From the NCBI GenBank assembly GCA_948467395.1, contig CAOKDX010000014.1, positions 1 to 64,000 on the forward strand: a DNA stretch of 64,000 nucleotides. The letters run 5' to 3'. The translations under genes and the position numbers were made by a program. The notes below the pieces were generated by a model. That model had not been told where the DNA came from and ran no database searches. It worked only from the letters and a program-made list of their open reading frames with translations. This stretch comes from an uncultured Clostridia bacterium. GTDB lineage: Bacteria > Bacillota > Clostridia > Lachnospirales > Lachnospiraceae. This document shows positions 1 to 64,000 of this stretch, piece after piece (within the stretch, counting starts at the first letter, position 1; the number at the start of each line of letters is the position of its first letter).

Positions 1-68
1 CCAAACATCTGTCTGAATGCAAGACGTCCAATACGTCCAAAACCATTAATCGCTACTTTTACTGACAT
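1..68 (-). CDS. gap: Glyceraldehyde-3-phosphate dehydrogenase, N-terminus only (cut by window edge)
   Basis: Only the first 22 or so codons are present. They encode a start MSVKVAINGFGRIGRLAFRQ, which is the Rossmann NAD-binding beginning (GFGRIGR) of type I GAPDH, the glycolytic enzyme converting glyceraldehyde-3-phosphate to 1,3-bisphosphoglycerate. The ATG at 66-68 is preceded by a strong GGAGGA ribosome site at 75-80. A near-consensus promoter lies at 136-164. The rest of the gene is outside the window, so the call rests on this very conserved N-terminus. Confidence 0.93.
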   Translation of the reverse strand, partial: MSVKVAINGFGRIGRLAFRQMF

Positions 69-135
69 GATATTTCCTCCTAAAAATTTAGTTAAAGTTA
101 AGTTTGTTAAAATTTACACAAACTTGCTTTCCTTT

Positions 136-164
136 ATAATACCCAATTTTACCAAAAAGTTCAA
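136..164 (-). promoter_or_regulatory. SigmaA-type promoter of gap
   Basis: On the minus strand the -35 is TTGAAC (159-164) and the -10 is TATTAT (136-141), with an exact 17-bp spacer. It faces gap, leaving an A/T-rich leader of about 60 nt. Good spacing and a single downstream gene make the assignment likely. Confidence 0.75.
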
Positions 165-208
165 GCACTTCTGCTGATTTTTTGGAAAATTCTTATTCCT
201 GTCCGCTC

Positions 209-235
209 CCGGCAGGACACAGCAGCACCCGCCGG
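209..235 (-). terminator. Possible terminator of glgA
   Basis: About 20 nt after the glgA stop, CCGGCGGG pairs with CCTGCCGG (one G-U pair, loop of about 11 nt) on the minus strand. A T run follows only about 16 nt later, so this is a weak intrinsic terminator at best. It would separate glgA from gap. Confidence 0.35.
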
Positions 236-254
236 AAAACAGACGGCAGATCCT

Positions 255-1691
255 CTACATCCTCCGATACAGCTCCTCATACTTCCTTGCGGAATTATTC
301 CATGAGAAATCCATTGCCATACCGCGGTCAATGATCTTGTTCCACTCTCTCTTATTATCGAAGTATACTCTCTTCGCATAGCGGATCGTATCCAGCATCT
401 CATGGGCGTTATAATTGGCAAATGAGAACCCGGTACCCTTATTCTCGTATTCGTTATACGGCTCTACCGTATCCCTCAGGCCGCCGGTCTCCCGGACAAT
501 CGGGACCGTTCCATACCGCAGGCTCATAAGCTGGCTCAGGCCGCACGGTTCAAACAGGGACGGCATAAGGAACGCATCACAGGAAGCATAGATCTTATGT
601 GAGCGCTCATTGGAATAGAAAATATTTGCCGAAACGCGGTCCGGATACTTCCAGGCAAAGTGGCGGAACAGATGCTCATATTTCTCATCACCGGTTCCCA
701 GCACGACCAGCTGGGTATCCTCGGCACAGATTTCTTCAATCACATAGTCGATCAGGTCAAATCCCTTCTGATCTGTCAGCCGGGATACGATACCGATCAT
801 AAATTTCCTGTCATCCTGCGCCAGGCCGAGTTCTCTCTGCAGGGCCCTCTTATTCTTGATCTTCTCTTTCCGGAAGGTTCTGGCATCGTAATTCACATCG
901 ATCAGCGGATCCTTCGACGGATCATATTCATCGTAATCCAGACCATTGACAATCCCTGTGAGGCAGCCCGCGCGGGCATTGATCAATCCGTCCAGCTTCT
1001 CTCCATAAAAAGGCGTCTTGATCTCCTGCGCATAGGTGTCACTCACCGTCGTGATCTGGTCCGCATAGACAAGACCGCCCTTGAGATAGTTGGCATCCCC
1101 ATATGCCTCCAGTTTGTCCGGCGTAAAATAGAACGCATCCAGCCCCGCCGTATCCATCACTGTCTTCTTATCCCATATCCCCTGGAATTTCAGGTTATGT
1201 ATGGTCATAATCGTCTTGATGCCACGGTAAAACTCTCCCTGCTGGAAGGAGTCCTGAAGATATACCGGCAGAAGCCCGGTCTGCCAGTCATGGCAGTGAA
1301 TGATATCCGGCCGGAAATCTATCACCGGGAGCGTGGAAAGAGCCGCCTTGTCAAAGAAAGCAAATTTCTCGATATCCTGATAGATCTCTCCATATGGCTT
1401 ATCCCCGTTGAAATAGAATTCATTATCAAGAAAATAAACGATGACCCCGTTATATTCCATCTTAAATATACCGACATACTGCTTTCTCCATGCCAGTTCG
1501 AGATAAAAATGGGTTACATATTCCATCCGATCCTTATATTCCTGTGGAATTGACATATACTTGGGGATCATTACCCGCACATCAAATTCATCCTTATTAA
1601 AATATTTCGGCAGGGATCCCACTACGTCAGCCAGACCGCCGGTTTTAATAAATGGCACACATTCCGAAGCAACAAATAATACTTTCTTCAA
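255..1691 (-). CDS. glgA: Glycogen synthase (ADP-glucose type, GT5)
   Basis: A 478-residue protein, the usual bacterial GlgA length. It transfers glucose from ADP-glucose to a growing alpha-1,4-glucan in the cytoplasm. The N-terminus shows the ADP-glucose-binding KTGGL motif (residues 16-20) in the first Rossmann domain. The second domain carries the GT-B signature around PSLFEPCGLSQLMSL with the conserved Glu and Cys. I place the start at TTG 1689-1691, seven bases after AAGGGGAG, giving the family-typical MKKVLFVASE. A longer reading frame to 1766 lacks a good ribosome site. A TATAAT element lies at about 1733-1738 on the minus strand. No glgC/glgD/glgB neighbours are in the window, so glgA stands alone here. 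Confidence 0.95.
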   Translation of the reverse strand: MKKVLFVASECVPFIKTGGLADVVGSLPKYFNKDEFDVRVMIPKYMSIPQEYKDRMEYVTHFYLELAWRKQYVGIFKMEYNGVIVYFLDNEFYFNGDKPYGEIYQDIEKFAFFDKAALSTLPVIDFRPDIIHCHDWQTGLLPVYLQDSFQQGEFYRGIKTIMTIHNLKFQGIWDKKTVMDTAGLDAFYFTPDKLEAYGDANYLKGGLVYADQITTVSDTYAQEIKTPFYGEKLDGLINARAGCLTGIVNGLDYDEYDPSKDPLIDVNYDARTFRKEKIKNKRALQRELGLAQDDRKFMIGIVSRLTDQKGFDLIDYVIEEICAEDTQLVVLGTGDEKYEHLFRHFAWKYPDRVSANIFYSNERSHKIYASCDAFLMPSLFEPCGLSQLMSLRYGTVPIVRETGGLRDTVEPYNEYENKGTGFSFANYNAHEMLDTIRYAKRVYFDNKREWNKIIDRGMAMDFSWNNSARKYEELYRRM

Positions 1692-1818
1692 TACATTTCT
1701 CCCCTTTCGGTTTGGATTCATATTATTGTTTCCATTATACACCAAATTGAGTTCCATGAAAAGCATGAATTTGAAATAATATTGCGGATCGTATTCCCAC
1801 CTCGATCAGCGTCCCGTC

Positions 1819-3213
1819 TCACTGCCGGGGACTCCACTCCGGATAGAGATCGATCACACTGCCGTCCACGGCATTGACTAAAAAGGTAGAAAATAAACCC
1901 TCATTCCCACTCCACAGGCCCCATACGGGAAGATAGGTGTGCCGGTCCCCGTGCTCCGGATCAGATAACCTGTAATAGCCCAGCTCCAGATGACTGTAAC
2001 TCCCACTGCTGCGCTCCCTTCCCTCCAAAAATACTCCCAGTTCCTTTCGGATCACGTTCTTTATGTCCTTCAGCGGCAGCAGCTTCACCCCCGGAACAGA
2101 AGATATCACCGTGACAGGATTGCAAAGCTTTGCCCGGATCACTCCATGATCTGTTACGGCAACCGTTATGCTGCAGTCCGCCAGGATGGATTCCCCATTG
2201 ACAATAACGCCGGAAAGACCTGCGAAGTCCGCATAATCGCTAAAGGGCGCACCTTCCGTACCGGGGGAAAAGATAAACCGCCAGCCATCTACAAAAGCAG
2301 CATCCGATTGCGCGTTTATCTGCGCCTCCGGGTCTCTCCACTCCAGTACTGTTTCCTTTGCAAGAAGCAGATCTGTGAATCCGAGCTTCTGCAGAAACTG
2401 TCTGGCAGCCTTCTCCGCCTCTTCCTTTTCCAGACTGCAGCGATTGTCGTCCGCCTGGCTGATATAAGAGTATTCCATATAAGAGGGATCCTCTTCGCCC
2501 TTTAATCCGTCCGGGTACACCTCCCCGTCCTGGGCAAATATGTTTATACTCGCAAAGCCGCCCGCCCCATCCGGGTCGAAGCTCAGCCTGTATTGGATTC
2601 CGTCCCTTTTGCCTATATAATCATTGCCTGTGAAGTTACCTTCTGCAAGAGTGAAGTCCTCCGGCGCCTTTTTTAACAGCCTCTCATACTTCGCTGCCAT
2701 TTCCCTGGCCTCTCTCAGGTTCTCTTTGTGAAGATCAAAGCCGGCCTGGCTCCCATTCTCTCCCTCCAGTTCCCGGACAGCCTTTTGCTCCTCGCTCTCA
2801 GCCTTGCTCCATGCGTCTATCCGCTCCTGGATTTCAAACTTCGGCAGATGCTTTTCATCATACAGGCTCACATGGCTGTCAAAGATAGTCTCTGCCATCT
2901 TCCTTTTATTTCGTTCACTGCAGGCATAGGTTTGTACTTCCACCGTAGACATCTGTCTGAGCCCCGGCACTTCTACGTGTGCCATAAGATCCACATGAAT
3001 GGTGCCCTCGCCGTCTGTCCTCTTCACTCCCCAGGATTCATTCCATATGCTCCCTGCCTCGGCGGCAAATTGCCCTACATCTGCGCTGCTCTCCTTTTTC
3101 TGTTCTGCCTCTTTCTTTCCGGAACTGCCCTCATCGCCAGCAGAACAGCCGGCGAGGCAGAATGCCGCCAGTATAAATGTGCCCATGTACAGTTTCTCTT
3201 TTATCCTTCTCAT
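1819..3213 (-). CDS. Secreted lipoprotein of unknown function, paralogue of the next gene upstream
   Basis: A 464-residue protein with a lipoprotein signal peptide (KEKLY, hydrophobic stretch, lipobox LAGC with Cys23), so it should be anchored outside the membrane. The mature start is charged and low in complexity, followed by a Glu/Lys-rich probable helical region (about 130-185). The C-terminus reads LPVWGLW...VNAVDGSVIDLYP, reminiscent of PepSY-type ends, but I do not recognise the family with certainty. The start ATG has AGGGGGG seven bases upstream. It is the last gene of a five-gene run behind a two-component system, 28 bp after its paralogue. Function unknown; an envelope-stress or ligand-sensing partner of the kinase is only an inference. 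Confidence 0.8.
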   Translation of the reverse strand: MRRIKEKLYMGTFILAAFCLAGCSAGDEGSSGKKEAEQKKESSADVGQFAAEAGSIWNESWGVKRTDGEGTIHVDLMAHVEVPGLRQMSTVEVQTYACSERNKRKMAETIFDSHVSLYDEKHLPKFEIQERIDAWSKAESEEQKAVRELEGENGSQAGFDLHKENLREAREMAAKYERLLKKAPEDFTLAEGNFTGNDYIGKRDGIQYRLSFDPDGAGGFASINIFAQDGEVYPDGLKGEEDPSYMEYSYISQADDNRCSLEKEEAEKAARQFLQKLGFTDLLLAKETVLEWRDPEAQINAQSDAAFVDGWRFIFSPGTEGAPFSDYADFAGLSGVIVNGESILADCSITVAVTDHGVIRAKLCNPVTVISSVPGVKLLPLKDIKNVIRKELGVFLEGRERSSGSYSHLELGYYRLSDPEHGDRHTYLPVWGLWSGNEGLFSTFLVNAVDGSVIDLYPEWSPRQ

Positions 3214-3241
3214 GACACTGCCCCCCTAATCTCTGATCCTC

Positions 3242-4687
3242 TTATCGTTTTGTTTTATCCACGATCTCCCACTTCTCTTCCCAGTCATCGATGACACTGC
3301 CGTCCATGGCATTGACTACGAACGATGGAGAATCGTTTTTGTTGCTCCAAAGACGCCAGGCAGGAAGATAGGTATACAGATTATCATGCCCCGGATCCGA
3401 CACCCTGTAATACCCCAGTGTGAGACGGTTATAGCTGGCACTGGGAATTCTTTTTTTCTTCTGGTTCAGTCCGGAAAATTTTCCGATATCATTCCGTATC
3501 ACATTCTTTATGTCCGCCAGCGGCAGCAGCTTCACTCCCGGAACGGAGGAAATCACCGTGACAGGATTCGCCAGATTTGCCCGAATCACCCCTCTGTCCG
3601 TCACGTCGATGGAGATACTGCAGTCTGGTGAAAAGCGTTTATCCCAGTAAATCATCGTATCCGATTCGGTGATGCCGCCGGAATAATCAAAGAAGTCCAC
3701 ATAATCGTTTAACGGTACATCCTCCGCACCGGGCGAAAAGGTAAAATGCCAGCCGTCCACAAGCATGGAATCCCTATTCCGGTTATTCCGTTCTCCGCCG
3801 TCTATCCACTGCAGGGTCTCCTCCCCGGTCAGGATCAGTCCTCCAAAGCCGGCTTTCTGCAGAAACTGTCTGGCCGTCTTCTCTGCCTCCTCCTTACCCA
3901 TATGGCATTGATTGGCGGATTCCAGCTTAATATCCCCACCAATACAATAATATGATTCCCCTTTTCCCTTTAACCGGCCGGGATATATGTCCTCTATCTC
4001 ATAGGGTTCCATACAGATACGTTCAAATGCCCCCTCCTTTTCCGTAACAAAATCCAGCCTGTACCGGACCCCTTCTCTGGTGCCGGTGTATTCCTTTCCC
4101 GAAAAATCCGCCTCTGCCCGGACAAAGTCATCTGGCGCCTTTTTCAAAAGCCTCTCATACCTCTTCACCGTGGCCCGGTCCGTTTTCAGATCCGACTCCA
4201 GATCCTTCATCTCCCCCTCCTTTCCCTCCTCCTGTTTCAATTCCTCCAACGCCTTCTGCTGTGCCCTCTCAATATCCAGCCATGTATCCAGCAGTTCCCG
4301 GATCTCCTGCACCGGCAGATGCTTCTCATCATTCAGGAACACCTCGCCGAAGATGCCTTCCGCCGCTTTCCTTTTATTCTCTTCGTTGAACTCATATCTC
4401 TGTACCTCTACCGTAGACATCTGTTCCAGATCCGGTACTTCGACAAACGCTGTAAGGTTCACCTGGACAGAATCACCGCTGGCAGTTTTGGCAGTCCATG
4501 TATCATCCCATATACTTCCCTTCTCCTCCGCAAATTGTCCCAGGCCGGCGCTGCTTTCCCTTCCGGCTCTTCCCTCCCGGTCCTCCGAACCACTGTCATC
4601 CCCGGCAGAGCAGGCCCACAGACAAGCCGTTGTCACCATCAGCAGCAGTATCCTCAGGATTCCTCCCCACTTCCTCATGATTATCAT
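3242..4687 (-). CDS. Secreted lipoprotein of unknown function, tandem paralogue
   Basis: A 481-residue protein with a signal peptide and lipobox LWAC (Cys26). It matches the downstream lipoprotein along its length: both have GSIW near the mature start, VEVPxLxQMSTVEVQxY, LLKKAPxDFxxAE, EEAEKxARQFLQK and VTVISSVPGVKLLPL, and both end in a VNAxDGSVID segment. This points to a local gene duplication. The start ATG at 4685-4687 sits after GAAGGGGCGG; a second ATG three codons on (4678) is also possible. The upstream extension to 4756 has no ribosome site and runs over the promoter-proximal spacer. It lies 80 bp after the small membrane protein in the kinase operon. Role unknown. Confidence 0.8.
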   Translation of the reverse strand: MIIMRKWGGILRILLLMVTTACLWACSAGDDSGSEDREGRAGRESSAGLGQFAEEKGSIWDDTWTAKTASGDSVQVNLTAFVEVPDLEQMSTVEVQRYEFNEENKRKAAEGIFGEVFLNDEKHLPVQEIRELLDTWLDIERAQQKALEELKQEEGKEGEMKDLESDLKTDRATVKRYERLLKKAPDDFVRAEADFSGKEYTGTREGVRYRLDFVTEKEGAFERICMEPYEIEDIYPGRLKGKGESYYCIGGDIKLESANQCHMGKEEAEKTARQFLQKAGFGGLILTGEETLQWIDGGERNNRNRDSMLVDGWHFTFSPGAEDVPLNDYVDFFDYSGGITESDTMIYWDKRFSPDCSISIDVTDRGVIRANLANPVTVISSVPGVKLLPLADIKNVIRNDIGKFSGLNQKKKRIPSASYNRLTLGYYRVSDPGHDNLYTYLPAWRLWSNKNDSPSFVVNAMDGSVIDDWEEKWEIVDKTKR

Positions 4688-4767
4688 CCGCCCCTTCCCT
4701 TGTGAACTGATCCAATCATAACCCTGCCTTGTAAACAAGTTGTAAATGCCACACAAATTGCGATGTA

Positions 4768-5274
4768 TTAATAATCAAAAATGGTTCCGTCCTCAAGCAT
4801 ACGCACCGTATAGCTCTGCTTCTGGTCAAACCTCTCAAAGACAATCTCCCAGTAATACGCCGTATAAGTATGAAATGTAGTATCCACCGCCTTATACGGG
4901 GTTACCTGCCATCCGTACCAGTTCTGGTATAACTCCGACAGATCGGCGGGGAAATTGCCCTCCTGAAACATTTTCTGCGCCTGTTGCCGCGCCAGCCGCA
5001 CCGCCTCATAGCCCTGGAGCTGCATCTCAAACTCTGCCGCCTCTGATATCTCGCTCTCCCACTCCCCTCTCACCAGGCGCAGCTTCTCCTCTTTTGACAA
5101 CCGGGCAGATGCCTCTCTGGCAAGAGCGGATCCCTCAGCCTGGTAGCTCTCCTTGGAAACGGTGGCAACTGTCCCCTGTTCCATCCTGCTCTGCCACAGA
5201 AGGAGATACCCGGGAAGGAAAAAGGCACAGATCAGAAAAACAACTACGCCAAGAATCAGGAGTATCTTCTTCAT
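4768..5274 (-). CDS. Small membrane-anchored extracytoplasmic protein, coupled to the kinase gene
   Basis: A 168-residue protein with one N-terminal hydrophobic segment (about residues 3-26) and a soluble outside domain rich in Glu and aromatic residues. Its last 30 residues (YYWEIVFER...YTVRMLEDGTIFDY) resemble a PepSY-like strand pair, echoing the ends of the two lipoproteins downstream. The ATG overlaps the kinase stop in a 4-bp ATGA arrangement, and AGGGGGAGG precedes it, so translation is probably coupled. No specific family is recognised. The arrangement suggests an accessory factor that modulates or is controlled by the two-component system. Confidence 0.75.
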   Translation of the reverse strand: MKKILLILGVVVFLICAFFLPGYLLLWQSRMEQGTVATVSKESYQAEGSALAREASARLSKEEKLRLVRGEWESEISEAAEFEMQLQGYEAVRLARQQAQKMFQEGNFPADLSELYQNWYGWQVTPYKAVDTTFHTYTAYYWEIVFERFDQKQSYTVRMLEDGTIFDY

Positions 5275-6731
5275 TCCGCCTCCCCCTCTCCTATACAGAT
5301 GCGGATTTTTGTCCCATGACCGGGTTCGCTCTCCACATCCCACTCTGCCCCGTGGCTGGACAGGATCAAAGCGACAAGAGACATGCCGATTCCCGCTCCT
5401 CCTTCTTTTCTGGAGCGGGACTTGTCCGCCATATAGAACTCATCACACATCCTTCTCACCTCTTCCTCATTCATACCGATGCCATCGTCTTCCACAGAGA
5501 ATTCATAAGCCCCCTCCCCCTCTGTGCCGGTCCGGTGTCCAAGGATCCGGATCTCGCCTCCCGGACAGGATGCCTTACGGGCATTGTCAATAATATTTAC
5601 AAACACCGTTATAAATAATTCTCTGTTTATATAAACAATCCCTTCTTCTACATCTGTCGTAACAGAAAGCTCCCCTCTGGCCAGCATCGGCTCTGTTATT
5701 TCACTGATTTGTTTTATAAAATCTGAGGTATGCACAGGCAGCCGTTCGATCTCTGCCCGTTTCAGGTAGATCAGTTCAAACAGCCTGCCGGAGAGATCCT
5801 CCAGCCGCTTTCCCTCGGAGAAGATGTAATTCAGGGCAAGGATCTGTTCCTGCCGCGGCAGCTCCATGGAACGCATCGTATCCGCATAGCCAATAATAGT
5901 GGTCATGGGTGTCTTGATCTCATGGGTAAAATCAGCCACAAACTGTTCCCTGCTCTGCACCATCTCATTCAGCTGTACAATATGGCCTGCCACCGCCTGC
6001 GCCATATGGTTAAACTGTCCCGCCAGCTGCCCCACCTCATCCCGGGACGATACATCCACCCGCTGAGAATAGTCTCCCCTGGCAATCTCAGAAGAAGCCC
6101 GGTTCAGTAATTCAAGCGGCCTGGTCAGATAACGGCTGGCAAGAAGCATCAGAACGGATGCCGCTGCCAGGACGAGCAGGATCACCAGCCGGAAATACCA
6201 GATCTGTTCTTCCAGCGTCTCATAGTTCTCCGATATGTCTGACCGGCTGATAATATGCAGATATTCTTCCCCGATCAGGCTGCAGGAGGTGACATAGATC
6301 ACATTCCTGTCCTCTTCCTCACAGAGGAGATAGTTCTTCTCTCCAGCCTTCATATTGTAAAACAGCCGGACGGGAATACGGCTCTCTCCACCATCGCTGC
6401 TGTAATCATAGTTGCCTTTAAAATATATATAAAAGGCAGTATCCGCCATCATCATACTGCCTTTCACCCTGCCGCCGATCTCCTCCAGCTCACGCCTGAT
6501 CTGCCAGGCCCTGGACTGCTCCGTTTTTTCCTGATAATCACTGCTATTCAGAACCTGCAGAAGATCGTACTCCACAGAGGACTGCACGAGATTATTCTCC
6601 ACAACGGCCCGGGAGAGTCCTGTTCTCTGGACAATCTCGAAGTTCTTGCGGATCATCAGGTATCCCACCAGTCCAAGACCTGCCGAGAGCAGCAGCACAT
6701 TCACGATCAAAACCTTATTTCGAAATTTCAT
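5271..6731 (-). CDS. Membrane sensor histidine kinase
   Basis: A 486-residue kinase. TM1 is about residues 7-27, then an extracellular sensor of about 150 residues, TM2 about 179-199, and HAMP about 200-252 (LTRPLELLN...RGDYSQRV). The HisKA H-box is FTHEIKTPM with His270 as the phospho-acceptor. The HATPase has an N-box (NIIDNARKA), G1 (DDGIGM) and G2 (GGAGIGMSLV). It starts inside the end of the response-regulator gene (17-bp overlap) with GAGGGG four bases before ATG. It should phosphorylate the adjacent OmpR-type regulator. The sensor domain has no motif that tells the signal; the lipoproteins behind it suggest an envelope cue. Confidence 0.92.
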   Translation of the reverse strand: MKFRNKVLIVNVLLLSAGLGLVGYLMIRKNFEIVQRTGLSRAVVENNLVQSSVEYDLLQVLNSSDYQEKTEQSRAWQIRRELEEIGGRVKGSMMMADTAFYIYFKGNYDYSSDGGESRIPVRLFYNMKAGEKNYLLCEEEDRNVIYVTSCSLIGEEYLHIISRSDISENYETLEEQIWYFRLVILLVLAAASVLMLLASRYLTRPLELLNRASSEIARGDYSQRVDVSSRDEVGQLAGQFNHMAQAVAGHIVQLNEMVQSREQFVADFTHEIKTPMTTIIGYADTMRSMELPRQEQILALNYIFSEGKRLEDLSGRLFELIYLKRAEIERLPVHTSDFIKQISEITEPMLARGELSVTTDVEEGIVYINRELFITVFVNIIDNARKASCPGGEIRILGHRTGTEGEGAYEFSVEDDGIGMNEEEVRRMCDEFYMADKSRSRKEGGAGIGMSLVALILSSHGAEWDVESEPGHGTKIRICIGEGEAE

Positions 6732-7386
6732 CTGTCCCCTCTAATCTGTAACCCACCTTAAATACCGTCTTCAGTTCCTCTGTAAGACCGAGCTTTTTTC
6801 TCAGCCTCTGTATATGCAGATCCAGGGTTCTGGATTCTACCGGATATTCAGATCCCCATATCTCCTCGTATATTTTTTCCCTGAAAAGGGTTATATTCTG
6901 ATTTCTCATAAAAAATACCAGCAGTTCGAATTCCTTCGGCGTCAGTTCCACCGGCTCCCCTCTCCGCGTTACCTTCTGGTTCTCCACATCCGCCCGGACA
7001 TCGGCAAACACAAGATTGTCATCCAGCTTGTGATACCGCCGTAGAACAATGGCAACCCTTGCCAGCAGCTCCACTACCTCAAAGGGCTTGATGATATAAT
7101 CCTCCGCCCCAGAAGTCAGTCCCCTGATCCGGTCCGAAAGAGCGGCCTTCGCCGTAATAAATATCACCGGGATCTTCATGGGCCTTATATATTCCATCAA
7201 TTCATAGCCATTAATAAAAGGCAGCATAATATCCAGAAGAATGAGGTCAAAATTTCTTTCCTCCAGAATATCTGCTGCCGTCTTTCCGTCAAATGCTGTG
7301 GTACAATTATACCCAGCCCTTATCAGATTCAGTCGAATCAGATCTGAAATCGCCCTCTCATCCTCAACAACTAAAATGTGTATCAT
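6715..7386 (-). CDS. OmpR/PhoB-type response regulator
   Basis: A 223-residue regulator. The receiver domain (1-about 115) has the acidic pair E8-D9, phospho-acceptor Asp52 in LILLDIMLP and the conserved Lys in IIKPFE. The C-terminal winged helix (about 130-220) shows ELTPKEFELL and RTLDLHIQRLRKKLG. The start ATG has AAGGGG six bases upstream. It begins only 11 bp after the spo0A stop with no terminator between, so read-through from spo0A is expected. It probably controls its own operon and envelope genes; the target is not visible. Confidence 0.93.
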   Translation of the reverse strand: MIHILVVEDERAISDLIRLNLIRAGYNCTTAFDGKTAADILEERNFDLILLDIMLPFINGYELMEYIRPMKIPVIFITAKAALSDRIRGLTSGAEDYIIKPFEVVELLARVAIVLRRYHKLDDNLVFADVRADVENQKVTRRGEPVELTPKEFELLVFFMRNQNITLFREKIYEEIWGSEYPVESRTLDLHIQRLRKKLGLTEELKTVFKVGYRLEGTDEISK

Positions 7387-7397
7387 AGGATTCCCCT

Positions 7398-8189
7398 TTA
7401 TAACTTCATTTTCTGTTCCAGTCGTATCTTATCGGCAATCAGTGCCACAAATTCCGAATTTGTCGGTTTCCCCTTGCCATTGTGGACTGTATAGCCAAAC
7501 AACTCGTCAATGGTATCCACCTTTCCCCTGCTCCACGCCACCTCAATGGCATGGCGGATAGCGCGCTCCACCCGGCTCGGCGTTGTACCGTGCTGCTTTG
7601 CAATGGAAGGATACAGGATCTTCGTAATGGAATTCAGCATCTCGCTGTCATCCACAGACATCATGATCGCATCACGAAGATACTGATATCCTTTAATATG
7701 CGCCGGCACGCCGATCTCATGGATAATATTCGTCACATCGGACTCCAGATTAAATCTCGCCATGGCGTCATTCATCCGCCGTTCTTCTGGTGTAGCAATA
7801 AATTTCCTCGCTCCCGGCTTAAATTTCTGGACGTGATTCAATATCATCTCGCTGTCGAATGGTTTCAGTATGTAATAGGCTGCCCCCAGGTTAAACGCGC
7901 TCTCCGTAATCCGCTCCTGGGCGATGCCGGAAACTACAATTACCTCCGGCCGTTTTTCTTTCTCCTTCGTCTTAGTCAGACGCTCCAGGACACCAAGCCC
8001 GTCCAGCTTAGGCATAATCAGGTCCAGCAGCAGTACATCTGGTTCTGTCTCGTCGATCATGCCCATCGTCTCCATGCCGTCTTCTGCCTTTCCGACAATT
8101 TTGATTTCCTGATCTTCTGACAAGATTTGCTCTATCTGACTTGCTATCCGGGGATTATCTTCTGCAATCAAAACCTTAAGCTTATCCAA
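7398..8189 (-). CDS. spo0A: Sporulation master regulator Spo0A
   Basis: A 263-residue protein. The receiver domain holds D11-N12 and the phospho-acceptor Asp56 ([12 protein letters not shown]). The C-terminal effector domain carries the Spo0A-specific recognition helix region [18 protein letters not shown] and the end motif [14 protein letters not shown]. Phosphorylated Spo0A switches cells from growth to sporulation. I choose the TTG at 8187-8189 ([11 protein letters not shown]) because AAGGAGG stands seven bases upstream; the longer frame to 8264 runs across the promoter. Upstream lie a strong sigmaA-like promoter and several 0A-box-like sites. Unlike the common Clostridia order, spoIVB is not directly upstream: an alpha-galactosidase gene is in between. 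Confidence 0.97.
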
Positions 8190-8230
8190 AATTATACCTC
8201 CTTGTCTAAAATATAAAATATTTATAAAGT

Positions 8231-8271
8231 GTCGACAAGCGTAGTATAAACCGTTATTCGCCATATTTCAA
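8231..8271 (-). promoter_or_regulatory. spo0A promoter with overlapping 0A-box-like site
   Basis: On the minus strand -35 TTGAAA (8266-8271) and -10 TATACT (8243-8248) have a 17-bp spacer. Directly after the -10, CTTGTCGAC (around 8230-8238) matches seven of nine bases of the Spo0A box TTTGTCRAA. This would place Spo0A on the transcription start, consistent with autoregulation. The promoter is supported by sequence; the binding site is inference. Confidence 0.65.
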
Positions 8272-8339
8272 GCACAAAATGCAATTTTTATAATATTTTT
8301 TTAACTTTTTATTTACACATTTTTAATATTTCTGTCTTT

Positions 8340-8399
8340 TTCGACTTATTCTATGCTATATCTGTAATTCTCGACGGCAAATCCATGTTCCGGTTCGAC
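8340..8399 (-). promoter_or_regulatory. Additional 0A-box-like GTCGAR sites upstream of spo0A
   Basis: Three more GTCGAR cores occur on the minus strand: GTCGAA at 8340-8345 (in AAGTCGAAA), GTCGAG at 8370-8375 and GTCGAA at 8394-8399. An ATAGAATAA element abuts the first and resembles a sigmaH -10, but no convincing -35 is present. The clustering in a 234-bp region upstream of spo0A suggests regulation by Spo0A itself. Confidence 0.4.
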
Positions 8400-8423
8400 C
8401 TGCCGCCGTCTGGACAAGCCGCA

Positions 8424-10526
8424 TCAGACCAGGTGCACCGCCACTGCCGACATATTCTCCCGGGTACGGTAGAATAAGGTCTGATCTTTCACATGAATAT
8501 CGGCTTTTTTGTCATATGAATATATATTTGCGATCTGGCTGGCGCATCCTGTCAGATCCACTTCGATGACCTCTGGCAGATCCCCATGAAAACAGTGGAT
8601 CACTACCAGCGCCCCTCCTGAGACGCCGGTCCGGAGTACCACCTGATACCCCTGGGGATAGCGATCGCTGGTAATCTTCGGCCCCCTCCGGTGCGTCATA
8701 CCCTTCCGGATCACCGGTGCCGCCTGCCGGTAGAATGCGATTCCCCGCTCTATCACATCCCACTGTGCATCCGATAGCTCTGTTACATCGCCAGAAAGAC
8801 ACATCCTGCCAAGAAAGGTATTGGCAATGGAATAGCCAATCCTCTTCAAAGAATCATCCTTCCGGATCACCGCCCAAATCTGGCTCTGGCGCGGAAGGAT
8901 GGCCCGATGCAGATTCGCCGCAATAATCGGTATTTCCTCCGTCTCGTGTGCGTCAGAGAAGGATGCCATGGAACAGAGGCTCATCATCAGCGGTTCCAGC
9001 TTATGCCCGCCGGAGGCACAGTTCTCCAGCACAAGATCCGGCAGCTCTTCCTTTACCCGCCGCACAAAATCCACGGAGGCCTCCATATTCTGCCGCAGTC
9101 CCTCCCCGGGAGATTCCGCACCGTCACAGCCAATTCCAATGGTATCATTGTAATCCATCTTCATATACCCAAATCCATATTTTCTGAGCGTGCCGATCAC
9201 CTTTTCCCCCAGGTATTCCTTTACCCAGGGATCCTTCATATCCCAGAACCGGCGGCTGTAGGTGGTCAGCGGATACCCATCTCTCTTCAAAAGATGGTCC
9301 GTATACCCATATGCTTTCGCCGCACGTCCCACATTATCGATCTCGAACCAGATTCCCGGCCGCATCCCCGCATCCCGGATAAGCTCCACCGTTTTCTCCA
9401 GCCCCTCAGGGAACAGCGTATCCGAGACATTATAATCCCCCATGCTGATATCCCAGGGAACCCCGTCCTCCTTAAACCAGCCGCAGTCAATGACAAAATA
9501 ATCAAAGCCTCTGCCCCTCACTGCATCAATTATACCGGCGATATTTTCATGGGAGGGACATCCCCAGGTGGTGCAGTATTCGTTAAAGATAACCGGCAGC
9601 TCCTGTTCTTCCTCCGGCCCCTGCTCCACATACTTTTCTCCCGCCGAGACGAGCCGGTGGCACAGCCGGTCGATGTCTCCGCTGCACACACTGAGTATCG
9701 CCGTGGGCGTCTCAAAGCTCTCTCCCCCGCTGATATTCTTCATCCAGTGGCCAAACTCCCGGTCAGCCAGTCCACCCGAAATATGTAAGCCATCGTCCTG
9801 CCGATAGATTTCCATCTGCCAGGATGCCTCATGGGCCAGCTGCGCACCCCAGAGGACATGATTTTTCGTATCCTCCACCGCCACAAAGGGAAAATATTTC
9901 ATCACCGGCATGGAACCTCTCTGTCCAAACCGCTCCACACCGACAGCCCAGTTGGACCAGCTGGGCTCCAGCTGCAGATCCTCCACTGTCTCAGACACAA
10001 GTCTTCCCTCATGGCTCCACTTGCTGCGAAGCCGGTGGACCGTCAGCGTGTCCGGCGCCATCCCCTCCTCAAAGGGGGTCAGGTTTCCCATCTCAAAACT
10101 TGCCAGCATCTCCAGCGTAACCATATCCTCACTGTGATTGGTGAAGATATTCTTCATCTCAAAGCTTTCCTCCCCCTGATACCATGTAATGACATTCACC
10201 ACTTCATAGCCGCGGCGGTCTCTCATCACCGTCCTGATACATATTTTTTCCTCCTCTGACTCCACCGTCTGGGAATCATATTCAAAAAGATTTGCCGTCT
10301 CACCATTCCGCATAGTCTGCCCGCTGCCGTAACAGTTGGGATAAATATCCCCCGCCAGCTTTAGCTGCGCCAGGCTGTTGATGCGGTAAAACTTCCTGTC
10401 AGAGACATCCTGTTCCGCCATCTCCGCCGGCACCATGTAGAATCCCACCCTCTTGAAATCGGTCTCCTGCTGAAAAATCAAAAGCATATCGCCAAGACGG
10501 ATTTCAGATATCCTCTCCATCGCCAT
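8424..10526 (-). CDS. Alpha-galactosidase, glycoside hydrolase family 36
   Basis: A 700-residue enzyme with the GH36 layout: N-terminal beta-supersandwich (about 1-300), TIM barrel (about 310-610) and C-terminal beta domain. The nucleophile is Asp458 in GYMKMDYND. The acid/base is Asp525 in ASFSDAHE, after ENCASGG at 501-507. Family knowledge predicts release of terminal alpha-galactose from raffinose-type sugars or galactosides; alpha-N-acetylgalactosaminidase activity is possible. There is no signal peptide, so it should be cytoplasmic, yet no sugar transporter or regulator is adjacent. GGAGGGG precedes the ATG. It stands alone between spo0A and spoIVB, a position where a catabolic gene is not expected. 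Confidence 0.9.
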   Translation of the reverse strand: MAMERISEIRLGDMLLIFQQETDFKRVGFYMVPAEMAEQDVSDRKFYRINSLAQLKLAGDIYPNCYGSGQTMRNGETANLFEYDSQTVESEEEKICIRTVMRDRRGYEVVNVITWYQGEESFEMKNIFTNHSEDMVTLEMLASFEMGNLTPFEEGMAPDTLTVHRLRSKWSHEGRLVSETVEDLQLEPSWSNWAVGVERFGQRGSMPVMKYFPFVAVEDTKNHVLWGAQLAHEASWQMEIYRQDDGLHISGGLADREFGHWMKNISGGESFETPTAILSVCSGDIDRLCHRLVSAGEKYVEQGPEEEQELPVIFNEYCTTWGCPSHENIAGIIDAVRGRGFDYFVIDCGWFKEDGVPWDISMGDYNVSDTLFPEGLEKTVELIRDAGMRPGIWFEIDNVGRAAKAYGYTDHLLKRDGYPLTTYSRRFWDMKDPWVKEYLGEKVIGTLRKYGFGYMKMDYNDTIGIGCDGAESPGEGLRQNMEASVDFVRRVKEELPDLVLENCASGGHKLEPLMMSLCSMASFSDAHETEEIPIIAANLHRAILPRQSQIWAVIRKDDSLKRIGYSIANTFLGRMCLSGDVTELSDAQWDVIERGIAFYRQAAPVIRKGMTHRRGPKITSDRYPQGYQVVLRTGVSGGALVVIHCFHGDLPEVIEVDLTGCASQIANIYSYDKKADIHVKDQTLFYRTRENMSAVAVHLV

Positions 10527-10633
10527 ACTAACCCCTCCAAATCGTTATTTCATATTACCCGTCACTTAAACTATATTTTACCATATGCCCTGGGATATAA
10601 CCAGTTTTATTTTAGCTAAAGAGATACCTCCCC

Positions 10634-11878
10634 TCACTGCGACAGCATTGTCTCGATAAACACCCCATACCCCTTTGCGGGGTCGTCTACCAGCACATGT
10701 GTCACCGCCCCGACAATCTTTTCATTCTGAATAATCGGCGATCCGCTCATTCCCTGCACGATCCCCCCCGTCATGGACAGAAGACGGGGGTCCGTGATCT
10801 TTATTACCATACTTTTATTGTCGTTGCTGTTCATGCTGATCTCCTCAATCCGGATCCGGTATCTTTTCGCCGTGCCATCCAGATTCACATAGACGGAGGC
10901 CTCTCCCTGGCGGATTTCCTGCTTCATGCCTACCGGCAGAAGCTCTCCAGCATAGTTCTCACCCGCAGCCGGTTTCATCCTGCCAAAGACCCCGAGATCG
11001 GTATTTTTCGTTATCTCCCCAATCTCATTGTCTGCCACCATATTGATATATCCCTGCAGCTCACCAGGTTCTCCGCTGGCTCCTTTTGTAATACCGAGTA
11101 TTCTTGTCCGGTACAGCTCACCTCCCTGGAGGTCAAGAAGCGTTCCCGTATCCGCATCGGTAATCCCATGTCCCAGAGTACCAAATCTTCCGTCCTCCGT
11201 TACATAAGTAAGTGTTCCGATCCCCTGTGTGTCCTCGCGCACCCATGTACCGATCTTGTAGGTATGATCCGTTGCCCGGACGGGTTTCATCGCCACCTTC
11301 AGATTTTCATTTCCCCTCCGTATCATCACCGCCACCTTTTTCCTTCCGCTCTCCTGGATGGCCTGATTCAGTTTTGCGATAGTGGGCACTGGATTATTAT
11401 TCCATTTCAGAATATAATCACCTGTCTTTAATATGTTCTCACCCGGCGCATAAGTCAGACCGTCTTCTCCCTGAATCTCTGCCGTGTCAAGCACAAGAAG
11501 ACCGTTTGTCTCCACATAGATCCCGATAGGCTCCCCACTGGGGGCCACTTTCATTTTCCGGATCACCCGGACATCTACATTTTTTAACGGAACCACACCA
11601 AATAGCTTTACCGGAACCTGATAGTTTCCAGTACTGCCAGATAGTATGGAAAAACCGCTCTCCTTATTTGTTACCCGGAGTGCCTCCAGTGATTCTTCTG
11701 TCGCACACCCAAAGGGCAGGGAAATCTCCTCCGTCTCTCCCACCACGGCATAGAGCTGGTCTGGCACATAGGAATCCATATACCGATAGAATAAGAAACC
11801 AGCGGCAGTCAGATCGGCTGCAAGAAAGAGAATCAGCCATCTGCGCCAGCGACGAAGAACACTGTTTTTTCTGATCAC
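10634..11878 (-). CDS. spoIVB: SpoIVB serine peptidase (S55), forespore signal for sigmaK checkpoint
   Basis: A 414-residue protein. N-terminal membrane anchor (about 14-33), PDZ domain (about 105-205) and S55 peptidase domain. His237 lies in TLGHGITD and catalytic Ser378 in GMSGSPI. In sporulation the forespore-secreted enzyme cleaves SpoIVFA and so activates processing of pro-sigmaK; in Clostridia it may serve other late signalling. I choose GTG 11876-11878 because AGAGGTG sits eight bases before it; a GTG three codons earlier overlaps that site. A forespore-type promoter (11933-11962) and a hairpin (11902-11930) lie upstream. Confidence 0.95.
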   Translation of the reverse strand: MIRKNSVLRRWRRWLILFLAADLTAAGFLFYRYMDSYVPDQLYAVVGETEEISLPFGCATEESLEALRVTNKESGFSILSGSTGNYQVPVKLFGVVPLKNVDVRVIRKMKVAPSGEPIGIYVETNGLLVLDTAEIQGEDGLTYAPGENILKTGDYILKWNNNPVPTIAKLNQAIQESGRKKVAVMIRRGNENLKVAMKPVRATDHTYKIGTWVREDTQGIGTLTYVTEDGRFGTLGHGITDADTGTLLDLQGGELYRTRILGITKGASGEPGELQGYINMVADNEIGEITKNTDLGVFGRMKPAAGENYAGELLPVGMKQEIRQGEASVYVNLDGTAKRYRIRIEEISMNSNDNKSMVIKITDPRLLSMTGGIVQGMSGSPIIQNEKIVGAVTHVLVDDPAKGYGVFIETMLSQ

Positions 11879-11901
11879 ACAAATCACCTCTTACAGAAAG
11901 A

Positions 11902-11930
11902 ATGGAATCTGAAATTATTTCAGATTCCAT
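11902..11930 (-). terminator. Perfect 14-bp inverted repeat, terminator behind recN
   Basis: Positions 11902-11915 and 11917-11930 are exact reverse complements around one central base. Read on the minus strand the hairpin is followed by TCTTTCTG. It lies 25 bp after the recN stop and ends 23 bp before spoIVB, so it should stop recN transcripts. Confidence 0.7.
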
Positions 11931-11932
11931 GT

Positions 11933-11962
11933 TAGTATGACCATTCTGCATGTAATTATGAA
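11933..11962 (-). promoter_or_regulatory. Forespore sigmaF/sigmaG-type promoter of spoIVB
   Basis: On the minus strand TTCATA (11957-11962) and CATACTA (11933-11939) are separated by 17 bp. CATACTA fits the sigmaF/G -10 consensus CATNMTA fully and TTCATA fits TGMATA at five of six bases. The -35 overlaps the recN stop codon. The predicted start falls in the far arm of the recN terminator hairpin, so spoIVB mRNA would escape it. Confidence 0.65.
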
Positions 11963-13629
11963 TACTGTTTCTGGCTGTCAGCAAGCTCCTTCATCTCTTT
12001 CGCATTTTTTCTCACAGCATCTGTAATCTCAACGCCGCCAAGGATCCGTGCCAGCTCCTCTTCTGTCTCTTCCCTGTCCAGAGGACGGATCCTGGTGACA
12101 GAAGCACTCTCCGTCACATCTTTTTCAATAACAAAATGAATATCTGCCATAGCGGCAATCTGCGGCAGATGGGTAATGCATATAATCTGATGCCTTTTGC
12201 CCAGGACACTCATTTTCTCTGACACCTTCTGGGCCGTGCGGCCGCTGATCCCGGCATCGATCTCATCGAAGATCAGTGTCTCGATGGCATCGCTGTCCGC
12301 AAACACCGACTTGATCGCCAGCATAATGCGGGAAAGCTCTCCGCCGGATGCAACCCTTCCAAGACTCCGCCTTGGTTCTCCCGGATTGGTGGCAATCATA
12401 AATTCCACATCATCCGCTCCGTCCGGACCAAAGTCCTCCTTCGGCGTAATCTGAATGGCAAAATCCACATGGGCGAAATTCATATCCTGCAGCGCATCCA
12501 TAATTTTCTTCTCCAGTGCTGCCGCAGATTTCCTGCGATACCGGGTCAGGGCGGCGCATTTTTTCCGCAGATCTGCTTCCAGCGATTCCAATTCCTCCCT
12601 CTGTCTTGTAACAAATGTCTCATAATCCGCATACCGGAGAAGCTTCTCATCCACCTCCCGCAGATGATCCGATATCGCCTCGTAGGTTTCGCCATATTTG
12701 CTCTGCAGGGAATGGATCAGGTCCAGCCGTCTCCGCGTCTGCTCAAGATCGTTTTCATCAAAGATAAAATCCGACATAAAATCCGACACTTCCCGGTTGA
12801 AATCATCCAGAAGCCCCTCAATCTGCATCAGCTCTTCCACAAAGTTATCCAGTTCCGGATCCAGATTCCGGATCTCCTGCAGGCGTCTCAGGGCGCGGCT
12901 CACCGCACCGGCCGCCGTCTCGCCACTCAGCTCATGCACCTCTGCCAATGCCTCTGCGACAGCACCGGCATGGGACATTCGGAAATATCTCTCCTCTGTC
13001 TCCTCTATCTCTCCCGGTTTGACATCCGCCGTCTCAATCTCATCCCTCTCATACTCCAGAAACCCAAGCTGGCGCGCCCTTTCCTCGGAGGACATGGAAT
13101 CCTTCTGCAGTTCCTTTTCCTTTTTTTTGAACTGGCGGTACAGCCGGGCCGTCTCCTCACGGGTTTCCATACACCTGGCACTGCCGTATTCATCCACAAT
13201 CTCCCGGTGCCTGTCCGGATCCAGCAGAGACTGATGTTCATGCTGTCCATGAATATCAATACACAGAGCCGCCACCTTGCGGATCAAACTTACCGGTACG
13301 CTCTCTCCATTTATTTTATTGATGCTGCGATTTTCTGTAATCCTCCTGGAGATAACCAGCTGGCCGTCCTCCGGTTCAATGTCCAGGTCCCGGATCCGCG
13401 CCAGAGTCTCCTCATCGGAAATATGAAAGACTGCCTCCACCATGGCATGATCTCCATTCTTACCGATCATGTCAGAGGATACACGGGCGCCCAGTGCGAT
13501 GCTGATGGATCCCACCAGTATGGATTTCCCGGCGCCGGTCTCGCCAGTGAGAATATTTAAATGTCTGCCAAATTCAACATCAATCTCATCGATGATTGCA
13601 AAGTTTTTTACATGTAAATTCGCTAACAA
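11956..13629 (-). CDS. recN: DNA repair protein RecN
   Basis: A 557-residue SMC-like ATPase acting early in double-strand break repair. Walker A is GETGAGKS (29-36), a long coiled-coil region occupies about 150-370, the ABC signature lies in ASGGELSRIMLA, and Walker B is LIFDEIDAGISG. The start is TTG at 13627-13629, with GGAGGG four bases upstream, giving MLANLHVKNFAIIDE as usual for RecN. The longer frame to 13698 reads through a hairpin and is not credible. In many Clostridia argR precedes recN; here a Big_2 protein gene does. Confidence 0.96.
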   Translation of the reverse strand: MLANLHVKNFAIIDEIDVEFGRHLNILTGETGAGKSILVGSISIALGARVSSDMIGKNGDHAMVEAVFHISDEETLARIRDLDIEPEDGQLVISRRITENRSINKINGESVPVSLIRKVAALCIDIHGQHEHQSLLDPDRHREIVDEYGSARCMETREETARLYRQFKKKEKELQKDSMSSEERARQLGFLEYERDEIETADVKPGEIEETEERYFRMSHAGAVAEALAEVHELSGETAAGAVSRALRRLQEIRNLDPELDNFVEELMQIEGLLDDFNREVSDFMSDFIFDENDLEQTRRRLDLIHSLQSKYGETYEAISDHLREVDEKLLRYADYETFVTRQREELESLEADLRKKCAALTRYRRKSAAALEKKIMDALQDMNFAHVDFAIQITPKEDFGPDGADDVEFMIATNPGEPRRSLGRVASGGELSRIMLAIKSVFADSDAIETLIFDEIDAGISGRTAQKVSEKMSVLGKRHQIICITHLPQIAAMADIHFVIEKDVTESASVTRIRPLDREETEEELARILGGVEITDAVRKNAKEMKELADSQKQYS

Positions 13630-13652
13630 GTTTCCCTCCGTCTGTACGATCA

Positions 13653-13690
13653 ACGGCGTCAGCCAGAATACAAATTCTGGCCGGCGCCGT
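13653..13690 (-). terminator. Hairpin between the Big_2 protein gene and recN
   Basis: ACGGCG (13653-13658) and GCCAGAAT (13662-13669) pair with ATTCTGGC (13674-13681) and CGCCGT (13685-13690), leaving a 4-nt loop and a small internal loop. On the minus strand no T tract follows, so efficient termination is doubtful. It stands about 10 bp after the upstream stop and 24 bp before recN, and may act as an attenuator or mRNA end. Confidence 0.45.
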
Positions 13691-13699
13691 CCCGCCACA

Positions 13700-16600
13700 C
13701 TATTTAATCTGTCTTATTCTGACCCGGCATCCCAGTTTAATGCCGTTCACAATGGCATAAACCGTTGTCGTTCCCCTCTTTCGTCCTGTCACCAGTCCGT
13801 TGGCATCCACCGTGGCCACATTGATATTCTTGGAATACCATGTCACTCCCTGGCTGATCTCATTCACCCGGAGCTGCTCCGTATCATACATACGCATTTT
13901 CAGGCCCTTCCGGTTCAGATCCACTACCAGTACATCACAGTACCCGCGTTTATGATTTGCCGTCTCGCCGTAGATCGTCGCCTGACCCACACGTTTGGAA
14001 CGGATCTTACCCCGCTTATCCACAGTCGCCACTTTTTTATTGTCGGAATAATAACGAATCTTCGTGGTGGTATTCACCGGAGAAGCTACAATACCGGACT
14101 GTCTCGCTCTTCCTTTGGCAATAGTGATCTCACTGTCCGCCACAGTCACCCCTGTAGCCTCCACTGGTTCCCGGACTTTTACAATACAGGTCGCCGTCTT
14201 GTTGGAACCATCCGTTGTCTTTGCCTTAATCTTAACGATGCCCTCTGCCACCCCGAGTACACGGCCGGTGGAATCTACCTCCGCAATGGTCTTATCGCTG
14301 GTGGACCACTTAACCTTCTTCACAGTGGCATTCTTCGGCGTAATCTTTGCTTTCAGTTTCAGCGTATCTCCCACCAGGACAGTGGCGTTATATTTATTCA
14401 GCCGGAGCTTCTTCGCCATCCGCACTACCCGGACCTTACATCTGGCATAGGCTCCACTGCCGTCCCGGGCAGTAGCCGTAATATATGCCGTTCCCAGCTT
14501 CTTTGCTTTTACCTTTCCGCTGGAAGAAACCGTGGCCACTTTCTTTTTGCTGGTTTTCCATTTAACCTTTTTATTCGGAGTGCCGGTAACTGTCGCCTTG
14601 ACATAGAAGGATTTGCCTACCTTCATAAATTTACTTGTGGGCGATACCGTCACCTTCGTATTCTGATCCTCCGGTTTCGGATTTACCCGGATCAGGCAGG
14701 CCACCGTAAACCCGCCGTCACTCGCCGTGCCAACCAGCATGGTTGTGCCCACGGCTACCCCTGTCACCTTCGCATTGGATCCCCCCACGGCTTCAACTTT
14801 GGCAATATTCGTATTTGCTATGGTCCAGGTCATTGTCTTGTCGTATGCCGTCTCCGGCGTAAAGATTGGGGTCACAGTAATGGAACTGCCCACATTGACC
14901 ACCTTCTCCGCCGAATCCAGACGCACGCCTGTGATGCCGTCCCGGACGATTACCTGTACCGACTCGATGGGTCCCTGTATCTTTCCGTTAAATGCCTGGG
15001 CCCGGACAAATGCCGTACCGCTCTTAATACCTGTGATCACGCCGGTCTCATTTACCCGGACGATGGAAGTATCCAGACTGGTCCACACGACCCGGTCAGT
15101 GGAATTGGCCGGCGTGAGAACGGCTTTCAGCTGCGCTGTATCCCCGGTCCGCACAACAACCGATTTCGGTGAAATCGCAATGGCGCTGGACGGCTGCTTC
15201 ACATCGACATGAATGGTATTGACGCCAACCTGCGGCGAAGTAATATTGACATCCGTCTCTCCCGGCCCCTTCGCCGTAATCACGGTAAGTTTTCTCTCCT
15301 CATCCCAGGCAATATCCACGATATTGTCCTTCGCCGCCTTCCAGACAAGCTGGGCTGTGGTATTCTTCGGCACATAGTCAATGGTGATGGTCTCGCTGTC
15401 TCCTACGTTCATAAGGAGATCTGTTTTGTCCAGCACCAGCTCCGTTGCGGACCCGATTACCGTTACAACACAGGACGCCATAACATTGTACGGGTTATAG
15501 GTAGGATACACACTGATCAGCGTTGTACCGCCTCCTGCCAGTGTCAGCACACCGTCTTCATCAATGGTGGCAACGGAAGTATCCGAGCTCACCCATGTCA
15601 GGGATGTATCCGTGGCATTTGCCGGGGCATAGGTCACTTCTTTTCTCATGTTATAGGTCTCTTTGTATAATTCCACCGAGAGCTCCGCCTTCTTAAAGGA
15701 AATGGACTGGATGGCGGAGCGGACCGTAATCCGGATGGAACGCTTATCATTTTTATTCAGGGTATTCTGGACAATAAGATCCGCTGTACCCGTCCTCAGG
15801 GCCGTGATAATAGCACTCTTACCATCTGCCGCCGGCTCAACCCGAAACACCGGATTGTTCGCATTGGAGCACTCCCATGTCAGGGGCGCCACCGTTACCG
15901 TCTGCTTAATATTGGCAACAACAGTAATATGCTCGCCTACCAGCATCGTTTGATCTGTATTGGGACTCAGGGTAAAGCCATTTACCGCCTGTTCCACCTT
16001 AACCAGACAGGTGGCGGTCTTATATACGCCATCCCCGGCGTCCAGTGTAGCGGTGATGGTCACATCCTTTCCCTCTTCCGTCACGCGCAGACCCTTGATC
16101 AGACCGCTCTCATTTACCGAAACATAACGGGGATCCGAACTGGTCCACTGGATCGGCCCGCTGTAAGTACTGTTTGCCACAAGGTTCAGCTGATATTCCT
16201 GCCCCACCGAAAGGGTAATATTGCTGCGGTCCAGATAGATTCTGTCAACGATTTCCAGTGTGGTATGCAGGGAAAAGCCATCCGGTATCGGGCTCGGCAG
16301 CGTAATTTTTGCCGGATTGGCAAGCTTCTTCAACGCCTCCGCCTTACCCTTTTTCATTCTTATGGTAGCTGTAATCATGCCCTCGGCCTTGGTGGTCAGA
16401 ATGCCTGTGGCAGAATTATAGGTTGCGTAATTTACCGAGCTGCTGGGGATATCCACATCAAAAATATCCAGGAAGTCTTCTGTCGTCATATTATAGGCTT
16501 CCGCAAAATTGTACTGGTCGCCGATGCTGAGGATCTCCTTTTTATTGTCCTCCATATTGCTGTATATCGTTAAGTTTACAGTCGTGATAGGATTCCACGC

Positions 16601-17683
16601 ATTGGATTTATTATTCTCATCCACATAACTTCCATAAGGGTAGAAATATATCTTATATTCTCCAGCGATACCCGTCACCTGCAGCTCGTTGCTCCGGCTG
16701 CCAGATGGCGTCAGGGTGATAAGGTCGGATTCCATTCCAAGGGAATTGGCGATCACCTGCTCATATCCGCCGCCTACATCCTTTGTAACTACCCATATAA
16801 CCTTGCTTCGGATGACTTCCATATTCTGTGAAAAATCCGTATCGGTATAGATGAAATCCCCGGATTCCATCTGGGCGTCAAGAATCTTTGAGAACCCGTC
16901 GGCTGCTCCCCCGGAACCCGGCTGTGCATCCTTATCCTTCGATACACGGGGGATTACATACACATCCAGATATGCCGTATAAGTGACCGTTGGCTGGGCC
17001 GGAACGGTATAGGTCGCCACGATCTGCGTTTTACCTGCACCCGTCGGTGTCACCTCGCCGCTGGTCCGGTCTGCAATGGCAACCTCCGGATTCATGCTGG
17101 TCCACTGTGTATTTTTCGGATCACCAAAATTCAGATCCAGTGAAACCGGAGAATCGTTGGAATACAAAACAAGCGACCGGTCCGTATCTGTCTCATTGAC
17201 ATATTTAAATTTTGAATCGTCCTTCGTTGTATCTACGGCGAATATAACCTTAATCTTACAGGTGGCACTTCCCAGCTGTGCCATGGCACCGTCCACCACC
17301 TGGGTTTTATCATACACCGTAACCGTAATGGTAACGTCGCCGGGAGACTTCGCCGTAAGGATTCCGATGGTCTGGGACGTACCCTCTTTGATGGATGCGA
17401 TATCATTTTCTTTGCCATCCGCACTGTCCTCGATGGTCCACCTTACATCATACTTATTCTTATCGTCATATGAAATCCCCGATGTTTCCATCATCAGCTG
17501 TATGCTTGAGGTCTTCATTTCATAGGTCGCTGTGGGATCAAGCAGCACACCATCCAATGAGATCCCGATCTCATCCGCTGCCTGGACAGAATTACCAAGA
17601 TAACCGAAAACCCCCACCGCCACAATGACGACCAGCGTCAAAATGTATTTCAGTTTTTTCTTAATCAATCTCTTTCCCTTCAT
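13700..17683 (-). CDS. Large secreted protein made of about twelve bacterial Ig-like (Big_2) repeats
   Basis: A 1327-residue protein with a basic N-terminus (MKGKRLIKKKLKY), a hydrophobic signal and a likely cleavage after SVQAADE. The rest is a series of about twelve Big_2-type domains, recognisable by recurring WxSSDxSVATVDxxGxVTG-like and V.VGDTxxLKA..TP.NAT patterns. The last four repeats are Lys-rich, which suits binding to anionic wall polymers. No LPXTG motif, SLH domain or catalytic domain is seen, so attachment is probably non-covalent. The ATG at 17681-17683 is ten bases after AAAGG. It likely serves as a surface stalk or adhesion protein; the partner is unknown. The stop lies 70 bp before recN, but the genes are probably unrelated in function. 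Confidence 0.85.
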   Translation of the reverse strand: MKGKRLIKKKLKYILTLVVIVAVGVFGYLGNSVQAADEIGISLDGVLLDPTATYEMKTSSIQLMMETSGISYDDKNKYDVRWTIEDSADGKENDIASIKEGTSQTIGILTAKSPGDVTITVTVYDKTQVVDGAMAQLGSATCKIKVIFAVDTTKDDSKFKYVNETDTDRSLVLYSNDSPVSLDLNFGDPKNTQWTSMNPEVAIADRTSGEVTPTGAGKTQIVATYTVPAQPTVTYTAYLDVYVIPRVSKDKDAQPGSGGAADGFSKILDAQMESGDFIYTDTDFSQNMEVIRSKVIWVVTKDVGGGYEQVIANSLGMESDLITLTPSGSRSNELQVTGIAGEYKIYFYPYGSYVDENNKSNAWNPITTVNLTIYSNMEDNKKEILSIGDQYNFAEAYNMTTEDFLDIFDVDIPSSSVNYATYNSATGILTTKAEGMITATIRMKKGKAEALKKLANPAKITLPSPIPDGFSLHTTLEIVDRIYLDRSNITLSVGQEYQLNLVANSTYSGPIQWTSSDPRYVSVNESGLIKGLRVTEEGKDVTITATLDAGDGVYKTATCLVKVEQAVNGFTLSPNTDQTMLVGEHITVVANIKQTVTVAPLTWECSNANNPVFRVEPAADGKSAIITALRTGTADLIVQNTLNKNDKRSIRITVRSAIQSISFKKAELSVELYKETYNMRKEVTYAPANATDTSLTWVSSDTSVATIDEDGVLTLAGGGTTLISVYPTYNPYNVMASCVVTVIGSATELVLDKTDLLMNVGDSETITIDYVPKNTTAQLVWKAAKDNIVDIAWDEERKLTVITAKGPGETDVNITSPQVGVNTIHVDVKQPSSAIAISPKSVVVRTGDTAQLKAVLTPANSTDRVVWTSLDTSIVRVNETGVITGIKSGTAFVRAQAFNGKIQGPIESVQVIVRDGITGVRLDSAEKVVNVGSSITVTPIFTPETAYDKTMTWTIANTNIAKVEAVGGSNAKVTGVAVGTTMLVGTASDGGFTVACLIRVNPKPEDQNTKVTVSPTSKFMKVGKSFYVKATVTGTPNKKVKWKTSKKKVATVSSSGKVKAKKLGTAYITATARDGSGAYARCKVRVVRMAKKLRLNKYNATVLVGDTLKLKAKITPKNATVKKVKWSTSDKTIAEVDSTGRVLGVAEGIVKIKAKTTDGSNKTATCIVKVREPVEATGVTVADSEITIAKGRARQSGIVASPVNTTTKIRYYSDNKKVATVDKRGKIRSKRVGQATIYGETANHKRGYCDVLVVDLNRKGLKMRMYDTEQLRVNEISQGVTWYSKNINVATVDANGLVTGRKRGTTTVYAIVNGIKLGCRVRIRQIK

Positions 17684-17927
17684 GATAACCATACCTTTCT
17701 CTTATTATAAGTATATATCGTCCCGTTTTGTTTTCATGATAAGACAATTTTTTGTCAATTACATGGTAAATCTATACATTCCACTCCACCATGAATAATA
17801 ATATTATATCCAATCCGGGTCCATATGGCAAGACAGATTTTTTGAAAAAGACTATGCACCAGCCCATTATTATGGTAAAATATACGGGAACCTGTTATCG
17901 AAGCAACTACAAAAAGGGGGTAGCAAT

Positions 17928-18572
17928 ATGTTACTGGATCGAGAATACAAAATTCCTTCCAAGGTCAACAGGAAGATCAATCTGAAGGTAGTGCCGGGAC
18001 ACTTTGCAACAACGCATTCACATATTAATTTCTATATGGATATGACTACATTAAAGGTGCGGTACTCGGAGGCAATGGAGGTGGCCAGGACAATGGCGGC
18101 AGAGTACCAGTACAGCCGGCCGGTGGACACCATCATCTGCATGGACGGCTGCGAGATCATCGGCGCCTGCCTCGCAGAGGAGCTCACCAAAAACGGTATT
18201 ATGTCGTTAAACCTGCACAATACGCTATACGTTATCACACCGGAATTTGACAGCAACGGCCAGATGATCTTCCGGGACAACCTGCAGCCTATGGTACGGG
18301 GCAAAAATATCCTTCTCCTGCTGGCCTCTGCCACCACGGGACGCACCATCGCCAGGAGCCTTGAATGCATCCGCTATTACGGCGGTATTATCCAGGGAAT
18401 CTCTGCCATCTTCAGCGTGGCGGAAGAGATCTACGGCGAGCCGGTCCATCATATATTTGGGGCGAAAGATCTGCCGGATTACCAGACCTTCAGCCAGGAG
18501 GAATGCCCTCACTGCAAAAATAAAGAAAAAATCGATGCCATAGTCAACGGCTTCGGATACTCGGAGCTGTAA
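17928..18572 (+). CDS. Phosphoribosyltransferase-like protein
   Basis: A 214-residue protein with the type I PRTase fold pattern, most like the orotate phosphoribosyltransferase group. The expected PRPP loop is NILLLLASATTGRTI (about 127-141), followed by a typical helix. The usual pair of acidic residues before the TTG core is replaced by Ala133-Ser134, so PRPP catalysis may be altered or lost. A C-terminal CPHC pair (about 195-198) could bind metal. AAAGGGGG stands seven bases before ATG. The gene is monocistronic, ending at a strong terminator. No pyrimidine genes are nearby, so a regulatory or salvage role is open. Confidence 0.72.
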   Translation: MLLDREYKIPSKVNRKINLKVVPGHFATTHSHINFYMDMTTLKVRYSEAMEVARTMAAEYQYSRPVDTIICMDGCEIIGACLAEELTKNGIMSLNLHNTLYVITPEFDSNGQMIFRDNLQPMVRGKNILLLLASATTGRTIARSLECIRYYGGIIQGISAIFSVAEEIYGEPVHHIFGAKDLPDYQTFSQEECPHCKNKEKIDAIVNGFGYSEL

Positions 18573-18591
18573 ATCCAAAAGGCAGAAAAAG

Positions 18592-18626
18592 CACCGCCCG
18601 GCGTGATATGACGGGCGGTGTTTTTT
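18592..18626 (+). terminator. Strong intrinsic terminator, probably bidirectional
   Basis: CACCGCCCG (18592-18600) pairs with CGGGCGGTG (18612-18620) around an 11-nt loop, followed by six T (18621-18626). A run of A just before the stem (18586-18590) gives a T tract on the other strand, so it can also end the convergent chemoreceptor transcript. Confidence 0.92.
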
Positions 18627-18649
18627 ATAGCAATTATAAATTATAACGA

Positions 18650-20620
18650 TCAGGAAGAAAGGGTAAACTGATCTACCAGCTGCTTCAGACAGGCGGCCTC
18701 AGCCGAAAGCTGTTCACTGGCAGCCGCGCCCTCCTCCGCCGTCGCACTGTTGGTCTGCACAACTACAGAAATCTGATTGATGCCCTCGGCGGCCTGCTCC
18801 ACCGATTCCGACTGCTCATTGGATACTTCCGCAATACGGTCGATGGACTTCACCACAGACTGTATGCTGTCCACGACGCCATACAGGACATCCGCCGTAC
18901 TCTGGGCGATTTCTGTGCCAATATGTACTGCGTCGGTGGAATTGGCAATAAGCTCCGATGTATTTTTCGCTGCCTGGGCAGATTTGCCAGCCAGATCCCG
19001 TACCTCCTCGGCGACAACAGCAAAGCCCTTCCCTGCGCTGCCGGCCCTGGCTGCCTCCACTGCTGCATTCAGGGCAAGTATATTGGTCTGGAATGCAATA
19101 TCATCTATCGTCTTAAGGATCTTCTCAATCTCCTCAGAGCTGGTCTGTATCCTCCCCATAGCCTCTACCAGATCCTGCATCTTCTTATTGCACAGGAAAA
19201 CCTCCTCTCCTGTCTGATGCGTCTGGCTTCTCACATCCAGCGCCCCGCTGGCAGTATTTTTTACTTCCTCTGAAATTACGCTGATCCGGGCCGCCAGCTC
19301 CTGTACGGAGCTCGCCTGCTCCGTCGTGCCCTGGCTAAGCGTCTGCGCACTGGCGGATAACTGATTGCTGGCATTCGCCACCCCTTCTGCAGACTGATTG
19401 ACCTGGCGCATGGCCTTGTTCAGCTGGACCTTCATATTGCGCATGGAATGCAGGATATCCTGAAAGCTACCGACATAAACCTCTTCATGCTGCGTATGTA
19501 CGTCCAGATTCTGACTGGCCATCTCGTTCAGCAGATAGCGGATATCGTTGATAACGATACGCAGCCCATCTACTAATTGCTCCGTCGACCTCACAAGCAC
19601 TCCTGTCTCATCCCTGTTTTTAATACGGGGCATCGGCGTCTCAAGATCGCCCTCCACAAGCAGCTTCATCCGGTTCACACAGGCCCTCATGGGCTTTCCA
19701 ATATTGAGAGCCAGCGTCAGGGCAACAACAATGGAGATCAATATGGAAACTACGATCACGGCAATATTGACCACCATTGCATCCCGTGTGGACGCCAGAT
19801 AATTGATCTGCGGTGCGGTCACCGCGATGCTCCAGCCATCGGTATCCGGCACAGGCGCATAGGCGGCAAACATTTTATTGTCCCCGCTGGTATATTCTCC
19901 AAACCCGTTTTTCCCCTGACGCATCTCGGCGTGAACCGCCGCCAGCTCCTTCAGGGACGGGTCATTCTGCGTCTCCTCTTCTATGTTCTGTACGGTAATC
20001 GTATCCAGCGTGATATCAGCAATCGTATCACCTGACTTGTTGATCATGTATGCCCTGCTGTTTTCACCAATCTGGATGGCCGATACAATATCGTTCAGGA
20101 AAGTCTCACGCGGGACAAAGTAGACAACCCCGACAATGGATTTCCCATAATTCCCCTTGGAATAAAGCGGTGCCGCCACCATTATGGATAATTCTCCCGT
20201 GATCTTGCTGACCAGCGGCTCCGATACAAATACATTTCCCTGCATGGCCTGACGCACATACTCCCGGTCAGAATAGTCATTTCCATCAAAGATGCTGATA
20301 CCGTCTGCACCGACGATGTTTCCCCTCTGAAACCCGTGCATGGAAACGCGTCCGTCAATAATAGACTGTTTTTCTTTCACTGTCACTTCCGGATCAGACA
20401 GCTGTGGAATACATCCCACTTCCATCACTACATTCTTATATACCTCCAGCTCCTGCTGTACACGCCCTGCAGCCAGGACCGCCGTCTCACTCATCATCTG
20501 TTCTACTGTGGACATCGTATTGTTATAGTTCAGCGCAATACTGGAAGTTCCGGACGCCACCAGGCCGACTAAAACAGTGAGAATAAGACTTAAAGTAATT
20601 TTGGTTCGAATGCTTTTCAT
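18650..20620 (-). CDS. Methyl-accepting chemotaxis protein with dCache-type sensor
   Basis: A 656-residue chemoreceptor. TM1 is about 8-28, a double Cache-like extracellular sensor spans about 30-280, TM2 about 283-305, HAMP about 306-360, and the signalling domain about 400-650. The hairpin tip reads [20 protein letters not shown], where CheA/CheW bind. It senses small ligands, often amino acids or organic acids, and controls the flagellar motor or related outputs; the ligand cannot be told. No che genes are nearby. AGGGGG lies ten bases before ATG. A near-perfect promoter (20747-20776) and a 120-nt leader with potential secondary structure precede it. Confidence 0.93.
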
Positions 20621-20636
20621 TTTAACGTTACCCCCT

Positions 20637-20728
20637 GCTCATATGGCTGACTGGAATCGCTCAACGGTGGGTTCAAATTGGCGCCGTTAAGCCAGAAAAG
20701 ACTTCGTCGAACCCATTCCATATGCAGC
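20637..20728 (-). promoter_or_regulatory. Candidate structured leader RNA of the chemoreceptor gene
   Basis: In the minus-strand transcript CCATATGCAGC (20718-20728, plus-strand text) pairs with GCTCATATGG (20637-20646), enclosing the leader. Inside, 20684-20691 pairs with 20660-20667 (eight pairs, one G-U), extended by CTGG/CCAG. GGGTTC at 20669-20674 in the hairpin loop complements GAACCC at 20709-20714, a possible pseudoknot. The 3' strand of the outer helix abuts the ribosome site AGGGGG. It does not match the c-di-GMP-I core I know. Structure is inferred by eye. Confidence 0.4.
20655..20695 (-). repeat. Partial palindromic repeat, related copy at 35.45 kb
   Basis: Read on the minus strand this segment contains GCTTAACGGCGCCAATTTG followed by AACCC, then CCGTTGAGC. 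The element at 35453-35503 has the same order, GCTCAACGGCGCGAATTTG then AACCC and later CCGTTGAGC. The first 24 bases differ at only two positions. Two copies in unrelated intergenic sites suggest a dispersed element or a shared RNA motif. Confidence 0.5.
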
Positions 20729-20746
20729 CGTTCTTACTAATTATTT

Positions 20747-20776
20747 ATTATATAAGTAACTGTTCTTTCTTGTCAA
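20747..20776 (-). promoter_or_regulatory. SigmaA promoter of the chemoreceptor gene
   Basis: Minus-strand -35 TTGACA (20771-20776) and -10 TATAAT (20747-20752), both perfect consensus, with an 18-bp spacer. It drives the chemoreceptor gene with a leader of about 120 nt. A different sigma factor such as sigmaD is not needed. Confidence 0.85.
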
Positions 20777-20813
20777 CCATTATCAATCCTTTTCACGGAC
20801 TTTTTACAAATCG

Positions 20814-20842
20814 TTGCAACTTTCGATTCTTCATGCTATAAT
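20814..20842 (+). promoter_or_regulatory. SigmaA promoter of typA
   Basis: -35 TTGCAA (20814-20819) and -10 TATAAT (20837-20842) with a 17-bp spacer, 70 bp before the typA start. It diverges from the chemoreceptor promoter in the same intergenic region. Confidence 0.8.
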
Positions 20843-20865
20843 TTACATTTGTGTTTGAAAACCAG

Positions 20866-20889
20866 CCCGGCGGATACCGTCCGCCCGGG
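20866..20889 (+). promoter_or_regulatory. GC-rich hairpin in the typA leader
   Basis: CCCGGCGGA (20866-20874) pairs with TCCGCCCGGG (20880-20889) with one bulged G and a 5-nt loop, ending seven bases before the GGGAGG ribosome site. No T run follows. It could lower translation at low temperature, which would suit a cold-linked GTPase, but this is speculation. Confidence 0.45.
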
Positions 20890-20911
20890 TTATGATCGGG
20901 AGGTTATATAT

Positions 20912-22750
20912 ATGAAAACGAAACGGGAAGATATCCGCAATATTGCAATTATCGCCCATGTAGACCACGGCAAGACCACGCTGGTGGATGAACTTTTAAA
21001 GCAGAGCGGTGTATTCCGTGAGAACCAGGAGGTGGCGGAGCGTGTCATGGATTCCAATGACATCGAACGGGAGCGCGGTATCACGATTCTGTCCAAGAAC
21101 ACTGCCATCACATATCACGATACCAAAATCAACATTATCGATACGCCAGGCCATGCCGACTTCGGCGGCGAGGTGGAGCGCGTACTGAAAATGGTCAACG
21201 GTGTCATTCTGGTAGTGGACGCCTTCGAGGGCGCCATGCCGCAGACCAAATTTGTATTAAAGAAGGCACTGGAGCTCTCCCTGCCTGTGGTGGTGTGCGT
21301 CAATAAAATTGACCGCCCGGAGGCAAGGCCCGAAGAAGTGGTGGATGAAATCCTGGAGCTCTTCATTGATCTGGACGCGGATGAGGAGCAGCTTGACTGT
21401 CCGTTTATCTTTGCCTCCGCCAAGGGCGGAATCGCCAAATCCGACTTATCCAAAGAGGGCACTGACATGAAACCGCTCTTTGATGCCATAATTGACTATA
21501 TCCCGGCGCCGGAGGGCGACCCGGAGGCAGATACACAGGTACTGATCAGCACCATTGACTACAACGAATATGTTGGCCGGATCGGCATCGGCAAGGTAGA
21601 TAATGGAACCATAAAAGTAGGTCAGGAAGCCGTCATCGTGAACCACCATGACCCGGACAAGTGCGAAAGGGTAAAGATATCAAAGCTGTATGAATTTGAC
21701 GGACTGAACCGGGTAGAGGTGGAACATGCAGGAATCGGCTCTATCGTGGCCATCTCCGGCATTTCAGATATCCATATCGGAGACACCCTCTGCAGCCCGG
21801 AGAATCCACAGGCAATTCCCTTCCAGAAGATTTCCGAGCCGACCATCGCCATGCACTTTATGGTAAACGACAGCCCCCTGGCCGGCCAGGAGGGAAAATA
21901 TGTCACCTCGCGCCATCTGCGTGACCGCCTCTACCGCATGCTGAATACGGACGTCTCCCTCCGGGTGGAGGATACGGACACAACGGAGAGCTATAAAGTA
22001 TCCGGCAGGGGCGAACTCCATCTGTCCGTCCTAATTGAAAATATGCGGCGGGAAGGTTATGAATTTGCGGTAAGCAAGGCGGAGGTCCTCTATCGGGAGG
22101 ACGAAAACGGGAAGAAGCTGGAACCCATGGAGCGGGCTTTTGTAGACGTGCCGGATGAATTTACCGGAAGCGTCATTGACCGTCTGAGCCAGCGCAAGGG
22201 GGAGCTGCAGAATATGACGCCGCTGAACGCCGGCACCACAAGACTGGAATTTATCATTCCCTCCCGGGGCCTGATCGGCTACCGGGGAGAATTTATGACT
22301 GATACAAAGGGAAATGGCGTGATCAATACGGAATTTGACGGCTATGGCCCCTTTAAGGGGGACATCCCCTACCGCAAGCAGGGATCCCTTATCGCTTTTG
22401 AGGCGGGCGAGACCATTACCTACGGCCTCTTCAACGCTCAGGAACGCGGCACACTGTTTGTGGGACCGGGCGAAAAGGTGTACGGCGGCATGATCGTGGG
22501 AGAGCATGCCAAATCCGATGATATCGAGGTCAATGTCTGTAAGAAAAAGAACCTTACCAACACCCGCTCCTCTGGTGCCGATGAAGCCCTGCGGCTGACC
22601 CCGAAAAGGGAACTCAGCCTGGAACAGGCGCTGGATTATATCGACACGGATGAACTGCTGGAGATTACACCGGAAAACCTCCGGCTCCGCAAGAAGATCC
22701 TGGACGGCACGGAACGCTACCGCGCCAGACGGGATGCGAAAAACTCATAA
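20912..22750 (+). CDS. typA: Ribosome-associated GTPase TypA/BipA
   Basis: A 612-residue translational GTPase, the usual length. G-domain motifs are [10 protein letters not shown] (15-24), [12 protein letters not shown] and NKIDRPEA, followed by the EF-G-like domains and the BipA C-terminal end with [14 protein letters not shown]. It binds 70S ribosomes and supports ribosome assembly and growth in the cold or under stress. The start ATG 20912 has GGGAGG seven bases upstream; a longer frame from 20849 lies in the leader hairpin. Its last 34 bp overlap the 3' end of the convergent acyltransferase gene, an unusual arrangement. Confidence 0.97.
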
Positions 22751-23697
22751 ATGCTGTGGTACAGCCAGGCCAGAAGAAGCGTCGCAGCCAGACTGATCAG
22801 AGTAAACACAAAGGGCTCCTGTGTCCAGGGCACCGCCCTCTGCCGCAGCAGGATCATGGGAATGCGCATCAGTATGTAGATCTCAAACAGATGCTTTCCC
22901 AGCCAGTAAAGTACCGGATGATACACCGGTACTTTTTTTGTCAGGCAAAGAACCAGATTACAGTACATGACCGTCATAAGAAGATGCAGGGACGCATGCC
23001 GGGATTCCGGCCGGAGAAGCAGTACCAGAAAAAAGGAGGCCGCCGTGGCCGCCGCCCATACCGGTTTTCTATCCAGGATCCCATCCCATCTCTTTCTCGT
23101 CAGCGCCACAAAAAAGCCAAAGGGATATGCTGTCATCGTATTGTACCACCAGCTCTGCTTCGTCTCATGAAGAAAGAGAAAAAGACAGGCTGACAGAAGG
23201 CACATAACGAGAAAGGAAGCAGTTTCCCGGCGGCTCTCCGCTGCCAGCCTCCCGCAGATCTCACAGGCCGCCCAGGTGGCAAGGTACAGACAGAGGATCA
23301 CAAAGATATACCAGTTGCTGTTCCCCAGACTCTCCCAGCCAATCAGCGAACCGAATAACACCCTGCCTGTAAAAGGGATACCGCAGGCAAGATCAACCAG
23401 GGCATAGAGAAGGACCGCCGGAACGAAACGGCACAATACCATAAGAATGCGCCGCCGCGGCATTCCATGGATATAATCCATGCCCTTCCCATGTATGGAG
23501 CATCCCACGCCATATCCTGAATAGAACAGAAACATCGCCACCATCAGCTGCCCCAGTCCCGCCGTCACGCTGTGTACCGGCGCCGGAAGCCCGATATACT
23601 GCTGTACATGGCTAAAGAAAACAATCAGGATAAAGATACCATTGACGGACATTGTCGTCTCCCTGGAAAGACAGTCCCTGCCTGCTGATTTATCCAT
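22717..23697 (-). CDS. Acyltransferase-3-like integral membrane protein
   Basis: A 326-residue protein with about ten hydrophobic segments. It begins with VNGIFILIVFFSHVQQYIG, matching the acyltransferase-3/OafA N-terminus with its conserved His (HV). Such enzymes move acetyl or other acyl groups onto extracytoplasmic sugars. It is the last gene of the operon starting at 28495; its ATG overlaps the stop of the dehydratase gene (TAATG), so translation is coupled. Probable job: O-acetylation of the glycan made by this operon. Its 3' end runs 34 bp into typA on the other strand and no terminator is visible. Confidence 0.8.
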   Translation of the reverse strand: MDKSAGRDCLSRETTMSVNGIFILIVFFSHVQQYIGLPAPVHSVTAGLGQLMVAMFLFYSGYGVGCSIHGKGMDYIHGMPRRRILMVLCRFVPAVLLYALVDLACGIPFTGRVLFGSLIGWESLGNSNWYIFVILCLYLATWAACEICGRLAAESRRETASFLVMCLLSACLFLFLHETKQSWWYNTMTAYPFGFFVALTRKRWDGILDRKPVWAAATAASFFLVLLLRPESRHASLHLLMTVMYCNLVLCLTKKVPVYHPVLYWLGKHLFEIYILMRIPMILLRQRAVPWTQEPFVFTLISLAATLLLAWLYHSIYEFFASRLAR

Positions 23698-25679
23698 TAC
23701 ACACCATCCATCTCCGGATTCTCTCTGTAAAAGTCATGATACTTCACATCGATCCGCCTTCTCTCCCTCTCCTTATCCTCTTCCCTGATATGATAGGTGG
23801 GAATAAATTCTGCAATCAGCTCCTTCATATTGTCCGTCTCTGAATACGCCTCCTTATAAAGCTGTCCCAGCCGTTCCAGAAAGGCATCGCCGTCAAAGAC
23901 AAGGGGCTTCCCAATATGGATCAGGGAATTTTCCGTGCTCTGGAGCCCCTCCTCGTCCATCAGCATCTCCTCATACAGCTTCTCTCCGGGCCGCAGCCCG
24001 GTATATATAATCTTGATATCCTTATCCGGAACATACCCCGACAGCTTGATAAGATTCCTTGCCAGATCATCAATCTTCACTGGATTCCCCATATCCAGAA
24101 CGAAGATCTCTCCGCCTCTGGCCAGGACGCCGGCCTGGATCACAAGGGAGACCGCCTCCGGAATCGTCATAAAATACCGGATGATCCGCTTATCGGTCAC
24201 AGTCACGGGACCTCCTTCTGCGATCTGCTGCTTAAAGAGGGGGATAACACTGCCATTGCTCCCCAGAACATTGCCGAAACGCACCGCGACAAAATCTGTG
24301 GAAGACCTTTTATTCAGTTCCTGCACGATCATTTCACAGATCCGCTTGGAGGCCCCCATAATATTCGTTGGATTCACTGCCTTGTCAGTAGAGATCAGTA
24401 CAAATTTCTTTGTGCCATATTTGTCGGCGGCCAGTGCTGTCTTATAGGTGCCAAATACATTGTTTTTAATGGCCTCGTTCGGACTGTCCTCCATCAGCGG
24501 CACATGCTTGTGGGCCGCCGCATGATAGACAATGTCCGGCCGATAGTCCTCAAAGACCTTATCAATCCGGCTGCTGTTGCGCACAGAGCCAATCAGCACC
24601 TCCAGATGCAGGGAGGGATATCTGCGCCGGAGCTCCTGCTGGATATCGTAAGCATTATTTTCATAGATATCAAATATAATCAGCATCTTGGGACGGTTTG
24701 CCGCAATCTGCCGGCACAGCTCACTGCCAATGGAACCGCCGCCGCCAGTCACCAGTATCACCTTCCCCCTCACATAATTGATAATGGCATCCAGATTGAT
24801 GTTCACTGGCTCCCGCCCCAGAAGATCTTCGATCTGCACCGGACGGATCTTCTCTATGGCGGCCTCTCCATTCACAAACTGGTACACCCCCGGCACGATT
24901 TTCAGCTCGCTCCCGGTCTGCTGGCAGATCTCCAGAATCTCGCTGATCTGCTTTTTCGAAGCGCTGGGCATGGCAACGATAATCTCGTTGACCTCGTTTT
25001 CCTCAGAGACAGAAATGATTTCCTCCCTGCCGCCCAGCACCCGGATCCCCTGTATATATGTCCCGTGCTTCGATTTATCGTCATCGATAATGCCACAGAT
25101 ATGGCTGTCCAGATTATCACTCATCTTCAGCTCACGAATTACAATATTGCACGCCTCGCCTGCACCGATGATCAGCGTAGTGCGCATTCCGTTCCCATGG
25201 CTGTTGGACTTGTAGATCAGCCGCACGATCCGGTAAGAAAATCTCACTGCCAGCGTCAGAATAAACAGCAGCAACATATAGATCAGGAAATAGGACCGCG
25301 GCATCCTGTGGTAGGTCCCAAAGACCGTCAGGAAATGGAGGACACCGGACACGCCGCAGGCCATGGCGATGCTCAGCACCTCATTGATGCCGGCATAGCG
25401 CCACAGGCTCTTATACAGACGAAACAGTGCAAATACCGCCATCGTCATAAGGGTATTAAATATCATAAGCTCCCGCAGGGTCGCCACATATCCCAGGGGA
25501 TATTCCGCATTGATGCCGCTGCGCAGATACCGGTTTATATTCAGATCATAGCGGAGAAAAAGCGCCATAAAAGAGCAGGCATTGATGCATACGGCATCCC
25601 ACACCACCAGCAGAACCCGGTAAACCGTCGACAGATGTCCGTTTTCAATATATTTTCTCACCATTTTATTCCGATTCAC
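23697..25679 (-). CDS. Membrane nucleotide-sugar 4,6-dehydratase (PglF/WbpM/CapD type)
   Basis: A 660-residue protein. Four N-terminal membrane helices (about 20-150), a CoA-binding-like Rossmann region starting LIIGAGEA (169-175), then an SDR domain with TGGGGSIGSE (311-320). The active site has STDKAVNPTNIMGASK (430-445) with Met in place of the usual catalytic Tyr, as in the UDP-GlcNAc 4,6-dehydratases PglF and WbpM. The likely product is UDP-4-keto-6-deoxy-GlcNAc, leading to bacillosamine or QuiNAc/FucNAc-type sugars. I choose GTG 25677-25679 after GGGGTG; ATG 25664 is the alternative. The start lies inside the end of the LicD gene. No matching aminotransferase is in this operon. Confidence 0.88.
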   Translation of the reverse strand: MNRNKMVRKYIENGHLSTVYRVLLVVWDAVCINACSFMALFLRYDLNINRYLRSGINAEYPLGYVATLRELMIFNTLMTMAVFALFRLYKSLWRYAGINEVLSIAMACGVSGVLHFLTVFGTYHRMPRSYFLIYMLLLFILTLAVRFSYRIVRLIYKSNSHGNGMRTTLIIGAGEACNIVIRELKMSDNLDSHICGIIDDDKSKHGTYIQGIRVLGGREEIISVSEENEVNEIIVAMPSASKKQISEILEICQQTGSELKIVPGVYQFVNGEAAIEKIRPVQIEDLLGREPVNINLDAIINYVRGKVILVTGGGGSIGSELCRQIAANRPKMLIIFDIYENNAYDIQQELRRRYPSLHLEVLIGSVRNSSRIDKVFEDYRPDIVYHAAAHKHVPLMEDSPNEAIKNNVFGTYKTALAADKYGTKKFVLISTDKAVNPTNIMGASKRICEMIVQELNKRSSTDFVAVRFGNVLGSNGSVIPLFKQQIAEGGPVTVTDKRIIRYFMTIPEAVSLVIQAGVLARGGEIFVLDMGNPVKIDDLARNLIKLSGYVPDKDIKIIYTGLRPGEKLYEEMLMDEEGLQSTENSLIHIGKPLVFDGDAFLERLGQLYKEAYSETDNMKELIAEFIPTYHIREEDKERERRRIDVKYHDFYRENPEMDGV

Positions 25680-26562
25680 TCTCTTCACCCCGTTCCTTTG
25701 GATAATAGATTCCCCTATATACTTTATAACTATTCTCAAGATCGATATAAACCGCATCGTGGGAAGGAATCTGCGACTCCTCCGGCGGCAGCTCCATATA
25801 ATCACCAAAAGCCATCCGCAGATAGATATCGTATCCCGCCGGCACCGGAAGCTGCTCTCCCTCAAACTCCTTATAAACCGCCGAGGCAAATATTTCTTTT
25901 GGATATTCCTTCACCATATAATGAAACCTCACACAGAGCTCCGTTATATGATCGCATTGGGCAATGGGGTATTTTGTCATCCTTTTCTCAGCCAGCATCG
26001 CTGCCCGGTAACGGCGTTTCCACCCTGGCCGCAGAGCCAGCATAACGCGTCCCACCCACTCCAGAAGTTTCCCTTTACTGGTGGGCGGTTCCTGATTGAT
26101 GTAGATCTGGTACACCAGTCCCCAGAATAACTGTATCTTCCTCCGAAGCCTTCCGGACGGACAGCCATCCAGCGGAAGGACCTCCAGCCGCACGCCGTGG
26201 GCCGTCTCCAGATCCATCTGCCGCTCCTTGATAAAAGTCGTATCCTCATCCGTGATGGCTGTCAGCTGGGACCGCTCAAAATTATCCGGCCCGGTCCGGC
26301 TCAGACGATACTTTTCCTGATCCATCTCCTGCACCCAGAGCCTGCACATTTTCTCGTAGTCCTCTCTCGGCATAAAGACATCCAGATCATCATCCCAGGG
26401 CACAAAGCCTTTGTGCCGGATGGCGCCGATGCAGCCGCCTCCGCATAAATAGAATAAAAGCCCGTGCCTCTCGCAAAACTCCTTAAATACCAGGGTAATC
26501 TCCAGACATTTTTGCTGCAGCTTCTTTAAATCTACTTCCTTCTGTTCCATCTCTCTCTCCAT
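25666..26562 (-). CDS. LicD-family phosphotransferase (second of two)
   Basis: A 298-residue cytoplasmic protein with the LicD/fukutin nucleotidyltransferase-fold signature YLCGGGCIGAIRHKGFVPWD followed by DDLDVFMPREDY; the DDxD acids bind metal. The family transfers phosphocholine or, in FKRP/fukutin, ribitol phosphate onto sugars. Because tarI and tarJ in this window make CDP-ribitol, and no licA/licC is seen, ribitol-phosphate transfer is the better guess. The ATG directly follows the stop of the upstream paralogue; ATG 26550 after GGAGAG is an alternative start. Confidence 0.88.
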   Translation of the reverse strand: MEREMEQKEVDLKKLQQKCLEITLVFKEFCERHGLLFYLCGGGCIGAIRHKGFVPWDDDLDVFMPREDYEKMCRLWVQEMDQEKYRLSRTGPDNFERSQLTAITDEDTTFIKERQMDLETAHGVRLEVLPLDGCPSGRLRRKIQLFWGLVYQIYINQEPPTSKGKLLEWVGRVMLALRPGWKRRYRAAMLAEKRMTKYPIAQCDHITELCVRFHYMVKEYPKEIFASAVYKEFEGEQLPVPAGYDIYLRMAFGDYMELPPEESQIPSHDAVYIDLENSYKVYRGIYYPKERGEESESE

Positions 26563-27444
26563 TCAGTCTCTTTCCCTGCAATAATAAATCCCCTTGTACT
26601 CTGTATAGGGCTTGTCCAAATCCAGAAAAATGCAGTCGTGATGCGCCACCCTGTCCTCCTCTGGCGGCAGCTGCATATAATCCCCAAATACCGTCCTCAG
26701 ATAGGCATCATACCCTGCCGGAATGGGCATCGTCCTGTCCTCAAAGGGCACCTCGGTATAAGTGGCAAACCATTTTTTATCATACCAGTTCTTCATGTAG
26801 CCAGGCCCGGAGCAGAGCTCTGTGATCCCGCTGCAATCAGATATTCTGTATCTCGTCATCTTCCGCTTCGCCAGAGACCAGATCCTATACCGCAGCCTGC
26901 GCCCCCGGAAGACCCCCAGAAGAAGCCTGCTGCCCCATGCCATCAGGCCGCCGTGGTTTTCCGGCACTGTCTGGGCACAGAAGAGGGAGTAGACAAGCGC
27001 CCATATGCACTGTTTTCTCCTCTGCCACCGGGAATCCGGATACCCGTCCAGCGGCAGGATGTCCAGCTGCACGCCATGAACGATATCCAGATCCTTCTGG
27101 TAGGGCTTGATATAGGTGGTATTCCGATTCCTCAGGGTGGCAAAGAGATTATGATCCACATGATCCCTGTCCTGCACCGACAATGCCAGATCCCTTCCCG
27201 GCCCATAGTCCCCCCACTCTGCCACAAACCGCTCATAATCCTCCCGCGGCATAAAGAAATCCAGATCATCATCCCAGGGAATAAATCCGCCATGGCGCCG
27301 GGAACCGATACATCCTCCTCCGCATAGATAGGCCGTGAGTCCCTTTTCTTTGCAAAACTCAAAAAAGGTCCACGCCATTGCAAGGTTCACCCTCTGCATC
27401 CCCTTTAACTGTTCCTCCGTATAGTTATGCAGTTGTTCTTCCAT
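26563..27444 (-). CDS. LicD-family phosphotransferase (first of two)
   Basis: A 293-residue paralogue of the next gene, with AYLCGGGCIGSRRHGGFIPW and DDDLDFFMPREDYERF. The two share the same layout through to a nearly identical end (DxxxLDxxxxYxxYKGIYY), pointing to duplication. Having two LicD enzymes side by side suggests two acceptor sugars or two positions. The start overlaps the end of the glycosyltransferase gene upstream by 20 bp, so the operon is translated as a tight unit. Confidence 0.88.
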   Translation of the reverse strand: MEEQLHNYTEEQLKGMQRVNLAMAWTFFEFCKEKGLTAYLCGGGCIGSRRHGGFIPWDDDLDFFMPREDYERFVAEWGDYGPGRDLALSVQDRDHVDHNLFATLRNRNTTYIKPYQKDLDIVHGVQLDILPLDGYPDSRWQRRKQCIWALVYSLFCAQTVPENHGGLMAWGSRLLLGVFRGRRLRYRIWSLAKRKMTRYRISDCSGITELCSGPGYMKNWYDKKWFATYTEVPFEDRTMPIPAGYDAYLRTVFGDYMQLPPEEDRVAHHDCIFLDLDKPYTEYKGIYYCRERD

Positions 27445-28495
27445 CTCTCATTATCTCCTTTACCCTTCCTACCGATCCGCACTCCCTGTGGGCTCCTCTC
27501 CAGAAGGGCATTTTCACCAGCCCCGCCAGTGTCCCCGCCCCATAACTGACATGGAGCAGAAAGAACAGGAAGGGAAGCAGCAGGAAGCTTCCCTGAAAAC
27601 GTTCCCCGCGGACAGCCAGGACAGCCATTACCACCGCCAGCAGCCAGTACGATCCCCACATAATAAAGGACAACTGCGGAAATCCCAGCAGGGCCAGCGC
27701 CGTGGTCAGGAGAATGCCCGCCGCAAACGCCCCCGGCACAAAATGATACAGCGACAGGCAGCCCGGACACACCCCCAGGGTAAGACCGATCCAGTAGCCG
27801 TTTCCGCATTTCTGCCGGCACATCTTCCGAAGCGTGGGACGGATATACTGATAGGAAATAATGTCTGGAGACATGCACAGGCGATAGCCGCACTTCCGCA
27901 GGCGGTAATGCAGTTCATTATCCTCCGTCCTGCCCAGGTCTTCGCGGAACCCTCCCGCCGTCTCAAACACCTCTCTGCGGTAAGCCCCATGAAAGAATGA
28001 TTTCACATAGGCCCGCTGTCCCTTTCTGCGAAAGGATGAGATGCTGCTGCCAAACATGGATTCCTCCGCCAGCAGAAGCGTCCTCCCCCAGCCGGAATCC
28101 TCCTCTGACAACACCGGACGGGCGCCGCCGGAGACCATCTCTCCCCCCTCCAGATTCACCACATTTTTCTCCACAAAATCCTCCGGAATATGGCTGTGGG
28201 CGTCCACCCGTACAATAACCTCCGTAGTAAAATGCACCAGCGCCTGATTCCAGCCGCAGCTCTGGCTGCGCCCCGGATTGTCAACGATCCGGATCCCGAT
28301 AAATTCGGCAGCCCGCTCTGCGGCGAAACGCTCCATAATCTCCCTGGTCCTGTCCTCAGAACAGCTGTCCACAAGTACGATCTCCATCCGGGAATGGGGA
28401 TATGTCTGTCTGGTAATATCCTGCAGAAGTCCCGGCAGGCTTTTTTCCTCGTTAAACGCCACTATACAAAGTGATACCTTCATATTTTCCACCAT
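27425..28495 (-). CDS. Family 2 glycosyltransferase with C-terminal membrane helices (ExoA-like)
   Basis: A 356-residue GT-A enzyme. N-terminal SLCIVAFNEEKSLP, DSCSEDRT, and an acidic metal motif VDAHSH in place of DxD, then GAYRREVF and the acceptor-side EDNELHYRLRK. Three or four hydrophobic segments occur in the last 120 residues, as in ExoA-like enzymes that build lipid-linked polysaccharides. It is the first gene of the operon leading through two LicD proteins, the dehydratase and the acyltransferase. GGAGG stands eight bases before ATG. Donor and acceptor are unknown. Confidence 0.87.
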   Translation of the reverse strand: MVENMKVSLCIVAFNEEKSLPGLLQDITRQTYPHSRMEIVLVDSCSEDRTREIMERFAAERAAEFIGIRIVDNPGRSQSCGWNQALVHFTTEVIVRVDAHSHIPEDFVEKNVVNLEGGEMVSGGARPVLSEEDSGWGRTLLLAEESMFGSSISSFRRKGQRAYVKSFFHGAYRREVFETAGGFREDLGRTEDNELHYRLRKCGYRLCMSPDIISYQYIRPTLRKMCRQKCGNGYWIGLTLGVCPGCLSLYHFVPGAFAAGILLTTALALLGFPQLSFIMWGSYWLLAVVMAVLAVRGERFQGSFLLLPFLFFLLHVSYGAGTLAGLVKMPFWRGAHRECGSVGRVKEIMRDGRTTA

Positions 28496-28516
28496 TCACA
28501 CTTCCTCCATTTCCCC

Positions 28517-28546
28517 ATTGTAGCATAAGGTATCGGGAGGACGCAA
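28517..28546 (-). promoter_or_regulatory. Promoter of the glycosyltransferase-LicD-dehydratase operon
   Basis: Minus-strand -35 TTGCGT (28541-28546) and -10 TACAAT (28517-28522) with an 18-bp spacer, about 20 bp before the start codon's leader. It diverges from the plus-strand promoter at 28556-28584. Confidence 0.6.
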
Positions 28547-28555
28547 GAAAAAGAC

Positions 28556-28584
28556 TTGAACTGGACAGGAAAAACGATTATACT
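28556..28584 (+). promoter_or_regulatory. Promoter of the GT2-GtrA fusion gene
   Basis: -35 TTGAAC (28556-28561) and -10 TATACT (28579-28584) with a 17-bp spacer, 44 bp before the GTG start. Confidence 0.75.
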
Positions 28585-28627
28585 TAGAGAAAGATTTTAA
28601 GATATGTTGGATATGGGAGGCTGCAGA

Positions 28628-29728
28628 GTGGATACCTACAAAGAAACTACCGCCATTGTCATTCCCGCACTGGATCCGGATCAGCGGATGGTCGACCTGG
28701 TCCGGGAGCTGCGGGAGTTTGGATTTGTCAACATCATTCTGACAGACGATGGCAGCAAAATAGAAAACCGCAGATTCTTCAGGGAATGCAAAGAGCAGTA
28801 TGGCTGTAAGATTATCCGCCATGTTGTCAACTTTGGCAAGGGAATGGCACTGAAATCCGCTTTCAACCATATCCTTGACAACTGCCCGGACATCACCGGC
28901 GCCGTCACCGTAGACTGCGACGGCCAGCATATCCTGGAGGATATCGATACCTGCGCCCGGCTGACTTCAGAGAATCCCGACAAGCTGATCCTTGGGTGCC
29001 GTCAGTTCAATGATCCCTCCATCCCGTGGCGCAGCCGCTTTGGCAATAACTTTACCCGGAAGGTCATCCACCTGCTCTGCGGCATCCGCGTTTCGGATAC
29101 CCAGACAGGTCTCCGGGGTCTGCCCGTTCCCCTGCTGGCCAGCCGTTTTGTAGCAGTCAAAGGAGAGCGTTTCGAGTATGAGATGAACATGCTTATCGCC
29201 GCCAGGGAATACCAGATTCCAGTAAAAGAATTCCCCATACACACGATATATCTGGAGGGAAACGAAAGCTCCCATTTCAATCCCTTTCTGGATTCCATCC
29301 GCATCTACAAGGTATTCCTGAAATTTATGCTCAGCTCCCTGTCAAGCTTTGTCATTGATATCGCGCTCTTCTACCTGCTTGGTTTCCTGCTCCGTCCCAT
29401 GATTCCGGACGATGTACTGATCTTCCGGAATGCTGTTTTCGGCGGGTCGCTTCTGACCCTGATGCGCACCGTGATCTCGCGCCTGGTCAGCTCCCTGTAC
29501 AACTTCTTTATAAACAAAAACCAGGTGTTTAAAAACGATTCCAAATCCCCTGCCATTCTTGTGCGGTACTATATCCTCTGTACCGTCCAGCTGATCCTGT
29601 CCTGGCTCCTGGTGGATCATCTGCTGGGCTTTATTGTCTACCGGACCGTGCGCAAATGCATTATCGATACGCTTCTTTTTGCACTGAGCTTCCAGATTCA
29701 GAGGGAGTGGGTATTCAGAAAACGGTAG
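28628..29728 (+). CDS. Fused lipid-carrier glycosyltransferase and GtrA-type membrane protein
   Basis: A 366-residue fusion. Residues about 1-225 form a DPM1/GtrB-like family 2 glycosyltransferase (IVIPALDPD, LTDDGSK, NFGKGMALKSAF, TVDCDGQH). Residues about 235-365 form a four-helix GtrA domain ending in QREWVFRK. The first part should load a sugar on undecaprenyl phosphate, and the second should help to flip it; usually these are separate genes. The start is GTG 28628 after GGGAGG with a 7-base spacer. It is a single-gene unit, converging with the GtrA gene 16 bp away. Confidence 0.88.
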   Translation: MDTYKETTAIVIPALDPDQRMVDLVRELREFGFVNIILTDDGSKIENRRFFRECKEQYGCKIIRHVVNFGKGMALKSAFNHILDNCPDITGAVTVDCDGQHILEDIDTCARLTSENPDKLILGCRQFNDPSIPWRSRFGNNFTRKVIHLLCGIRVSDTQTGLRGLPVPLLASRFVAVKGERFEYEMNMLIAAREYQIPVKEFPIHTIYLEGNESSHFNPFLDSIRIYKVFLKFMLSSLSSFVIDIALFYLLGFLLRPMIPDDVLIFRNAVFGGSLLTLMRTVISRLVSSLYNFFINKNQVFKNDSKSPAILVRYYILCTVQLILSWLLVDHLLGFIVYRTVRKCIIDTLLFALSFQIQREWVFRKR

Positions 29729-29744
29729 TTATGCCAGCAGCATA

Positions 29745-30194
29745 TCACTCAGAATCCGGCCTGTGGCACTCTCCCTGTCGATTGCGGAACACAAAAAATT
29801 TACTGATAAAATAATTCCCGATAATAACAAGAATCTGCGTAACCAGTTTTGCAGCCATCTTTGGCTGTCCCATCATATTATGGATCAGATAAACCCCTCC
29901 CACCTCGATCGCCATAGTAGACAGACGGCCGCCCACAAAACGGCAGAATTCCGAAAGCATCTCCTTTATTCCATTTGTTCTGGAAGAAAAAACAAAGATT
30001 TTGTTTGTTATATACGCAAATAGGATAGCAAGAATAATAGACAGGACATTTCCCAGAGTGACATCCATGCCCATCACATCACAGAAGATGGCAAACGAAA
30101 TAAGATTGACCAAAGTGGTACATCCACCAATAAACAAATACCGCATCGTCTCATTATAATATAATTTCTTTATCAGCTCCGCCAGCTTATTCAA
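29745..30194 (-). CDS. GtrA-family membrane protein (lipid-linked sugar flippase candidate)
   Basis: A 149-residue four-helix protein with the GtrA pattern MRYLFIGGCTTLVNL, YITNKIFVFSS and an end YFISKFFVFRNR. The start is TTG 30192-30194, nine bases after AAGGAG; a longer frame reaches back into the upstream gene and is rejected. It follows the GtrB-like gene by 4 bp, so the pair forms the classic synthase plus flippase unit of three-component glycosylation. The matching external transferase is not adjacent. Confidence 0.86.
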   Translation of the reverse strand: MNKLAELIKKLYYNETMRYLFIGGCTTLVNLISFAIFCDVMGMDVTLGNVLSIILAILFAYITNKIFVFSSRTNGIKEMLSEFCRFVGGRLSTMAIEVGGVYLIHNMMGQPKMAAKLVTQILVIIGNYFISKFFVFRNRQGECHRPDSE

Positions 30195-30198
30195 ATTA

Positions 30199-31173
30199 TC
30201 ATTCTCCTTCCTTCGTCTCTGTATCATCCAGCACATCCTGGACTGCAAATCTCGGCCTGCCCTTTGTCTCCAGATATATCTTTCCAATATATTCTCCAAT
30301 GACGCCGATGGCCAGCAGCTGCAGGCCGCCCAGCGCCCATATGGATACCATAAGGCTGCTCCAGCCAAGCACCGTTGCCCCTATCATGTGCCTGACAACG
30401 GAATATACCAGTATCGCTATACTAATTATAAAAATCAACGTGCCCAGGCTGAGAATAAACCGGATCGGTTTTATACTGAAGGAGGTGATGCCGTCAAAGG
30501 CAAAAGACAGCATTTTCCTCAGCGGATATTTACTCTCTCCGGCAAATCTCTCCTGTCTCTCGTAATATACCTGATCTGACGGATAACCGATCAGCGGCAC
30601 GATTCCCCTCAGAAAAAGATTCACCTCTTTATAATCCTCCAGCTGCTCCAGCACCCTTCTGCTCATAAGACGGTAATCGGCATGATTAAAAATAATATCT
30701 ACTCCCATCCATTTCATCAGCCGGTAGAACCCCTCAGCGGTAAACTTCTTGAAAAAGGTATCCTTTCTGCGGCTGCTCCTGACGCCATAGACAACATCCA
30801 TGCCTTCCTGAAACCGGCCCACCATTTCATCTATCGCGTTGATGTCGTCCTGCAGGTCGGCATCCATTGTAACGGCCGCATCACAGTGCTCCTTTGCATA
30901 CATAAGCCCTGCCAGCACGGCATTCTGGTGCCCCCGGTTCCTTGACAGATTCAGACCGCTGACTATGCCGTGCTCCTGATACAGCCCGGATATGATGCGC
31001 CAGGTCCCATCCCCTGAGCCATCATTGACATAGAGGATACGGCTCTTCCTGCTGATCTTCCCCCGGGCCATCAATCCCTCCATTAAAGGTATAAGCTGTC
31101 TCGTAGTCTCAGGCAGCACCTCTTCTTCATTGTAACATGGCACCACAATATATATAACAGAATCTTCTTTCAT
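30199..31173 (-). CDS. Undecaprenyl-phosphate glycosyltransferase, GtrB type
   Basis: A 324-residue enzyme. GT-A domain with YIVVPCYNEEEVLP, YVNDGSGDGT, NRGHQNAVLAGL and metal motif TMDADLQDD, then two C-terminal membrane helices (about 232-300) ending at VIGEYIGKIYLETKGRPRF. The family moves a sugar from UDP- or GDP-sugar to undecaprenyl phosphate on the inner leaflet. GAGGAG lies eight bases before ATG. It forms a two-gene operon with the downstream GtrA gene. Confidence 0.92.
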   Translation of the reverse strand: MKEDSVIYIVVPCYNEEEVLPETTRQLIPLMEGLMARGKISRKSRILYVNDGSGDGTWRIISGLYQEHGIVSGLNLSRNRGHQNAVLAGLMYAKEHCDAAVTMDADLQDDINAIDEMVGRFQEGMDVVYGVRSSRRKDTFFKKFTAEGFYRLMKWMGVDIIFNHADYRLMSRRVLEQLEDYKEVNLFLRGIVPLIGYPSDQVYYERQERFAGESKYPLRKMLSFAFDGITSFSIKPIRFILSLGTLIFIISIAILVYSVVRHMIGATVLGWSSLMVSIWALGGLQLLAIGVIGEYIGKIYLETKGRPRFAVQDVLDDTETKEGE

Positions 31174-31206
31174 ACTGTCTTCTCCTCACTTCCGGTCATT
31201 GTATCA

Positions 31207-31235
31207 ATCCTACCCTATTTTTCTCTTTTTTGCAA
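31207..31235 (-). promoter_or_regulatory. Promoter of the GtrB-GtrA pair
   Basis: Minus-strand -35 TTGCAA (31230-31235), -10 TAGGAT (31207-31212), 17-bp spacer. The -10 is only four of six, so moderate support. Confidence 0.5.
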
Positions 31236-31241
31236 TACAAT

Positions 31242-31270
31242 TTGACTTTTCCCCCCGAAATGGATATAGT
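31242..31270 (+). promoter_or_regulatory. Promoter of the KdsB/aldolase/KdsC cassette
   Basis: -35 TTGACT (31242-31247) and -10 TATAGT (31265-31270), 17-bp spacer, 41 bp before the first start codon. It diverges from the GtrB promoter and is the only promoter seen for the four-gene cassette. Confidence 0.78.
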
Positions 31271-31311
31271 AATACTATAGCTCCCATCCGGGTCCATGAA
31301 AGGGAAATCAT

Positions 31312-32577
31312 ATGTCTTTAAATATTTTAAATAAAAACCGATTTCGGTACTGGCTGCACCGTCTCACCACCACAATGATGGATCAGACAATACTTTTTGA
31401 GGCAGAAAACGGGACAGCATACAGCGGACGTGTCCGCGCTTTATACGAAGCACTGCGGCAGGATAAACGGTATTACAATTTCTATTTTGTATGGTCCTTT
31501 GTCACTCCGGAGGATCACAAGGAGCTCCTTGACAACCGTCATACTATGCTGGTACGGCGAGACACGGCGGAATACATCAAATGCTATATCCGGGCGGCAT
31601 TCTGTCTCAGTGACGGCCCCATGCCGCGGTATCTCAAACCGTCCAGAAACCAGGTCCACGCCCTGCTCCAGTCCGATCCGGCCAGTGAGTCTCTGATCGA
31701 CAGTCTGTGTGAAACGCCTGCCCATCACCCGTCCCACTATGAGCATTTCATTCTTTTTATTAAGAAAATGCTGAACCGGGTCCGGCTTTTGTACCTGATG
31801 GGATGGTACAACTGCCTTGGTTTTTTCCGCTCCCGGGGAATGTTACACAATAACAACAGCCTGCGTCTGGAACGGCTGAAGGATCTGCATGCCGGGGAGA
31901 GGTGTTTTCTCATTGGCAACGGTCCCAGTCTCACCGGGGAGGATCTGAATCTTCTCCAGGAGGAATATACATTTGGGACAAACATGGTGTACAAAATATT
32001 TGACACCACGGAATGGCGGCCCACCTTTCACTGTATATCGGATACCATATATGCCTCCAAGCTGGGACTGGAGCTGTCCCAGAAGGTAAAGGCACCGCTC
32101 TTCACTACCGAGCGCACATACCGCAAAATGAAGCTTAAGCCCATCAATACCACCTATGTCCATACACTGCAGAGTGAGCGTTACCGTGTCCGCGGCAATA
32201 TCCAGGCTTACTGCATGGTGAAGGCTACCGTCCTGTCACTGGCTGCCGAGATCGCGTTCCATATGGGCTTTCGCGAGATTTATTTAATTGGCGTGGACTG
32301 TACAAATCCCCACATAAAGGGCGGACACTTTACAGAGAATTACACGACGAAAGAGGTGGCGGAGACAGATATTAACCGCATCAAGACACGCATGAAGAAA
32401 AAATCCCTGACCACAGAACAGATTGGAGAACATATCATTGACCGCTCCATGGAGGTATATTCCCTACTGGATGAATATGCACAGAAAAACGGTATAAAAA
32501 TCTACAATGCCACCCGGGGCGGCAACCTTGAGATCTTTCCCAGGGTCAGGCTGGAAGATGTATTAGCAGGGAGGTGA
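31312..32577 (+). CDS. Hybrid of TagF-like N-terminal segment and DUF115/MptE-like domain
   Basis: A 421-residue protein of two parts. Residues about 25-120 (ILFEAENGTAYSGRVRALYE, then CYIRAAFCLSDGPMPRYL) resemble the N-terminal region of CDP-glycerol/ribitol phosphotransferases, but the line stops just before their WHGTPLK site. Residues about 190-415 form a DUF115/MptE-like Rossmann domain: CFLIGNGPSL (199-207), TFGTNMVYKIF and IYLIGVDCTNP. DUF115 also occurs in the Maf flagellin transferases that use CMP-nonulosonic acids. With kdsB-like and kdsC-like genes directly downstream, a role in transfer of the CMP-sugar acid is plausible but unproven. AAAGGG precedes ATG; it is the first gene of the cassette. 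Confidence 0.72.
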   Translation: MSLNILNKNRFRYWLHRLTTTMMDQTILFEAENGTAYSGRVRALYEALRQDKRYYNFYFVWSFVTPEDHKELLDNRHTMLVRRDTAEYIKCYIRAAFCLSDGPMPRYLKPSRNQVHALLQSDPASESLIDSLCETPAHHPSHYEHFILFIKKMLNRVRLLYLMGWYNCLGFFRSRGMLHNNNSLRLERLKDLHAGERCFLIGNGPSLTGEDLNLLQEEYTFGTNMVYKIFDTTEWRPTFHCISDTIYASKLGLELSQKVKAPLFTTERTYRKMKLKPINTTYVHTLQSERYRVRGNIQAYCMVKATVLSLAAEIAFHMGFREIYLIGVDCTNPHIKGGHFTENYTTKEVAETDINRIKTRMKKKSLTTEQIGEHIIDRSMEVYSLLDEYAQKNGIKIYNATRGGNLEIFPRVRLEDVLAGR

Positions 32578-32581
32578 GACT

Positions 32582-33316
32582 ATGAAGATAATCGGTGTGA
32601 TTCCGGCCCGTTATAAATCCAGCCGCTTTCCGGGCAAGCCTTTGACGGATATATGCGGCAGGCCAATGATCTACTGGGTTTACCAGCAGGCAAAAAAAGT
32701 AAAGGAATTTCATGAGGTCTACGTTGCCACGGACGACGACAGGATCCGGGAGGCATGTGAGGCATTTGAAATGAAGGTCATTATGACCTCCGACTGTCAT
32801 CAGACCGGTTCAGACCGCGTGGCTGAGGTAGCAGAAAAAGTGGAAGGGGATCTTTTTGTCAATGTACAGGGAGATGAACCTGTGATCGATCCGGAGATGA
32901 TACGTCAGGTAATCTCGATATTTACAGAGGATGACTCCGTCTATTTCGGCAGCCTCAAGAAAGAGATTACCGATCCGGATGAGATTCAGGCTGCCAGCAC
33001 GGTTAAGGTCGTGACGGACGACAATGGGGACGCCATGTATTTTTCCCGGTCCGTCATCCCTTCCAACCGAAAGGACGGCAGACTGGCGAGAGTATTCCGC
33101 CATGTGGGAATCTATGCGTATAAAAAAGACTTTCTGCTGAAGTTCGCCGCCATGGAACAGACCGAGCTGGAGCTCGGCGAGGGGATCGAACCACTCCGCG
33201 CCATGCAGCGGGGCTATAAAATGCGGCTGAAGGAGACGGAATATACATCCATCGGCGTCGATCTGCCTGAGCATGTGGCGCAGGTGGAAAAAATAATAGG
33301 GAGAGAGAATAAATGA
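32582..33316 (+). CDS. kdsB: KdsB-like CMP-3-deoxy-ulosonate cytidylyltransferase
   Basis: A 244-residue enzyme that follows Kdo cytidylyltransferase closely: IIGVIPARYKSSRFPGKPL, VATDDDRI, HQTGSDRVAEV, LFVNVQGDEP and the end VDLPEHVAQVEKI. KdsB joins CMP from CTP to Kdo. NeuA-type enzymes lack NVQGDEP, so a Kdo-like acid is the better substrate guess. Kdo is a Gram-negative lipopolysaccharide sugar, so the gene is unexpected in this organism. GGGAGG ends the gene before it, and its own stop overlaps the next start (ATGA), so the operon is tightly coupled. Confidence 0.88.
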   Translation: MKIIGVIPARYKSSRFPGKPLTDICGRPMIYWVYQQAKKVKEFHEVYVATDDDRIREACEAFEMKVIMTSDCHQTGSDRVAEVAEKVEGDLFVNVQGDEPVIDPEMIRQVISIFTEDDSVYFGSLKKEITDPDEIQAASTVKVVTDDNGDAMYFSRSVIPSNRKDGRLARVFRHVGIYAYKKDFLLKFAAMEQTELELGEGIEPLRAMQRGYKMRLKETEYTSIGVDLPEHVAQVEKIIGRENK

Positions 33317-34938
33317 AACGAGTAAATATTTTGGACTGCACCCTGCGGGACGGAGGCTATCTGATCGACAGCCAGTTTGGGAATACCGCCATCAAGGGAA
33401 TTATCCAGGGACTTACCGAAAGCGGTATCGATGTGATCGAATGCGGTTTTCTGAAAGACGAACCACATCAGACGGGGAGCACGATCTTCAACAATGCCGC
33501 CCAGCTGCGGTCATTCCTCCCGGAGGACCGCAGACAGGCCTCCTATGTGTGTCTGGCGGATTACAGCCGGTACACCATCGACAACCTGGAGCCCTGCGAC
33601 GGAACTTCCATTGACGGCGTCCGGGCCTGTTTCTTTAAGAAGGAACGCCATGATGTCATGGATTTCTGCCGCAGCATCCGCGACAAGGGTTACCGGCTCT
33701 ATGTACAGCCGGTGGACATACTCGGCTACACGGATGGGGAACTGCTGGATCTGATTGAGAAGGTAAACGAACTGGAGCCATATGCATTTTCCATTGTAGA
33801 CACCTTCGGTTCCCTCTATAAAGAGGATCTGCAGCGGGTCTTTTATCTGATCCACCACAATCTCTACTCCGGCGCAAAGATCGGATTTCATTCCCACAAC
33901 AACCTGCAGATGTCCTTCGCCCTGTCACAGGAATTTATTGAAATGACGCAGGGACTCCGGGCCGTCGTGGTGGACAGCTCCATGGCAGGCATGGGACGGG
34001 GCGCCGGCAATACCAATACAGAACTGGTCATGCAGTATATGAACCGCAAATTCAACAGCGGTTATGATATCAACACCGTCCTGGATCTGATCGACAACTA
34101 TGTAGACGGTTTTCACAGCGAATATGAATGGGGGTACTCGATCCCGTACTTCCTGGCAGGCTCCTATAGCGCCCATGTCAACAACATCTCTTATCTTTCC
34201 ACCAAGGCTGGTATCGCCAGCCGGGATATCAATTATCTGCTGAACCGGATCGGTCCGGCCGCCCGTAAGCGGTACGACTACGATCTGCTGGAAAAAACCT
34301 ATCTGGAATACCAGAGGGCGATCTGTGATGACTCCGATGCGCTGAATACACTGAAAACCGCTTTTGCCGGAAAGGATATCCTGATACTCCTGCCCGGCCA
34401 CTCCGTCACCACCCACACAGAGGAGATTATCCGGTTCTGCGACAAACATACCCCCGTGGTCATCAGCGTCAATCTGCTGTCCCAGGATTATCCCATCGAC
34501 TATGTATATTTCAGCAATAAAAACCGATACCGCTACTGGAAAAATGCATCGCATTTTTCTGAATATAAAAAGATCGTCACCTCCAATGTCACCACCGCTC
34601 CGGAACGGGATCAGCTGATCATTGATTTCACCCGTCTCATCAAATGCGGGTGGGAACAGCTGGACAACTCCGGCATCCTGCTCCTCCGCCTTCTGGATCT
34701 TCTGGATGTGAAAAGCATCGCCATTGCCGGCTTTGACGGCTACAGCCGCCATTCCGGCAGCCGGAACTACATGCAGAAATCCATGGAGAAGACAAGAAAT
34801 ACTATAAACGCGGAAGAAGCCAACAAAGAGATCCGAAACATGCTGGAGGATTATATGAACACCAGAATTTCGGACTGCCCTGTTTCATTTATCACACCTT
34901 CCTACTTTGAATCAGTTATAAAAGGAGAGCAGCTATGA
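33313..34938 (+). CDS. DRE-TIM (HMGL-like) aldolase fused to a second, DUF115-like domain
   Basis: A 541-residue protein. Residues 1-about 300 form a DRE-TIM aldolase barrel: NILDCTLRDGGYL (5-17), metal His193 and His195 in GFHSHNN, and GMGRGAGNTNTE (226-237). This family includes 4-hydroxy-2-oxovalerate aldolase, which joins or splits pyruvate and an aldehyde. Residues about 350-541 (DILILLPGHSV, DYVYFSNKNRY, SIAIAGFDGYS) look like a distant DUF115-type fold. Set between KdsB- and KdsC-like genes, it stands where KdsA (phosphoenolpyruvate-dependent) would be expected. Inference: it makes a 2-keto-3-deoxy sugar acid, or its phosphate, by pyruvate aldol addition. It overlaps both neighbours by 4 bp. 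Confidence 0.82.
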   Translation: MKRVNILDCTLRDGGYLIDSQFGNTAIKGIIQGLTESGIDVIECGFLKDEPHQTGSTIFNNAAQLRSFLPEDRRQASYVCLADYSRYTIDNLEPCDGTSIDGVRACFFKKERHDVMDFCRSIRDKGYRLYVQPVDILGYTDGELLDLIEKVNELEPYAFSIVDTFGSLYKEDLQRVFYLIHHNLYSGAKIGFHSHNNLQMSFALSQEFIEMTQGLRAVVVDSSMAGMGRGAGNTNTELVMQYMNRKFNSGYDINTVLDLIDNYVDGFHSEYEWGYSIPYFLAGSYSAHVNNISYLSTKAGIASRDINYLLNRIGPAARKRYDYDLLEKTYLEYQRAICDDSDALNTLKTAFAGKDILILLPGHSVTTHTEEIIRFCDKHTPVVISVNLLSQDYPIDYVYFSNKNRYRYWKNASHFSEYKKIVTSNVTTAPERDQLIIDFTRLIKCGWEQLDNSGILLLRLLDLLDVKSIAIAGFDGYSRHSGSRNYMQKSMEKTRNTINAEEANKEIRNMLEDYMNTRISDCPVSFITPSYFESVIKGEQL

Positions 34939-35441
34939 CAAAAGACCTGACAAAGATCCGTCTCTTCGCCATGGATGTGGACGGTACACTGACAGATGGA
35001 AAGATTTATATGGGTGAGACAGGAGAATTGATGAAATCCTTTGATGTAAAAGACGGTCTGGGCATCAAGCTCCTGATGACCCAGGGTATCGTCCCCGCCA
35101 TCATCACCGGAAGACGCTCGCAGATCGTGGAAAACCGCTGCCGTGAGATTGGTATCACGGAAATCCACCAGGGAGTGAAGCAAAAGAACGCCGTTTTCTG
35201 TGAACTGATGGAAAAATATCAGCTTCGGCGGGAAGAAACGGCCTATATCGGAGATGATATCAATGACCTGGGTGCCATGAAAGAAGCAGGCATTACGTTT
35301 GCCCCGGCAGACTGCGCCCATCAGCTCCTGCCCTATATTGATATCCGTCTCACCAGAAAAGCCGGCGACTGTCCTGTCCGGGAAGCCATCGACCTGATAT
35401 TGGACGGGCGGTATCAGGCGGAGGAGTTTACTGCCCTGTAG
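34935..35441 (+). CDS. kdsC: KdsC-like HAD phosphatase
   Basis: A 168-residue cap-less HAD enzyme with MDVDGTLTDGKIY (motif I, nucleophile Asp), ITGRRS (motif II), and GDDINDLGAM (motif IV), matching Kdo-8-phosphate phosphatase in length and order. The family hydrolyses the phosphate of 3-deoxy-ulosonate phosphates and acts as a tetramer. GGAGAG precedes the ATG, which overlaps the aldolase stop by 4 bp. It ends the four-gene cassette, followed by a long palindrome. The substrate is inferred from neighbours. Confidence 0.87.
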   Translation: MTKDLTKIRLFAMDVDGTLTDGKIYMGETGELMKSFDVKDGLGIKLLMTQGIVPAIITGRRSQIVENRCREIGITEIHQGVKQKNAVFCELMEKYQLRREETAYIGDDINDLGAMKEAGITFAPADCAHQLLPYIDIRLTRKAGDCPVREAIDLILDGRYQAEEFTAL

Positions 35442-35452
35442 TATAGCTGACC

Positions 35453-35503
35453 TAGCTCAACGGCGCGAATTTGAACCCGTCTCAAATTCGCGCCGTTGAG
35501 CTA
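35453..35503. repeat. Perfect 22-bp inverted repeat between convergent genes
   Basis: Positions 35453-35474 and 35482-35503 are exact reverse complements with a 7-nt loop (ACCCGTC). It lies 11 bp after the kdsC-like stop and 6 bp before the stop of the HipA-like gene on the other strand. Neither side has a T tract, so it is not a classical terminator, though it may end or protect both mRNAs. About 24 bases match the palindrome in the chemoreceptor leader at 20.66 kb. Confidence 0.8.
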
Positions 35504-35509
35504 CTGCTC

Positions 35510-36748
35510 TCAGAAAATTTTACCGTGATAGGCGGTATCCTCCCGCACATCCATCGTTATATTATCCACAAACGTATCTTTCACATGGGAATCCACGATC
35601 CGCTGCAGTCCGTCTATCCTGTGATGCAGGGCGGCGCACAGACGGTCCCGTCTCTCTGCGTCGATAAACAGGGAATCGCGTATGATCTCCCGGAATTCCT
35701 CGTCCACTCCACGAAGCCTTGACAGTTCAAGCCAGTCATACGAGTTCACAAGCTTAATCTGCTCTTCATGAAATTTCTTAAAGGGCTTACAATGAATCCG
35801 CGCCAGACTGCCTATCATGGCTGTCGGCGTGGACCACCAGAAGGAGGTTCCCGTGTCAAAAACCGGAGAAGCACCCAGGTACTCCAGTGTCCTGGCATCC
35901 CGCACCACGCCAAAATTATTCTGGTGCCGGTCCTCATTCAGGATCAGATAATCCAGAACGATCATCTGATCCAGGGAGTTTCTGATCTGCATCATGCCGT
36001 TCTTCTCACAGCAATCCACATAGTGCTGGTATACCGATGTATGATTTTCCCTCTTCTTCGTCCGCATCAGATACCACGCCGTCACAAACTCCGTTTCAGC
36101 GGTAATAAAATCTTCACATATACTGTAGGGATAACCCTTCTCATGGCAGAGTCCGTACACTGCATGGGGAATCCCAAGCCTCTCCATCATGCAGGTGGCC
36201 AGCACCTCATTGTACGGCTCCTGCTGGGCAAGACCGCTCCCCCCCTTGATCAGGCACCGCCTGCCATCGACGATCTTCCACTTCTTCCTAAGCCAGCCGT
36301 CGGATGTATTATCCGGTGAGACCAAACTAAAAGACTGTCCCGAAACCGGTTCTCCCAAAAGAACATTGCCCACGTCCTCCGAAAAAGGATTGTCAAAAAA
36401 ATTTACCTCTTTCCATTTAAGACCGGAACCCTCCGGACAAAGCCAGTACTGATCCGACAGGCTGAGCCCGTAACACCTCTCCGCCAGAAGCTCCGTTGTG
36501 GCAATTCCCAGTTCCTCCAGCTTGCCATAAAAGGCATCCCGGCTGGCCGGGATCCCTCTGCCCCGCCACCACTCATTGAATCCGGCTCTGTCCGGCCTGC
36601 CCTTCTTTACCGCAACGCCCACTGGAATATGAGCCACATCATACACATCGCCTATCTTTTGTATCCAGCCGTTTGCCGGATTAAGTACAATCTGTGCCAC
36701 AGGAATCTCCCTGTGCATAAGTGTATATCCCTGTCCCGTCCTCTTCAC
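35510..36748 (-). CDS. HipA-like serine/threonine kinase without HipB partner
   Basis: A 412-residue protein with the HipA-fold kinase core: an ATP-site Lys in CLIKGGSG (about 195), catalytic loop LNEDRHQNNFG, and metal motif PVFDTGTSFW. The N-terminal 140 residues are of the type found in Firmicutes HipA-like single genes rather than in the two-gene E. coli system. The start is GTG 36746-36748 beside GAGGAGG, overlapping the glycosyltransferase by 68 bp; ATG 36718 is an alternative. No HipB-like DNA-binding antitoxin is adjacent. A protein kinase of a translation or other target is likely, but whether it is toxic or linked to glycan synthesis is unknown. Confidence 0.8.
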   Translation of the reverse strand: MKRTGQGYTLMHREIPVAQIVLNPANGWIQKIGDVYDVAHIPVGVAVKKGRPDRAGFNEWWRGRGIPASRDAFYGKLEELGIATTELLAERCYGLSLSDQYWLCPEGSGLKWKEVNFFDNPFSEDVGNVLLGEPVSGQSFSLVSPDNTSDGWLRKKWKIVDGRRCLIKGGSGLAQQEPYNEVLATCMMERLGIPHAVYGLCHEKGYPYSICEDFITAETEFVTAWYLMRTKKRENHTSVYQHYVDCCEKNGMMQIRNSLDQMIVLDYLILNEDRHQNNFGVVRDARTLEYLGASPVFDTGTSFWWSTPTAMIGSLARIHCKPFKKFHEEQIKLVNSYDWLELSRLRGVDEEFREIIRDSLFIDAERRDRLCAALHHRIDGLQRIVDSHVKDTFVDNITMDVREDTAYHGKIF

Positions 36749-38144
36749 CTTCCTCCTCTTCCCTTTTCCTGCTCTCTATACGCGCAAGAACTTCTGCAAA
36801 TACAACCTCGTTCAGCATAATATCGATTCCCTTCGTGTGAATGCCGAACCGCGCACTCTCCCACTCCTCCGGTATCGCGATCATAAATCCTGCATACCGG
36901 TAATTCCTCATCTTCTCCCCGAGGATATAAAGCTCTCTCTGGCAGCGGCAACGGATGGAATCCACCCGGACTCCATTGTGCTCGGCAAAGATATAGTCTT
37001 CCTTCGCCATCTGAAAAATGGGAGTATTAAACCGCCCACGCCACATGCCCCTGCGCTCTTCCGGTTTCTCCACGATACCGGACAGATATACGCTTCGTTT
37101 TGACATCCGGGTGAATTCGTACCCGCGATAGGAAAAGATGCAGTCATTCTCCGTATACGTGCGGCGGGCACGAACCTTCTTTCCCTTTCGAATGGACAGC
37201 ATCGCTTCCACCACAGGAAGTGTCGTCGGTATATGGACGATCACATCCGTTTTTATCCTTCTCAGGATCTTTCTCAATTTCTTTCGGAATATGGCCAGAT
37301 CCTCATTATCCATCAGCTCATGTACTACCTCAGTACGAGATTTTACCATAAAGAGCCGCATATGATATACAACGACAAACTGAATATAGGGAAGAAGCCT
37401 GCGCTTTTCTTTTTTGCAATAATCCATAAGACGGAGGTATCCATGATCCAGAAATGGAATATATCTTCCCCTGTCATGCCAGGCAGAATCTACAAGAGAC
37501 GACTCATCCTCCCTCTTGCGGTAATAATAGACGGCATCCTTTATAAGACCATATTTCTCCTCTGCCAGTATCACCTGATTCACAGCCAGGGCATCCTCCC
37601 AAAAATTCATTGACTCATCAAAGGACAGCTTTTCCCATGCAGGCTGTTGAAAAAAAGCCCCGCCGATATAGTACTGCGGATAGGTGTAATCCTCCAGAAT
37701 ATGGACTACCTCCCGCTCATCAAACCTCCAATTCAGCTTATGGGATCCCTCTTTGGCGCCAAAAAAATAAATTTCCGCCACCGCCATATTCACATCCCGG
37801 TGGCCCTCAAAAAAATCCTTTACTCTTTTCAGTGCGTCCTGGTGAAGCCTGTCGTCCGAGTCAACAAAGCCTACAATGGTGCCTGTGTGCTCCCGGCACA
37901 GGGAAAGCCCGAAATTTCTCACGGCAGACACTCCCTGATTCTGATCAAAATGGGTCACCTTAATATTCTCCGGATACTGCCTTTCATAGTTACGGCAGAC
38001 AGCCAGAGAGTCATCTGTACTTGCATCATCCAGAAGATACAGCATTATATTTTCCCGAAACGGGAGACTCTGGCTGATAATGCTCTCCACAGCCTCCTGT
38101 AAATACGCCTCTGTATTATATACCGGCATGATTATCGATATCAT
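36681..38144 (-). CDS. Family 2 glycosyltransferase with long C-terminal extension
   Basis: A 487-residue protein. The first 110 residues are a GT-A domain: ISIIMPVYNTEAYL, LLDDASTDDS, GVSAVRNFGL and metal motif FVDSDD. About 230 central residues are family typical of wall-polymer GT2s (EDALAVNQVI as catalytic acid region). The last 140 residues contain a beta-rich region of unknown fold that resembles the linker domains in TagF-fused enzymes. I use ATG 38144 with GGAG six bases upstream, giving MISIIMPVYN; ATG 38156 is less likely. It is 27 bp after tarJ, in the tarI-tarJ operon. Confidence 0.85.
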   Translation of the reverse strand: MISIIMPVYNTEAYLQEAVESIISQSLPFRENIMLYLLDDASTDDSLAVCRNYERQYPENIKVTHFDQNQGVSAVRNFGLSLCREHTGTIVGFVDSDDRLHQDALKRVKDFFEGHRDVNMAVAEIYFFGAKEGSHKLNWRFDEREVVHILEDYTYPQYYIGGAFFQQPAWEKLSFDESMNFWEDALAVNQVILAEEKYGLIKDAVYYYRKREDESSLVDSAWHDRGRYIPFLDHGYLRLMDYCKKEKRRLLPYIQFVVVYHMRLFMVKSRTEVVHELMDNEDLAIFRKKLRKILRRIKTDVIVHIPTTLPVVEAMLSIRKGKKVRARRTYTENDCIFSYRGYEFTRMSKRSVYLSGIVEKPEERRGMWRGRFNTPIFQMAKEDYIFAEHNGVRVDSIRCRCQRELYILGEKMRNYRYAGFMIAIPEEWESARFGIHTKGIDIMLNEVVFAEVLARIESRKREEEEGEEDGTGIYTYAQGDSCGTDCT

Positions 38145-38171
38145 ATTTGTCTCCATTTCCTGCTATACACT

Positions 38172-39197
38172 CTATTTCTCCCAAAGCATAATTGTCTTTC
38201 CAAATGATTTCTGTATATCCATCTCGAATGCTTTCTTCATATCGGCAATGGAACGGATCGGAACAACAGCGCCCACAATATTGGAAAGGAAATTTACAAT
38301 CTCCGGATGCTCCCGATAGAGGGAAACCGTCCTTTCAAAATCTATTCTGCCACTGCGGCTGCTGCCAAAAAGCCGGAGTCCCTTCTCCAGAATCATCCTT
38401 GTATTAATGGGCACCGGATACTCCGACACACCGAGAATGGAAATCGTCCCCTCCGGATTGATAAAATCAATAATCTGATCAATGGCCTTTCCGGAACCAG
38501 CCCCTCCCACACACTCAAAGGCATGATCCAGATGCAGATCCTCCGGGATATGTTCCACCGTGTACGTCCCGTCTGCAAAAGTAAAATCTGACAGCTTATC
38601 CCTGTTCATGCCAAAAATAAAGAGCTTTGTCTCCGGGAACATATATTTAAAGAACAGCGCCGTAATATAGCCGAGGTTCCCATCTCCCCATATTCCCACC
38701 CGATTCCGTCTGCCGTGTGCCATACGGTCAAAACGGGACAGGGCATGCACGCTTACACTGACTATCTCGGTAAAGGCGGCAACCGTCCTGTCAATGCCCT
38801 CCGGCATCCGCACAAGTCTGTCCGGACGAATCTTCACATACTCCTGCATAAAGCCGTCAAATCCGCTGGCCCGGAAACGGCTGGAACGAAGATAGTTCTC
38901 CGCTATCACCTCATCCTCCTCTATCGGAGTATTCGGTATCATCACCACCTGCTCCCCGGATTTGAATGTCCCGGAAGGATCCATGACAACAGTGCCCACC
39001 GCTTCATGAATCAGTGCCATGGGCAGCTTCTGTTTCAACACCTTCGCCTCCCTCAGTCCCTGATAATAACGCTGGTCCGCATTACAGATTGAAAGATGGG
39101 TAGGACGCACAAGGACATCCCGGTCCAGTAAACTTATATTCTGATAAGTGACCTCAAATTTTCTTGGCGCCACTAACTGATAAACCGTATTCAGCAT
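38172..39197 (-). CDS. tarJ: Ribulose-5-phosphate reductase TarJ
   Basis: A 341-residue zinc-type medium-chain reductase. It shows the TarJ sequence pattern YQLVAPRKFEVTYQN, SICNADQRYYQG, PMALIHEAVG, GIWGDGNLGYI (nucleotide-binding) and LRLFGSSRSG. TarJ reduces D-ribulose-5-phosphate to D-ribitol-5-phosphate with NADPH, feeding TarI. The pair supplies CDP-ribitol for ribitol-phosphate wall polymers. It lies 36 bp after tarI with GAGAGG before ATG. Length and motifs are complete. Confidence 0.93.
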   Translation of the reverse strand: MLNTVYQLVAPRKFEVTYQNISLLDRDVLVRPTHLSICNADQRYYQGLREAKVLKQKLPMALIHEAVGTVVMDPSGTFKSGEQVVMIPNTPIEEDEVIAENYLRSSRFRASGFDGFMQEYVKIRPDRLVRMPEGIDRTVAAFTEIVSVSVHALSRFDRMAHGRRNRVGIWGDGNLGYITALFFKYMFPETKLFIFGMNRDKLSDFTFADGTYTVEHIPEDLHLDHAFECVGGAGSGKAIDQIIDFINPEGTISILGVSEYPVPINTRMILEKGLRLFGSSRSGRIDFERTVSLYREHPEIVNFLSNIVGAVVPIRSIADMKKAFEMDIQKSFGKTIMLWEK

Positions 39198-39233
39198 AGT
39201 TACCTCTCATTCTGCCACACAGGCGGTCAATTT

Positions 39234-39944
39234 TCACAGAGAATCCTCCTGAATCAATGTCTCGGCAACACGGAGATCATAGGGATATGTGATTTTAATA
39301 TTGGAGACCTCCCCTTCCACCAGGTATACCTTCTCACCCTTCATTACAAAAATCTTCGCCGCATCGGTCAGGATCCGCTTCTCCTCCTCGGTCAGGCCCT
39401 CATACAATTCCTTCAGCTTCTTCAGCCGGAATGTCTGGGGCGTCTGTCCCTGATACATCTTACTCCGTTCCGGAACATCGGATATAACTATATTATCCTC
39501 ACTTTGCACGATCGTATCCGTCGCCGGGACGGCGGTATCACAGGCGCCGTATTTCCTGGCATACTCGATATTCTCCTCGATGATCCGATGCGTTACAAAA
39601 GGGCGTACCGAATCATGCGTCACAATGATCGTCTCATCATCCACCGCATACTCGCTCTCAATCTGCCGGATCGCATTCATAATGGTCTCATTTCTCGTGT
39701 CCCCTCCCTGGATTACCGAAATCCGTGATGTCTCGCCGATAAATCTGCGGATAAGATTCTTTGTGTGATGGATCCACTGCTCCGGACACAGCACATACAG
39801 CTTCTCAAATTTATCATTGATATAAAATTTCTCAATTGTATGGATTATAATAGGCTTGTCCGCAATATTCAGATACTGCTTTGGCTTCTCAATATTTCCC
39901 ATACGGCTGCCCACACCGCCTGCCAGTAATACTCCAAAAACCAT
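39234..39944 (-). CDS. tarI: D-ribitol-5-phosphate cytidylyltransferase TarI
   Basis: A 236-residue IspD-like enzyme with GVLLAGGVGSRMG (CTP loop), KPKQYLNI, THDSVRPF, MYQGQTPQTF and the end VSNIKITYPYDL. The details fit TarI rather than IspD, and the neighbouring tarJ settles it. It makes CDP-ribitol from CTP and ribitol-5-phosphate. AAAGGAG stands six bases before ATG. Upstream in the same run is a GtrA gene, 66 bp away. Confidence 0.93.
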   Translation of the reverse strand: MVFGVLLAGGVGSRMGNIEKPKQYLNIADKPIIIHTIEKFYINDKFEKLYVLCPEQWIHHTKNLIRRFIGETSRISVIQGGDTRNETIMNAIRQIESEYAVDDETIIVTHDSVRPFVTHRIIEENIEYARKYGACDTAVPATDTIVQSEDNIVISDVPERSKMYQGQTPQTFRLKKLKELYEGLTEEEKRILTDAAKIFVMKGEKVYLVEGEVSNIKITYPYDLRVAETLIQEDSL

Positions 39945-40010
39945 GGTATTCTCCTTTCCGATCCGAAATAAATTATATACATTTTAATGTAGCACGAGTG
40001 GTATTTTTTG

Positions 40011-40532
40011 TCAAGGACTGCCCTCAAAGTCTCCTTTCTGCTTTCTATTGTCATTAAAAGCCCAGAACTTATTCATCACAAAATTAATTGGTGTGGTTAT
40101 CACAAGATTGATGACCGGTCCCAGCAGCTTGGGAAGTCCCAGTACGTTGATTTCGACGAAAAGAAGTACTTCGGTTAAAAAGAGAGCGGAAAATGCATAG
40201 GACAGGTAAGTTCTTAACAGAGCCTTCCACCATACTCTCTCCCCACCGTCCTTTCCCTGTTTAAATACATATCTGTCATTCCAGAAAAAGGCATTCAGCA
40301 CGCTGATGATAAAGGCGGCTATATTCGCCACATGATAGTTATCCTGAAAACTGAGAAACAGCGCATAGGTGCCGTAGGAGACAAGAAAGTTCGACACCCC
40401 CACTATAGTAAAGCCAATAAACTGTGACCAGACCATCCACTGCTCCTCTTTCAGCTCCTTCCCCGCCATACGGTATAGCCACTGAAGCACCTTCCTGATC
40501 AGTAATTCGATTCCATGTATTATCTTTTTCAT
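40011..40532 (-). CDS. GtrA-family membrane protein
   Basis: A 173-residue protein with a basic N-terminal helix (1-35) and four membrane helices (FIGFTIVGVSNFLVSY, AFIISVLNAFFWNDRYVF, and a last pair ending NFVMNKFWAFND). GtrA proteins help move undecaprenyl-phosphate sugars across the membrane. It lies 9 bp after the multi-pass membrane gene and probably serves the GtrB-like enzyme of this operon (45009-45944). GAGGTG precedes ATG. Confidence 0.87.
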   Translation of the reverse strand: MKKIIHGIELLIRKVLQWLYRMAGKELKEEQWMVWSQFIGFTIVGVSNFLVSYGTYALFLSFQDNYHVANIAAFIISVLNAFFWNDRYVFKQGKDGGERVWWKALLRTYLSYAFSALFLTEVLLFVEINVLGLPKLLGPVINLVITTPINFVMNKFWAFNDNRKQKGDFEGSP

Positions 40533-40541
40533 AAAATTTTC

Positions 40542-42110
40542 TCACCTCAGCTTCCAGATATGCACATTGGCATATTCGGCTTTCAGTTCCTTTTTCTTGT
40601 CTTTACACAAAAGATCAATCTCCTCGCCGGCATTCGTGATCATATATTTCGCCTTCAGCTGATCAAAATTTGCCACAACATAATCCTTAAAGCAAAGATT
40701 GATGCCCATTCCCTTTGGCAGCGCATACAAATAAGTAAAATCCAGATTTGTCTCATCACTGTAAAGCCAGATTATCGTATTATCCCAGGCATTCCCTGTC
40801 CCCCTGTCCAGCAGCTCTGCCCGCTCCAATTCTTCCATACCCCGGGCGATCTCCGCCTCCTTCACCTCTGTGCGCACGGGAAGCTGATAGGTGTACTCAT
40901 CGGACGCCCTTACACAAAATAACCAGATAAACAGAGACAGAAATAAAAGGTGTCTCATTCCTTTTCTCTCTATCAGGGGAAAGATCATAATAAATGCCAG
41001 GATAAATCCAAGCAGATGACGGCTTCCTACTTTGAGATCATATAAATAGAAAATAGCCAAAAGCATTATGAGGAAACTGACCAGCCCATAATAATACCCC
41101 TGCTTACCCCTGTCCTCACCGGAACAGTTTTTGATGCAATAGATGAAATAGATCAGTATGAGCATAAATACCACATACATAGCACCCATTGGTTCACCCT
41201 GAATGATTCCCTCTCCCATGCTCTGCAGCAGATCCCAAACAGATGAAACCAGAATATGCAATATATGATTTATCCCCTTGACTGGATCGGTAAACAGAAG
41301 CTTCAGCCAATCTAAGTTTATAATCGGAAATAAATACTGTGCGCAGTAGCGATGCGCAATAAAAAAGTAAGCGGCAATGGAAACAATGGATAGTATCATC
41401 TCGAAGAAAATTGCTTTCCTCCTGCCCTTTTTGTACCAGTACCAGGCAGGGACTGCAAATAAGAGAATCCAGTATGGCCTCATGAGAACAAGGAAAACGG
41501 CAAGGCTGTTCAGCGCAATCACATATCTTACTCTGAATACATCCTCTGCCGACCTGCAGGCTTTCACAGCGATCCCTATAAACATGATCAGTATGGCATA
41601 AATTGTCATTTCCGTCATCCCGGAAAGTACATATCTGGTAAGGATGGAACAGCTGGCATAGAAGAGACAAAGAAAAAGGGTCTGCTCTTTCGTTGGACGT
41701 ACAAAAACAGCAAACACAAGCATGGCAATGGTTATAAGTAAAATATTACAATAGACAGGGGATAGCAATGACCAGCCAAAAACCTTTGACCAGAGAATAG
41801 AAAAAACAAAAATAACCGGACTCCATGCACCAAAATGCCCGGCCTGGGCACTGCTGCCATTGTATCCGAAATATCCCAGCGGCCCGTTGTATGCCGCCAC
41901 ACCCTCTGTAATCTTATAGTAGAGAACCTCATCGTTCCATTTTGAATTGGGAAGATAGATGTCACTCAGTGATATGCCATCCCGCAGGCAGACAATATAA
42001 CACATTATCAGTGGCATAAGGGTTAACAGCAGTATCCTGAAAATTGGTCCATAGTTTTCTAATCGCTTTTGTAGTTTTCCCATTTTCTTAAAATTCATTG
42101 ATCCTTTCAT
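40542..42110 (-). CDS. Multi-pass membrane protein, probable GT-C-type transferase
   Basis: A 522-residue protein with about eleven hydrophobic segments and a C-terminal soluble tail (about 425-522). A first outside loop has NDEVLYYKITEG, similar in place to the catalytic acidic residues of GT-C transferases. No named family is certain. In this operon it follows another multi-pass protein and precedes GtrA, so it is a candidate for the outside transferase of the Fuc3NAc-like module. The start may be ATG 42110 or the ATG four codons on (42098). Confidence 0.68.
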   Translation of the reverse strand: MKGSMNFKKMGKLQKRLENYGPIFRILLLTLMPLIMCYIVCLRDGISLSDIYLPNSKWNDEVLYYKITEGVAAYNGPLGYFGYNGSSAQAGHFGAWSPVIFVFSILWSKVFGWSLLSPVYCNILLITIAMLVFAVFVRPTKEQTLFLCLFYASCSILTRYVLSGMTEMTIYAILIMFIGIAVKACRSAEDVFRVRYVIALNSLAVFLVLMRPYWILLFAVPAWYWYKKGRRKAIFFEMILSIVSIAAYFFIAHRYCAQYLFPIINLDWLKLLFTDPVKGINHILHILVSSVWDLLQSMGEGIIQGEPMGAMYVVFMLILIYFIYCIKNCSGEDRGKQGYYYGLVSFLIMLLAIFYLYDLKVGSRHLLGFILAFIMIFPLIERKGMRHLLFLSLFIWLFCVRASDEYTYQLPVRTEVKEAEIARGMEELERAELLDRGTGNAWDNTIIWLYSDETNLDFTYLYALPKGMGINLCFKDYVVANFDQLKAKYMITNAGEEIDLLCKDKKKELKAEYANVHIWKLR

Positions 42111-42129
42111 CCTAACTTCTCTCTGCGCT

Positions 42130-43290
42130 TTATATCCAAAACATCGTCGTGTTATAGATTGTCCACAAATATACGATTCCGGTTACCACCTGATATAAGA
42201 AAACTGCATATGCCGTATAATTCAGGATCGTCCTCCCTCTGCCAGACATTTCTTCTTTTGCAGTAAGTGCCAAAGCAACAACCGTAGCTGCCTGTACCGC
42301 CAGGTCATATCCCCAGGAAAAATCTCCAGCCGGCCCATTGGAAAACCAGAACATTTGTATCCACCCAATAATAAGCGCCGTAATGCAAATAAAATATACT
42401 GGCTCATTTTTCATCAGCCGGAAACGGAACAATATTATTACCGTAGGAAAGGTAATCAGGGATGCCAGAATTACCTGATAAGGATTTAATCCCGTAAATC
42501 CCCCAAAACCTACCTGTACATTCAGCGCTGTTGTCTGCCCGGATACCCACAGCTGCTGGACCGCCAGTAAAGCCAGGGAAGGCAGTACTGCGATAAATGC
42601 CACTACGCCAAATCGTAACTCCCTCTTGTGTATCATATAATATATCGTATAAATGCCCATTGCCGGCAGGAACACCAGGGCAAAGCTCGGTTTTGCACCG
42701 ACACTGATCAGCATACTGACACTAAATATAACCACATTTCTGTAATATCCTTTTTGTTTATACTTTTGTATACAACAAAGAAAACTGATCAGACTGATCA
42801 GACCAATGGGACGGACAAACAATATCGTGGGATTATGAAACGGATTGGGACCGCACTGATACTGGTAAAATCTCCAGTCATTCAGCCAGCATCTCGCCAC
42901 TTCAAAAAGAACCGAGCCGAGGGCAAGCAGATCAGCAAAATATTTATTCCTGCCGCTCTCCCCAAGGATCATCCGTATCAGCTTTCGATACAAATATACA
43001 GAAACAGGAATGGAGGCAGTCAAAACAATCGCTGCAGAAGTCTCATAGTCAAGCCTTAAGATCAGATGAACCAGCTTCTGGACAATATGATATACCGGAT
43101 AAGCAAACGCATGACGCGGAATCCCACCCGCATTAAAATCGGTATCTTTAAAGAATATTGACTTTGCAACAAGCGAATGTAACGGGGTGTCAGAATAATT
43201 CACGAATTTTACAAAAAAAATGCAAAATATACATGTTATAACCAGAAGACAGACATAAAACCATCTGGTATTATACTCCCTCTTGATCAT
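42130..43290 (-). CDS. Multi-pass membrane protein, possible GT-C-type transferase
   Basis: A 386-residue protein with about ten hydrophobic segments. After the first helix comes NYSDTPLHSLVAKS, an acidic site placed like that of GT-C enzymes. No C-terminal soluble domain is present. I choose ATG 43290 with AAAGGTGG four bases upstream. It lies between fdtB and the second multi-pass gene, so the two may act in one lipid-linked sugar pathway. The exact function is not recognised. Confidence 0.65.
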   Translation of the reverse strand: MIKREYNTRWFYVCLLVITCIFCIFFVKFVNYSDTPLHSLVAKSIFFKDTDFNAGGIPRHAFAYPVYHIVQKLVHLILRLDYETSAAIVLTASIPVSVYLYRKLIRMILGESGRNKYFADLLALGSVLFEVARCWLNDWRFYQYQCGPNPFHNPTILFVRPIGLISLISFLCCIQKYKQKGYYRNVVIFSVSMLISVGAKPSFALVFLPAMGIYTIYYMIHKRELRFGVVAFIAVLPSLALLAVQQLWVSGQTTALNVQVGFGGFTGLNPYQVILASLITFPTVIILFRFRLMKNEPVYFICITALIIGWIQMFWFSNGPAGDFSWGYDLAVQAATVVALALTAKEEMSGRGRTILNYTAYAVFLYQVVTGIVYLWTIYNTTMFWI

Positions 43291-43361
43291 GATTCCACCT
43301 TTCCTGCTCATGCCATTTTACGTCTGTTTATCCCGCAAAACAGCACCCTTTTGCAGCCCTC

Positions 43362-44456
43362 TTAAAATTGATTGATCGCATCTATGACATATGCCTGTTC
43401 TTCCTCCGTCATCCCATTATATAATGGAATAGAAAGAACAGTCTGGGCATATCGTTCCGTAATAGGCAGGCTTCCCTGCTTCAGCCCCAGATATGCATAC
43501 GCCTCGGACAGATGTGGCGGAATCGGATAGTGGATAATCGTTCCAACGCCCTTCTCTTCCAGGTATGCCATCAGTTCCTGCCGTCTCTCTGTTCTTATCA
43601 CATACTGATGCCAGATATGGTCTGCCTTTTCCCGAATTGCCGGAAGCATTATCTTTTCATTTTTAAGCCCTTCCTGATACCGCTGACAGATCCTGCTCTT
43701 CTCTTCCCTCAGCTCATCCATATGGGAAAGGCGTACTCTGAGCAGTCCTGCCTGAAGTTCATCCAGCCTGGAATTCGCCCCTACTATTTTATTATAATAC
43801 CGCTTTTCACTTCCATAATTCCGGAACACACGGACATCCTCTGCAAGCCCTGCATCATTTGTCACAATAGCTCCGCCGTCTCCAAATGCCCCCAGATTTT
43901 TTGAGGGATAAAAGGAAAAACAGCCTATATCTCCAAAGGTGCCTGTCATCTGTCCATCAAATGCCGCGCCATGCGACTGGGCACAGTCCTCGATCAGACG
44001 CAGGTTATACTTTCTGGCAAGCTCCACTATGGGATCCATATTCGATGCCTGACCATACAGATGAACCACCAGAATGGCTTTCGTTTTCTCCGTTATCCTT
44101 TCTTCTATTTTCGAAGCATCTATATTATAATATTCATCTGGTTCAACAAAGACAGGGGAGGCCCCATTTATCGTAATTCCCATTACACTTGCAATATATG
44201 TGTTTCCCTGAACAATAACCTCATCGCCTTCCCCGATCCCCAGAACACGGAACGCAATCCACAAAGCATCCAGGCCGCTGGCAAGTCCGACACAGTGCTC
44301 CGCACCTGTAAATCGTGCAAATTCTTCCTCAAAGGATTTTACTTCATTTCCCAGCACATACCATCCGGAACGAAGCACCTCCAGTGCCTTCCTCTCAAAC
44401 TCATCCTGATACTGGTAAAATCCCCGGTCAAGACGGTTTGGCATTATCTTTTCCAT
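43362..44456 (-). CDS. fdtB: dTDP-3-amino-3,6-dideoxyhexose transaminase (FdtB/QdtB type)
   Basis: A 364-residue PLP enzyme of the DegT/DnrJ/EryC1 fold. Motifs: GLASGLDALWIAFRVLG, VIVQGNTYIASV, IEDCAQSHGA and the Lys-containing FSFYPSKNLGAFGDGGA. The family details fit FdtB/QdtB, which aminate C3 of dTDP-3-keto-6-deoxyhexose. This matches the ketoisomerase fdtA at the head of the operon. AAAGGAG precedes ATG. Whether the sugar is Fuc3N or Qui3N cannot be told from sequence by eye. Confidence 0.88.
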   Translation of the reverse strand: MEKIMPNRLDRGFYQYQDEFERKALEVLRSGWYVLGNEVKSFEEEFARFTGAEHCVGLASGLDALWIAFRVLGIGEGDEVIVQGNTYIASVMGITINGASPVFVEPDEYYNIDASKIEERITEKTKAILVVHLYGQASNMDPIVELARKYNLRLIEDCAQSHGAAFDGQMTGTFGDIGCFSFYPSKNLGAFGDGGAIVTNDAGLAEDVRVFRNYGSEKRYYNKIVGANSRLDELQAGLLRVRLSHMDELREEKSRICQRYQEGLKNEKIMLPAIREKADHIWHQYVIRTERRQELMAYLEEKGVGTIIHYPIPPHLSEAYAYLGLKQGSLPITERYAQTVLSIPLYNGMTEEEQAYVIDAINQF

Positions 44457-44478
44457 AAATCACTGCTCCTTTATCTTT

Positions 44479-45006
44479 CTACATTAAAAATTCCCTCTTG
44501 AGCATTCCAAACCACTTCAGTGATTTTAGTTTCCCCTCAAGCTTAATATGTTCCCTGAATTCACCTTCAAACACAAATCCACATTTTTCATAAAACCGCA
44601 CTGCCCTTGTATTATCTGACAAGACGTTCAGATACACCCTGTGTAATCCCATCTCATTAAATCCCTTTTGCAGAATCAGCCTTGTAGCCTCTAGCGCCAC
44701 CCCTCTTCCCTGCACACATCTTCTCGTACTAATGGCATATTCGGCAGATGCACTGGCCCGATCTATATTCTTCAAGCTGATGGTTCCAAGATATTCATCC
44801 TGTTCTTCAACAATCGCGTAATGAATATCACGGCATTCACTTCCTTTATTCATCTGGTCCTCCGCCGTTGTTCTGCAAAAATCCTCCGCATCATCCTTCG
44901 ACATGCCCATCATATTCTTCTGAAAGCATTTCTGAATCTGCGGGTCATGCATCCACTCCAGCATAAAAGGCACATCCTTCACTTCCAAATTGCGCAAACG
45001 AATCAT
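44479..45006 (-). CDS. GNAT acetyltransferase, probable amino-sugar N-acetylase
   Basis: A 175-residue RimJ/RimL-like GNAT protein: IRLRNLEVKDVPFMLEWM at the start, acetyl-CoA loop RRCVQGRGVALEATRL, and the late motif NTRAVRFYEKCGFVFEGEFR. In known Fuc3NAc/Qui3NAc pathways the acetyl step is by a hexapeptide protein (FdtC/QdtC); here a GNAT occupies that place. It is 22 bp upstream of fdtB and 2 bp after the glycosyltransferase gene, so a role in acetylating the 3-amino sugar is likely. Confidence 0.82.
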   Translation of the reverse strand: MIRLRNLEVKDVPFMLEWMHDPQIQKCFQKNMMGMSKDDAEDFCRTTAEDQMNKGSECRDIHYAIVEEQDEYLGTISLKNIDRASASAEYAISTRRCVQGRGVALEATRLILQKGFNEMGLHRVYLNVLSDNTRAVRFYEKCGFVFEGEFREHIKLEGKLKSLKWFGMLKREFLM

Positions 45007-45008
45007 TT

Positions 45009-45944
45009 CTATTCCTCTCTATCCGGATAATTCTCATCTTCTACTATATATGGCGGACGGTTCCGGGAAGCGTCAAATGTCCTCCACAGATACTCACCTA
45101 TTATCCCCATTGTCAGCATCATTACACCAAAGCTAAACAAATTAAATACAAACAAAGTAGTCCAGCCGCTCACCTCTATCATTCCGGCAATTCTAAATAT
45201 CACAACACACAATGCCCAGATCAGTGAACCGACAAAAGACAATATCCCCACCGCTGTTACGATTTTAATCGGTAAAGTCGAAAAACTGTATAGTGTATCG
45301 GAAACTAACCGAATCTTCTTTTTCAGTGTCCATCGGCTTGTCCCTATTTCCCGGGCAAGACGTGTGTAATACACCTGTTCCGTCCGAAATCCGCTCCACA
45401 AAATCTGCCCCGTCAGGGCACTGTTTCGTTCATCCAGCGCCATTAGGACATCAATTACCTTTCTGTCCAGCAGATAAACATCAAAGCCGCCTTTGGGCAT
45501 AGAGGGCAGGGCAGCCTTTCTCACAAGGGTATAATAAAGATTCGCAAATAATGTCTGCTTTTTGCTCTCTTCCCTTCCCTCCCGAACGGCTAACACCACA
45601 TTGGATCCACCCTTCCATCGATCAACCATTTCCAAAACCAATTCCGTCGGTTCCTGCAGATCTGCCGCTTTCACTACCGCACAATCGCCGGTACATTTTG
45701 CCAGACCGCACAATATCGCCGCATGGGAACCAAAATTCTTAGACAGGCTTACGATCTTGATATGCCTGTCCTTCTCCGCCAGTTCCTGCATAACAGCGTA
45801 ACTGCCATCCTTTGATCCGTCATTCACCATAACGATCTCATAGTCATAATCCACCACATCAATTATCTTCTCTTTAATATCCTGATATAACGGCCGCAGG
45901 TTTTCTTCATTAAAATATACCGGGATAACCATGGAAAGCTTCAT
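45009..45944 (-). CDS. Undecaprenyl-phosphate glycosyltransferase, GtrB type
   Basis: A 311-residue enzyme with LSMVIPVYFNEENL, MVNDGSKDGS, SKNFGSHAAILCGL and metal motif VKAADLQEP, then two C-terminal membrane helices (about 225-290) and GEYLWRTFDASRNRPPY. It should load the sugar made by FdtA/FdtB/GNAT onto undecaprenyl phosphate. ATG 45944 has GGAG seven bases upstream and sits 5 bp after the fdtA stop. The ATG at 45959 overlaps fdtA and is less likely. Confidence 0.9.
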   Translation of the reverse strand: MKLSMVIPVYFNEENLRPLYQDIKEKIIDVVDYDYEIVMVNDGSKDGSYAVMQELAEKDRHIKIVSLSKNFGSHAAILCGLAKCTGDCAVVKAADLQEPTELVLEMVDRWKGGSNVVLAVREGREESKKQTLFANLYYTLVRKAALPSMPKGGFDVYLLDRKVIDVLMALDERNSALTGQILWSGFRTEQVYYTRLAREIGTSRWTLKKKIRLVSDTLYSFSTLPIKIVTAVGILSFVGSLIWALCVVIFRIAGMIEVSGWTTLFVFNLFSFGVMMLTMGIIGEYLWRTFDASRNRPPYIVEDENYPDREE

Positions 45945-45948
45945 CTCA

Positions 45949-46362
45949 TTACTCCTCATTCACAATTCTTACAAACTCATCATAAGAACGGATATATTCG
46001 TTGGGATCATAATGTTCACTAGACAGACATAGAAGTACAGAATCGGGGCTAAAATCATACATATCCTTCCACATCAGTTTGGGCAGATAGATTCCTGTAT
46101 GCGGCCTGTTCAGAGAAAAGACAGCCTCATTTCCCCTGCCGTCTTTCACCTTCACCTTGCTCTGGCCTGCCACATTGATCAGAACAAATTCCGATTTGCG
46201 GTTAGCATGCTGTCCCCTGACCACCTCGGCATCCGAGCCGTAAATATAAAAAATCCTCTTTATCTCAAAAGGAATATCCTGCTCTCCCTCCACAACCACC
46301 AAATGACCTCTCTCATCTCCACGCTGTGGGAATTCAAGCATTTTCACTTTATCAAATGTCAT
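45949..46362 (-). CDS. fdtA: dTDP-4-keto-6-deoxyglucose 3,4-ketoisomerase (FdtA/QdtA)
   Basis: A 137-residue cupin of the FdtA/WxcM type: ERGHLVVVEG, IKRIFYIYGSD, VRGQHANRKSEFVLINVAG and LPKLMWKDMYDFSPDSVLLCLSS. The pair of His in RGQHAN is the catalytic feature. It moves the keto group from C4 to C3 of the rhamnose-pathway intermediate, the first committed step to Fuc3N/Qui3N. It heads the long minus-strand operon; AGAGGTG precedes ATG, and a good promoter stands 40 bp upstream. rmlA/rmlB must be elsewhere. Confidence 0.92.
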   Translation of the reverse strand: MTFDKVKMLEFPQRGDERGHLVVVEGEQDIPFEIKRIFYIYGSDAEVVRGQHANRKSEFVLINVAGQSKVKVKDGRGNEAVFSLNRPHTGIYLPKLMWKDMYDFSPDSVLLCLSSEHYDPNEYIRSYDEFVRIVNEE

Positions 46363-46404
46363 TTTTTCACCTCTGATTCCTTTCTTATCGAATGTTACCC
46401 ATAC

Positions 46405-46433
46405 ATTCTATCATAACCCCCTGTCCAATGCAA
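46405..46433 (-). promoter_or_regulatory. Promoter of the fdtA operon
   Basis: Minus-strand -35 TTGCAT (46428-46433), extended -10 TGATAGAAT with TAGAAT at 46405-46410, 17-bp spacer. It diverges from the plus-strand promoter at 46462-46490, the two -35 boxes being 28 bp apart. Confidence 0.75.
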
Positions 46434-46461
46434 CACCATGTTCCGTATGGGATAGCAAAAA

Positions 46462-46490
46462 TTGACTTTTTATGTATTATATGGTATTAT
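46462..46490 (+). promoter_or_regulatory. Promoter of the 46.5-kb membrane transferase gene
   Basis: -35 TTGACT (46462-46467), -10 TATTAT (46485-46490), 17-bp spacer, 35 bp before the start codon. Confidence 0.78.
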
Positions 46491-46525
46491 TTTTTCCAGA
46501 TTTATCATGCTTCGGAGGGAATAGA

Positions 46526-47884
46526 ATGTCTTTTAAAAACAAATCCTTACAAGTAAGTTTTCTGGTTTTCCTAATTCTTTTCATCACAGAATTGCCCTTT
46601 TGTAAGGGTACCTGGTTAGGGGATGCCGGGGATTACTGGACGTATGGGGAACACCTTCTCACCGGGAAATTTTCGCTGGACAGCATAGATGGTTTTAGGG
46701 GATATTTTTTCCCTTTATGGCTGGCTATAACAAATCTGGCAGGAGGCGGCAGCAGGATAGGCTGGTTAATCATAAATGCTGCGCTTGTCTCATTCTTTTT
46801 AACAGTCATTCTGCCACAGCTCACAGGAACAAAAATAGATACTAACAGGAAGATGATTTTTTCTCTTATCACGCCTGTTTTCCTTATCATTCTGTTTCGG
46901 GGGGTAATCGTATATCCCCTCTCGGATCTTTTTGCATTGATCATAATGTCCTGTTCTGTATGGATGATGAAGCTTGCCATTCAAAAGGAACGGACCCGAT
47001 TCCACTTTTTATACTTAATTTTCATGGGTGTATTTGCCTACTGGGCCTATAATGTCAGGACGATATATCTTTTTGCAGATTTCGCCTTACTTTGTATTTA
47101 TATCATTCTGCTGATCCGGAAGCATTCCAAGGGCAGCAGATTAAAAAATATCTCCATTTTTTTAGCCTCCTTTTCCGGAGGATGTATATTTGGCTCTATT
47201 CCTCAAATAATAATGAATTATAAAAACCTACATATATTTTCTCCGCTGGTTCCAACCAAGGGGCTAATGCTGCAGCAAATGTTATGGGGATTACAGTACC
47301 AGCGGTATGATACCTATCTGGGAACGGATCCTGCCCATCCATCGCCGCGGGTCTTTTTCATTGACTCAGCCGGCCAGCAGATACTTGAGCTGGCCGGAAA
47401 TGTATCCCTGGACAGCTGGGGCGACTATTTCAGGCTGTTCCTCTCCCACCCCATAGACTTTCTCTCCATTTATGTTAAGCATCTTGTGAATATGATTCTG
47501 CCCTGCTGGCCGGACATATATGTGACAGATCTCTCATCTGTCAAATGGCTTCTCGGTTTATTCGGTGTGACCATACTGTTTATCGCAGTCTACGCACTGA
47601 TGGAAGGGTGTCTGAAAAACCAAAATGGCCTGATCTGGTTTATTCCGCTTCTTATTCCGGCCATTCTGATCATTCCCGGAGCTGTCGAGGGGAGATTTGC
47701 CCTGCCGTTCTACATATTCGCTATAAGCCAGCTTTCACTAAACCTCGACACGGCGAAGCTAAAACAAAAGCTGACCGCCCGAAAATGGACAGTCCTTACA
47801 ATTTACACAATAACAGCGGCTTTATGCTTTGCTGTCTGGTCCGGTATGCTGGCAAGCGAAAGTGTCACCAAATTATTATTATAG
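46526..47884 (+). CDS. Multi-pass GT-C-like membrane transferase (ArnT-like role)
   Basis: A 452-residue protein with about eleven hydrophobic segments. After the first helix it reads WLGDAGDYWTYGEHLLTG, an acidic first-loop motif like that of GT39/ArnT-type GT-C enzymes, followed by DGFRGYFFPLWLAI. ATG 46526 has GGAGGG six bases upstream. It leads a plus-strand run with wecE, two small multidrug-resistance-type proteins, a GNAT and a GtrB-like enzyme. It is therefore the best candidate for transferring the 4-amino sugar outside the membrane. Sequence identity of the family is not certain. Confidence 0.72.
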   Translation: MSFKNKSLQVSFLVFLILFITELPFCKGTWLGDAGDYWTYGEHLLTGKFSLDSIDGFRGYFFPLWLAITNLAGGGSRIGWLIINAALVSFFLTVILPQLTGTKIDTNRKMIFSLITPVFLIILFRGVIVYPLSDLFALIIMSCSVWMMKLAIQKERTRFHFLYLIFMGVFAYWAYNVRTIYLFADFALLCIYIILLIRKHSKGSRLKNISIFLASFSGGCIFGSIPQIIMNYKNLHIFSPLVPTKGLMLQQMLWGLQYQRYDTYLGTDPAHPSPRVFFIDSAGQQILELAGNVSLDSWGDYFRLFLSHPIDFLSIYVKHLVNMILPCWPDIYVTDLSSVKWLLGLFGVTILFIAVYALMEGCLKNQNGLIWFIPLLIPAILIIPGAVEGRFALPFYIFAISQLSLNLDTAKLKQKLTARKWTVLTIYTITAALCFAVWSGMLASESVTKLLL

Positions 47885-47907
47885 CGGGCAGATCTGATAG
47901 AAATCAT

Positions 47908-47936
47908 TTGTCATACTCATTAAAATATGCTATAGT
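47908..47936 (+). promoter_or_regulatory. Promoter of the wecE operon
   Basis: -35 TTGTCA (47908-47913), -10 TATAGT (47931-47936), 17-bp spacer, 49 bp before wecE. It gives wecE a start separate from the upstream membrane gene. Confidence 0.75.
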
Positions 47937-47984
47937 CTATGTGGATATAATTATTATCAACTTTATCAATATAGGAGATATGCC

Positions 47985-49115
47985 ATGATACGTTTTAATG
48001 TCCCACCATATACAGGAAAAGAGATAGAATACATGCAGGAAGCCATCGCTCTGCAGAAAATCTGTGGTGATGGCGAATTTACCAGGAAATGCAGCGAATG
48101 GATGGAAAAACGCTTTCATACGCCAAAGGCGCTGCTAACGACATCCTGTACCCATGCAACTGAGATGGCAGCTCTTTTACTGGATATCAAACCAGGAGAT
48201 GAAGTAATCATGCCTGCCTATACTTTCGTGTCGACGGCAGATGCTTTTGTGATGCGCGGCGCCAAAGCCGTCTTTATTGATATACGTCCGGATACAATGA
48301 ATATGGATGAAAGCCTGATTGAGGATGCGATAACAGATAAAACGAGAGCAATCGTACCAGTACACTATGCCGGTGTGAGCTGCGAAATGGATCCCATCAT
48401 GGACCTGGCAGAAAAATATCATCTTGCCGTCGTGGAAGATGCCGCCCAGGGGATTATGTCAGAATATAAAGGCAAACCCTTGGGAACGATTGGAGACTAT
48501 GGCTGTTTTAGTTTCCATGAGACGAAAAATTATTCTATGGGAGAAGGCGGCGCTCTTTTGATCCGTGAGGACAAAAACATTGAAATGGCTGAGATCATAC
48601 GTGAAAAGGGAACAAACCGTGCCAAATTCTTTCGCGGCCAGATAGACAAATACACCTGGGTGGAAGCAGGCTCTTCCTATCTTCCCAGCGAATTAAATGC
48701 CGCATATCTCTGGGCGCAGCTGGAGTCAGCGGATGAAATCAATACAAAACGTTTACAAATATGGAATCAGTACAATGTGGCACTGCAAGGCCTTGCGGAG
48801 GACGGCTTTATCGAGCTTCCACATATTCCGGAGCACTGCACCCACAATGCCCATATGTTTTACATTAAGACGAAGGATCTGGAAGAACGCACCCGTCTGA
48901 TCCAGCATCTGAAGGATCGTGGCATCATTGCCGTTTTCCACTATATCCCCCTGCACACTGCTCCGGCTGGCAAAAAATACGGCCGTTTTCATGGAGAGGA
49001 TATCTATACGACAAAAGAAAGTGAGCGGTTGCTGCGCCTTCCCATGTTCCACCAGCTGGAACCGGACCAGGTAGAGTATATCGTACAGCAGATAAAGGAT
49101 TTTTATATGAAATAA
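47985..49115 (+). CDS. wecE: dTDP-4-amino-4,6-dideoxygalactose transaminase WecE/RffA
   Basis: A 376-residue PLP enzyme following enterobacterial WecE nearly block by block: YMQEAIALQKICGDGEFTR, EMAALLLDIKPGDEV, PAYTFVSTADAFVMRGAK, VPVHYAGVSCEMD, GCFSFHETKNYSMGEGGA (with the PLP Lys) and HGEDIYTTKESERLLRLP. It aminates dTDP-4-keto-6-deoxyglucose at C4, giving dTDP-Fuc4N. AGGAG lies eight bases before ATG. In Enterobacteria it serves enterobacterial common antigen; here it feeds a Gram-positive glycan. Confidence 0.94.
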   Translation: MIRFNVPPYTGKEIEYMQEAIALQKICGDGEFTRKCSEWMEKRFHTPKALLTTSCTHATEMAALLLDIKPGDEVIMPAYTFVSTADAFVMRGAKAVFIDIRPDTMNMDESLIEDAITDKTRAIVPVHYAGVSCEMDPIMDLAEKYHLAVVEDAAQGIMSEYKGKPLGTIGDYGCFSFHETKNYSMGEGGALLIREDKNIEMAEIIREKGTNRAKFFRGQIDKYTWVEAGSSYLPSELNAAYLWAQLESADEINTKRLQIWNQYNVALQGLAEDGFIELPHIPEHCTHNAHMFYIKTKDLEERTRLIQHLKDRGIIAVFHYIPLHTAPAGKKYGRFHGEDIYTTKESERLLRLPMFHQLEPDQVEYIVQQIKDFYMK

Positions 49116-49137
49116 TTTTTTCAGGGGATGAACAGCA

Positions 49138-49497
49138 ATGAAACAATTTACTCTCAGATTTGGCAAATATGTACTTCTGCATTTTGCACTGGCCTTATAT
49201 TCATTCACCGGTGTGCTTTCCAAAATAGCGGGAGAATTCCCGCTTATTTCATGGCAATTCATCTTTATATATGGAGGAGCCATGTCCCTGCTTGTAATTT
49301 ATGCCATTTTATGGCAGCAGGTTCTGAAACGAATGCCTCTTTCCACTGCCTTTGCCAGTAAAGCAGTCGTTATTATATGGGGAATCCTATGGGGGTTCCT
49401 CTTCTTTCAGGAAAAAGTGCACTGGAATGTTCTGGTGGGTATGGCATTTATCATAGTAGGAATCACGTTAGCAGGAGGTCAGGAGCAGGATGATTAA
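49138..49497 (+). CDS. Small multidrug-resistance/EamA-type protein, ArnE/F-like (first of pair)
   Basis: A 119-residue protein with four membrane helices, including IWGILWGFLFFQEKVHWN, the conserved Glu-bearing loop of the EamA/SMR fold. It overlaps the next small gene by 8 bp. Paired SMR proteins ArnE/ArnF flip undecaprenyl-phosphate-aminoarabinose; the same role for the 4-amino sugar here is inferred from neighbours. Confidence 0.82.
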   Translation: MKQFTLRFGKYVLLHFALALYSFTGVLSKIAGEFPLISWQFIFIYGGAMSLLVIYAILWQQVLKRMPLSTAFASKAVVIIWGILWGFLFFQEKVHWNVLVGMAFIIVGITLAGGQEQDD

Positions 49498-49831
49498 TTA
49501 TTTTTACCTATTATTTCTATTCTCCGTATTCGTTTCCTCCATTTCACAAATAATTTTAAAGAAAAGCGCCGACAGGAAACACGATACCCGGCTGAAGGAA
49601 TATTTAAACCCTCACGTAATAGGAGCATACAGCTTTTTTATTCTGTCCACAGTACTTACAACGCTGGCCTATCGCGGCGTCCCACTATCCCTTGGCCCCG
49701 TTCTGGAATCAACCGGCTATGTTTATGTCGCAATACTGAGCGTACTGGTCCTGAAGGAAAAAATGACAAGAAAGAAGCTGCTGGGCAATATTCTGATCAT
49801 AATCGGAATACTTGTCTGCGCTTTACTTTAG
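49490..49831 (+). CDS. Small multidrug-resistance/EamA-type protein, ArnE/F-like (second of pair)
   Basis: A 113-residue four-helix protein with SSISQIILKKSADRK at the start and LGPVLESTGYVYVAILSVL followed by LKEKMTRKKLLGNILIIIG, typical of the ArnE/ArnF group. With the first protein it should form a heterodimer that moves the lipid-linked sugar to the outer leaflet. It starts inside the first gene's end after GGAGCAGG. Confidence 0.83.
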   Translation: MINYFYLLFLFSVFVSSISQIILKKSADRKHDTRLKEYLNPHVIGAYSFFILSTVLTTLAYRGVPLSLGPVLESTGYVYVAILSVLVLKEKMTRKKLLGNILIIIGILVCALL

Positions 49832-49847
49832 AAATCAGGTGAAGACA

Positions 49848-50387
49848 ATGAAAAACACAGAAATACCACAGATTATCAATGGCAGTAAGATTATCCTAAG
49901 GGAAATAACGAAAGAGGATACACCTCTTATCGTAAAGTGGAGAAACACACCCAGCGTGCAGAAAAATTTTATCTTTCAGGAAACCTTCACAAATGAAATG
50001 CACGATCACTGGATGGATACCCGGGTCAGTTCGGGGGATGTTGTCCAATTCATTATATCGGTAAAGGATTCGGCAGCTCCTATTGGATCCGTATATCTCC
50101 GTGATATTGACAATACCAAACAAAAAGCAGAATTTGGTATATTTATCGGTGAGGATGATGCCAGGGGAAAGGGCTACGGCCAGGAAGCAGCCAGGCTGAT
50201 CTGTCAATATGGGTTTGAATACCTGAATTTACACAAAATCATGCTTCGGGTCTTTGCCTTTAACAAGGCTGCTATCAGATCCTATGAGCACGCCGGATTT
50301 ATACAGGAAGCTTATCTAAGGGACGAAGAAAAGATAGCCGAAAAATTTTATGACATTATATATATGGCAAAAATAAATACGAAATAA
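49848..50387 (+). CDS. GNAT acetyltransferase, probable dTDP-Fuc4N N-acetylase (WecD role)
   Basis: A 179-residue RimJ/RimL-like GNAT: IILREITKEDTPLIVKWRN, IGSVYLRDID, the acetyl-CoA loop EDDARGKGYGQEAARL and the late motif NKAAIRSYEHAGF. WecD, which acetylates dTDP-Fuc4N, is also a GNAT, and wecE is three genes upstream. ATG 49848 has CAGGTG upstream. An alternative is acylation of another amino sugar of this locus. Confidence 0.83.
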   Translation: MKNTEIPQIINGSKIILREITKEDTPLIVKWRNTPSVQKNFIFQETFTNEMHDHWMDTRVSSGDVVQFIISVKDSAAPIGSVYLRDIDNTKQKAEFGIFIGEDDARGKGYGQEAARLICQYGFEYLNLHKIMLRVFAFNKAAIRSYEHAGFIQEAYLRDEEKIAEKFYDIIYMAKINTK

Positions 50388-50402
50388 TTATGGAGGAAAC
50401 GC

Positions 50403-51338
50403 ATGAAAATATCAGTTGTAATTCCCTGTTATGGCTCTGAGAATACCATTGAAGCAGTTGTAGATGAAATAGAACACACAATCCACCAGAGAAATATCCA
50501 GCACGAGATCATATTAGTGAATGACTGCTCACCAGACCAGGTATGGAAAAAAATCACCAGCCTCTCCCAAAAATATGATTCCGTCAAGGGAATCAGCTTT
50601 GCCAAAAACTTCGGGCAGCATTCAGCGCTGATGGCAGGGTATCGGCAGTCAACCGGGGATATCGTAATCTCCATGGATGATGACGGTCAGACCCCTGCAG
50701 ATGAACTATATAAATTGGTTGACCAGATTGAAGCCGGCTATGATGTGGTTTATGCAACCTATGAAGACAAAAAGCATAACTCCTTTCGTAATCTGGGCAG
50801 CAAGCTCAATGACTTTATGTGCAACATACTGCTGGGTAAACCAAAGGGCCTTATGGTCACCAGTTATTTTGCCGCAAGAAGATTCATCATCGATGAGATC
50901 TGCCGATATAGAAATTCCTACACCTATGTCATCGGTCTGATATTCAGAAGCACAAAAAATATCGGAACGGTTTCTGTCACACACCGTTCCCGTACGGAGG
51001 GCAGTTCCGGCTATACTTTTAAAAAGCTGATCAATCTATGGCTGAATGGTTTTACCGCCTTCTCCGTCAAGCCTCTCCGCTTTGCCACAATGATGGGCAT
51101 TCTGATTGCAAGCTCTGGCTTTCTGTATGTGATTTATATTCTTTTGAATAAAATGATGAATCCGGAGGTCCCCCTGGGCTGGAGTTCAACAATGGCTGCT
51201 ATTCTCCTGATTGGCGGGCTGATTTTGTTTACCCTTGGCATAATTGGAGAATATCTGGGAAGAGTCTATATCAGCATCAATGACGCCCCCCAGTATGTTA
51301 TCAATAAGAAAACCGAGGATAGGCCAACCCAGGATTAA
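50403..51338 (+). CDS. Undecaprenyl-phosphate glycosyltransferase, ArnC/GtrB type
   Basis: A 311-residue enzyme: ISVVIPCYGSENTIEAVV, LVNDCSPDQVW, AKNFGQHSALMAGYR and MDDDGQTP as metal site, then two membrane helices (about 226-290) and GIIGEYLGRVYISIND. The PCYGSE and DDDGQTP details are closest to ArnC-like members. It should place the 4-amino sugar on undecaprenyl phosphate for the SMR pair upstream. It starts 15 bp after the GNAT with GGAGG before ATG. Confidence 0.91.
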   Translation: MKISVVIPCYGSENTIEAVVDEIEHTIHQRNIQHEIILVNDCSPDQVWKKITSLSQKYDSVKGISFAKNFGQHSALMAGYRQSTGDIVISMDDDGQTPADELYKLVDQIEAGYDVVYATYEDKKHNSFRNLGSKLNDFMCNILLGKPKGLMVTSYFAARRFIIDEICRYRNSYTYVIGLIFRSTKNIGTVSVTHRSRTEGSSGYTFKKLINLWLNGFTAFSVKPLRFATMMGILIASSGFLYVIYILLNKMMNPEVPLGWSSTMAAILLIGGLILFTLGIIGEYLGRVYISINDAPQYVINKKTEDRPTQD

Positions 51339-51347
51339 GAATACCTG

Positions 51348-52301
51348 CTATTCTGACTGTTCCTCATCAATATTTATCTTATCCCTGACTATATAGATCG
51401 GACGGCCTTTCACCTCCGCAAACACAATGGATATATACTCGCCAATGATGCCGATTACAATAAGTGTAATAGCAAACATAAAGCAAAGGACAACAATAAT
51501 AGTAGCATAGCCGGCCGGCGTACCGCGTAATATTTTATCTACAATAGTAAAAATCATAATGATCAGGCCAATCAGTGCCACAAAACAACCAGAATAGACC
51601 CCCAGCTTCAATGGCAGATCCGAAAAGCTGCAAAGCGCATTCACAGAGAAATGCAGTAACTTACGAATACTATATTTACTTTCTCCCGCTTCCCGCTTTC
51701 TCGCCTCAAACTCCAACGTTGTCTTTTTAAAGCCCACGCTCTGGACATACCCTCTCAAATATCGGATCCTTTCCCGGTAATCCTTGCGCAAAACATCTGC
51801 CACACACTTCGCCATGGCAAAAAAGTCAGAGGAGTTGTTCTCAAATTTAACGGGGGATATTATATTCAAGACTTTATAAAATGCCCCTGATGTGATCTTT
51901 TTAATCAAGCCCGCATCTGCATTCTTAGTCCGGATCATGGATATTACCTCATAGCCCTCTTCCAATCTTTGAATAATATCAGGAATACTTTCCGGCGGAT
52001 GCTGCAGATCGGCATCCATACAGATTATTCCATCCCCTCCCGCATGGTCAATCCCCGCGATCATCGCTGCCTCATGACCAAAATTCCGTGAAAAATCAAC
52101 AATCTTAACCTTTCTGTTCTCTTCTGCAAACTCAGAAAGAAACGAAATACTGGAATCCGAGCTTCCGTCATTTACAAAAATTAATTCGTAATCCCACTGG
52201 CACTGCTCCAAAACAGGGATGATGGCAGCATAAAAATTCCTCAATGACAATTCTTCATTATATACTGAAATTACAACCGATATTTTCTTTTCTTCTCCCA
52301 T
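51348..52301 (-). CDS. Undecaprenyl-phosphate glycosyltransferase, GtrB type
   Basis: A 317-residue enzyme: ISVVISVYNEELSLRNFY, FVNDGSSDSS, SRNFGHEAAMIAGI and CMDADLQHPPES, with two C-terminal helices and VIGIIGEYISIVFAEVKGRP. It has its own promoter (52363-52391) and no flippase gene beside it, so it may share GtrA or work with the YfhO protein at 58.1 kb. Its stop is 9 bp from the stop of the convergent ArnC-like gene. Confidence 0.91.
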   Translation of the reverse strand: MGEEKKISVVISVYNEELSLRNFYAAIIPVLEQCQWDYELIFVNDGSSDSSISFLSEFAEENRKVKIVDFSRNFGHEAAMIAGIDHAGGDGIICMDADLQHPPESIPDIIQRLEEGYEVISMIRTKNADAGLIKKITSGAFYKVLNIISPVKFENNSSDFFAMAKCVADVLRKDYRERIRYLRGYVQSVGFKKTTLEFEARKREAGESKYSIRKLLHFSVNALCSFSDLPLKLGVYSGCFVALIGLIIMIFTIVDKILRGTPAGYATIIVVLCFMFAITLIVIGIIGEYISIVFAEVKGRPIYIVRDKINIDEEQSE

Positions 52302-52362
52302 TGCCTTTTCCTTTCTGATCCAATCCCATTTTTTTAATTTTTCACGAAATATTTACCAAAAT

Positions 52363-52391
52363 ATTTTATATTACTTTTAACCAAAAGTCAA
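52363..52391 (-). promoter_or_regulatory. Promoter of the 52-kb GtrB-type gene
   Basis: Minus-strand -35 TTGACT (52386-52391), -10 TAAAAT (52363-52368), 17-bp spacer. The remaining part of the intergenic region up to 52537 is A/T-rich; no clear plus-strand promoter was found, only TTGTTC and TAAATT at 17-bp spacing. Confidence 0.72.
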
Positions 52392-52537
52392 GAATACCGC
52401 TTTTCAGCCTCGATAATTTCTTTATGCATCTCCCTAGTTCCACTTTTTACAGTACATATGATACAGAAAATTCACAATTTGTTCACAGGTTCGGCGTATC
52501 TTAAATTATGAAAAATAATAGGAGTGGAGGCAGGAAA

Positions 52538-54025
52538 ATGAAACGTTTTACATCATTTACAATATTTATGGCTGCTCTCGGAGCTTGCTTCGCATCCGGA
52601 ATGGTCAATTATTCTCTTACATCTGCAGCACAGATCAAATCCCTAAAAATCACAAACAAGCCGGAAGAACCGCTTATCACTGGCTCCCGGCTCAGGCTAA
52701 AGACCCGGATTGTTTCTGTGAAACAGAAAAAGCATAAAATAATGTGGTCTTCCAGCAACAAAAAAGTTGCCACGATATCATCCAAAGGTCTGATTCGCGC
52801 TCTCAAGAAGGGAAAGACGAAAATTACCGCAACAATAAAGGATACTAAGAAAAAATCTTCTTTTCGTCTGAGTGTACAAAACCCAGTGAAACTTAAAAAA
52901 ATCAAAATTACAGGGGACACACATGTTCAGGTGGGTGATACTCTGCAGTTAGACGTCCAGCTCACCCCTCATAATGCAACAAATACGAAAATTACGTGGA
53001 AATCCAGCAAACCTTCTGTCGCCGCCGTAGACAGCAACGGACTGGTTTCTGCCCGGGAACCCGGTAAGGTTACGATAACGGCCAGTGATAAAAAGAGTAA
53101 AAAGAAAGCAAAATATAAGATCACAGTGGAAAAGGTTCCCGTTACCGCCATCAGCTTTTCACCAAACTGCATAAAATCCATGGAAACCGGAACAAGTCAG
53201 ACATTTTCCGTACAAATTGCACCACAGAATGCCACAAACAAAAAAATCAAGTGGAGTACCAGTAACAAATCCGCGGCGACGGTAGATGAAAACGGCGTAG
53301 TCACAGCACTGCGTCCCATTGAAAATGTAGATATTACTGCCACCTCGGCCGATAATAAAAATATAGTCTGTACATGGAAGATCCAGATCACCCTGACCGA
53401 TGGTTTTATTACAAAATCTATTCTTGACAGCCTGGATCTCACAGTTATTGATAAGGTTATGATAGTGGCACATCCCGACGATGAGACAATATGGGGCGGC
53501 GGCCATCTTCTGGAAGATGAATATCTTGTTGTATGTATGTCACACAGCTGGAACGAACGGAGAAGGACAGCATTTACCAACACGATGAAAACAGCAAATG
53601 ATAAATACCTTATTCTGAATTATCCGGATACAAGAAAACAGTTTTCAAACGGCACCTATGAAACAGATCGTCTCAGCACATGCCGCACCGCCCTTCAAAA
53701 AGACATCGCCCGGATCCTTTCTTATAAAAAGTGGAAACAGGTGATAACCCATAACCCTGCCGGTGAATATGGAAAGTATCTCCACCAGCAGATATCCCAG
53801 GCTGTCACAGCAGAATTCGGAAAAAACTGTAAGATGGACTCGGAGCTGTGGTACTTTGGACGCTATTATAAGGCAGGAAAAATCCCTGGCAATCAGATTG
53901 ATCCAGGACTCCTGACCATAAAAAACCAGATGATAAACCGCTACTACCCAACTGCCAGCGGTGCTATCAAGGCATTTGGCCATATGATTCCTTATGAGAA
54001 CTGGATACCCGCTGCTGACTGGTAG
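52538..54025 (+). CDS. Secreted Big_2 repeat protein fused to a PIG-L/LmbE deacetylase
   Basis: A 495-residue protein. Signal peptide about 1-30, three Lys-rich Big_2 domains (about 35-113, 118-197, 202-286), then a PIG-L-type deacetylase. The zinc motif is AHPDDE (311-316); later HNPAGEYGKYLHQQ supplies the His expected in GHPDH. PIG-L enzymes remove acetyl groups from GlcNAc-type substrates. The signal peptide puts this one outside the cell, where it might deacetylate the polymer or peptidoglycan. ATG 52538 follows GGAGG; the frame from 52508 has no ribosome site. Its stop lies 1 bp from that of the convergent gene. Confidence 0.85.
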   Translation: MKRFTSFTIFMAALGACFASGMVNYSLTSAAQIKSLKITNKPEEPLITGSRLRLKTRIVSVKQKKHKIMWSSSNKKVATISSKGLIRALKKGKTKITATIKDTKKKSSFRLSVQNPVKLKKIKITGDTHVQVGDTLQLDVQLTPHNATNTKITWKSSKPSVAAVDSNGLVSAREPGKVTITASDKKSKKKAKYKITVEKVPVTAISFSPNCIKSMETGTSQTFSVQIAPQNATNKKIKWSTSNKSAATVDENGVVTALRPIENVDITATSADNKNIVCTWKIQITLTDGFITKSILDSLDLTVIDKVMIVAHPDDETIWGGGHLLEDEYLVVCMSHSWNERRRTAFTNTMKTANDKYLILNYPDTRKQFSNGTYETDRLSTCRTALQKDIARILSYKKWKQVITHNPAGEYGKYLHQQISQAVTAEFGKNCKMDSELWYFGRYYKAGKIPGNQIDPGLLTIKNQMINRYYPTASGAIKAFGHMIPYENWIPAADW

Positions 54026-54026
54026 A

Positions 54027-55070
54027 TCATTCTGCAAAGCCAAACAGATCCAGTATGGCGTCATAGGGACAGATTAGTTCCGGAAACACCATCTGCTCAT
54101 AAAAGTTCTGGTGCTTTTCGGACCAATCTGAATCATTCTTATTGATTCTTAATATATGAGGGAGTGTTTCCAGAAATAGTTCTGGATGGCATTCCTTCAT
54201 ATAATTTTCGAAATGATTACCTCTGAAGCTCAGACAATAAACCGGTTTTCTGCGCGAGACAAAATAAGAGGCAAACCTCCCATTGTTTGTCACCATTAAA
54301 TCCGATACATACAACAGATCCTGGACCGGCATAATACGGTTTACATAACCAAAAAATTCTGCATATTCCGCATCCATATGATATGTCTCTTCCATGATGT
54401 CGGGCTGATTTGTTATTACAAACCAATCCGGTCCAAGCATTTCGATCAGCTCCTGCATATTAAACTGATCCAGCCACCTTCTTTTATTTGCCTCTCCATA
54501 TAACAGAATTGAAAGTATTTTTTTTCCCTCGATTGCCGGAAAATAGAACTTTAACTGCTCCCTTTTCCAAAGCTGGTTCTCCTGCTGGTTAATCTCCCAC
54601 ATAAAAGGCATACAGATATTATCCAGCATAACAGTTTCAGTCAAAGCGTAACTATGTTCAAATAACTCTCTGGTAAAAGGTGAGCCTGGGACAATGTGCG
54701 TAAAATTCCGAAATGTTTTCCATTCCCTCCGCTCTCCTTTTCTTCGAATGAAAGCCAGCATATTCTTAAACTGGTATTCATAGGGGACGGCAAGAAGCAG
54801 ACGGACTGCGTTTTCCTGCAGATTTTTTATATCAGAGGAAAGAGAAGCATCCGAACAGATCACATTCGCCATATTTTCACAAAATTCTTTTTTGGCCCTG
54901 TTATATCCCTGATTGGCCAGAGGATTTGTACTTCGTTCATTCTTCAGAAAAAAACGATATGAAAAACTATCATCCAAACAGCTTCTTGTCATGACCGATT
55001 GAATTAGTTTCAAATCTGAATTCAATCCTGTTCCCCGGCTGCTCAAAAATGTAAGACTATTTTTTTCCAT
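54027..55070 (-). CDS. TagF/TagB-like protein, divergent and probably lacking key residues
   Basis: A 347-residue cytoplasmic protein with no clear family hit by eye. The part about 185-300 (KKILSILLYGEANKRRW, LLYVSDLMVTNNGRFASYF, SRRKPVYCLSF) has the spacing of the TagF C-terminal half, where the usual motif is SDxLITDYSS. The DYSS site is replaced by NNGR, so classical polymerase activity is doubtful. It overlaps the TagF fusion gene upstream by 14 bp and is probably co-translated. It may be a partner subunit or a glycosyltransferase of unrecognised type. Confidence 0.6.
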   Translation of the reverse strand: MEKNSLTFLSSRGTGLNSDLKLIQSVMTRSCLDDSFSYRFFLKNERSTNPLANQGYNRAKKEFCENMANVICSDASLSSDIKNLQENAVRLLLAVPYEYQFKNMLAFIRRKGERREWKTFRNFTHIVPGSPFTRELFEHSYALTETVMLDNICMPFMWEINQQENQLWKREQLKFYFPAIEGKKILSILLYGEANKRRWLDQFNMQELIEMLGPDWFVITNQPDIMEETYHMDAEYAEFFGYVNRIMPVQDLLYVSDLMVTNNGRFASYFVSRRKPVYCLSFRGNHFENYMKECHPELFLETLPHILRINKNDSDWSEKHQNFYEQMVFPELICPYDAILDLFGFAE

Positions 55071-57894
55071 TGCCTGTTTCCTCCATATAAGAATTGATCA
55101 AGTCCGCAATCCTCTCACAGCTGTGTCCATCACAGGCGGACATATATTTCTCCACAAACCGGGTGTATTTTTCTGTCATGGAATGCTTGTCTTCACAAAT
55201 TATATAATCCATCAACTCTTCCTGAGTTTCATAAACATCGCCGGGCAGATCCTCCGGATATTTCAAATAGAATCCCCTATTATAGTTTGCCAGGTCATAA
55301 CAGAAAAAAGCAATGGGTTTCTTCAAAAGTGCATATTCAAAAATAACAGAGGAATAATCCGTGATCAACATATAGGATATATGCATCAGATCATTTGTGG
55401 AAAATTCCCTGATCACCCGAATGTTATCATATTCTCCCTCAATAATACTATTTTTCATTACAGGATGCGGACAGATCAGAAACATCTGATCCGGCAGCAA
55501 TTTCTTCGACAGGAGATCGAAATCCAGTTCTGGATGAAACTGGGACCGATCCTCGTTGATATCACGGAATGTAGGAGCATATAATATAATTTTTTTCTTC
55601 TTCCACTCCGGATATGCCGAATAAATCTTCTCTTTTGTATTCTGAATCCATTCCGTATCAAAAAAATAATCCGTTCTCGGGCATCCCAAAGACTTGACCT
55701 TACTTATATCTATATTAAATGCATCTGCATAGATGGAGCGGATACTTTCACTGCTCACTGTCACCAGATTGTACTGGGCATGCGTGGCATTGTCGTAATA
55801 AACCGACATATTCGTCCCTCTCTGACCAAATTTTTTAAACGCTCCGCAGGCATGCCACAGCTGGATCACTCTCTGCTCTTCCCTGAGCTGAAAATGGCGG
55901 AGGTATCGCAGATAATCATCTGTCACGATGATTCTGCTGGTATATACCTGATAAAAAAGCTTAAATCCAGTAAACAGACTATGCGGCAGCATTTTAGCAC
56001 AGACCACTTTTTTCCCCTTCACATAGGGATACAAGGCTTTAGCATTGCCCTCCAGTTCCCCATCCTTCCGTATTGAAATAAACAGCACCTGATTCTTTAC
56101 CGAATGCTTTTTCAGAAGAGCGAGTATTTTTTTATAACATACCTGTAATATATTATTGGTAGGAAGAGGCACAAGCTTTGCCAGCACCTCATTCAGTTCT
56201 CTCACAAGCTCCGGACTGTTTAAATCGGCAGGCTTTTCCTCCAGATACTCACGCATAAACGGTATTGTCTCTGGTGTGCCAATAAAATCAATAAAATTCT
56301 TTTCTTCATCTTCGAACAGAACTACGCCGTCATTCATAAAAGGATAATATCCTTTCTTATAAAACAGGCTCAGATATTCGCCTATGGGCCTGTTCCTGTC
56401 AAATGCAAAAGACCGTAAGAACTCTACCTGAAAGAACTTATTGGCCAGTGTATTATCCATACACAAAAACGGATTATCCTCATAACCCAGTTTTAGGGAT
56501 TCCAACACCATATGATTCAGCAGAACAGCCTGTATCTCACCATAATTCCTATGATACACAGCTTCTACGATAAAATCTCCCGGCGACTTTATAAAATGCT
56601 TCAGCACATATTTGAAGGCATTATTTACATAAGAAATCTTTGGATCCCCAAATACGATATATGGCGTCACCGCATGATCCAGGGCATAGTAAAATAATTC
56701 CTTTTCCGATCCGGCTGGTGCAAATCGTACATTTCCCTGAAGCATATTATTTTCTTCCAGGATACCCCTCACTGACTCTGGTACCATAATAACAATGGTT
56801 ACCAGATTCTGACGATACAGGCTGTTCATACAATTTAGAAAATCTTCACTACAGGCCCTGTCTCCAAAAAGAACGAAGGTTATATGCGCCTGGGCCAATA
56901 CCTCCGCCGGGGTAACAGGAATCCTCTCCAGGGCAAATTCCGGGTGTCCGTCCTGCAGAATAGAGCGTTCCCTTATATTAAGGGCTCCAAGTTTTTCTTT
57001 CATCTCCGCCACCAGAAGAGAAACCGTATCCTCATCCAGCTCCCAGAATTTCGAATAAAACTGATCCAGAAGAATCTGCAGCTCCTTCCTTATGATTTCA
57101 TTCATATATTTCTGGACATCATCATGCTCCTTCATGACTTCTTTCAGGGAATGACTGTCAGGATAATCCCGCAGAAAGCTTTTCTCCGCAGACTTTAATA
57201 TGATATGATGCGCTTCAATATAATCCCTGATCTTGGACGGTGATATGGACGCCGTAATGGATTCCGCCTCTCCATTATACATACGCCGATAGTGAAAAAT
57301 AACTTTATCCAGACCAGTGATTCTCTGCGAATGATAGATATAATTCATCAAAAAGGCCCCATCTTCAGAATATGAGATGGGAGGCAGCTGCAAAGAATAT
57401 TTCCGGATTATTTCTGCTTTAAATAGTTTATTACATAAAGAAAATGTCCACAATATACGGGGATCGTATATTCCAATTTTCTTTTCCTGAACCAGATCAT
57501 TTATGCCGTTTACCGGAGTCGTCCGATAACGGTCAAAGATATCATATTTGGCAATTACAAGATCGGCCCTTCTTCTAACGGCGCACTGATAGAGAGAGCT
57601 CAATGCGTCCAGTTCGAGGATATCATCCGCATCAAAAAAATAAACATATACTCCCCTTGCCACTACCAAGCCGGCGTTCCGTGCTGCAGAAGGGCCACCG
57701 TTCTCCTGATGTATCACTTTCATAATAGAATATCTTTTTTCATAATCATTTAATATATCCGCTGTATGGTCTACAGAACCATCATTCACAACGATTACCT
57801 CATAGTCTTTCATCGACTGATGAATCAGACTATCCAGCGTCTCTTCCAAATATTTTTCTGCGTTATAGGCGGCAACAATAACAGAAATCTTCAC
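55057..57894 (-). CDS. Fusion of GT2, a second GT2-like region and a TagF-type phosphotransferase
   Basis: A 945-residue protein. Residues 1-about 230 are a GT2 enzyme (ISVIVAAYNAEKYLEETL, VNDGSVDHT, FFDADD). About 330-560 look like a degenerate second GT2 domain (THE start ITFVLFGDRACSEDFLN, ending near EAVYHRNYGE). About 610-940 form a CDP-glycerol/ribitol phosphotransferase domain: LWHACGAFKKFG, GCPRTDYFF, ILYAPTFRD, CPHPVM and LITDYSSVIFEYALLKKP. With tarI/tarJ present, the polymer unit is probably ribitol phosphate. The start is GTG 57894, seven bases after GGGGGG. Three 18-bp repeats lie in its leader. Confidence 0.88.
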   Translation of the reverse strand: MKISVIVAAYNAEKYLEETLDSLIHQSMKDYEVIVVNDGSVDHTADILNDYEKRYSIMKVIHQENGGPSAARNAGLVVARGVYVYFFDADDILELDALSSLYQCAVRRRADLVIAKYDIFDRYRTTPVNGINDLVQEKKIGIYDPRILWTFSLCNKLFKAEIIRKYSLQLPPISYSEDGAFLMNYIYHSQRITGLDKVIFHYRRMYNGEAESITASISPSKIRDYIEAHHIILKSAEKSFLRDYPDSHSLKEVMKEHDDVQKYMNEIIRKELQILLDQFYSKFWELDEDTVSLLVAEMKEKLGALNIRERSILQDGHPEFALERIPVTPAEVLAQAHITFVLFGDRACSEDFLNCMNSLYRQNLVTIVIMVPESVRGILEENNMLQGNVRFAPAGSEKELFYYALDHAVTPYIVFGDPKISYVNNAFKYVLKHFIKSPGDFIVEAVYHRNYGEIQAVLLNHMVLESLKLGYEDNPFLCMDNTLANKFFQVEFLRSFAFDRNRPIGEYLSLFYKKGYYPFMNDGVVLFEDEEKNFIDFIGTPETIPFMREYLEEKPADLNSPELVRELNEVLAKLVPLPTNNILQVCYKKILALLKKHSVKNQVLFISIRKDGELEGNAKALYPYVKGKKVVCAKMLPHSLFTGFKLFYQVYTSRIIVTDDYLRYLRHFQLREEQRVIQLWHACGAFKKFGQRGTNMSVYYDNATHAQYNLVTVSSESIRSIYADAFNIDISKVKSLGCPRTDYFFDTEWIQNTKEKIYSAYPEWKKKKIILYAPTFRDINEDRSQFHPELDFDLLSKKLLPDQMFLICPHPVMKNSIIEGEYDNIRVIREFSTNDLMHISYMLITDYSSVIFEYALLKKPIAFFCYDLANYNRGFYLKYPEDLPGDVYETQEELMDYIICEDKHSMTEKYTRFVEKYMSACDGHSCERIADLINSYMEETGNGKK

Positions 57895-57914
57895 AGGCCA
57901 GCCCCCCTATCCTT

Positions 57915-57968
57915 TATGTTTATTTATTAAACTATGTTTATCTCTTAAACTACGTTTATTTCTTAAAC
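57915..57968 (-). repeat. Three tandem 18-bp repeats in the TagF-fusion leader
   Basis: Units at 57915-57932, 57933-57950 and 57951-57968 have the plus-strand pattern TAYGTTTATYTMTTAAAC with few differences. On the minus strand each unit has GTTTA and TAAAC around a short centre, so each is a small dyad. They lie 21-75 bp before the GTG start, downstream of the promoter. They could be operator sites or a translation-control element. Confidence 0.8.
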
Positions 57969-57999
57969 ATTATTATGTTTTCCCTGGTCAGACAAAAAA

Positions 58000-58028
58000 A
58001 TTCTAACATATATTACCTTCCAAATCAA
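58000..58028 (-). promoter_or_regulatory. Promoter of the TagF-fusion gene
   Basis: Minus-strand -35 TTGATT (58023-58028), -10 TAGAAT (58000-58005), 17-bp spacer. The predicted start, near 57993, puts the three 18-bp repeats inside the transcribed leader. Confidence 0.68.
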
Positions 58029-58131
58029 TACAATAGTTGCTTTTGCCTGTCCATTATGATAAAATTTATCCGTCTGATAATATAAACCTGTATTTTTTGA
58101 TATACTTTATATATAAGAAAGGACATATGAA

Positions 58132-61038
58132 ATGATTAAAAGGATAAAACAACGATTCATTCAATTACAGCCCAAAAACCGTCTTCAGCTGTTTTTCATT
58201 TTTACCCTGGTTTTTGTTATCTCATCCGTCATTGCCTTTGGCGCTTTCTTCCTAATGAAAGTCACCTTTATCAGAAATTATGATGATGGTTTTTTACAGC
58301 ATTATGAAACATTGATCCAATTGAAGCATGTAGTCTCCCAGTTTTTATCTGGTGACGGCTTTTCCTTCTGGTCCTGGAATATCGGTTTAGGGGCAGATTC
58401 TATCGGTTCCCTTGCCATGGTATATTTTGACCCCTTTAATTACATTGCCATCCTGTTCCCGGAAGAACTTATTTCCGTGGGTTATACCTTTACTGCATTT
58501 CTTCAGCTCTATGCCATTGGATTGGGATTTCTTTATTTTGGCAAGGTGACAAAGCTCAGTCTCCATCACACTTTGTGGGGCGCCATTGCCTGCTCACTTT
58601 CTTCCTGGGCAATCCTGTCTGCCACAAGACACAGTTATTTTCTTACGGTGATGTTTCTCTTCATCCTGATCATGGCAGGGGTAGAAAAGATCCTGCGCGA
58701 TCAGTCTCCCGTTGTACTGATTGTTTCTGCCGCCCTTTCTGCCATCACCTTCCTTTATTTTGCCTATATGACTGCGATCATTGTATTCCTCTATCTTCTT
58801 GTGCATTTCATTATGAAGGAGGAAAAAACATTTGCCTCATACATTCATTACTGGGGCCGGTTTGTATTCTATGTTATCATTGCCGCCTGCCTTGCTGCCG
58901 TCATCGCACTTCCCGTTGTATATATCTTAATGAATGCGGTGACCGATGGAGCCTCCGACCATTCCTTATTCCATGCTTTTTCCTCTTATGTCAACTACTT
59001 TAGCTCCCTGATCGGCGGACAGCAGATTTTCGAACATTACTCAACCATATCTGCAGGCGCACTATTTGTACTGATGATACCATGCATTTTTCAACGCATT
59101 CGTGCACGAAAGGCCACGCCAGCCATGATCCTGTTCCTGATCTGTGGTATATTCCTGCTGTTCCCATTTTTTAATTCTGTATTTAACGGTTTCAGTTACC
59201 CCATTGGACGATGGTGCTATGCCCCTACGTTTTTCTATATATGGAGCGGTATCCAATGTATGGCAGAAGAATCCTTTGATATTACCTCGTACAGGAAAGG
59301 CATCATCGGCATGCTGGCATTTTTTGAAATTGTGCTTATTTTCGTAGGTCGGATATTCCTGGTCAGCAGCAGTGAAACTGCTGTTATCATCAGTCTGATC
59401 AACCTGTTTTTCTGTTATCTATTTTTTCAGTTGTTTTCTAACCGAGAAATACAGAAAAAACTTCAGTCCGCATATATTACCCTCGCTCTCATGTGCAATC
59501 TGGCATTCGTGGGGTTCGTCCAGTATTTTCCCGGCGTTTCGCCCGAGCTGGAAAGCTTTGCCAGACCAACAGAAATTCATGATAAATTAGAATATGCAAC
59601 CCAGAATGCCGGCACAGAAATTAAGGACAATTCCTTTTACCGGATCGATCAGATTGACCATATCACCTCAAACGATGTCAGGGATACTGAATTCAAAAAT
59701 ATCTCAAACCGGATGATACACACTCTGGCCAATGAAACCCTGGTCTTTCAAACGCCATCCATATACAGTTATCTGTCTACCATTCCGAACGATCTTTTTC
59801 GCTTCAATAAAATAGTTGGAAATAACGCCTCCTATTACCGGCGTGTCTGCACGTATAACAATGATAACCGTACGCGTCTGGATTTCTTAATGGGTGTCAA
59901 ATATTTCCTCGGAAATAATCCTTATAATGATCCACCCACAGGAGCAAACAGCTATGCCCCTTATGGCTTTTCATCCTATAAGAAAACAAACAAAGGGGTA
60001 AGGATATTAAAAAACAAATATCATATGGGCCTGGGATGCACCTTTGATTCTTATATTACAGAATCCGAGTGGCTTTCCTTAGATTATCCTGACCGTGAAC
60101 AGGCACTGATGCAATGTATTGTCCTTCCCGATAACACGAATACCGATCTGATCCATATGGACTATCAAAGCATTTCTTCGGGATGCAAAAAGGCAGCCTA
60201 TCATATATCAGATTCCGCAAATATTTACTCCGGTAAGAAGCTTTTAAGTGAAGCGGAGAAAACGATGGACAAACCCGGGCAGTTCGATGTAGATTACAGT
60301 GACAGCTTTTCTTTCCATCTGGACGAGGATTTACCGGATTGTGAAATATACCTTGTGGTCCGGAATCTTCACCGTGATCCGGAAAGCACCATCAAAATGC
60401 GTCATTATAATGAAGCCACCTCCGCACTCGACCGGATTCGTTTCCGCCTGAAAACAGATGAAAATTTCAGCGATTACGGCGCCTTTAGTATTCAGGCCTC
60501 CATGGGCGGGATAACAAAAAAAGCGATGAATACCATTGGTAGTATACAGGGATTTTCAGATATAGATGATTATATGATCAATTTGGGGAGATTTAACAAA
60601 AAGTCCAAAGAAATCCGATTATTTTTAGATACTGTCGGCACCTACAGCTATGATTCCTTTGAACTGCTTGCCGTTCCGCTTTCCACTTATGAAAGCTCCG
60701 CCAATATATGCATCAATAACTCGCTCAAAAATGTAAAGCTTACCAATAATAATATTAAGGGAAACGTAAGCACGACTGCAGATTCGTCTATTCTTTATCT
60801 CTCCATCCCCTATAACAACGGATGGCAGGCCTGGGTAGATGGAAAGAAGGTGGATACGCTTCAGGTCGATACAGCCTTTACGGGAATCCCGGTTACTTCA
60901 GCCGGAGAACACAAAATCGAGCTTCATTTTCGGCCGGTAGGCTTTAAAATCGGAGTTTTCTCCTTTGGCGTTGGCATTATCCTCCTGATGCTCACATGCA
61001 TCTGGCATATCCGGACATCCCAAAAAAAGACAGCCTGA
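58132..61038 (+). CDS. YfhO-family membrane glycosyltransferase
   Basis: A 968-residue protein with about twelve membrane helices (1-about 465), a large outside region (about 480-935) and a last helix. The first loop has IRNYDDGFLQHYETL; further on MVYFDPFNY and SLSSWAILSATRHSYF match YfhO. The end IPYNNGWQAWVDGKKVD is a typical YfhO C-terminal signature. In Bacillus and Listeria, YfhO relatives act as the outer transferase of three-component systems with a GtrB-like enzyme (CsbB/GtlA). AAAGG stands before ATG. It is a single gene ending at a hairpin. Confidence 0.9.
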   Translation: MIKRIKQRFIQLQPKNRLQLFFIFTLVFVISSVIAFGAFFLMKVTFIRNYDDGFLQHYETLIQLKHVVSQFLSGDGFSFWSWNIGLGADSIGSLAMVYFDPFNYIAILFPEELISVGYTFTAFLQLYAIGLGFLYFGKVTKLSLHHTLWGAIACSLSSWAILSATRHSYFLTVMFLFILIMAGVEKILRDQSPVVLIVSAALSAITFLYFAYMTAIIVFLYLLVHFIMKEEKTFASYIHYWGRFVFYVIIAACLAAVIALPVVYILMNAVTDGASDHSLFHAFSSYVNYFSSLIGGQQIFEHYSTISAGALFVLMIPCIFQRIRARKATPAMILFLICGIFLLFPFFNSVFNGFSYPIGRWCYAPTFFYIWSGIQCMAEESFDITSYRKGIIGMLAFFEIVLIFVGRIFLVSSSETAVIISLINLFFCYLFFQLFSNREIQKKLQSAYITLALMCNLAFVGFVQYFPGVSPELESFARPTEIHDKLEYATQNAGTEIKDNSFYRIDQIDHITSNDVRDTEFKNISNRMIHTLANETLVFQTPSIYSYLSTIPNDLFRFNKIVGNNASYYRRVCTYNNDNRTRLDFLMGVKYFLGNNPYNDPPTGANSYAPYGFSSYKKTNKGVRILKNKYHMGLGCTFDSYITESEWLSLDYPDREQALMQCIVLPDNTNTDLIHMDYQSISSGCKKAAYHISDSANIYSGKKLLSEAEKTMDKPGQFDVDYSDSFSFHLDEDLPDCEIYLVVRNLHRDPESTIKMRHYNEATSALDRIRFRLKTDENFSDYGAFSIQASMGGITKKAMNTIGSIQGFSDIDDYMINLGRFNKKSKEIRLFLDTVGTYSYDSFELLAVPLSTYESSANICINNSLKNVKLTNNNIKGNVSTTADSSILYLSIPYNNGWQAWVDGKKVDTLQVDTAFTGIPVTSAGEHKIELHFRPVGFKIGVFSFGVGIILLMLTCIWHIRTSQKKTA

Positions 61039-61058
61039 TCAATGCTGTATAAAATAAG

Positions 61059-61094
61059 ACGGCGGGGTATCAGAAGTTATCGATACCCCGCCGT
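61059..61094 (-). terminator. Hairpin terminator between convergent yfhO-like and DUF6056-like genes
   Basis: A perfect 13-bp stem (61059-61071 with 61082-61094) and 10-nt loop. On the minus strand it is followed by the T-rich CTTATTTTATA, so it suits the DUF6056-like gene best. On the plus strand only a short T-poor tail follows, so its use there is less sure. Confidence 0.72.
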
Positions 61095-61118
61095 TAAACG
61101 GTCATTCACCTTACCGCA

Positions 61119-62615
61119 CTACTTTTTCTTATTATTCTTCTTATCACTGTATTCAAACACCGGTTTCAATTGCAGTTCGTCTGGCAGCTTATGAAAAAGC
61201 TTGAAACGCTCAGCCCATTCTGCCGGGATATCATTCCATAAATAGGAGCGATAGGGAAGATAACAAATTTCTACTGAAGTTTTACCCGCCGCCACCTGAC
61301 GTTCAATCCGTGCCAGCCGGTCCCGATCCACCTGATGTATCGCCCAAAATATGTTTAAATAAAAGGCCATTCCAGACAAACAGATACAAAGACATGCATT
61401 GCGAAAGACTTTTCCCTCAAAAAATGATCGAACTGCCTCTCCATTTAGCTGCCCTCCCAGTTCAACCAGCAGTAATAGGAACAAGACATAGGTTGGAAAG
61501 AAACATCTGGGTCCGATGGGATTAACAACCAGTAATGGAGCAGACAGACAGACAATTCCTGCATTCCAGAATAGAAGCTTCCACAGTGATTTTTTTGCAA
61601 GTCCTGCCAGAATACAGAAAACAATAAGCGCCAGCATATAAAGGGCAGCAAAAACTCCCTCCATATAGAGTAATGGTTTTTGTTTTTCTGCCAGTTCGAT
61701 TCCCACCGAAGACAAAAGAGCCCATACGTTAAACGCCCCCATAACCATCAGGCAAAATCCTGCTGTCCACCGCTCTCCCCTTCCTTTCCATATTGATAAG
61801 CACTGACGAAACAAAATTGCGCACAGGATAAGGATCCCTATATTCATCCATATATTATCCAGACAGAGATATTTGACAATGACTTCAAAATAATTGACTT
61901 TTATGTTATTGACTACGCCCCCGTCTGCCACCTGCTGATAGGCACTCTCATTATTTACTATGTTTTGATAGGCACCGTTTGAAAACATATAGATCGTACC
62001 CGCGATCGATCCAGCCAGATAAGCTATATGAGAAGCGATTACTTTATGATGCACTGCCAGAACATAAATAATTATACCTACAGTAAGTGCAATATTATAG
62101 ATTGTAATATTCTCCATGATCAGTGAAGTTATAACTCCCAACAAGAGAAGCGGCAGGCAATGCCATAATCTGCACTTTGGCAGCTGTTTCTGAAAAACAG
62201 GATACGCATATGCAATAAAGATCATTATAAGAAAGACAGGCAGAACATAGTTCGTAAAGCCAGAAGTCCAGACAACAGCCTGTCCCAGTATTTCCTTTGG
62301 AATTAACAGCAACGCAATACATGATACATAAAACGACCATTTTTTCTTACTGATATGCTCCACCAGGTAAATAATTCCGGTAAGGCAGACAGCCATAACC
62401 AGCATTTTAAGGATATTCGACCGGGTAAGAGCCAAAACAGCCAGATTTCCCACATAACGGCCGTTATAGGCATAGAACCAGACATTCAGACGATCGATGC
62501 CAATCTGACTTCCCCAGGTCCAGTCATCCCCAGTATAGGGAAACATCCAGCACAGCAATGCGATAAGCAAAAAACATATTCCGTAGCGCACTAATTTCAT
62601 TCTCTTCTCTTTCAT
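61119..62615 (-). CDS. DUF6056-like multi-pass membrane protein
   Basis: A 498-residue protein with about twelve hydrophobic segments. The first loop has FPYTGDDWTWG, the second NGRYVGNLAVL, both hallmarks of the DUF6056 group of probable GT-C transferases; a Lys-rich tail (KKNNKKK) ends it. The GDDW acids would be the catalytic site. CAGGAG precedes ATG. It is separated by 66 bp from the next minus-strand gene upstream. A role in adding a sugar outside the membrane is likely from context. Confidence 0.8.
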   Translation of the reverse strand: MKEKRMKLVRYGICFLLIALLCWMFPYTGDDWTWGSQIGIDRLNVWFYAYNGRYVGNLAVLALTRSNILKMLVMAVCLTGIIYLVEHISKKKWSFYVSCIALLLIPKEILGQAVVWTSGFTNYVLPVFLIMIFIAYAYPVFQKQLPKCRLWHCLPLLLLGVITSLIMENITIYNIALTVGIIIYVLAVHHKVIASHIAYLAGSIAGTIYMFSNGAYQNIVNNESAYQQVADGGVVNNIKVNYFEVIVKYLCLDNIWMNIGILILCAILFRQCLSIWKGRGERWTAGFCLMVMGAFNVWALLSSVGIELAEKQKPLLYMEGVFAALYMLALIVFCILAGLAKKSLWKLLFWNAGIVCLSAPLLVVNPIGPRCFFPTYVLFLLLLVELGGQLNGEAVRSFFEGKVFRNACLCICLSGMAFYLNIFWAIHQVDRDRLARIERQVAAGKTSVEICYLPYRSYLWNDIPAEWAERFKLFHKLPDELQLKPVFEYSDKKNNKKK

Positions 62616-62681
62616 TTTTATCTCCTGTCCTATTTAAGTTATTATATCACTCAACCATCTTATACCAGTACAAAAGGAAAG

Positions 62682-64000
62682 TCAAGGCATACCGCCTCTG
62701 GCATCCATGCTCCCCCTTTTCCCCAGCTCCAAAAAACCCTCGCAGCACAGAAGGATCATAAGCGGAAGAAAAACCACCAGATATCTCGCATTGCATTCCC
62801 ATATCGTTAGAAATACGGCAATCCCTGCCATGGTAAGCCGGCCGGCAAGGAGAGGATCGTCACCGTCCTCCCGCCCCCTCTTCCTCCATGCAGCATACGC
62901 AGATAATAGCATTCCCAGCAAAAGAATGCCATAATAAAGAGAAGTATATAGCAGAAGAAGCCAGTTCAGATCTCCTTCCAGCGTTACAAGCCGTGCAAGA
63001 AGACCATCCGGATATACAGGGTGTCTGGACAAATAATCACATCCGCCAAAGGTACTGTCCCCCCACGTCCTGACCTGTTTCTTATAGAAGAAAAAGCTCA
63101 GGCTTCCGGACACGCCCTTTTCCTGCAGACGTCTTTTTATCTCTCTTACGTTGGCATCACGCTTTTCCTTATAAGTAGGGAAACCAGATGTAAAATCTAC
63201 ATCATCCTGCCGGAATCCGCCATATCCCAGCGACATCATCACCCAGTGTGTCAGGGGAAATTCATGGCGGTCACAAAACTCTTCATCCAAGGGCAGTATC
63301 TGTCTGATTCCGGCATCCACAGATGCTTTCCCCAGAGAGAAAGACAGGACCAATACAAGCAGCCCTGCAAGAAGCTTCTTCCAAGAAATCCTTTTCATCA
63401 GAAATACCAAAGCAAGAGCGATCATAAATATAAAAACCGTCACCTTGATCTTCCATGCAAGCGCCCCCGCCAATCCGATTCCTCCCATAGAGCACAGATA
63501 CGGCAGCGGCCCGACGCTTTTTTCAGATCTGACATATAGATATAGAAGCATCATCAACATGAGCATCCCCGCCGTATCTGTATAGGCATATAATGCCCAC
63601 ATATACAGCGGAATACACATATAGGCGGCACATCCGGCAAGGAATGCCCTCTTTGCCCCCCACAATAGCTTTGCCGTCATATATAATAAAATAACCGCTC
63701 CTGTCACCATCAGGCATCCCATAACGACAGAAGCGAGATAGAACTGATCCTGTCCCGCTGACGGATTTAGCCGGCGCACTATCTTGAATAAAAGAACCAG
63801 GATCACAAACCAGAACTGATTGTTGGGATATCTGGCAAAATATACCTCATCCGCATCCCCGATTTCTCCATCCGCCACATAGCCGCCTGCCGCCTGGATA
63901 ATCTTACCCCAGTCCCATGACAATTCCACCCGGGCCGAGCAGGCAAACCAAAGCATACATAATGTTCCGGCCAGGCAGAGTGCCCGCCACGCCGCAGAGT
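62682..64000 (-). CDS. GT39-like multi-pass membrane transferase, 5' end outside the window
   Basis: At least 424 residues, with about ten hydrophobic segments. ARVELSWDWGKIIQAAGGY and ARYPNNQFWFVILVLLFKI look like the first loop and second helix of GT39/PMT-like enzymes (the D-W acid site). An ATG exists at 63956, but the frame stays open to the window edge and encodes a hydrophobic stretch there (SAAWRALCLAGTLC), the rest of helix 1. So the true start is outside. The C-terminus is short and basic. Substrate unknown. Confidence 0.75.
   Translation of the reverse strand, partial: SAAWRALCLAGTLCMLWFACSARVELSWDWGKIIQAAGGYVADGEIGDADEVYFARYPNNQFWFVILVLLFKIVRRLNPSAGQDQFYLASVVMGCLMVTGAVILLYMTAKLLWGAKRAFLAGCAAYMCIPLYMWALYAYTDTAGMLMLMMLLYLYVRSEKSVGPLPYLCSMGGIGLAGALAWKIKVTVFIFMIALALVFLMKRISWKKLLAGLLVLVLSFSLGKASVDAGIRQILPLDEEFCDRHEFPLTHWVMMSLGYGGFRQDDVDFTSGFPTYKEKRDANVREIKRRLQEKGVSGSLSFFFYKKQVRTWGDSTFGGCDYLSRHPVYPDGLLARLVTLEGDLNWLLLLYTSLYYGILLLGMLLSAYAAWRKRGREDGDDPLLAGRLTMAGIAVFLTIWECNARYLVVFLPLMILLCCEGFLELGKRGSMDARGGMP

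Follow-up and report, generated by a model that had tools for sequence, protein, structure and literature searches.

The four-gene cassette at positions 31312–35441 of the window (the whole 64,000-nucleotide stretch of DNA analyzed here) probably produces a CMP-activated 3-deoxy-2-ulosonic acid that is destined for a surface glycan. Neither KdsA nor NeuB would be needed: pyruvate aldol addition by the product of the third gene (P3) would be followed by the action of a KdsC-like and a KdsB-like enzyme. To our knowledge, the known routes to CMP-ulosonic acids (Kdo, sialic, legionaminic, and pseudaminic acids) all form the C–C bond by a PEP-dependent synthase. These genes seem to represent an undescribed means by which gut bacteria synthesize an uncommon acidic surface sugar and activate it; among the matches listed in the open-access literature, we recognized none that deals with an aldolase-based route to a CMP-ulosonate. 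If true, this would be a second chemistry for CMP-ulosonic acids in many gut Clostridia, and also in Bacteroidota, Helicobacter, and Paenibacillus records; it would account for “KdsB” annotations in Gram-positives and hint at unidentified acidic sugars on gut commensals.

All four coupled open reading frames of the preliminary description are present on the forward strand. Gene 1 (31312–32577) encodes an MptE-like/DUF115 hybrid of 421 amino acids and is separated by a 4-bp gap from gene 2 (32582–33316), which encodes a predicted KdsB-like CTP:3-deoxy-ulosonate cytidylyltransferase (244 amino acids) of a P3-linked lineage. Gene 3 (33313–34938) encodes P3, a predicted two-domain pyruvate aldolase of 541 amino acids, and gene 4 (34935–35441) a KdsC-like HAD phosphatase of 168 amino acids. 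The 4-bp overlaps described at two junctions lie at 33313–33316 and 34935–34938. Matches to Pfam and NCBIfam agree with the families named earlier (DUF115 hybrid, KdsB-like, aldolase, and KdsC-like), Pfam assigning gene 2 to CTP_transf_3, gene 3 to HMGL-like, and gene 4 to HAD. Gene 4 passes TIGR01670 (165.4 bits, cut-off 106.95) and stays below the strict KdsC model NF007019 (161.4 bits, cut-off 208). Gene 2 scores above the cut-off of the kdsB equivalog TIGR00466 (197.1 versus 155.2 bits), fails the strict model NF003948 (184.5 versus 281), and has KpsU as its closest solved relative. Sequence scans for promoter-like sites (7 versus 6.1 expected) and terminator-like sites (6 versus 4.0) were not informative.

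In the proposed route, the aldolase domain of P3 would form a metal-bound pyruvate enolate and join this to an aldose phosphate, the KdsC-like enzyme would dephosphorylate the resulting 4-hydroxy-2-oxo acid phosphate (a 3-deoxy-2-ulosonate phosphate), and the KdsB-like enzyme would convert the free ulosonic acid to CMP-ulosonate. A transferase would then use the latter; in the window, this role may fall to the MptE-like domain of gene 1, and in other loci to polysialyltransferase-like enzymes. We infer that the aldolase works in the synthetic direction. The aldehyde may be a common aldose phosphate, for example ribose 5-phosphate in the case of an eight-carbon product; the cassette contains no gene known for a role in aldehyde supply.

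The aldolase domain of P3 (residues 1–310, positions 33313–34242) is DmpG-like and metal-dependent. Both by sequence and by fold, the nearest solved relatives with a named function are DmpG-type 4-hydroxy-2-oxovalerate aldolases. Residues R12, D13, H193, and H195, aligned to 1nvm, are invariant in 65/65 P3 sequences, and we take the R, D, and HxH residues to have the metal and enolate roles that they have in DmpG. In the window's P3, Tyr16 (after LRDG) stands at the place of the catalytic His of DmpG, presumably H21. Because of this replacement, and because P3 stays below the cut-offs of the curated 4-hydroxy-2-oxovalerate aldolase models (77.5 versus 286 and 90.7 versus 229 bits), its reaction could differ from that of DmpG. 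Pyruvate chemistry is expected from the fold and the metal/enolate residues that P3 has in common with the DmpG/BphI aldolases and the putative aldolase BVU_2661 (3dxi, titled as its N-terminal domain), whereas the extra MptE-like domain, the Tyr for the catalytic His (in the window), and the glycan gene context set P3 apart. A match to Lyx_isomer in the Helicobacter P3 (22.2 versus 20.8 bits) was treated as chance, as were matches to GT-D and Cucumopine_C.

The P3 family is widespread. Our scan for named loci retained the 80 best out of at least 581, so that this sample favors close relatives of the window; in L129 and L162 our search gave no P3 open reading frame above 300 bits, and without these two, 78 loci were usable. 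A KdsB/NeuA-type cytidylyltransferase is found in 54 of these, a ThDP enzyme in 17, both in 1, and neither in 6. The cytidylyltransferase lies directly upstream of P3 in 51 of the 78 loci (NeuA/PseF-like rather than KdsB-like in 27 of the 51), and one of the three genes that follow P3 encodes a phosphatase in 31 of these 51; the narrow profiles recognized none there in the other 20. Neighbor labels derive from profiles built from the sample's own clusters, with a Pfam/NCBIfam check on representatives; among the NeuA-like ones, L034 and L035 are supported by Pfam and L150 by PseF (below cut-off), and L126 has no NCBIfam match at 1e-15. As a control, we fetched 21 of the many loci of a single-domain paralogue (7.7–13.5 kb each, with flanks shorter than in most named P3 loci), none of which has a cytidylyltransferase, KdsC, or ThDP gene and two of which have a PGP-like HAD gene. 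The linkage of cytidylyltransferase and aldolase is not chance, because it occurs in 51/78 P3 loci versus 0/21 paralogue loci. The cytidylyltransferase–aldolase–phosphatase arrangement recurs in many genomes, and the KdsA-free aldolase route to a CMP-activated 3-deoxy-ulosonic acid, as first put forward from the window, remains the best reading. The cassette is not restricted to Gram-positives and is also carried by Helicobacter, Prevotella, Bacteroidales, Fretibacterium, and Gastranaerophilales genomes. Cultured carriers of P3 include Proteocatella sphenisci DSM 23131 (L172) and Paenibacillus sp. 32352 (L185).

The absence of KdsA was borne out for the window's own genome (97.7% complete), which gives no TIGR01362 match at E 0.001 and whose single DAHP_synth_1 match is a DAHP synthase that passes TIGR00034. 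We further sampled 34 genomes that were picked because P3 has a cytidylyltransferase or KdsC in its vicinity (G074 was omitted; 27 are ≥90% complete with ≤5% contamination). TIGR01362 scores over its curated cut-off in one of them (G052), on a different contig from its P3s, and KdsD/KpsF (TIGR00393) in none, the own genome reaching 22.2 bits versus 203.7. KdsA is not always missing where P3 occurs: 5 of 15 named genomes have it, all five Gram-negative, but it is not tied to the cassette, since each also has two KdsB genes, the second of which adjoins P3. As side observations, two KdsA occur in G307 (Bacteroidales), none scores over cut-off in the Treponema record G310 (with a ThDP-type P3), and short KdsD relatives of ∼100 bits that cover the first 153 positions only occur in two of the 34 genomes (G242 and G283).

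These data bear on whether the product is ordinary Kdo, with P3 adding pyruvate to d-arabinose 5-phosphate to yield Kdo 8-phosphate and KdsC and KdsB finishing the synthesis, which we consider unlikely. The passing scores of genes 2 and 4 against TIGR00466 and TIGR01670 and the relation of gene 2 to KpsU would fit such a route, and the order of KdsC-like and then KdsB-like activation is common to the cassette and the CMP-Kdo pathway (KdsD–KdsA–KdsC–KdsB; LPS and group 2 capsules). However, the cassette has a pyruvate aldolase for the PEP-dependent KdsA and occurs mostly in Clostridia among the loci seen, KdsD is below cut-off in all 34 genomes, no source of arabinose 5-phosphate scores over cut-off in the own genome, and the five Gram-negatives hold KdsA and another KdsB besides the P3–KdsB pair. 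At the sequence level, moreover, the P3-linked KdsBs are a separate lineage. In a tree, 31 of them split from seven KdsA-side enzymes (support 100/97, 100% of 200 bootstrap trees), the KdsA side consisting of just these seven, E. coli KdsB and KpsU included, with Gram-positive KdsBs without P3 left out. Residues K19, D98 (QGDEP), and D227 (GVD) of gene 2 are invariant in all 38 KdsBs; by motif and not by alignment, their counterparts in Aquifex KdsB are K19, D95, and D219 (PMC3149649). In contrast, some residues in the sugar half of the enzyme are changed: Arg-164 (E. coli numbering) is kept in 1 of the 31 P3-linked enzymes (with a similar Lys in 24) and Gln-211 is missing in at least 28, whereas both are invariant in the seven KdsA-side enzymes. 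Eight further P3-linked KdsBs all pass NF003952, and four pass TIGR00466. The “Kdo” of the preliminary description is thus probably wrong, and the product is Kdo-like but probably not Kdo.

Quite improbable, in our view, is an ulosonic acid that originates from one of four NeuBs, with P3 doing something else, for example breaking down an unwanted oxo-acid or acting on a sugar linked to CDP or CMP. The own genome does encode four NeuB copies, and HMGL-like aldolases are reversible. All four copies, however, lie on other contigs than the window's, together with the three other cytidylyltransferases over cut-off in this genome (NeuA-type), and 33 of the 34 sampled genomes have P3 cassettes and no KdsA over cut-off, NeuB being counted in the own genome only. 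The NeuB–NeuA nonulosonic acid pathways share with the cassettes the CMP-ulosonate end product and, in the 27 loci, the NeuA/PseF-like enzyme upstream of P3; they have a PEP-dependent synthase where the cassette has an aldolase. A last alternative concerns the second domain of P3 (residues about 315–541, positions 34255–34935), which was absent from the earlier reading and is predicted to have an MptE-like fold. Fold searches with residues 315–541 returned MptE (8sd5, E 7.6e-4) and SteA (9hmz, E 2.4e-4) at probability 1.00, with TM scores of only 0.43–0.48 (0.40–0.59 for named MptE-like phage models), in place of the GT42 sialyltransferase first guessed by eye. Pfam gives no match to this domain in the window's P3, and the P3 of L175 reaches 15.5 bits versus the 34.6 cut-off for MptE-like PF01973. 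With such a fold, P3 might be a bifunctional synthase–transferase whose C-terminal domain transfers the CMP-ulosonate, as proposed for Maf; PMC3426422 describes a TPK-like domain in Maf proteins and a structural similarity of the sialyltransferase CstII to thiamine pyrophosphokinase. This is likewise quite improbable: the second domain is present in both the cytidylyltransferase and the ThDP contexts, and the ThDP-type sequences of L127, L135, and L141, loci without a KdsB/NeuA-type gene, retain its motif residues. The 50 fold matches listed, out of 1250, do not include CstII, and the likeness to the MptE-like domain of gene 1, colinear by eye, was rejected as sequence homology (hhalign probability 4%).

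In the aldolase route to a CMP-ulosonate, gene 1 is a candidate ulosonate transferase, its relation to Maf/GT42-type CMP-ulosonate transferases, like that of the C-terminal domain of P3, being one of fold only. Pfam places Glyphos_transf at residues 21–117 and MptE-like/DUF115 at residues 178–331, which makes the protein a CDP-glycerol glycerophosphotransferase remnant (∼the first 100 of 367 profile positions) joined to an intact MptE-like/DUF115 domain. Residues 6–117 align with TagF 334–440. Whereas the relatives in L108–L111 (686–706 amino acids) retain the glycerophosphotransferase core, it is missing in the window's gene 1, L032, and L107, leaving the TagF-type catalytic domain incomplete. 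Transfer by the DUF115 protein, as originally suggested, is no more than a possibility: a gene of this kind was found by a narrow profile in 14 of the 80 named loci, and polysialyltransferase-like genes (two of three representatives over the Pfam PF07388 cut-off) occur in 13/26 KdsB-type, 5/29 NeuA-type, 0/17 ThDP-type, and 1/6 other loci.

Finally, P3 may provide a chain-extension step that is shared within bacterial surface-sugar synthesis, a reading nearly as likely as not. Pyruvate and an aldose phosphate would give a 4-hydroxy-2-oxo acid with two interchangeable fates. It could be CMP-activated, which would yield a new class of KdsA- and NeuB-independent ulosonic acids, or undergo ThDP-dependent decarboxylative coupling with a CDP-4-keto-dideoxyhexose, which would form long-branched sugars. 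If true, one enzyme would connect ulosonic acids with YerE-type branched sugars. Among ThDP-type P3 loci, RfbF/RfbG/RfbH-type genes accompany 8 of the 18 named ones and 15 of the 27 sampled ones, the latter from a family sample of 68 near-full-length P3 matches, of which 62 (window included) were analyzed and six left out; narrow profiles recognized a phosphatase in 3/18 versus 17/27 of these loci. The ThDP context would suit a branched sugar of Eubacterium saburreum that has a 2-deoxy side chain, to which no weight is given here. One ThDP representative, L068, has TIGR02623, TIGR02622, and NF011936 over cut-off and three TPP-enzyme Pfam domains, and carries the YerE-type set of ThDP enzyme, glucose-1-phosphate cytidylyltransferase, CDP-glucose 4,6-dehydratase, and RfbH. 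According to a review, YerE-like ErwE takes hydroxy-functionalized 2-oxo acids with CDP-4-keto-3,6-dideoxyglucose (PMC12247030), and P3 in ThDP loci would feed the same kind of oxo-acid to a YerE/ErwE-like branching enzyme. This second context thus has the YerE-like ThDP enzyme in common with the yersiniose and erwiniose pathways, whereas the window's cassette contains no ThDP or CDP-dideoxyhexose genes. On the P3 tree, the switch between the two contexts needs at least four changes.

The cassette (31312..35441) comprises four + strand genes inside a long glycan locus, whose remaining genes we read from the ORF list as lying mostly on the − strand. Gene 2 is KdsB-like: in an NCBIfam scan it is over cut-off for TIGR00466 and for three more permissive KdsB subfamily models, but not for the strict NF003948; its best relative among solved structures is KpsU. 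Family models assign gene 4 to the KdsC-type HAD phosphatases. Close by, a D-ribitol-5-phosphate cytidylyltransferase gene (39234-39944, − strand; NF001183, 366 versus 166 bits) adjoins a dehydrogenase gene (38172-39197, − strand), which has NCBIfam matches below cut-off only and which, from its position, is presumably TarJ. This pair likely represents TarI/TarJ for CDP-ribitol. A HipA-like kinase gene (35510-36748, − strand; Pfam HipA_C, 31.6 versus 30.5 bits) directly follows the cassette on the opposite strand and is missing at the equivalent place in the fetched locus L032.

Gene 3 encodes P3, which has 541 residues in the window. By sequence and fold comparison, the first 310 residues constitute a DmpG-like aldolase; among solved structures they match best to 3dxi, a putative aldolase from Bacteroides (the entry title says “N-terminal domain”), and next to the 4-hydroxy-2-oxovalerate aldolases. 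The R, D, and HxH residues, which we take to bind metal and pyruvate enolate in DmpG, are invariant in 65/65 relatives, and a tyrosine occupies the position of the DmpG catalytic histidine in both the window P3 and 3dxi. The second domain, residues 315–541, predicted as an isolated structure (mean pLDDT 91.4), gives four fold matches in the PDB at E ≤ 0.001: three chains of the division protein SteA, and MptE, an archaeal pterin diphosphokinase. Their TM-scores are modest (0.43–0.48). MptE-like phage proteins likewise match this region in the fold search.

Some P3 match occurs in 128 of 299 genomes sampled from the same family as the window's organism. By our own count from the match table, near-full-length matches lie at 68 places; most of the others belong to a single-domain paralogue (∼330 residues), of which the organism's own genome also has a copy. 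At the 62 of these 68 places that we analyzed (window included), the same-strand neighbors up to five genes away include a KdsB/NeuA-type cytidylyltransferase in 32 loci, a ThDP enzyme in 26, both in one, and neither in three. A scan of named genomes provided 78 usable loci out of 80, the best 80 of at least 581 matches, a selection favoring near relatives of the window. Within six genes, 54 of these are of the cytidylyltransferase type, 17 of the ThDP type, one has both, and six have neither. The preliminary description had reported a cassette with an aldolase and without KdsA, and this observation is borne out more strongly than stated. The gene directly upstream of P3 is a cytidylyltransferase in 51/78 named loci (24 KdsB-like and 27 NeuA-like), whereas no cytidylyltransferase, KdsC, or ThDP gene was found at the 21 control loci (20 single-domain paralogue loci and the own genome's copy), two of which carry a PGP-like HAD gene. 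Of the 51 loci with this upstream cytidylyltransferase, 31 have a phosphatase no more than three genes downstream. On contig C2 of the own genome, a single-domain P3 relative (L101:5550-6572) adjoins, by eye, apparent purine-synthesis genes, and similar copies are found in many genomes of the family.

The representative ThDP-type locus L068 encodes P3 along with an acetolactate-synthase-like ThDP enzyme, a HAD phosphatase, and an NAD epimerase; its glucose-1-phosphate cytidylyltransferase, CDP-glucose 4,6-dehydratase, and RfbH each exceed their curated cut-off. RfbF/G/H-type genes occur at 8 of the 18 named ThDP loci (the 17 ThDP-type loci and the one with both) and at 15 of the 27 sampled ones, a phosphatase at 3/18 and 17/27; neither is universal among ThDP loci as viewed here. 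Because the phosphatase is missing at many of them, the idea of a single phosphorylated intermediate throughout is weakened. A 2025 review (PMC12247030) states that YerE joins pyruvate-derived acetaldehyde to CDP-3,6-dideoxy-4-keto-D-glucose, whereas ErwE takes hydroxy-functionalized 2-oxo acids, for example 4-hydroxy-2-oxopentanoate. Acids of this kind would naturally be supplied by a pyruvate aldolase. At cytidylyltransferase-type loci, the KdsB-/NeuA-like enzyme would activate an acid of the same kind after its dephosphorylation. Since the P3 tree contains at least four context switches and at least seven KdsB/NeuA switches, the downstream modules appear to be interchangeable around a single aldolase family. 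Both contexts alike retain the MptE-like domain of P3, which may therefore contribute to the aldolase step or to its partners and not to CMP-sugar transfer.

KdsA exceeds the cut-off in one of 34 sampled genomes (G052, on a contig other than those of its P3s) and was not found over cut-off in the own genome. Its absence thus extends to 33/34 sampled genomes but breaks down in 5/15 named ones (Helicobacter, Prevotella, Bacteroidales with two KdsA, Fretibacterium, and Gastranaerophilales); none was over cut-off in the other ten named genomes, among them the Treponema record. The earlier interpretation, a Kdo-like sugar-acid cassette in a Gram-positive, is right in kind, but these five make it too narrow in taxonomic scope. 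The name Kdo itself is probably wrong, as KdsD over cut-off was found in 0/34 sampled genomes and the P3-linked KdsBs form a separate branch. Two of the 34 have short KdsD relatives (∼100 bits) and may possess a minimal isomerase. Each of the five KdsA-bearing named genomes carries two KdsB-type genes, one of them directly beside P3; the fetched sequence surrounding the other contains no P3. In a KdsB tree (n = 38), a branch supported at 100/97 and present in 100% of 200 bootstrap trees separates the 31 P3-linked enzymes (Bacillota and Bacteroidota as labelled in their records, plus the second copies from the Helicobacter, Fretibacterium, and Gastranaerophilales genomes) from KpsU and six KdsBs that come from genomes with KdsA, among them that of E. 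coli. At ten columns, a residue conserved in at least 6/7 KdsA-side enzymes is shared by no more than a quarter of the P3-linked KdsBs. Three of these columns lie in the CTP half; the other seven are located past residue 100, in the Kdo-binding half (PMC3149649). Among the ten, R164 (E. coli numbering) is lysine in 24/31 P3-linked KdsBs, a mild change (Lys-164 in the window), and at least 28/31 have lost Q211 (Pro-204 in the window); the catalytic K19 is retained, as are both aspartates, one in the QGDEP and one in the GVD motif. At the sequence level, these differences fit a changed sugar, and the cassette product is probably not Kdo.

In addition to the cassette product, the organism probably synthesizes further nonulosonic acids. 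Its genome contains four NeuB genes on contigs C19, C10, and C21, which also carry three other cytidylyltransferases over cut-off; the window's contig has none of these, and from the gene positions we read those contigs as separate nonulosonic acid loci.

Families, gene order, recurrence, the control, the lineage split, and the absence of KdsA and KdsD over cut-offs were computed here. In the route that we propose, a pyruvate enolate would add to an aldose phosphate, the phosphatase would remove the phosphate and pull the equilibrium, the KdsB-like enzyme would form a CMP-ulosonate, and a transferase would place the ulosonate on a surface glycan. No cassette gene is recognized as an aldehyde maker, so the aldehyde substrate is likely a common aldose phosphate. 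A literature search of open-access papers found, among the papers listed, no description of an aldolase-based CMP-ulosonate route.

Gene 1 counterparts in four close relatives with the same gene order (L108, L109, L110, and L111) have 686–706 residues and a full glycerophosphotransferase core, which is absent from gene 1 in the window, L032, and L107; the MptE-like half is strongly conserved among the relatives compared. Judged by its sequence, the window's gene 1 is a remnant. With this core missing and the match to TagF confined to TagF residues 334–440, gene 1 is unlikely to transfer glycerol phosphate. Because Maf proteins with a TPK-like domain are proposed in PMC3426422 to transfer CMP-activated pseudaminic acid to flagellin, a role of gene 1 as ulosonate transferase via its MptE-like domain is plausible but unproven.

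Polysialyltransferase-like genes occur at 13/26 KdsB-type, 5/29 NeuA-type, 0/17 ThDP-type, and 1/6 other loci. In several loci, they are accompanied by proteins of ∼670–900 amino acids (L046:12799-14814, L049:8866-11556, and relatives), which are possibly new glycosyltransferases; the two named were scanned and match no Pfam family over cut-off. After P3 in locus L035, a reading frame (L035:5897-6529) combines the C-terminal part of a KdsC-type phosphatase with a YhcH/N-acetylneuraminate-anomerase-type domain, a make-up that fits ulosonic acid handling.
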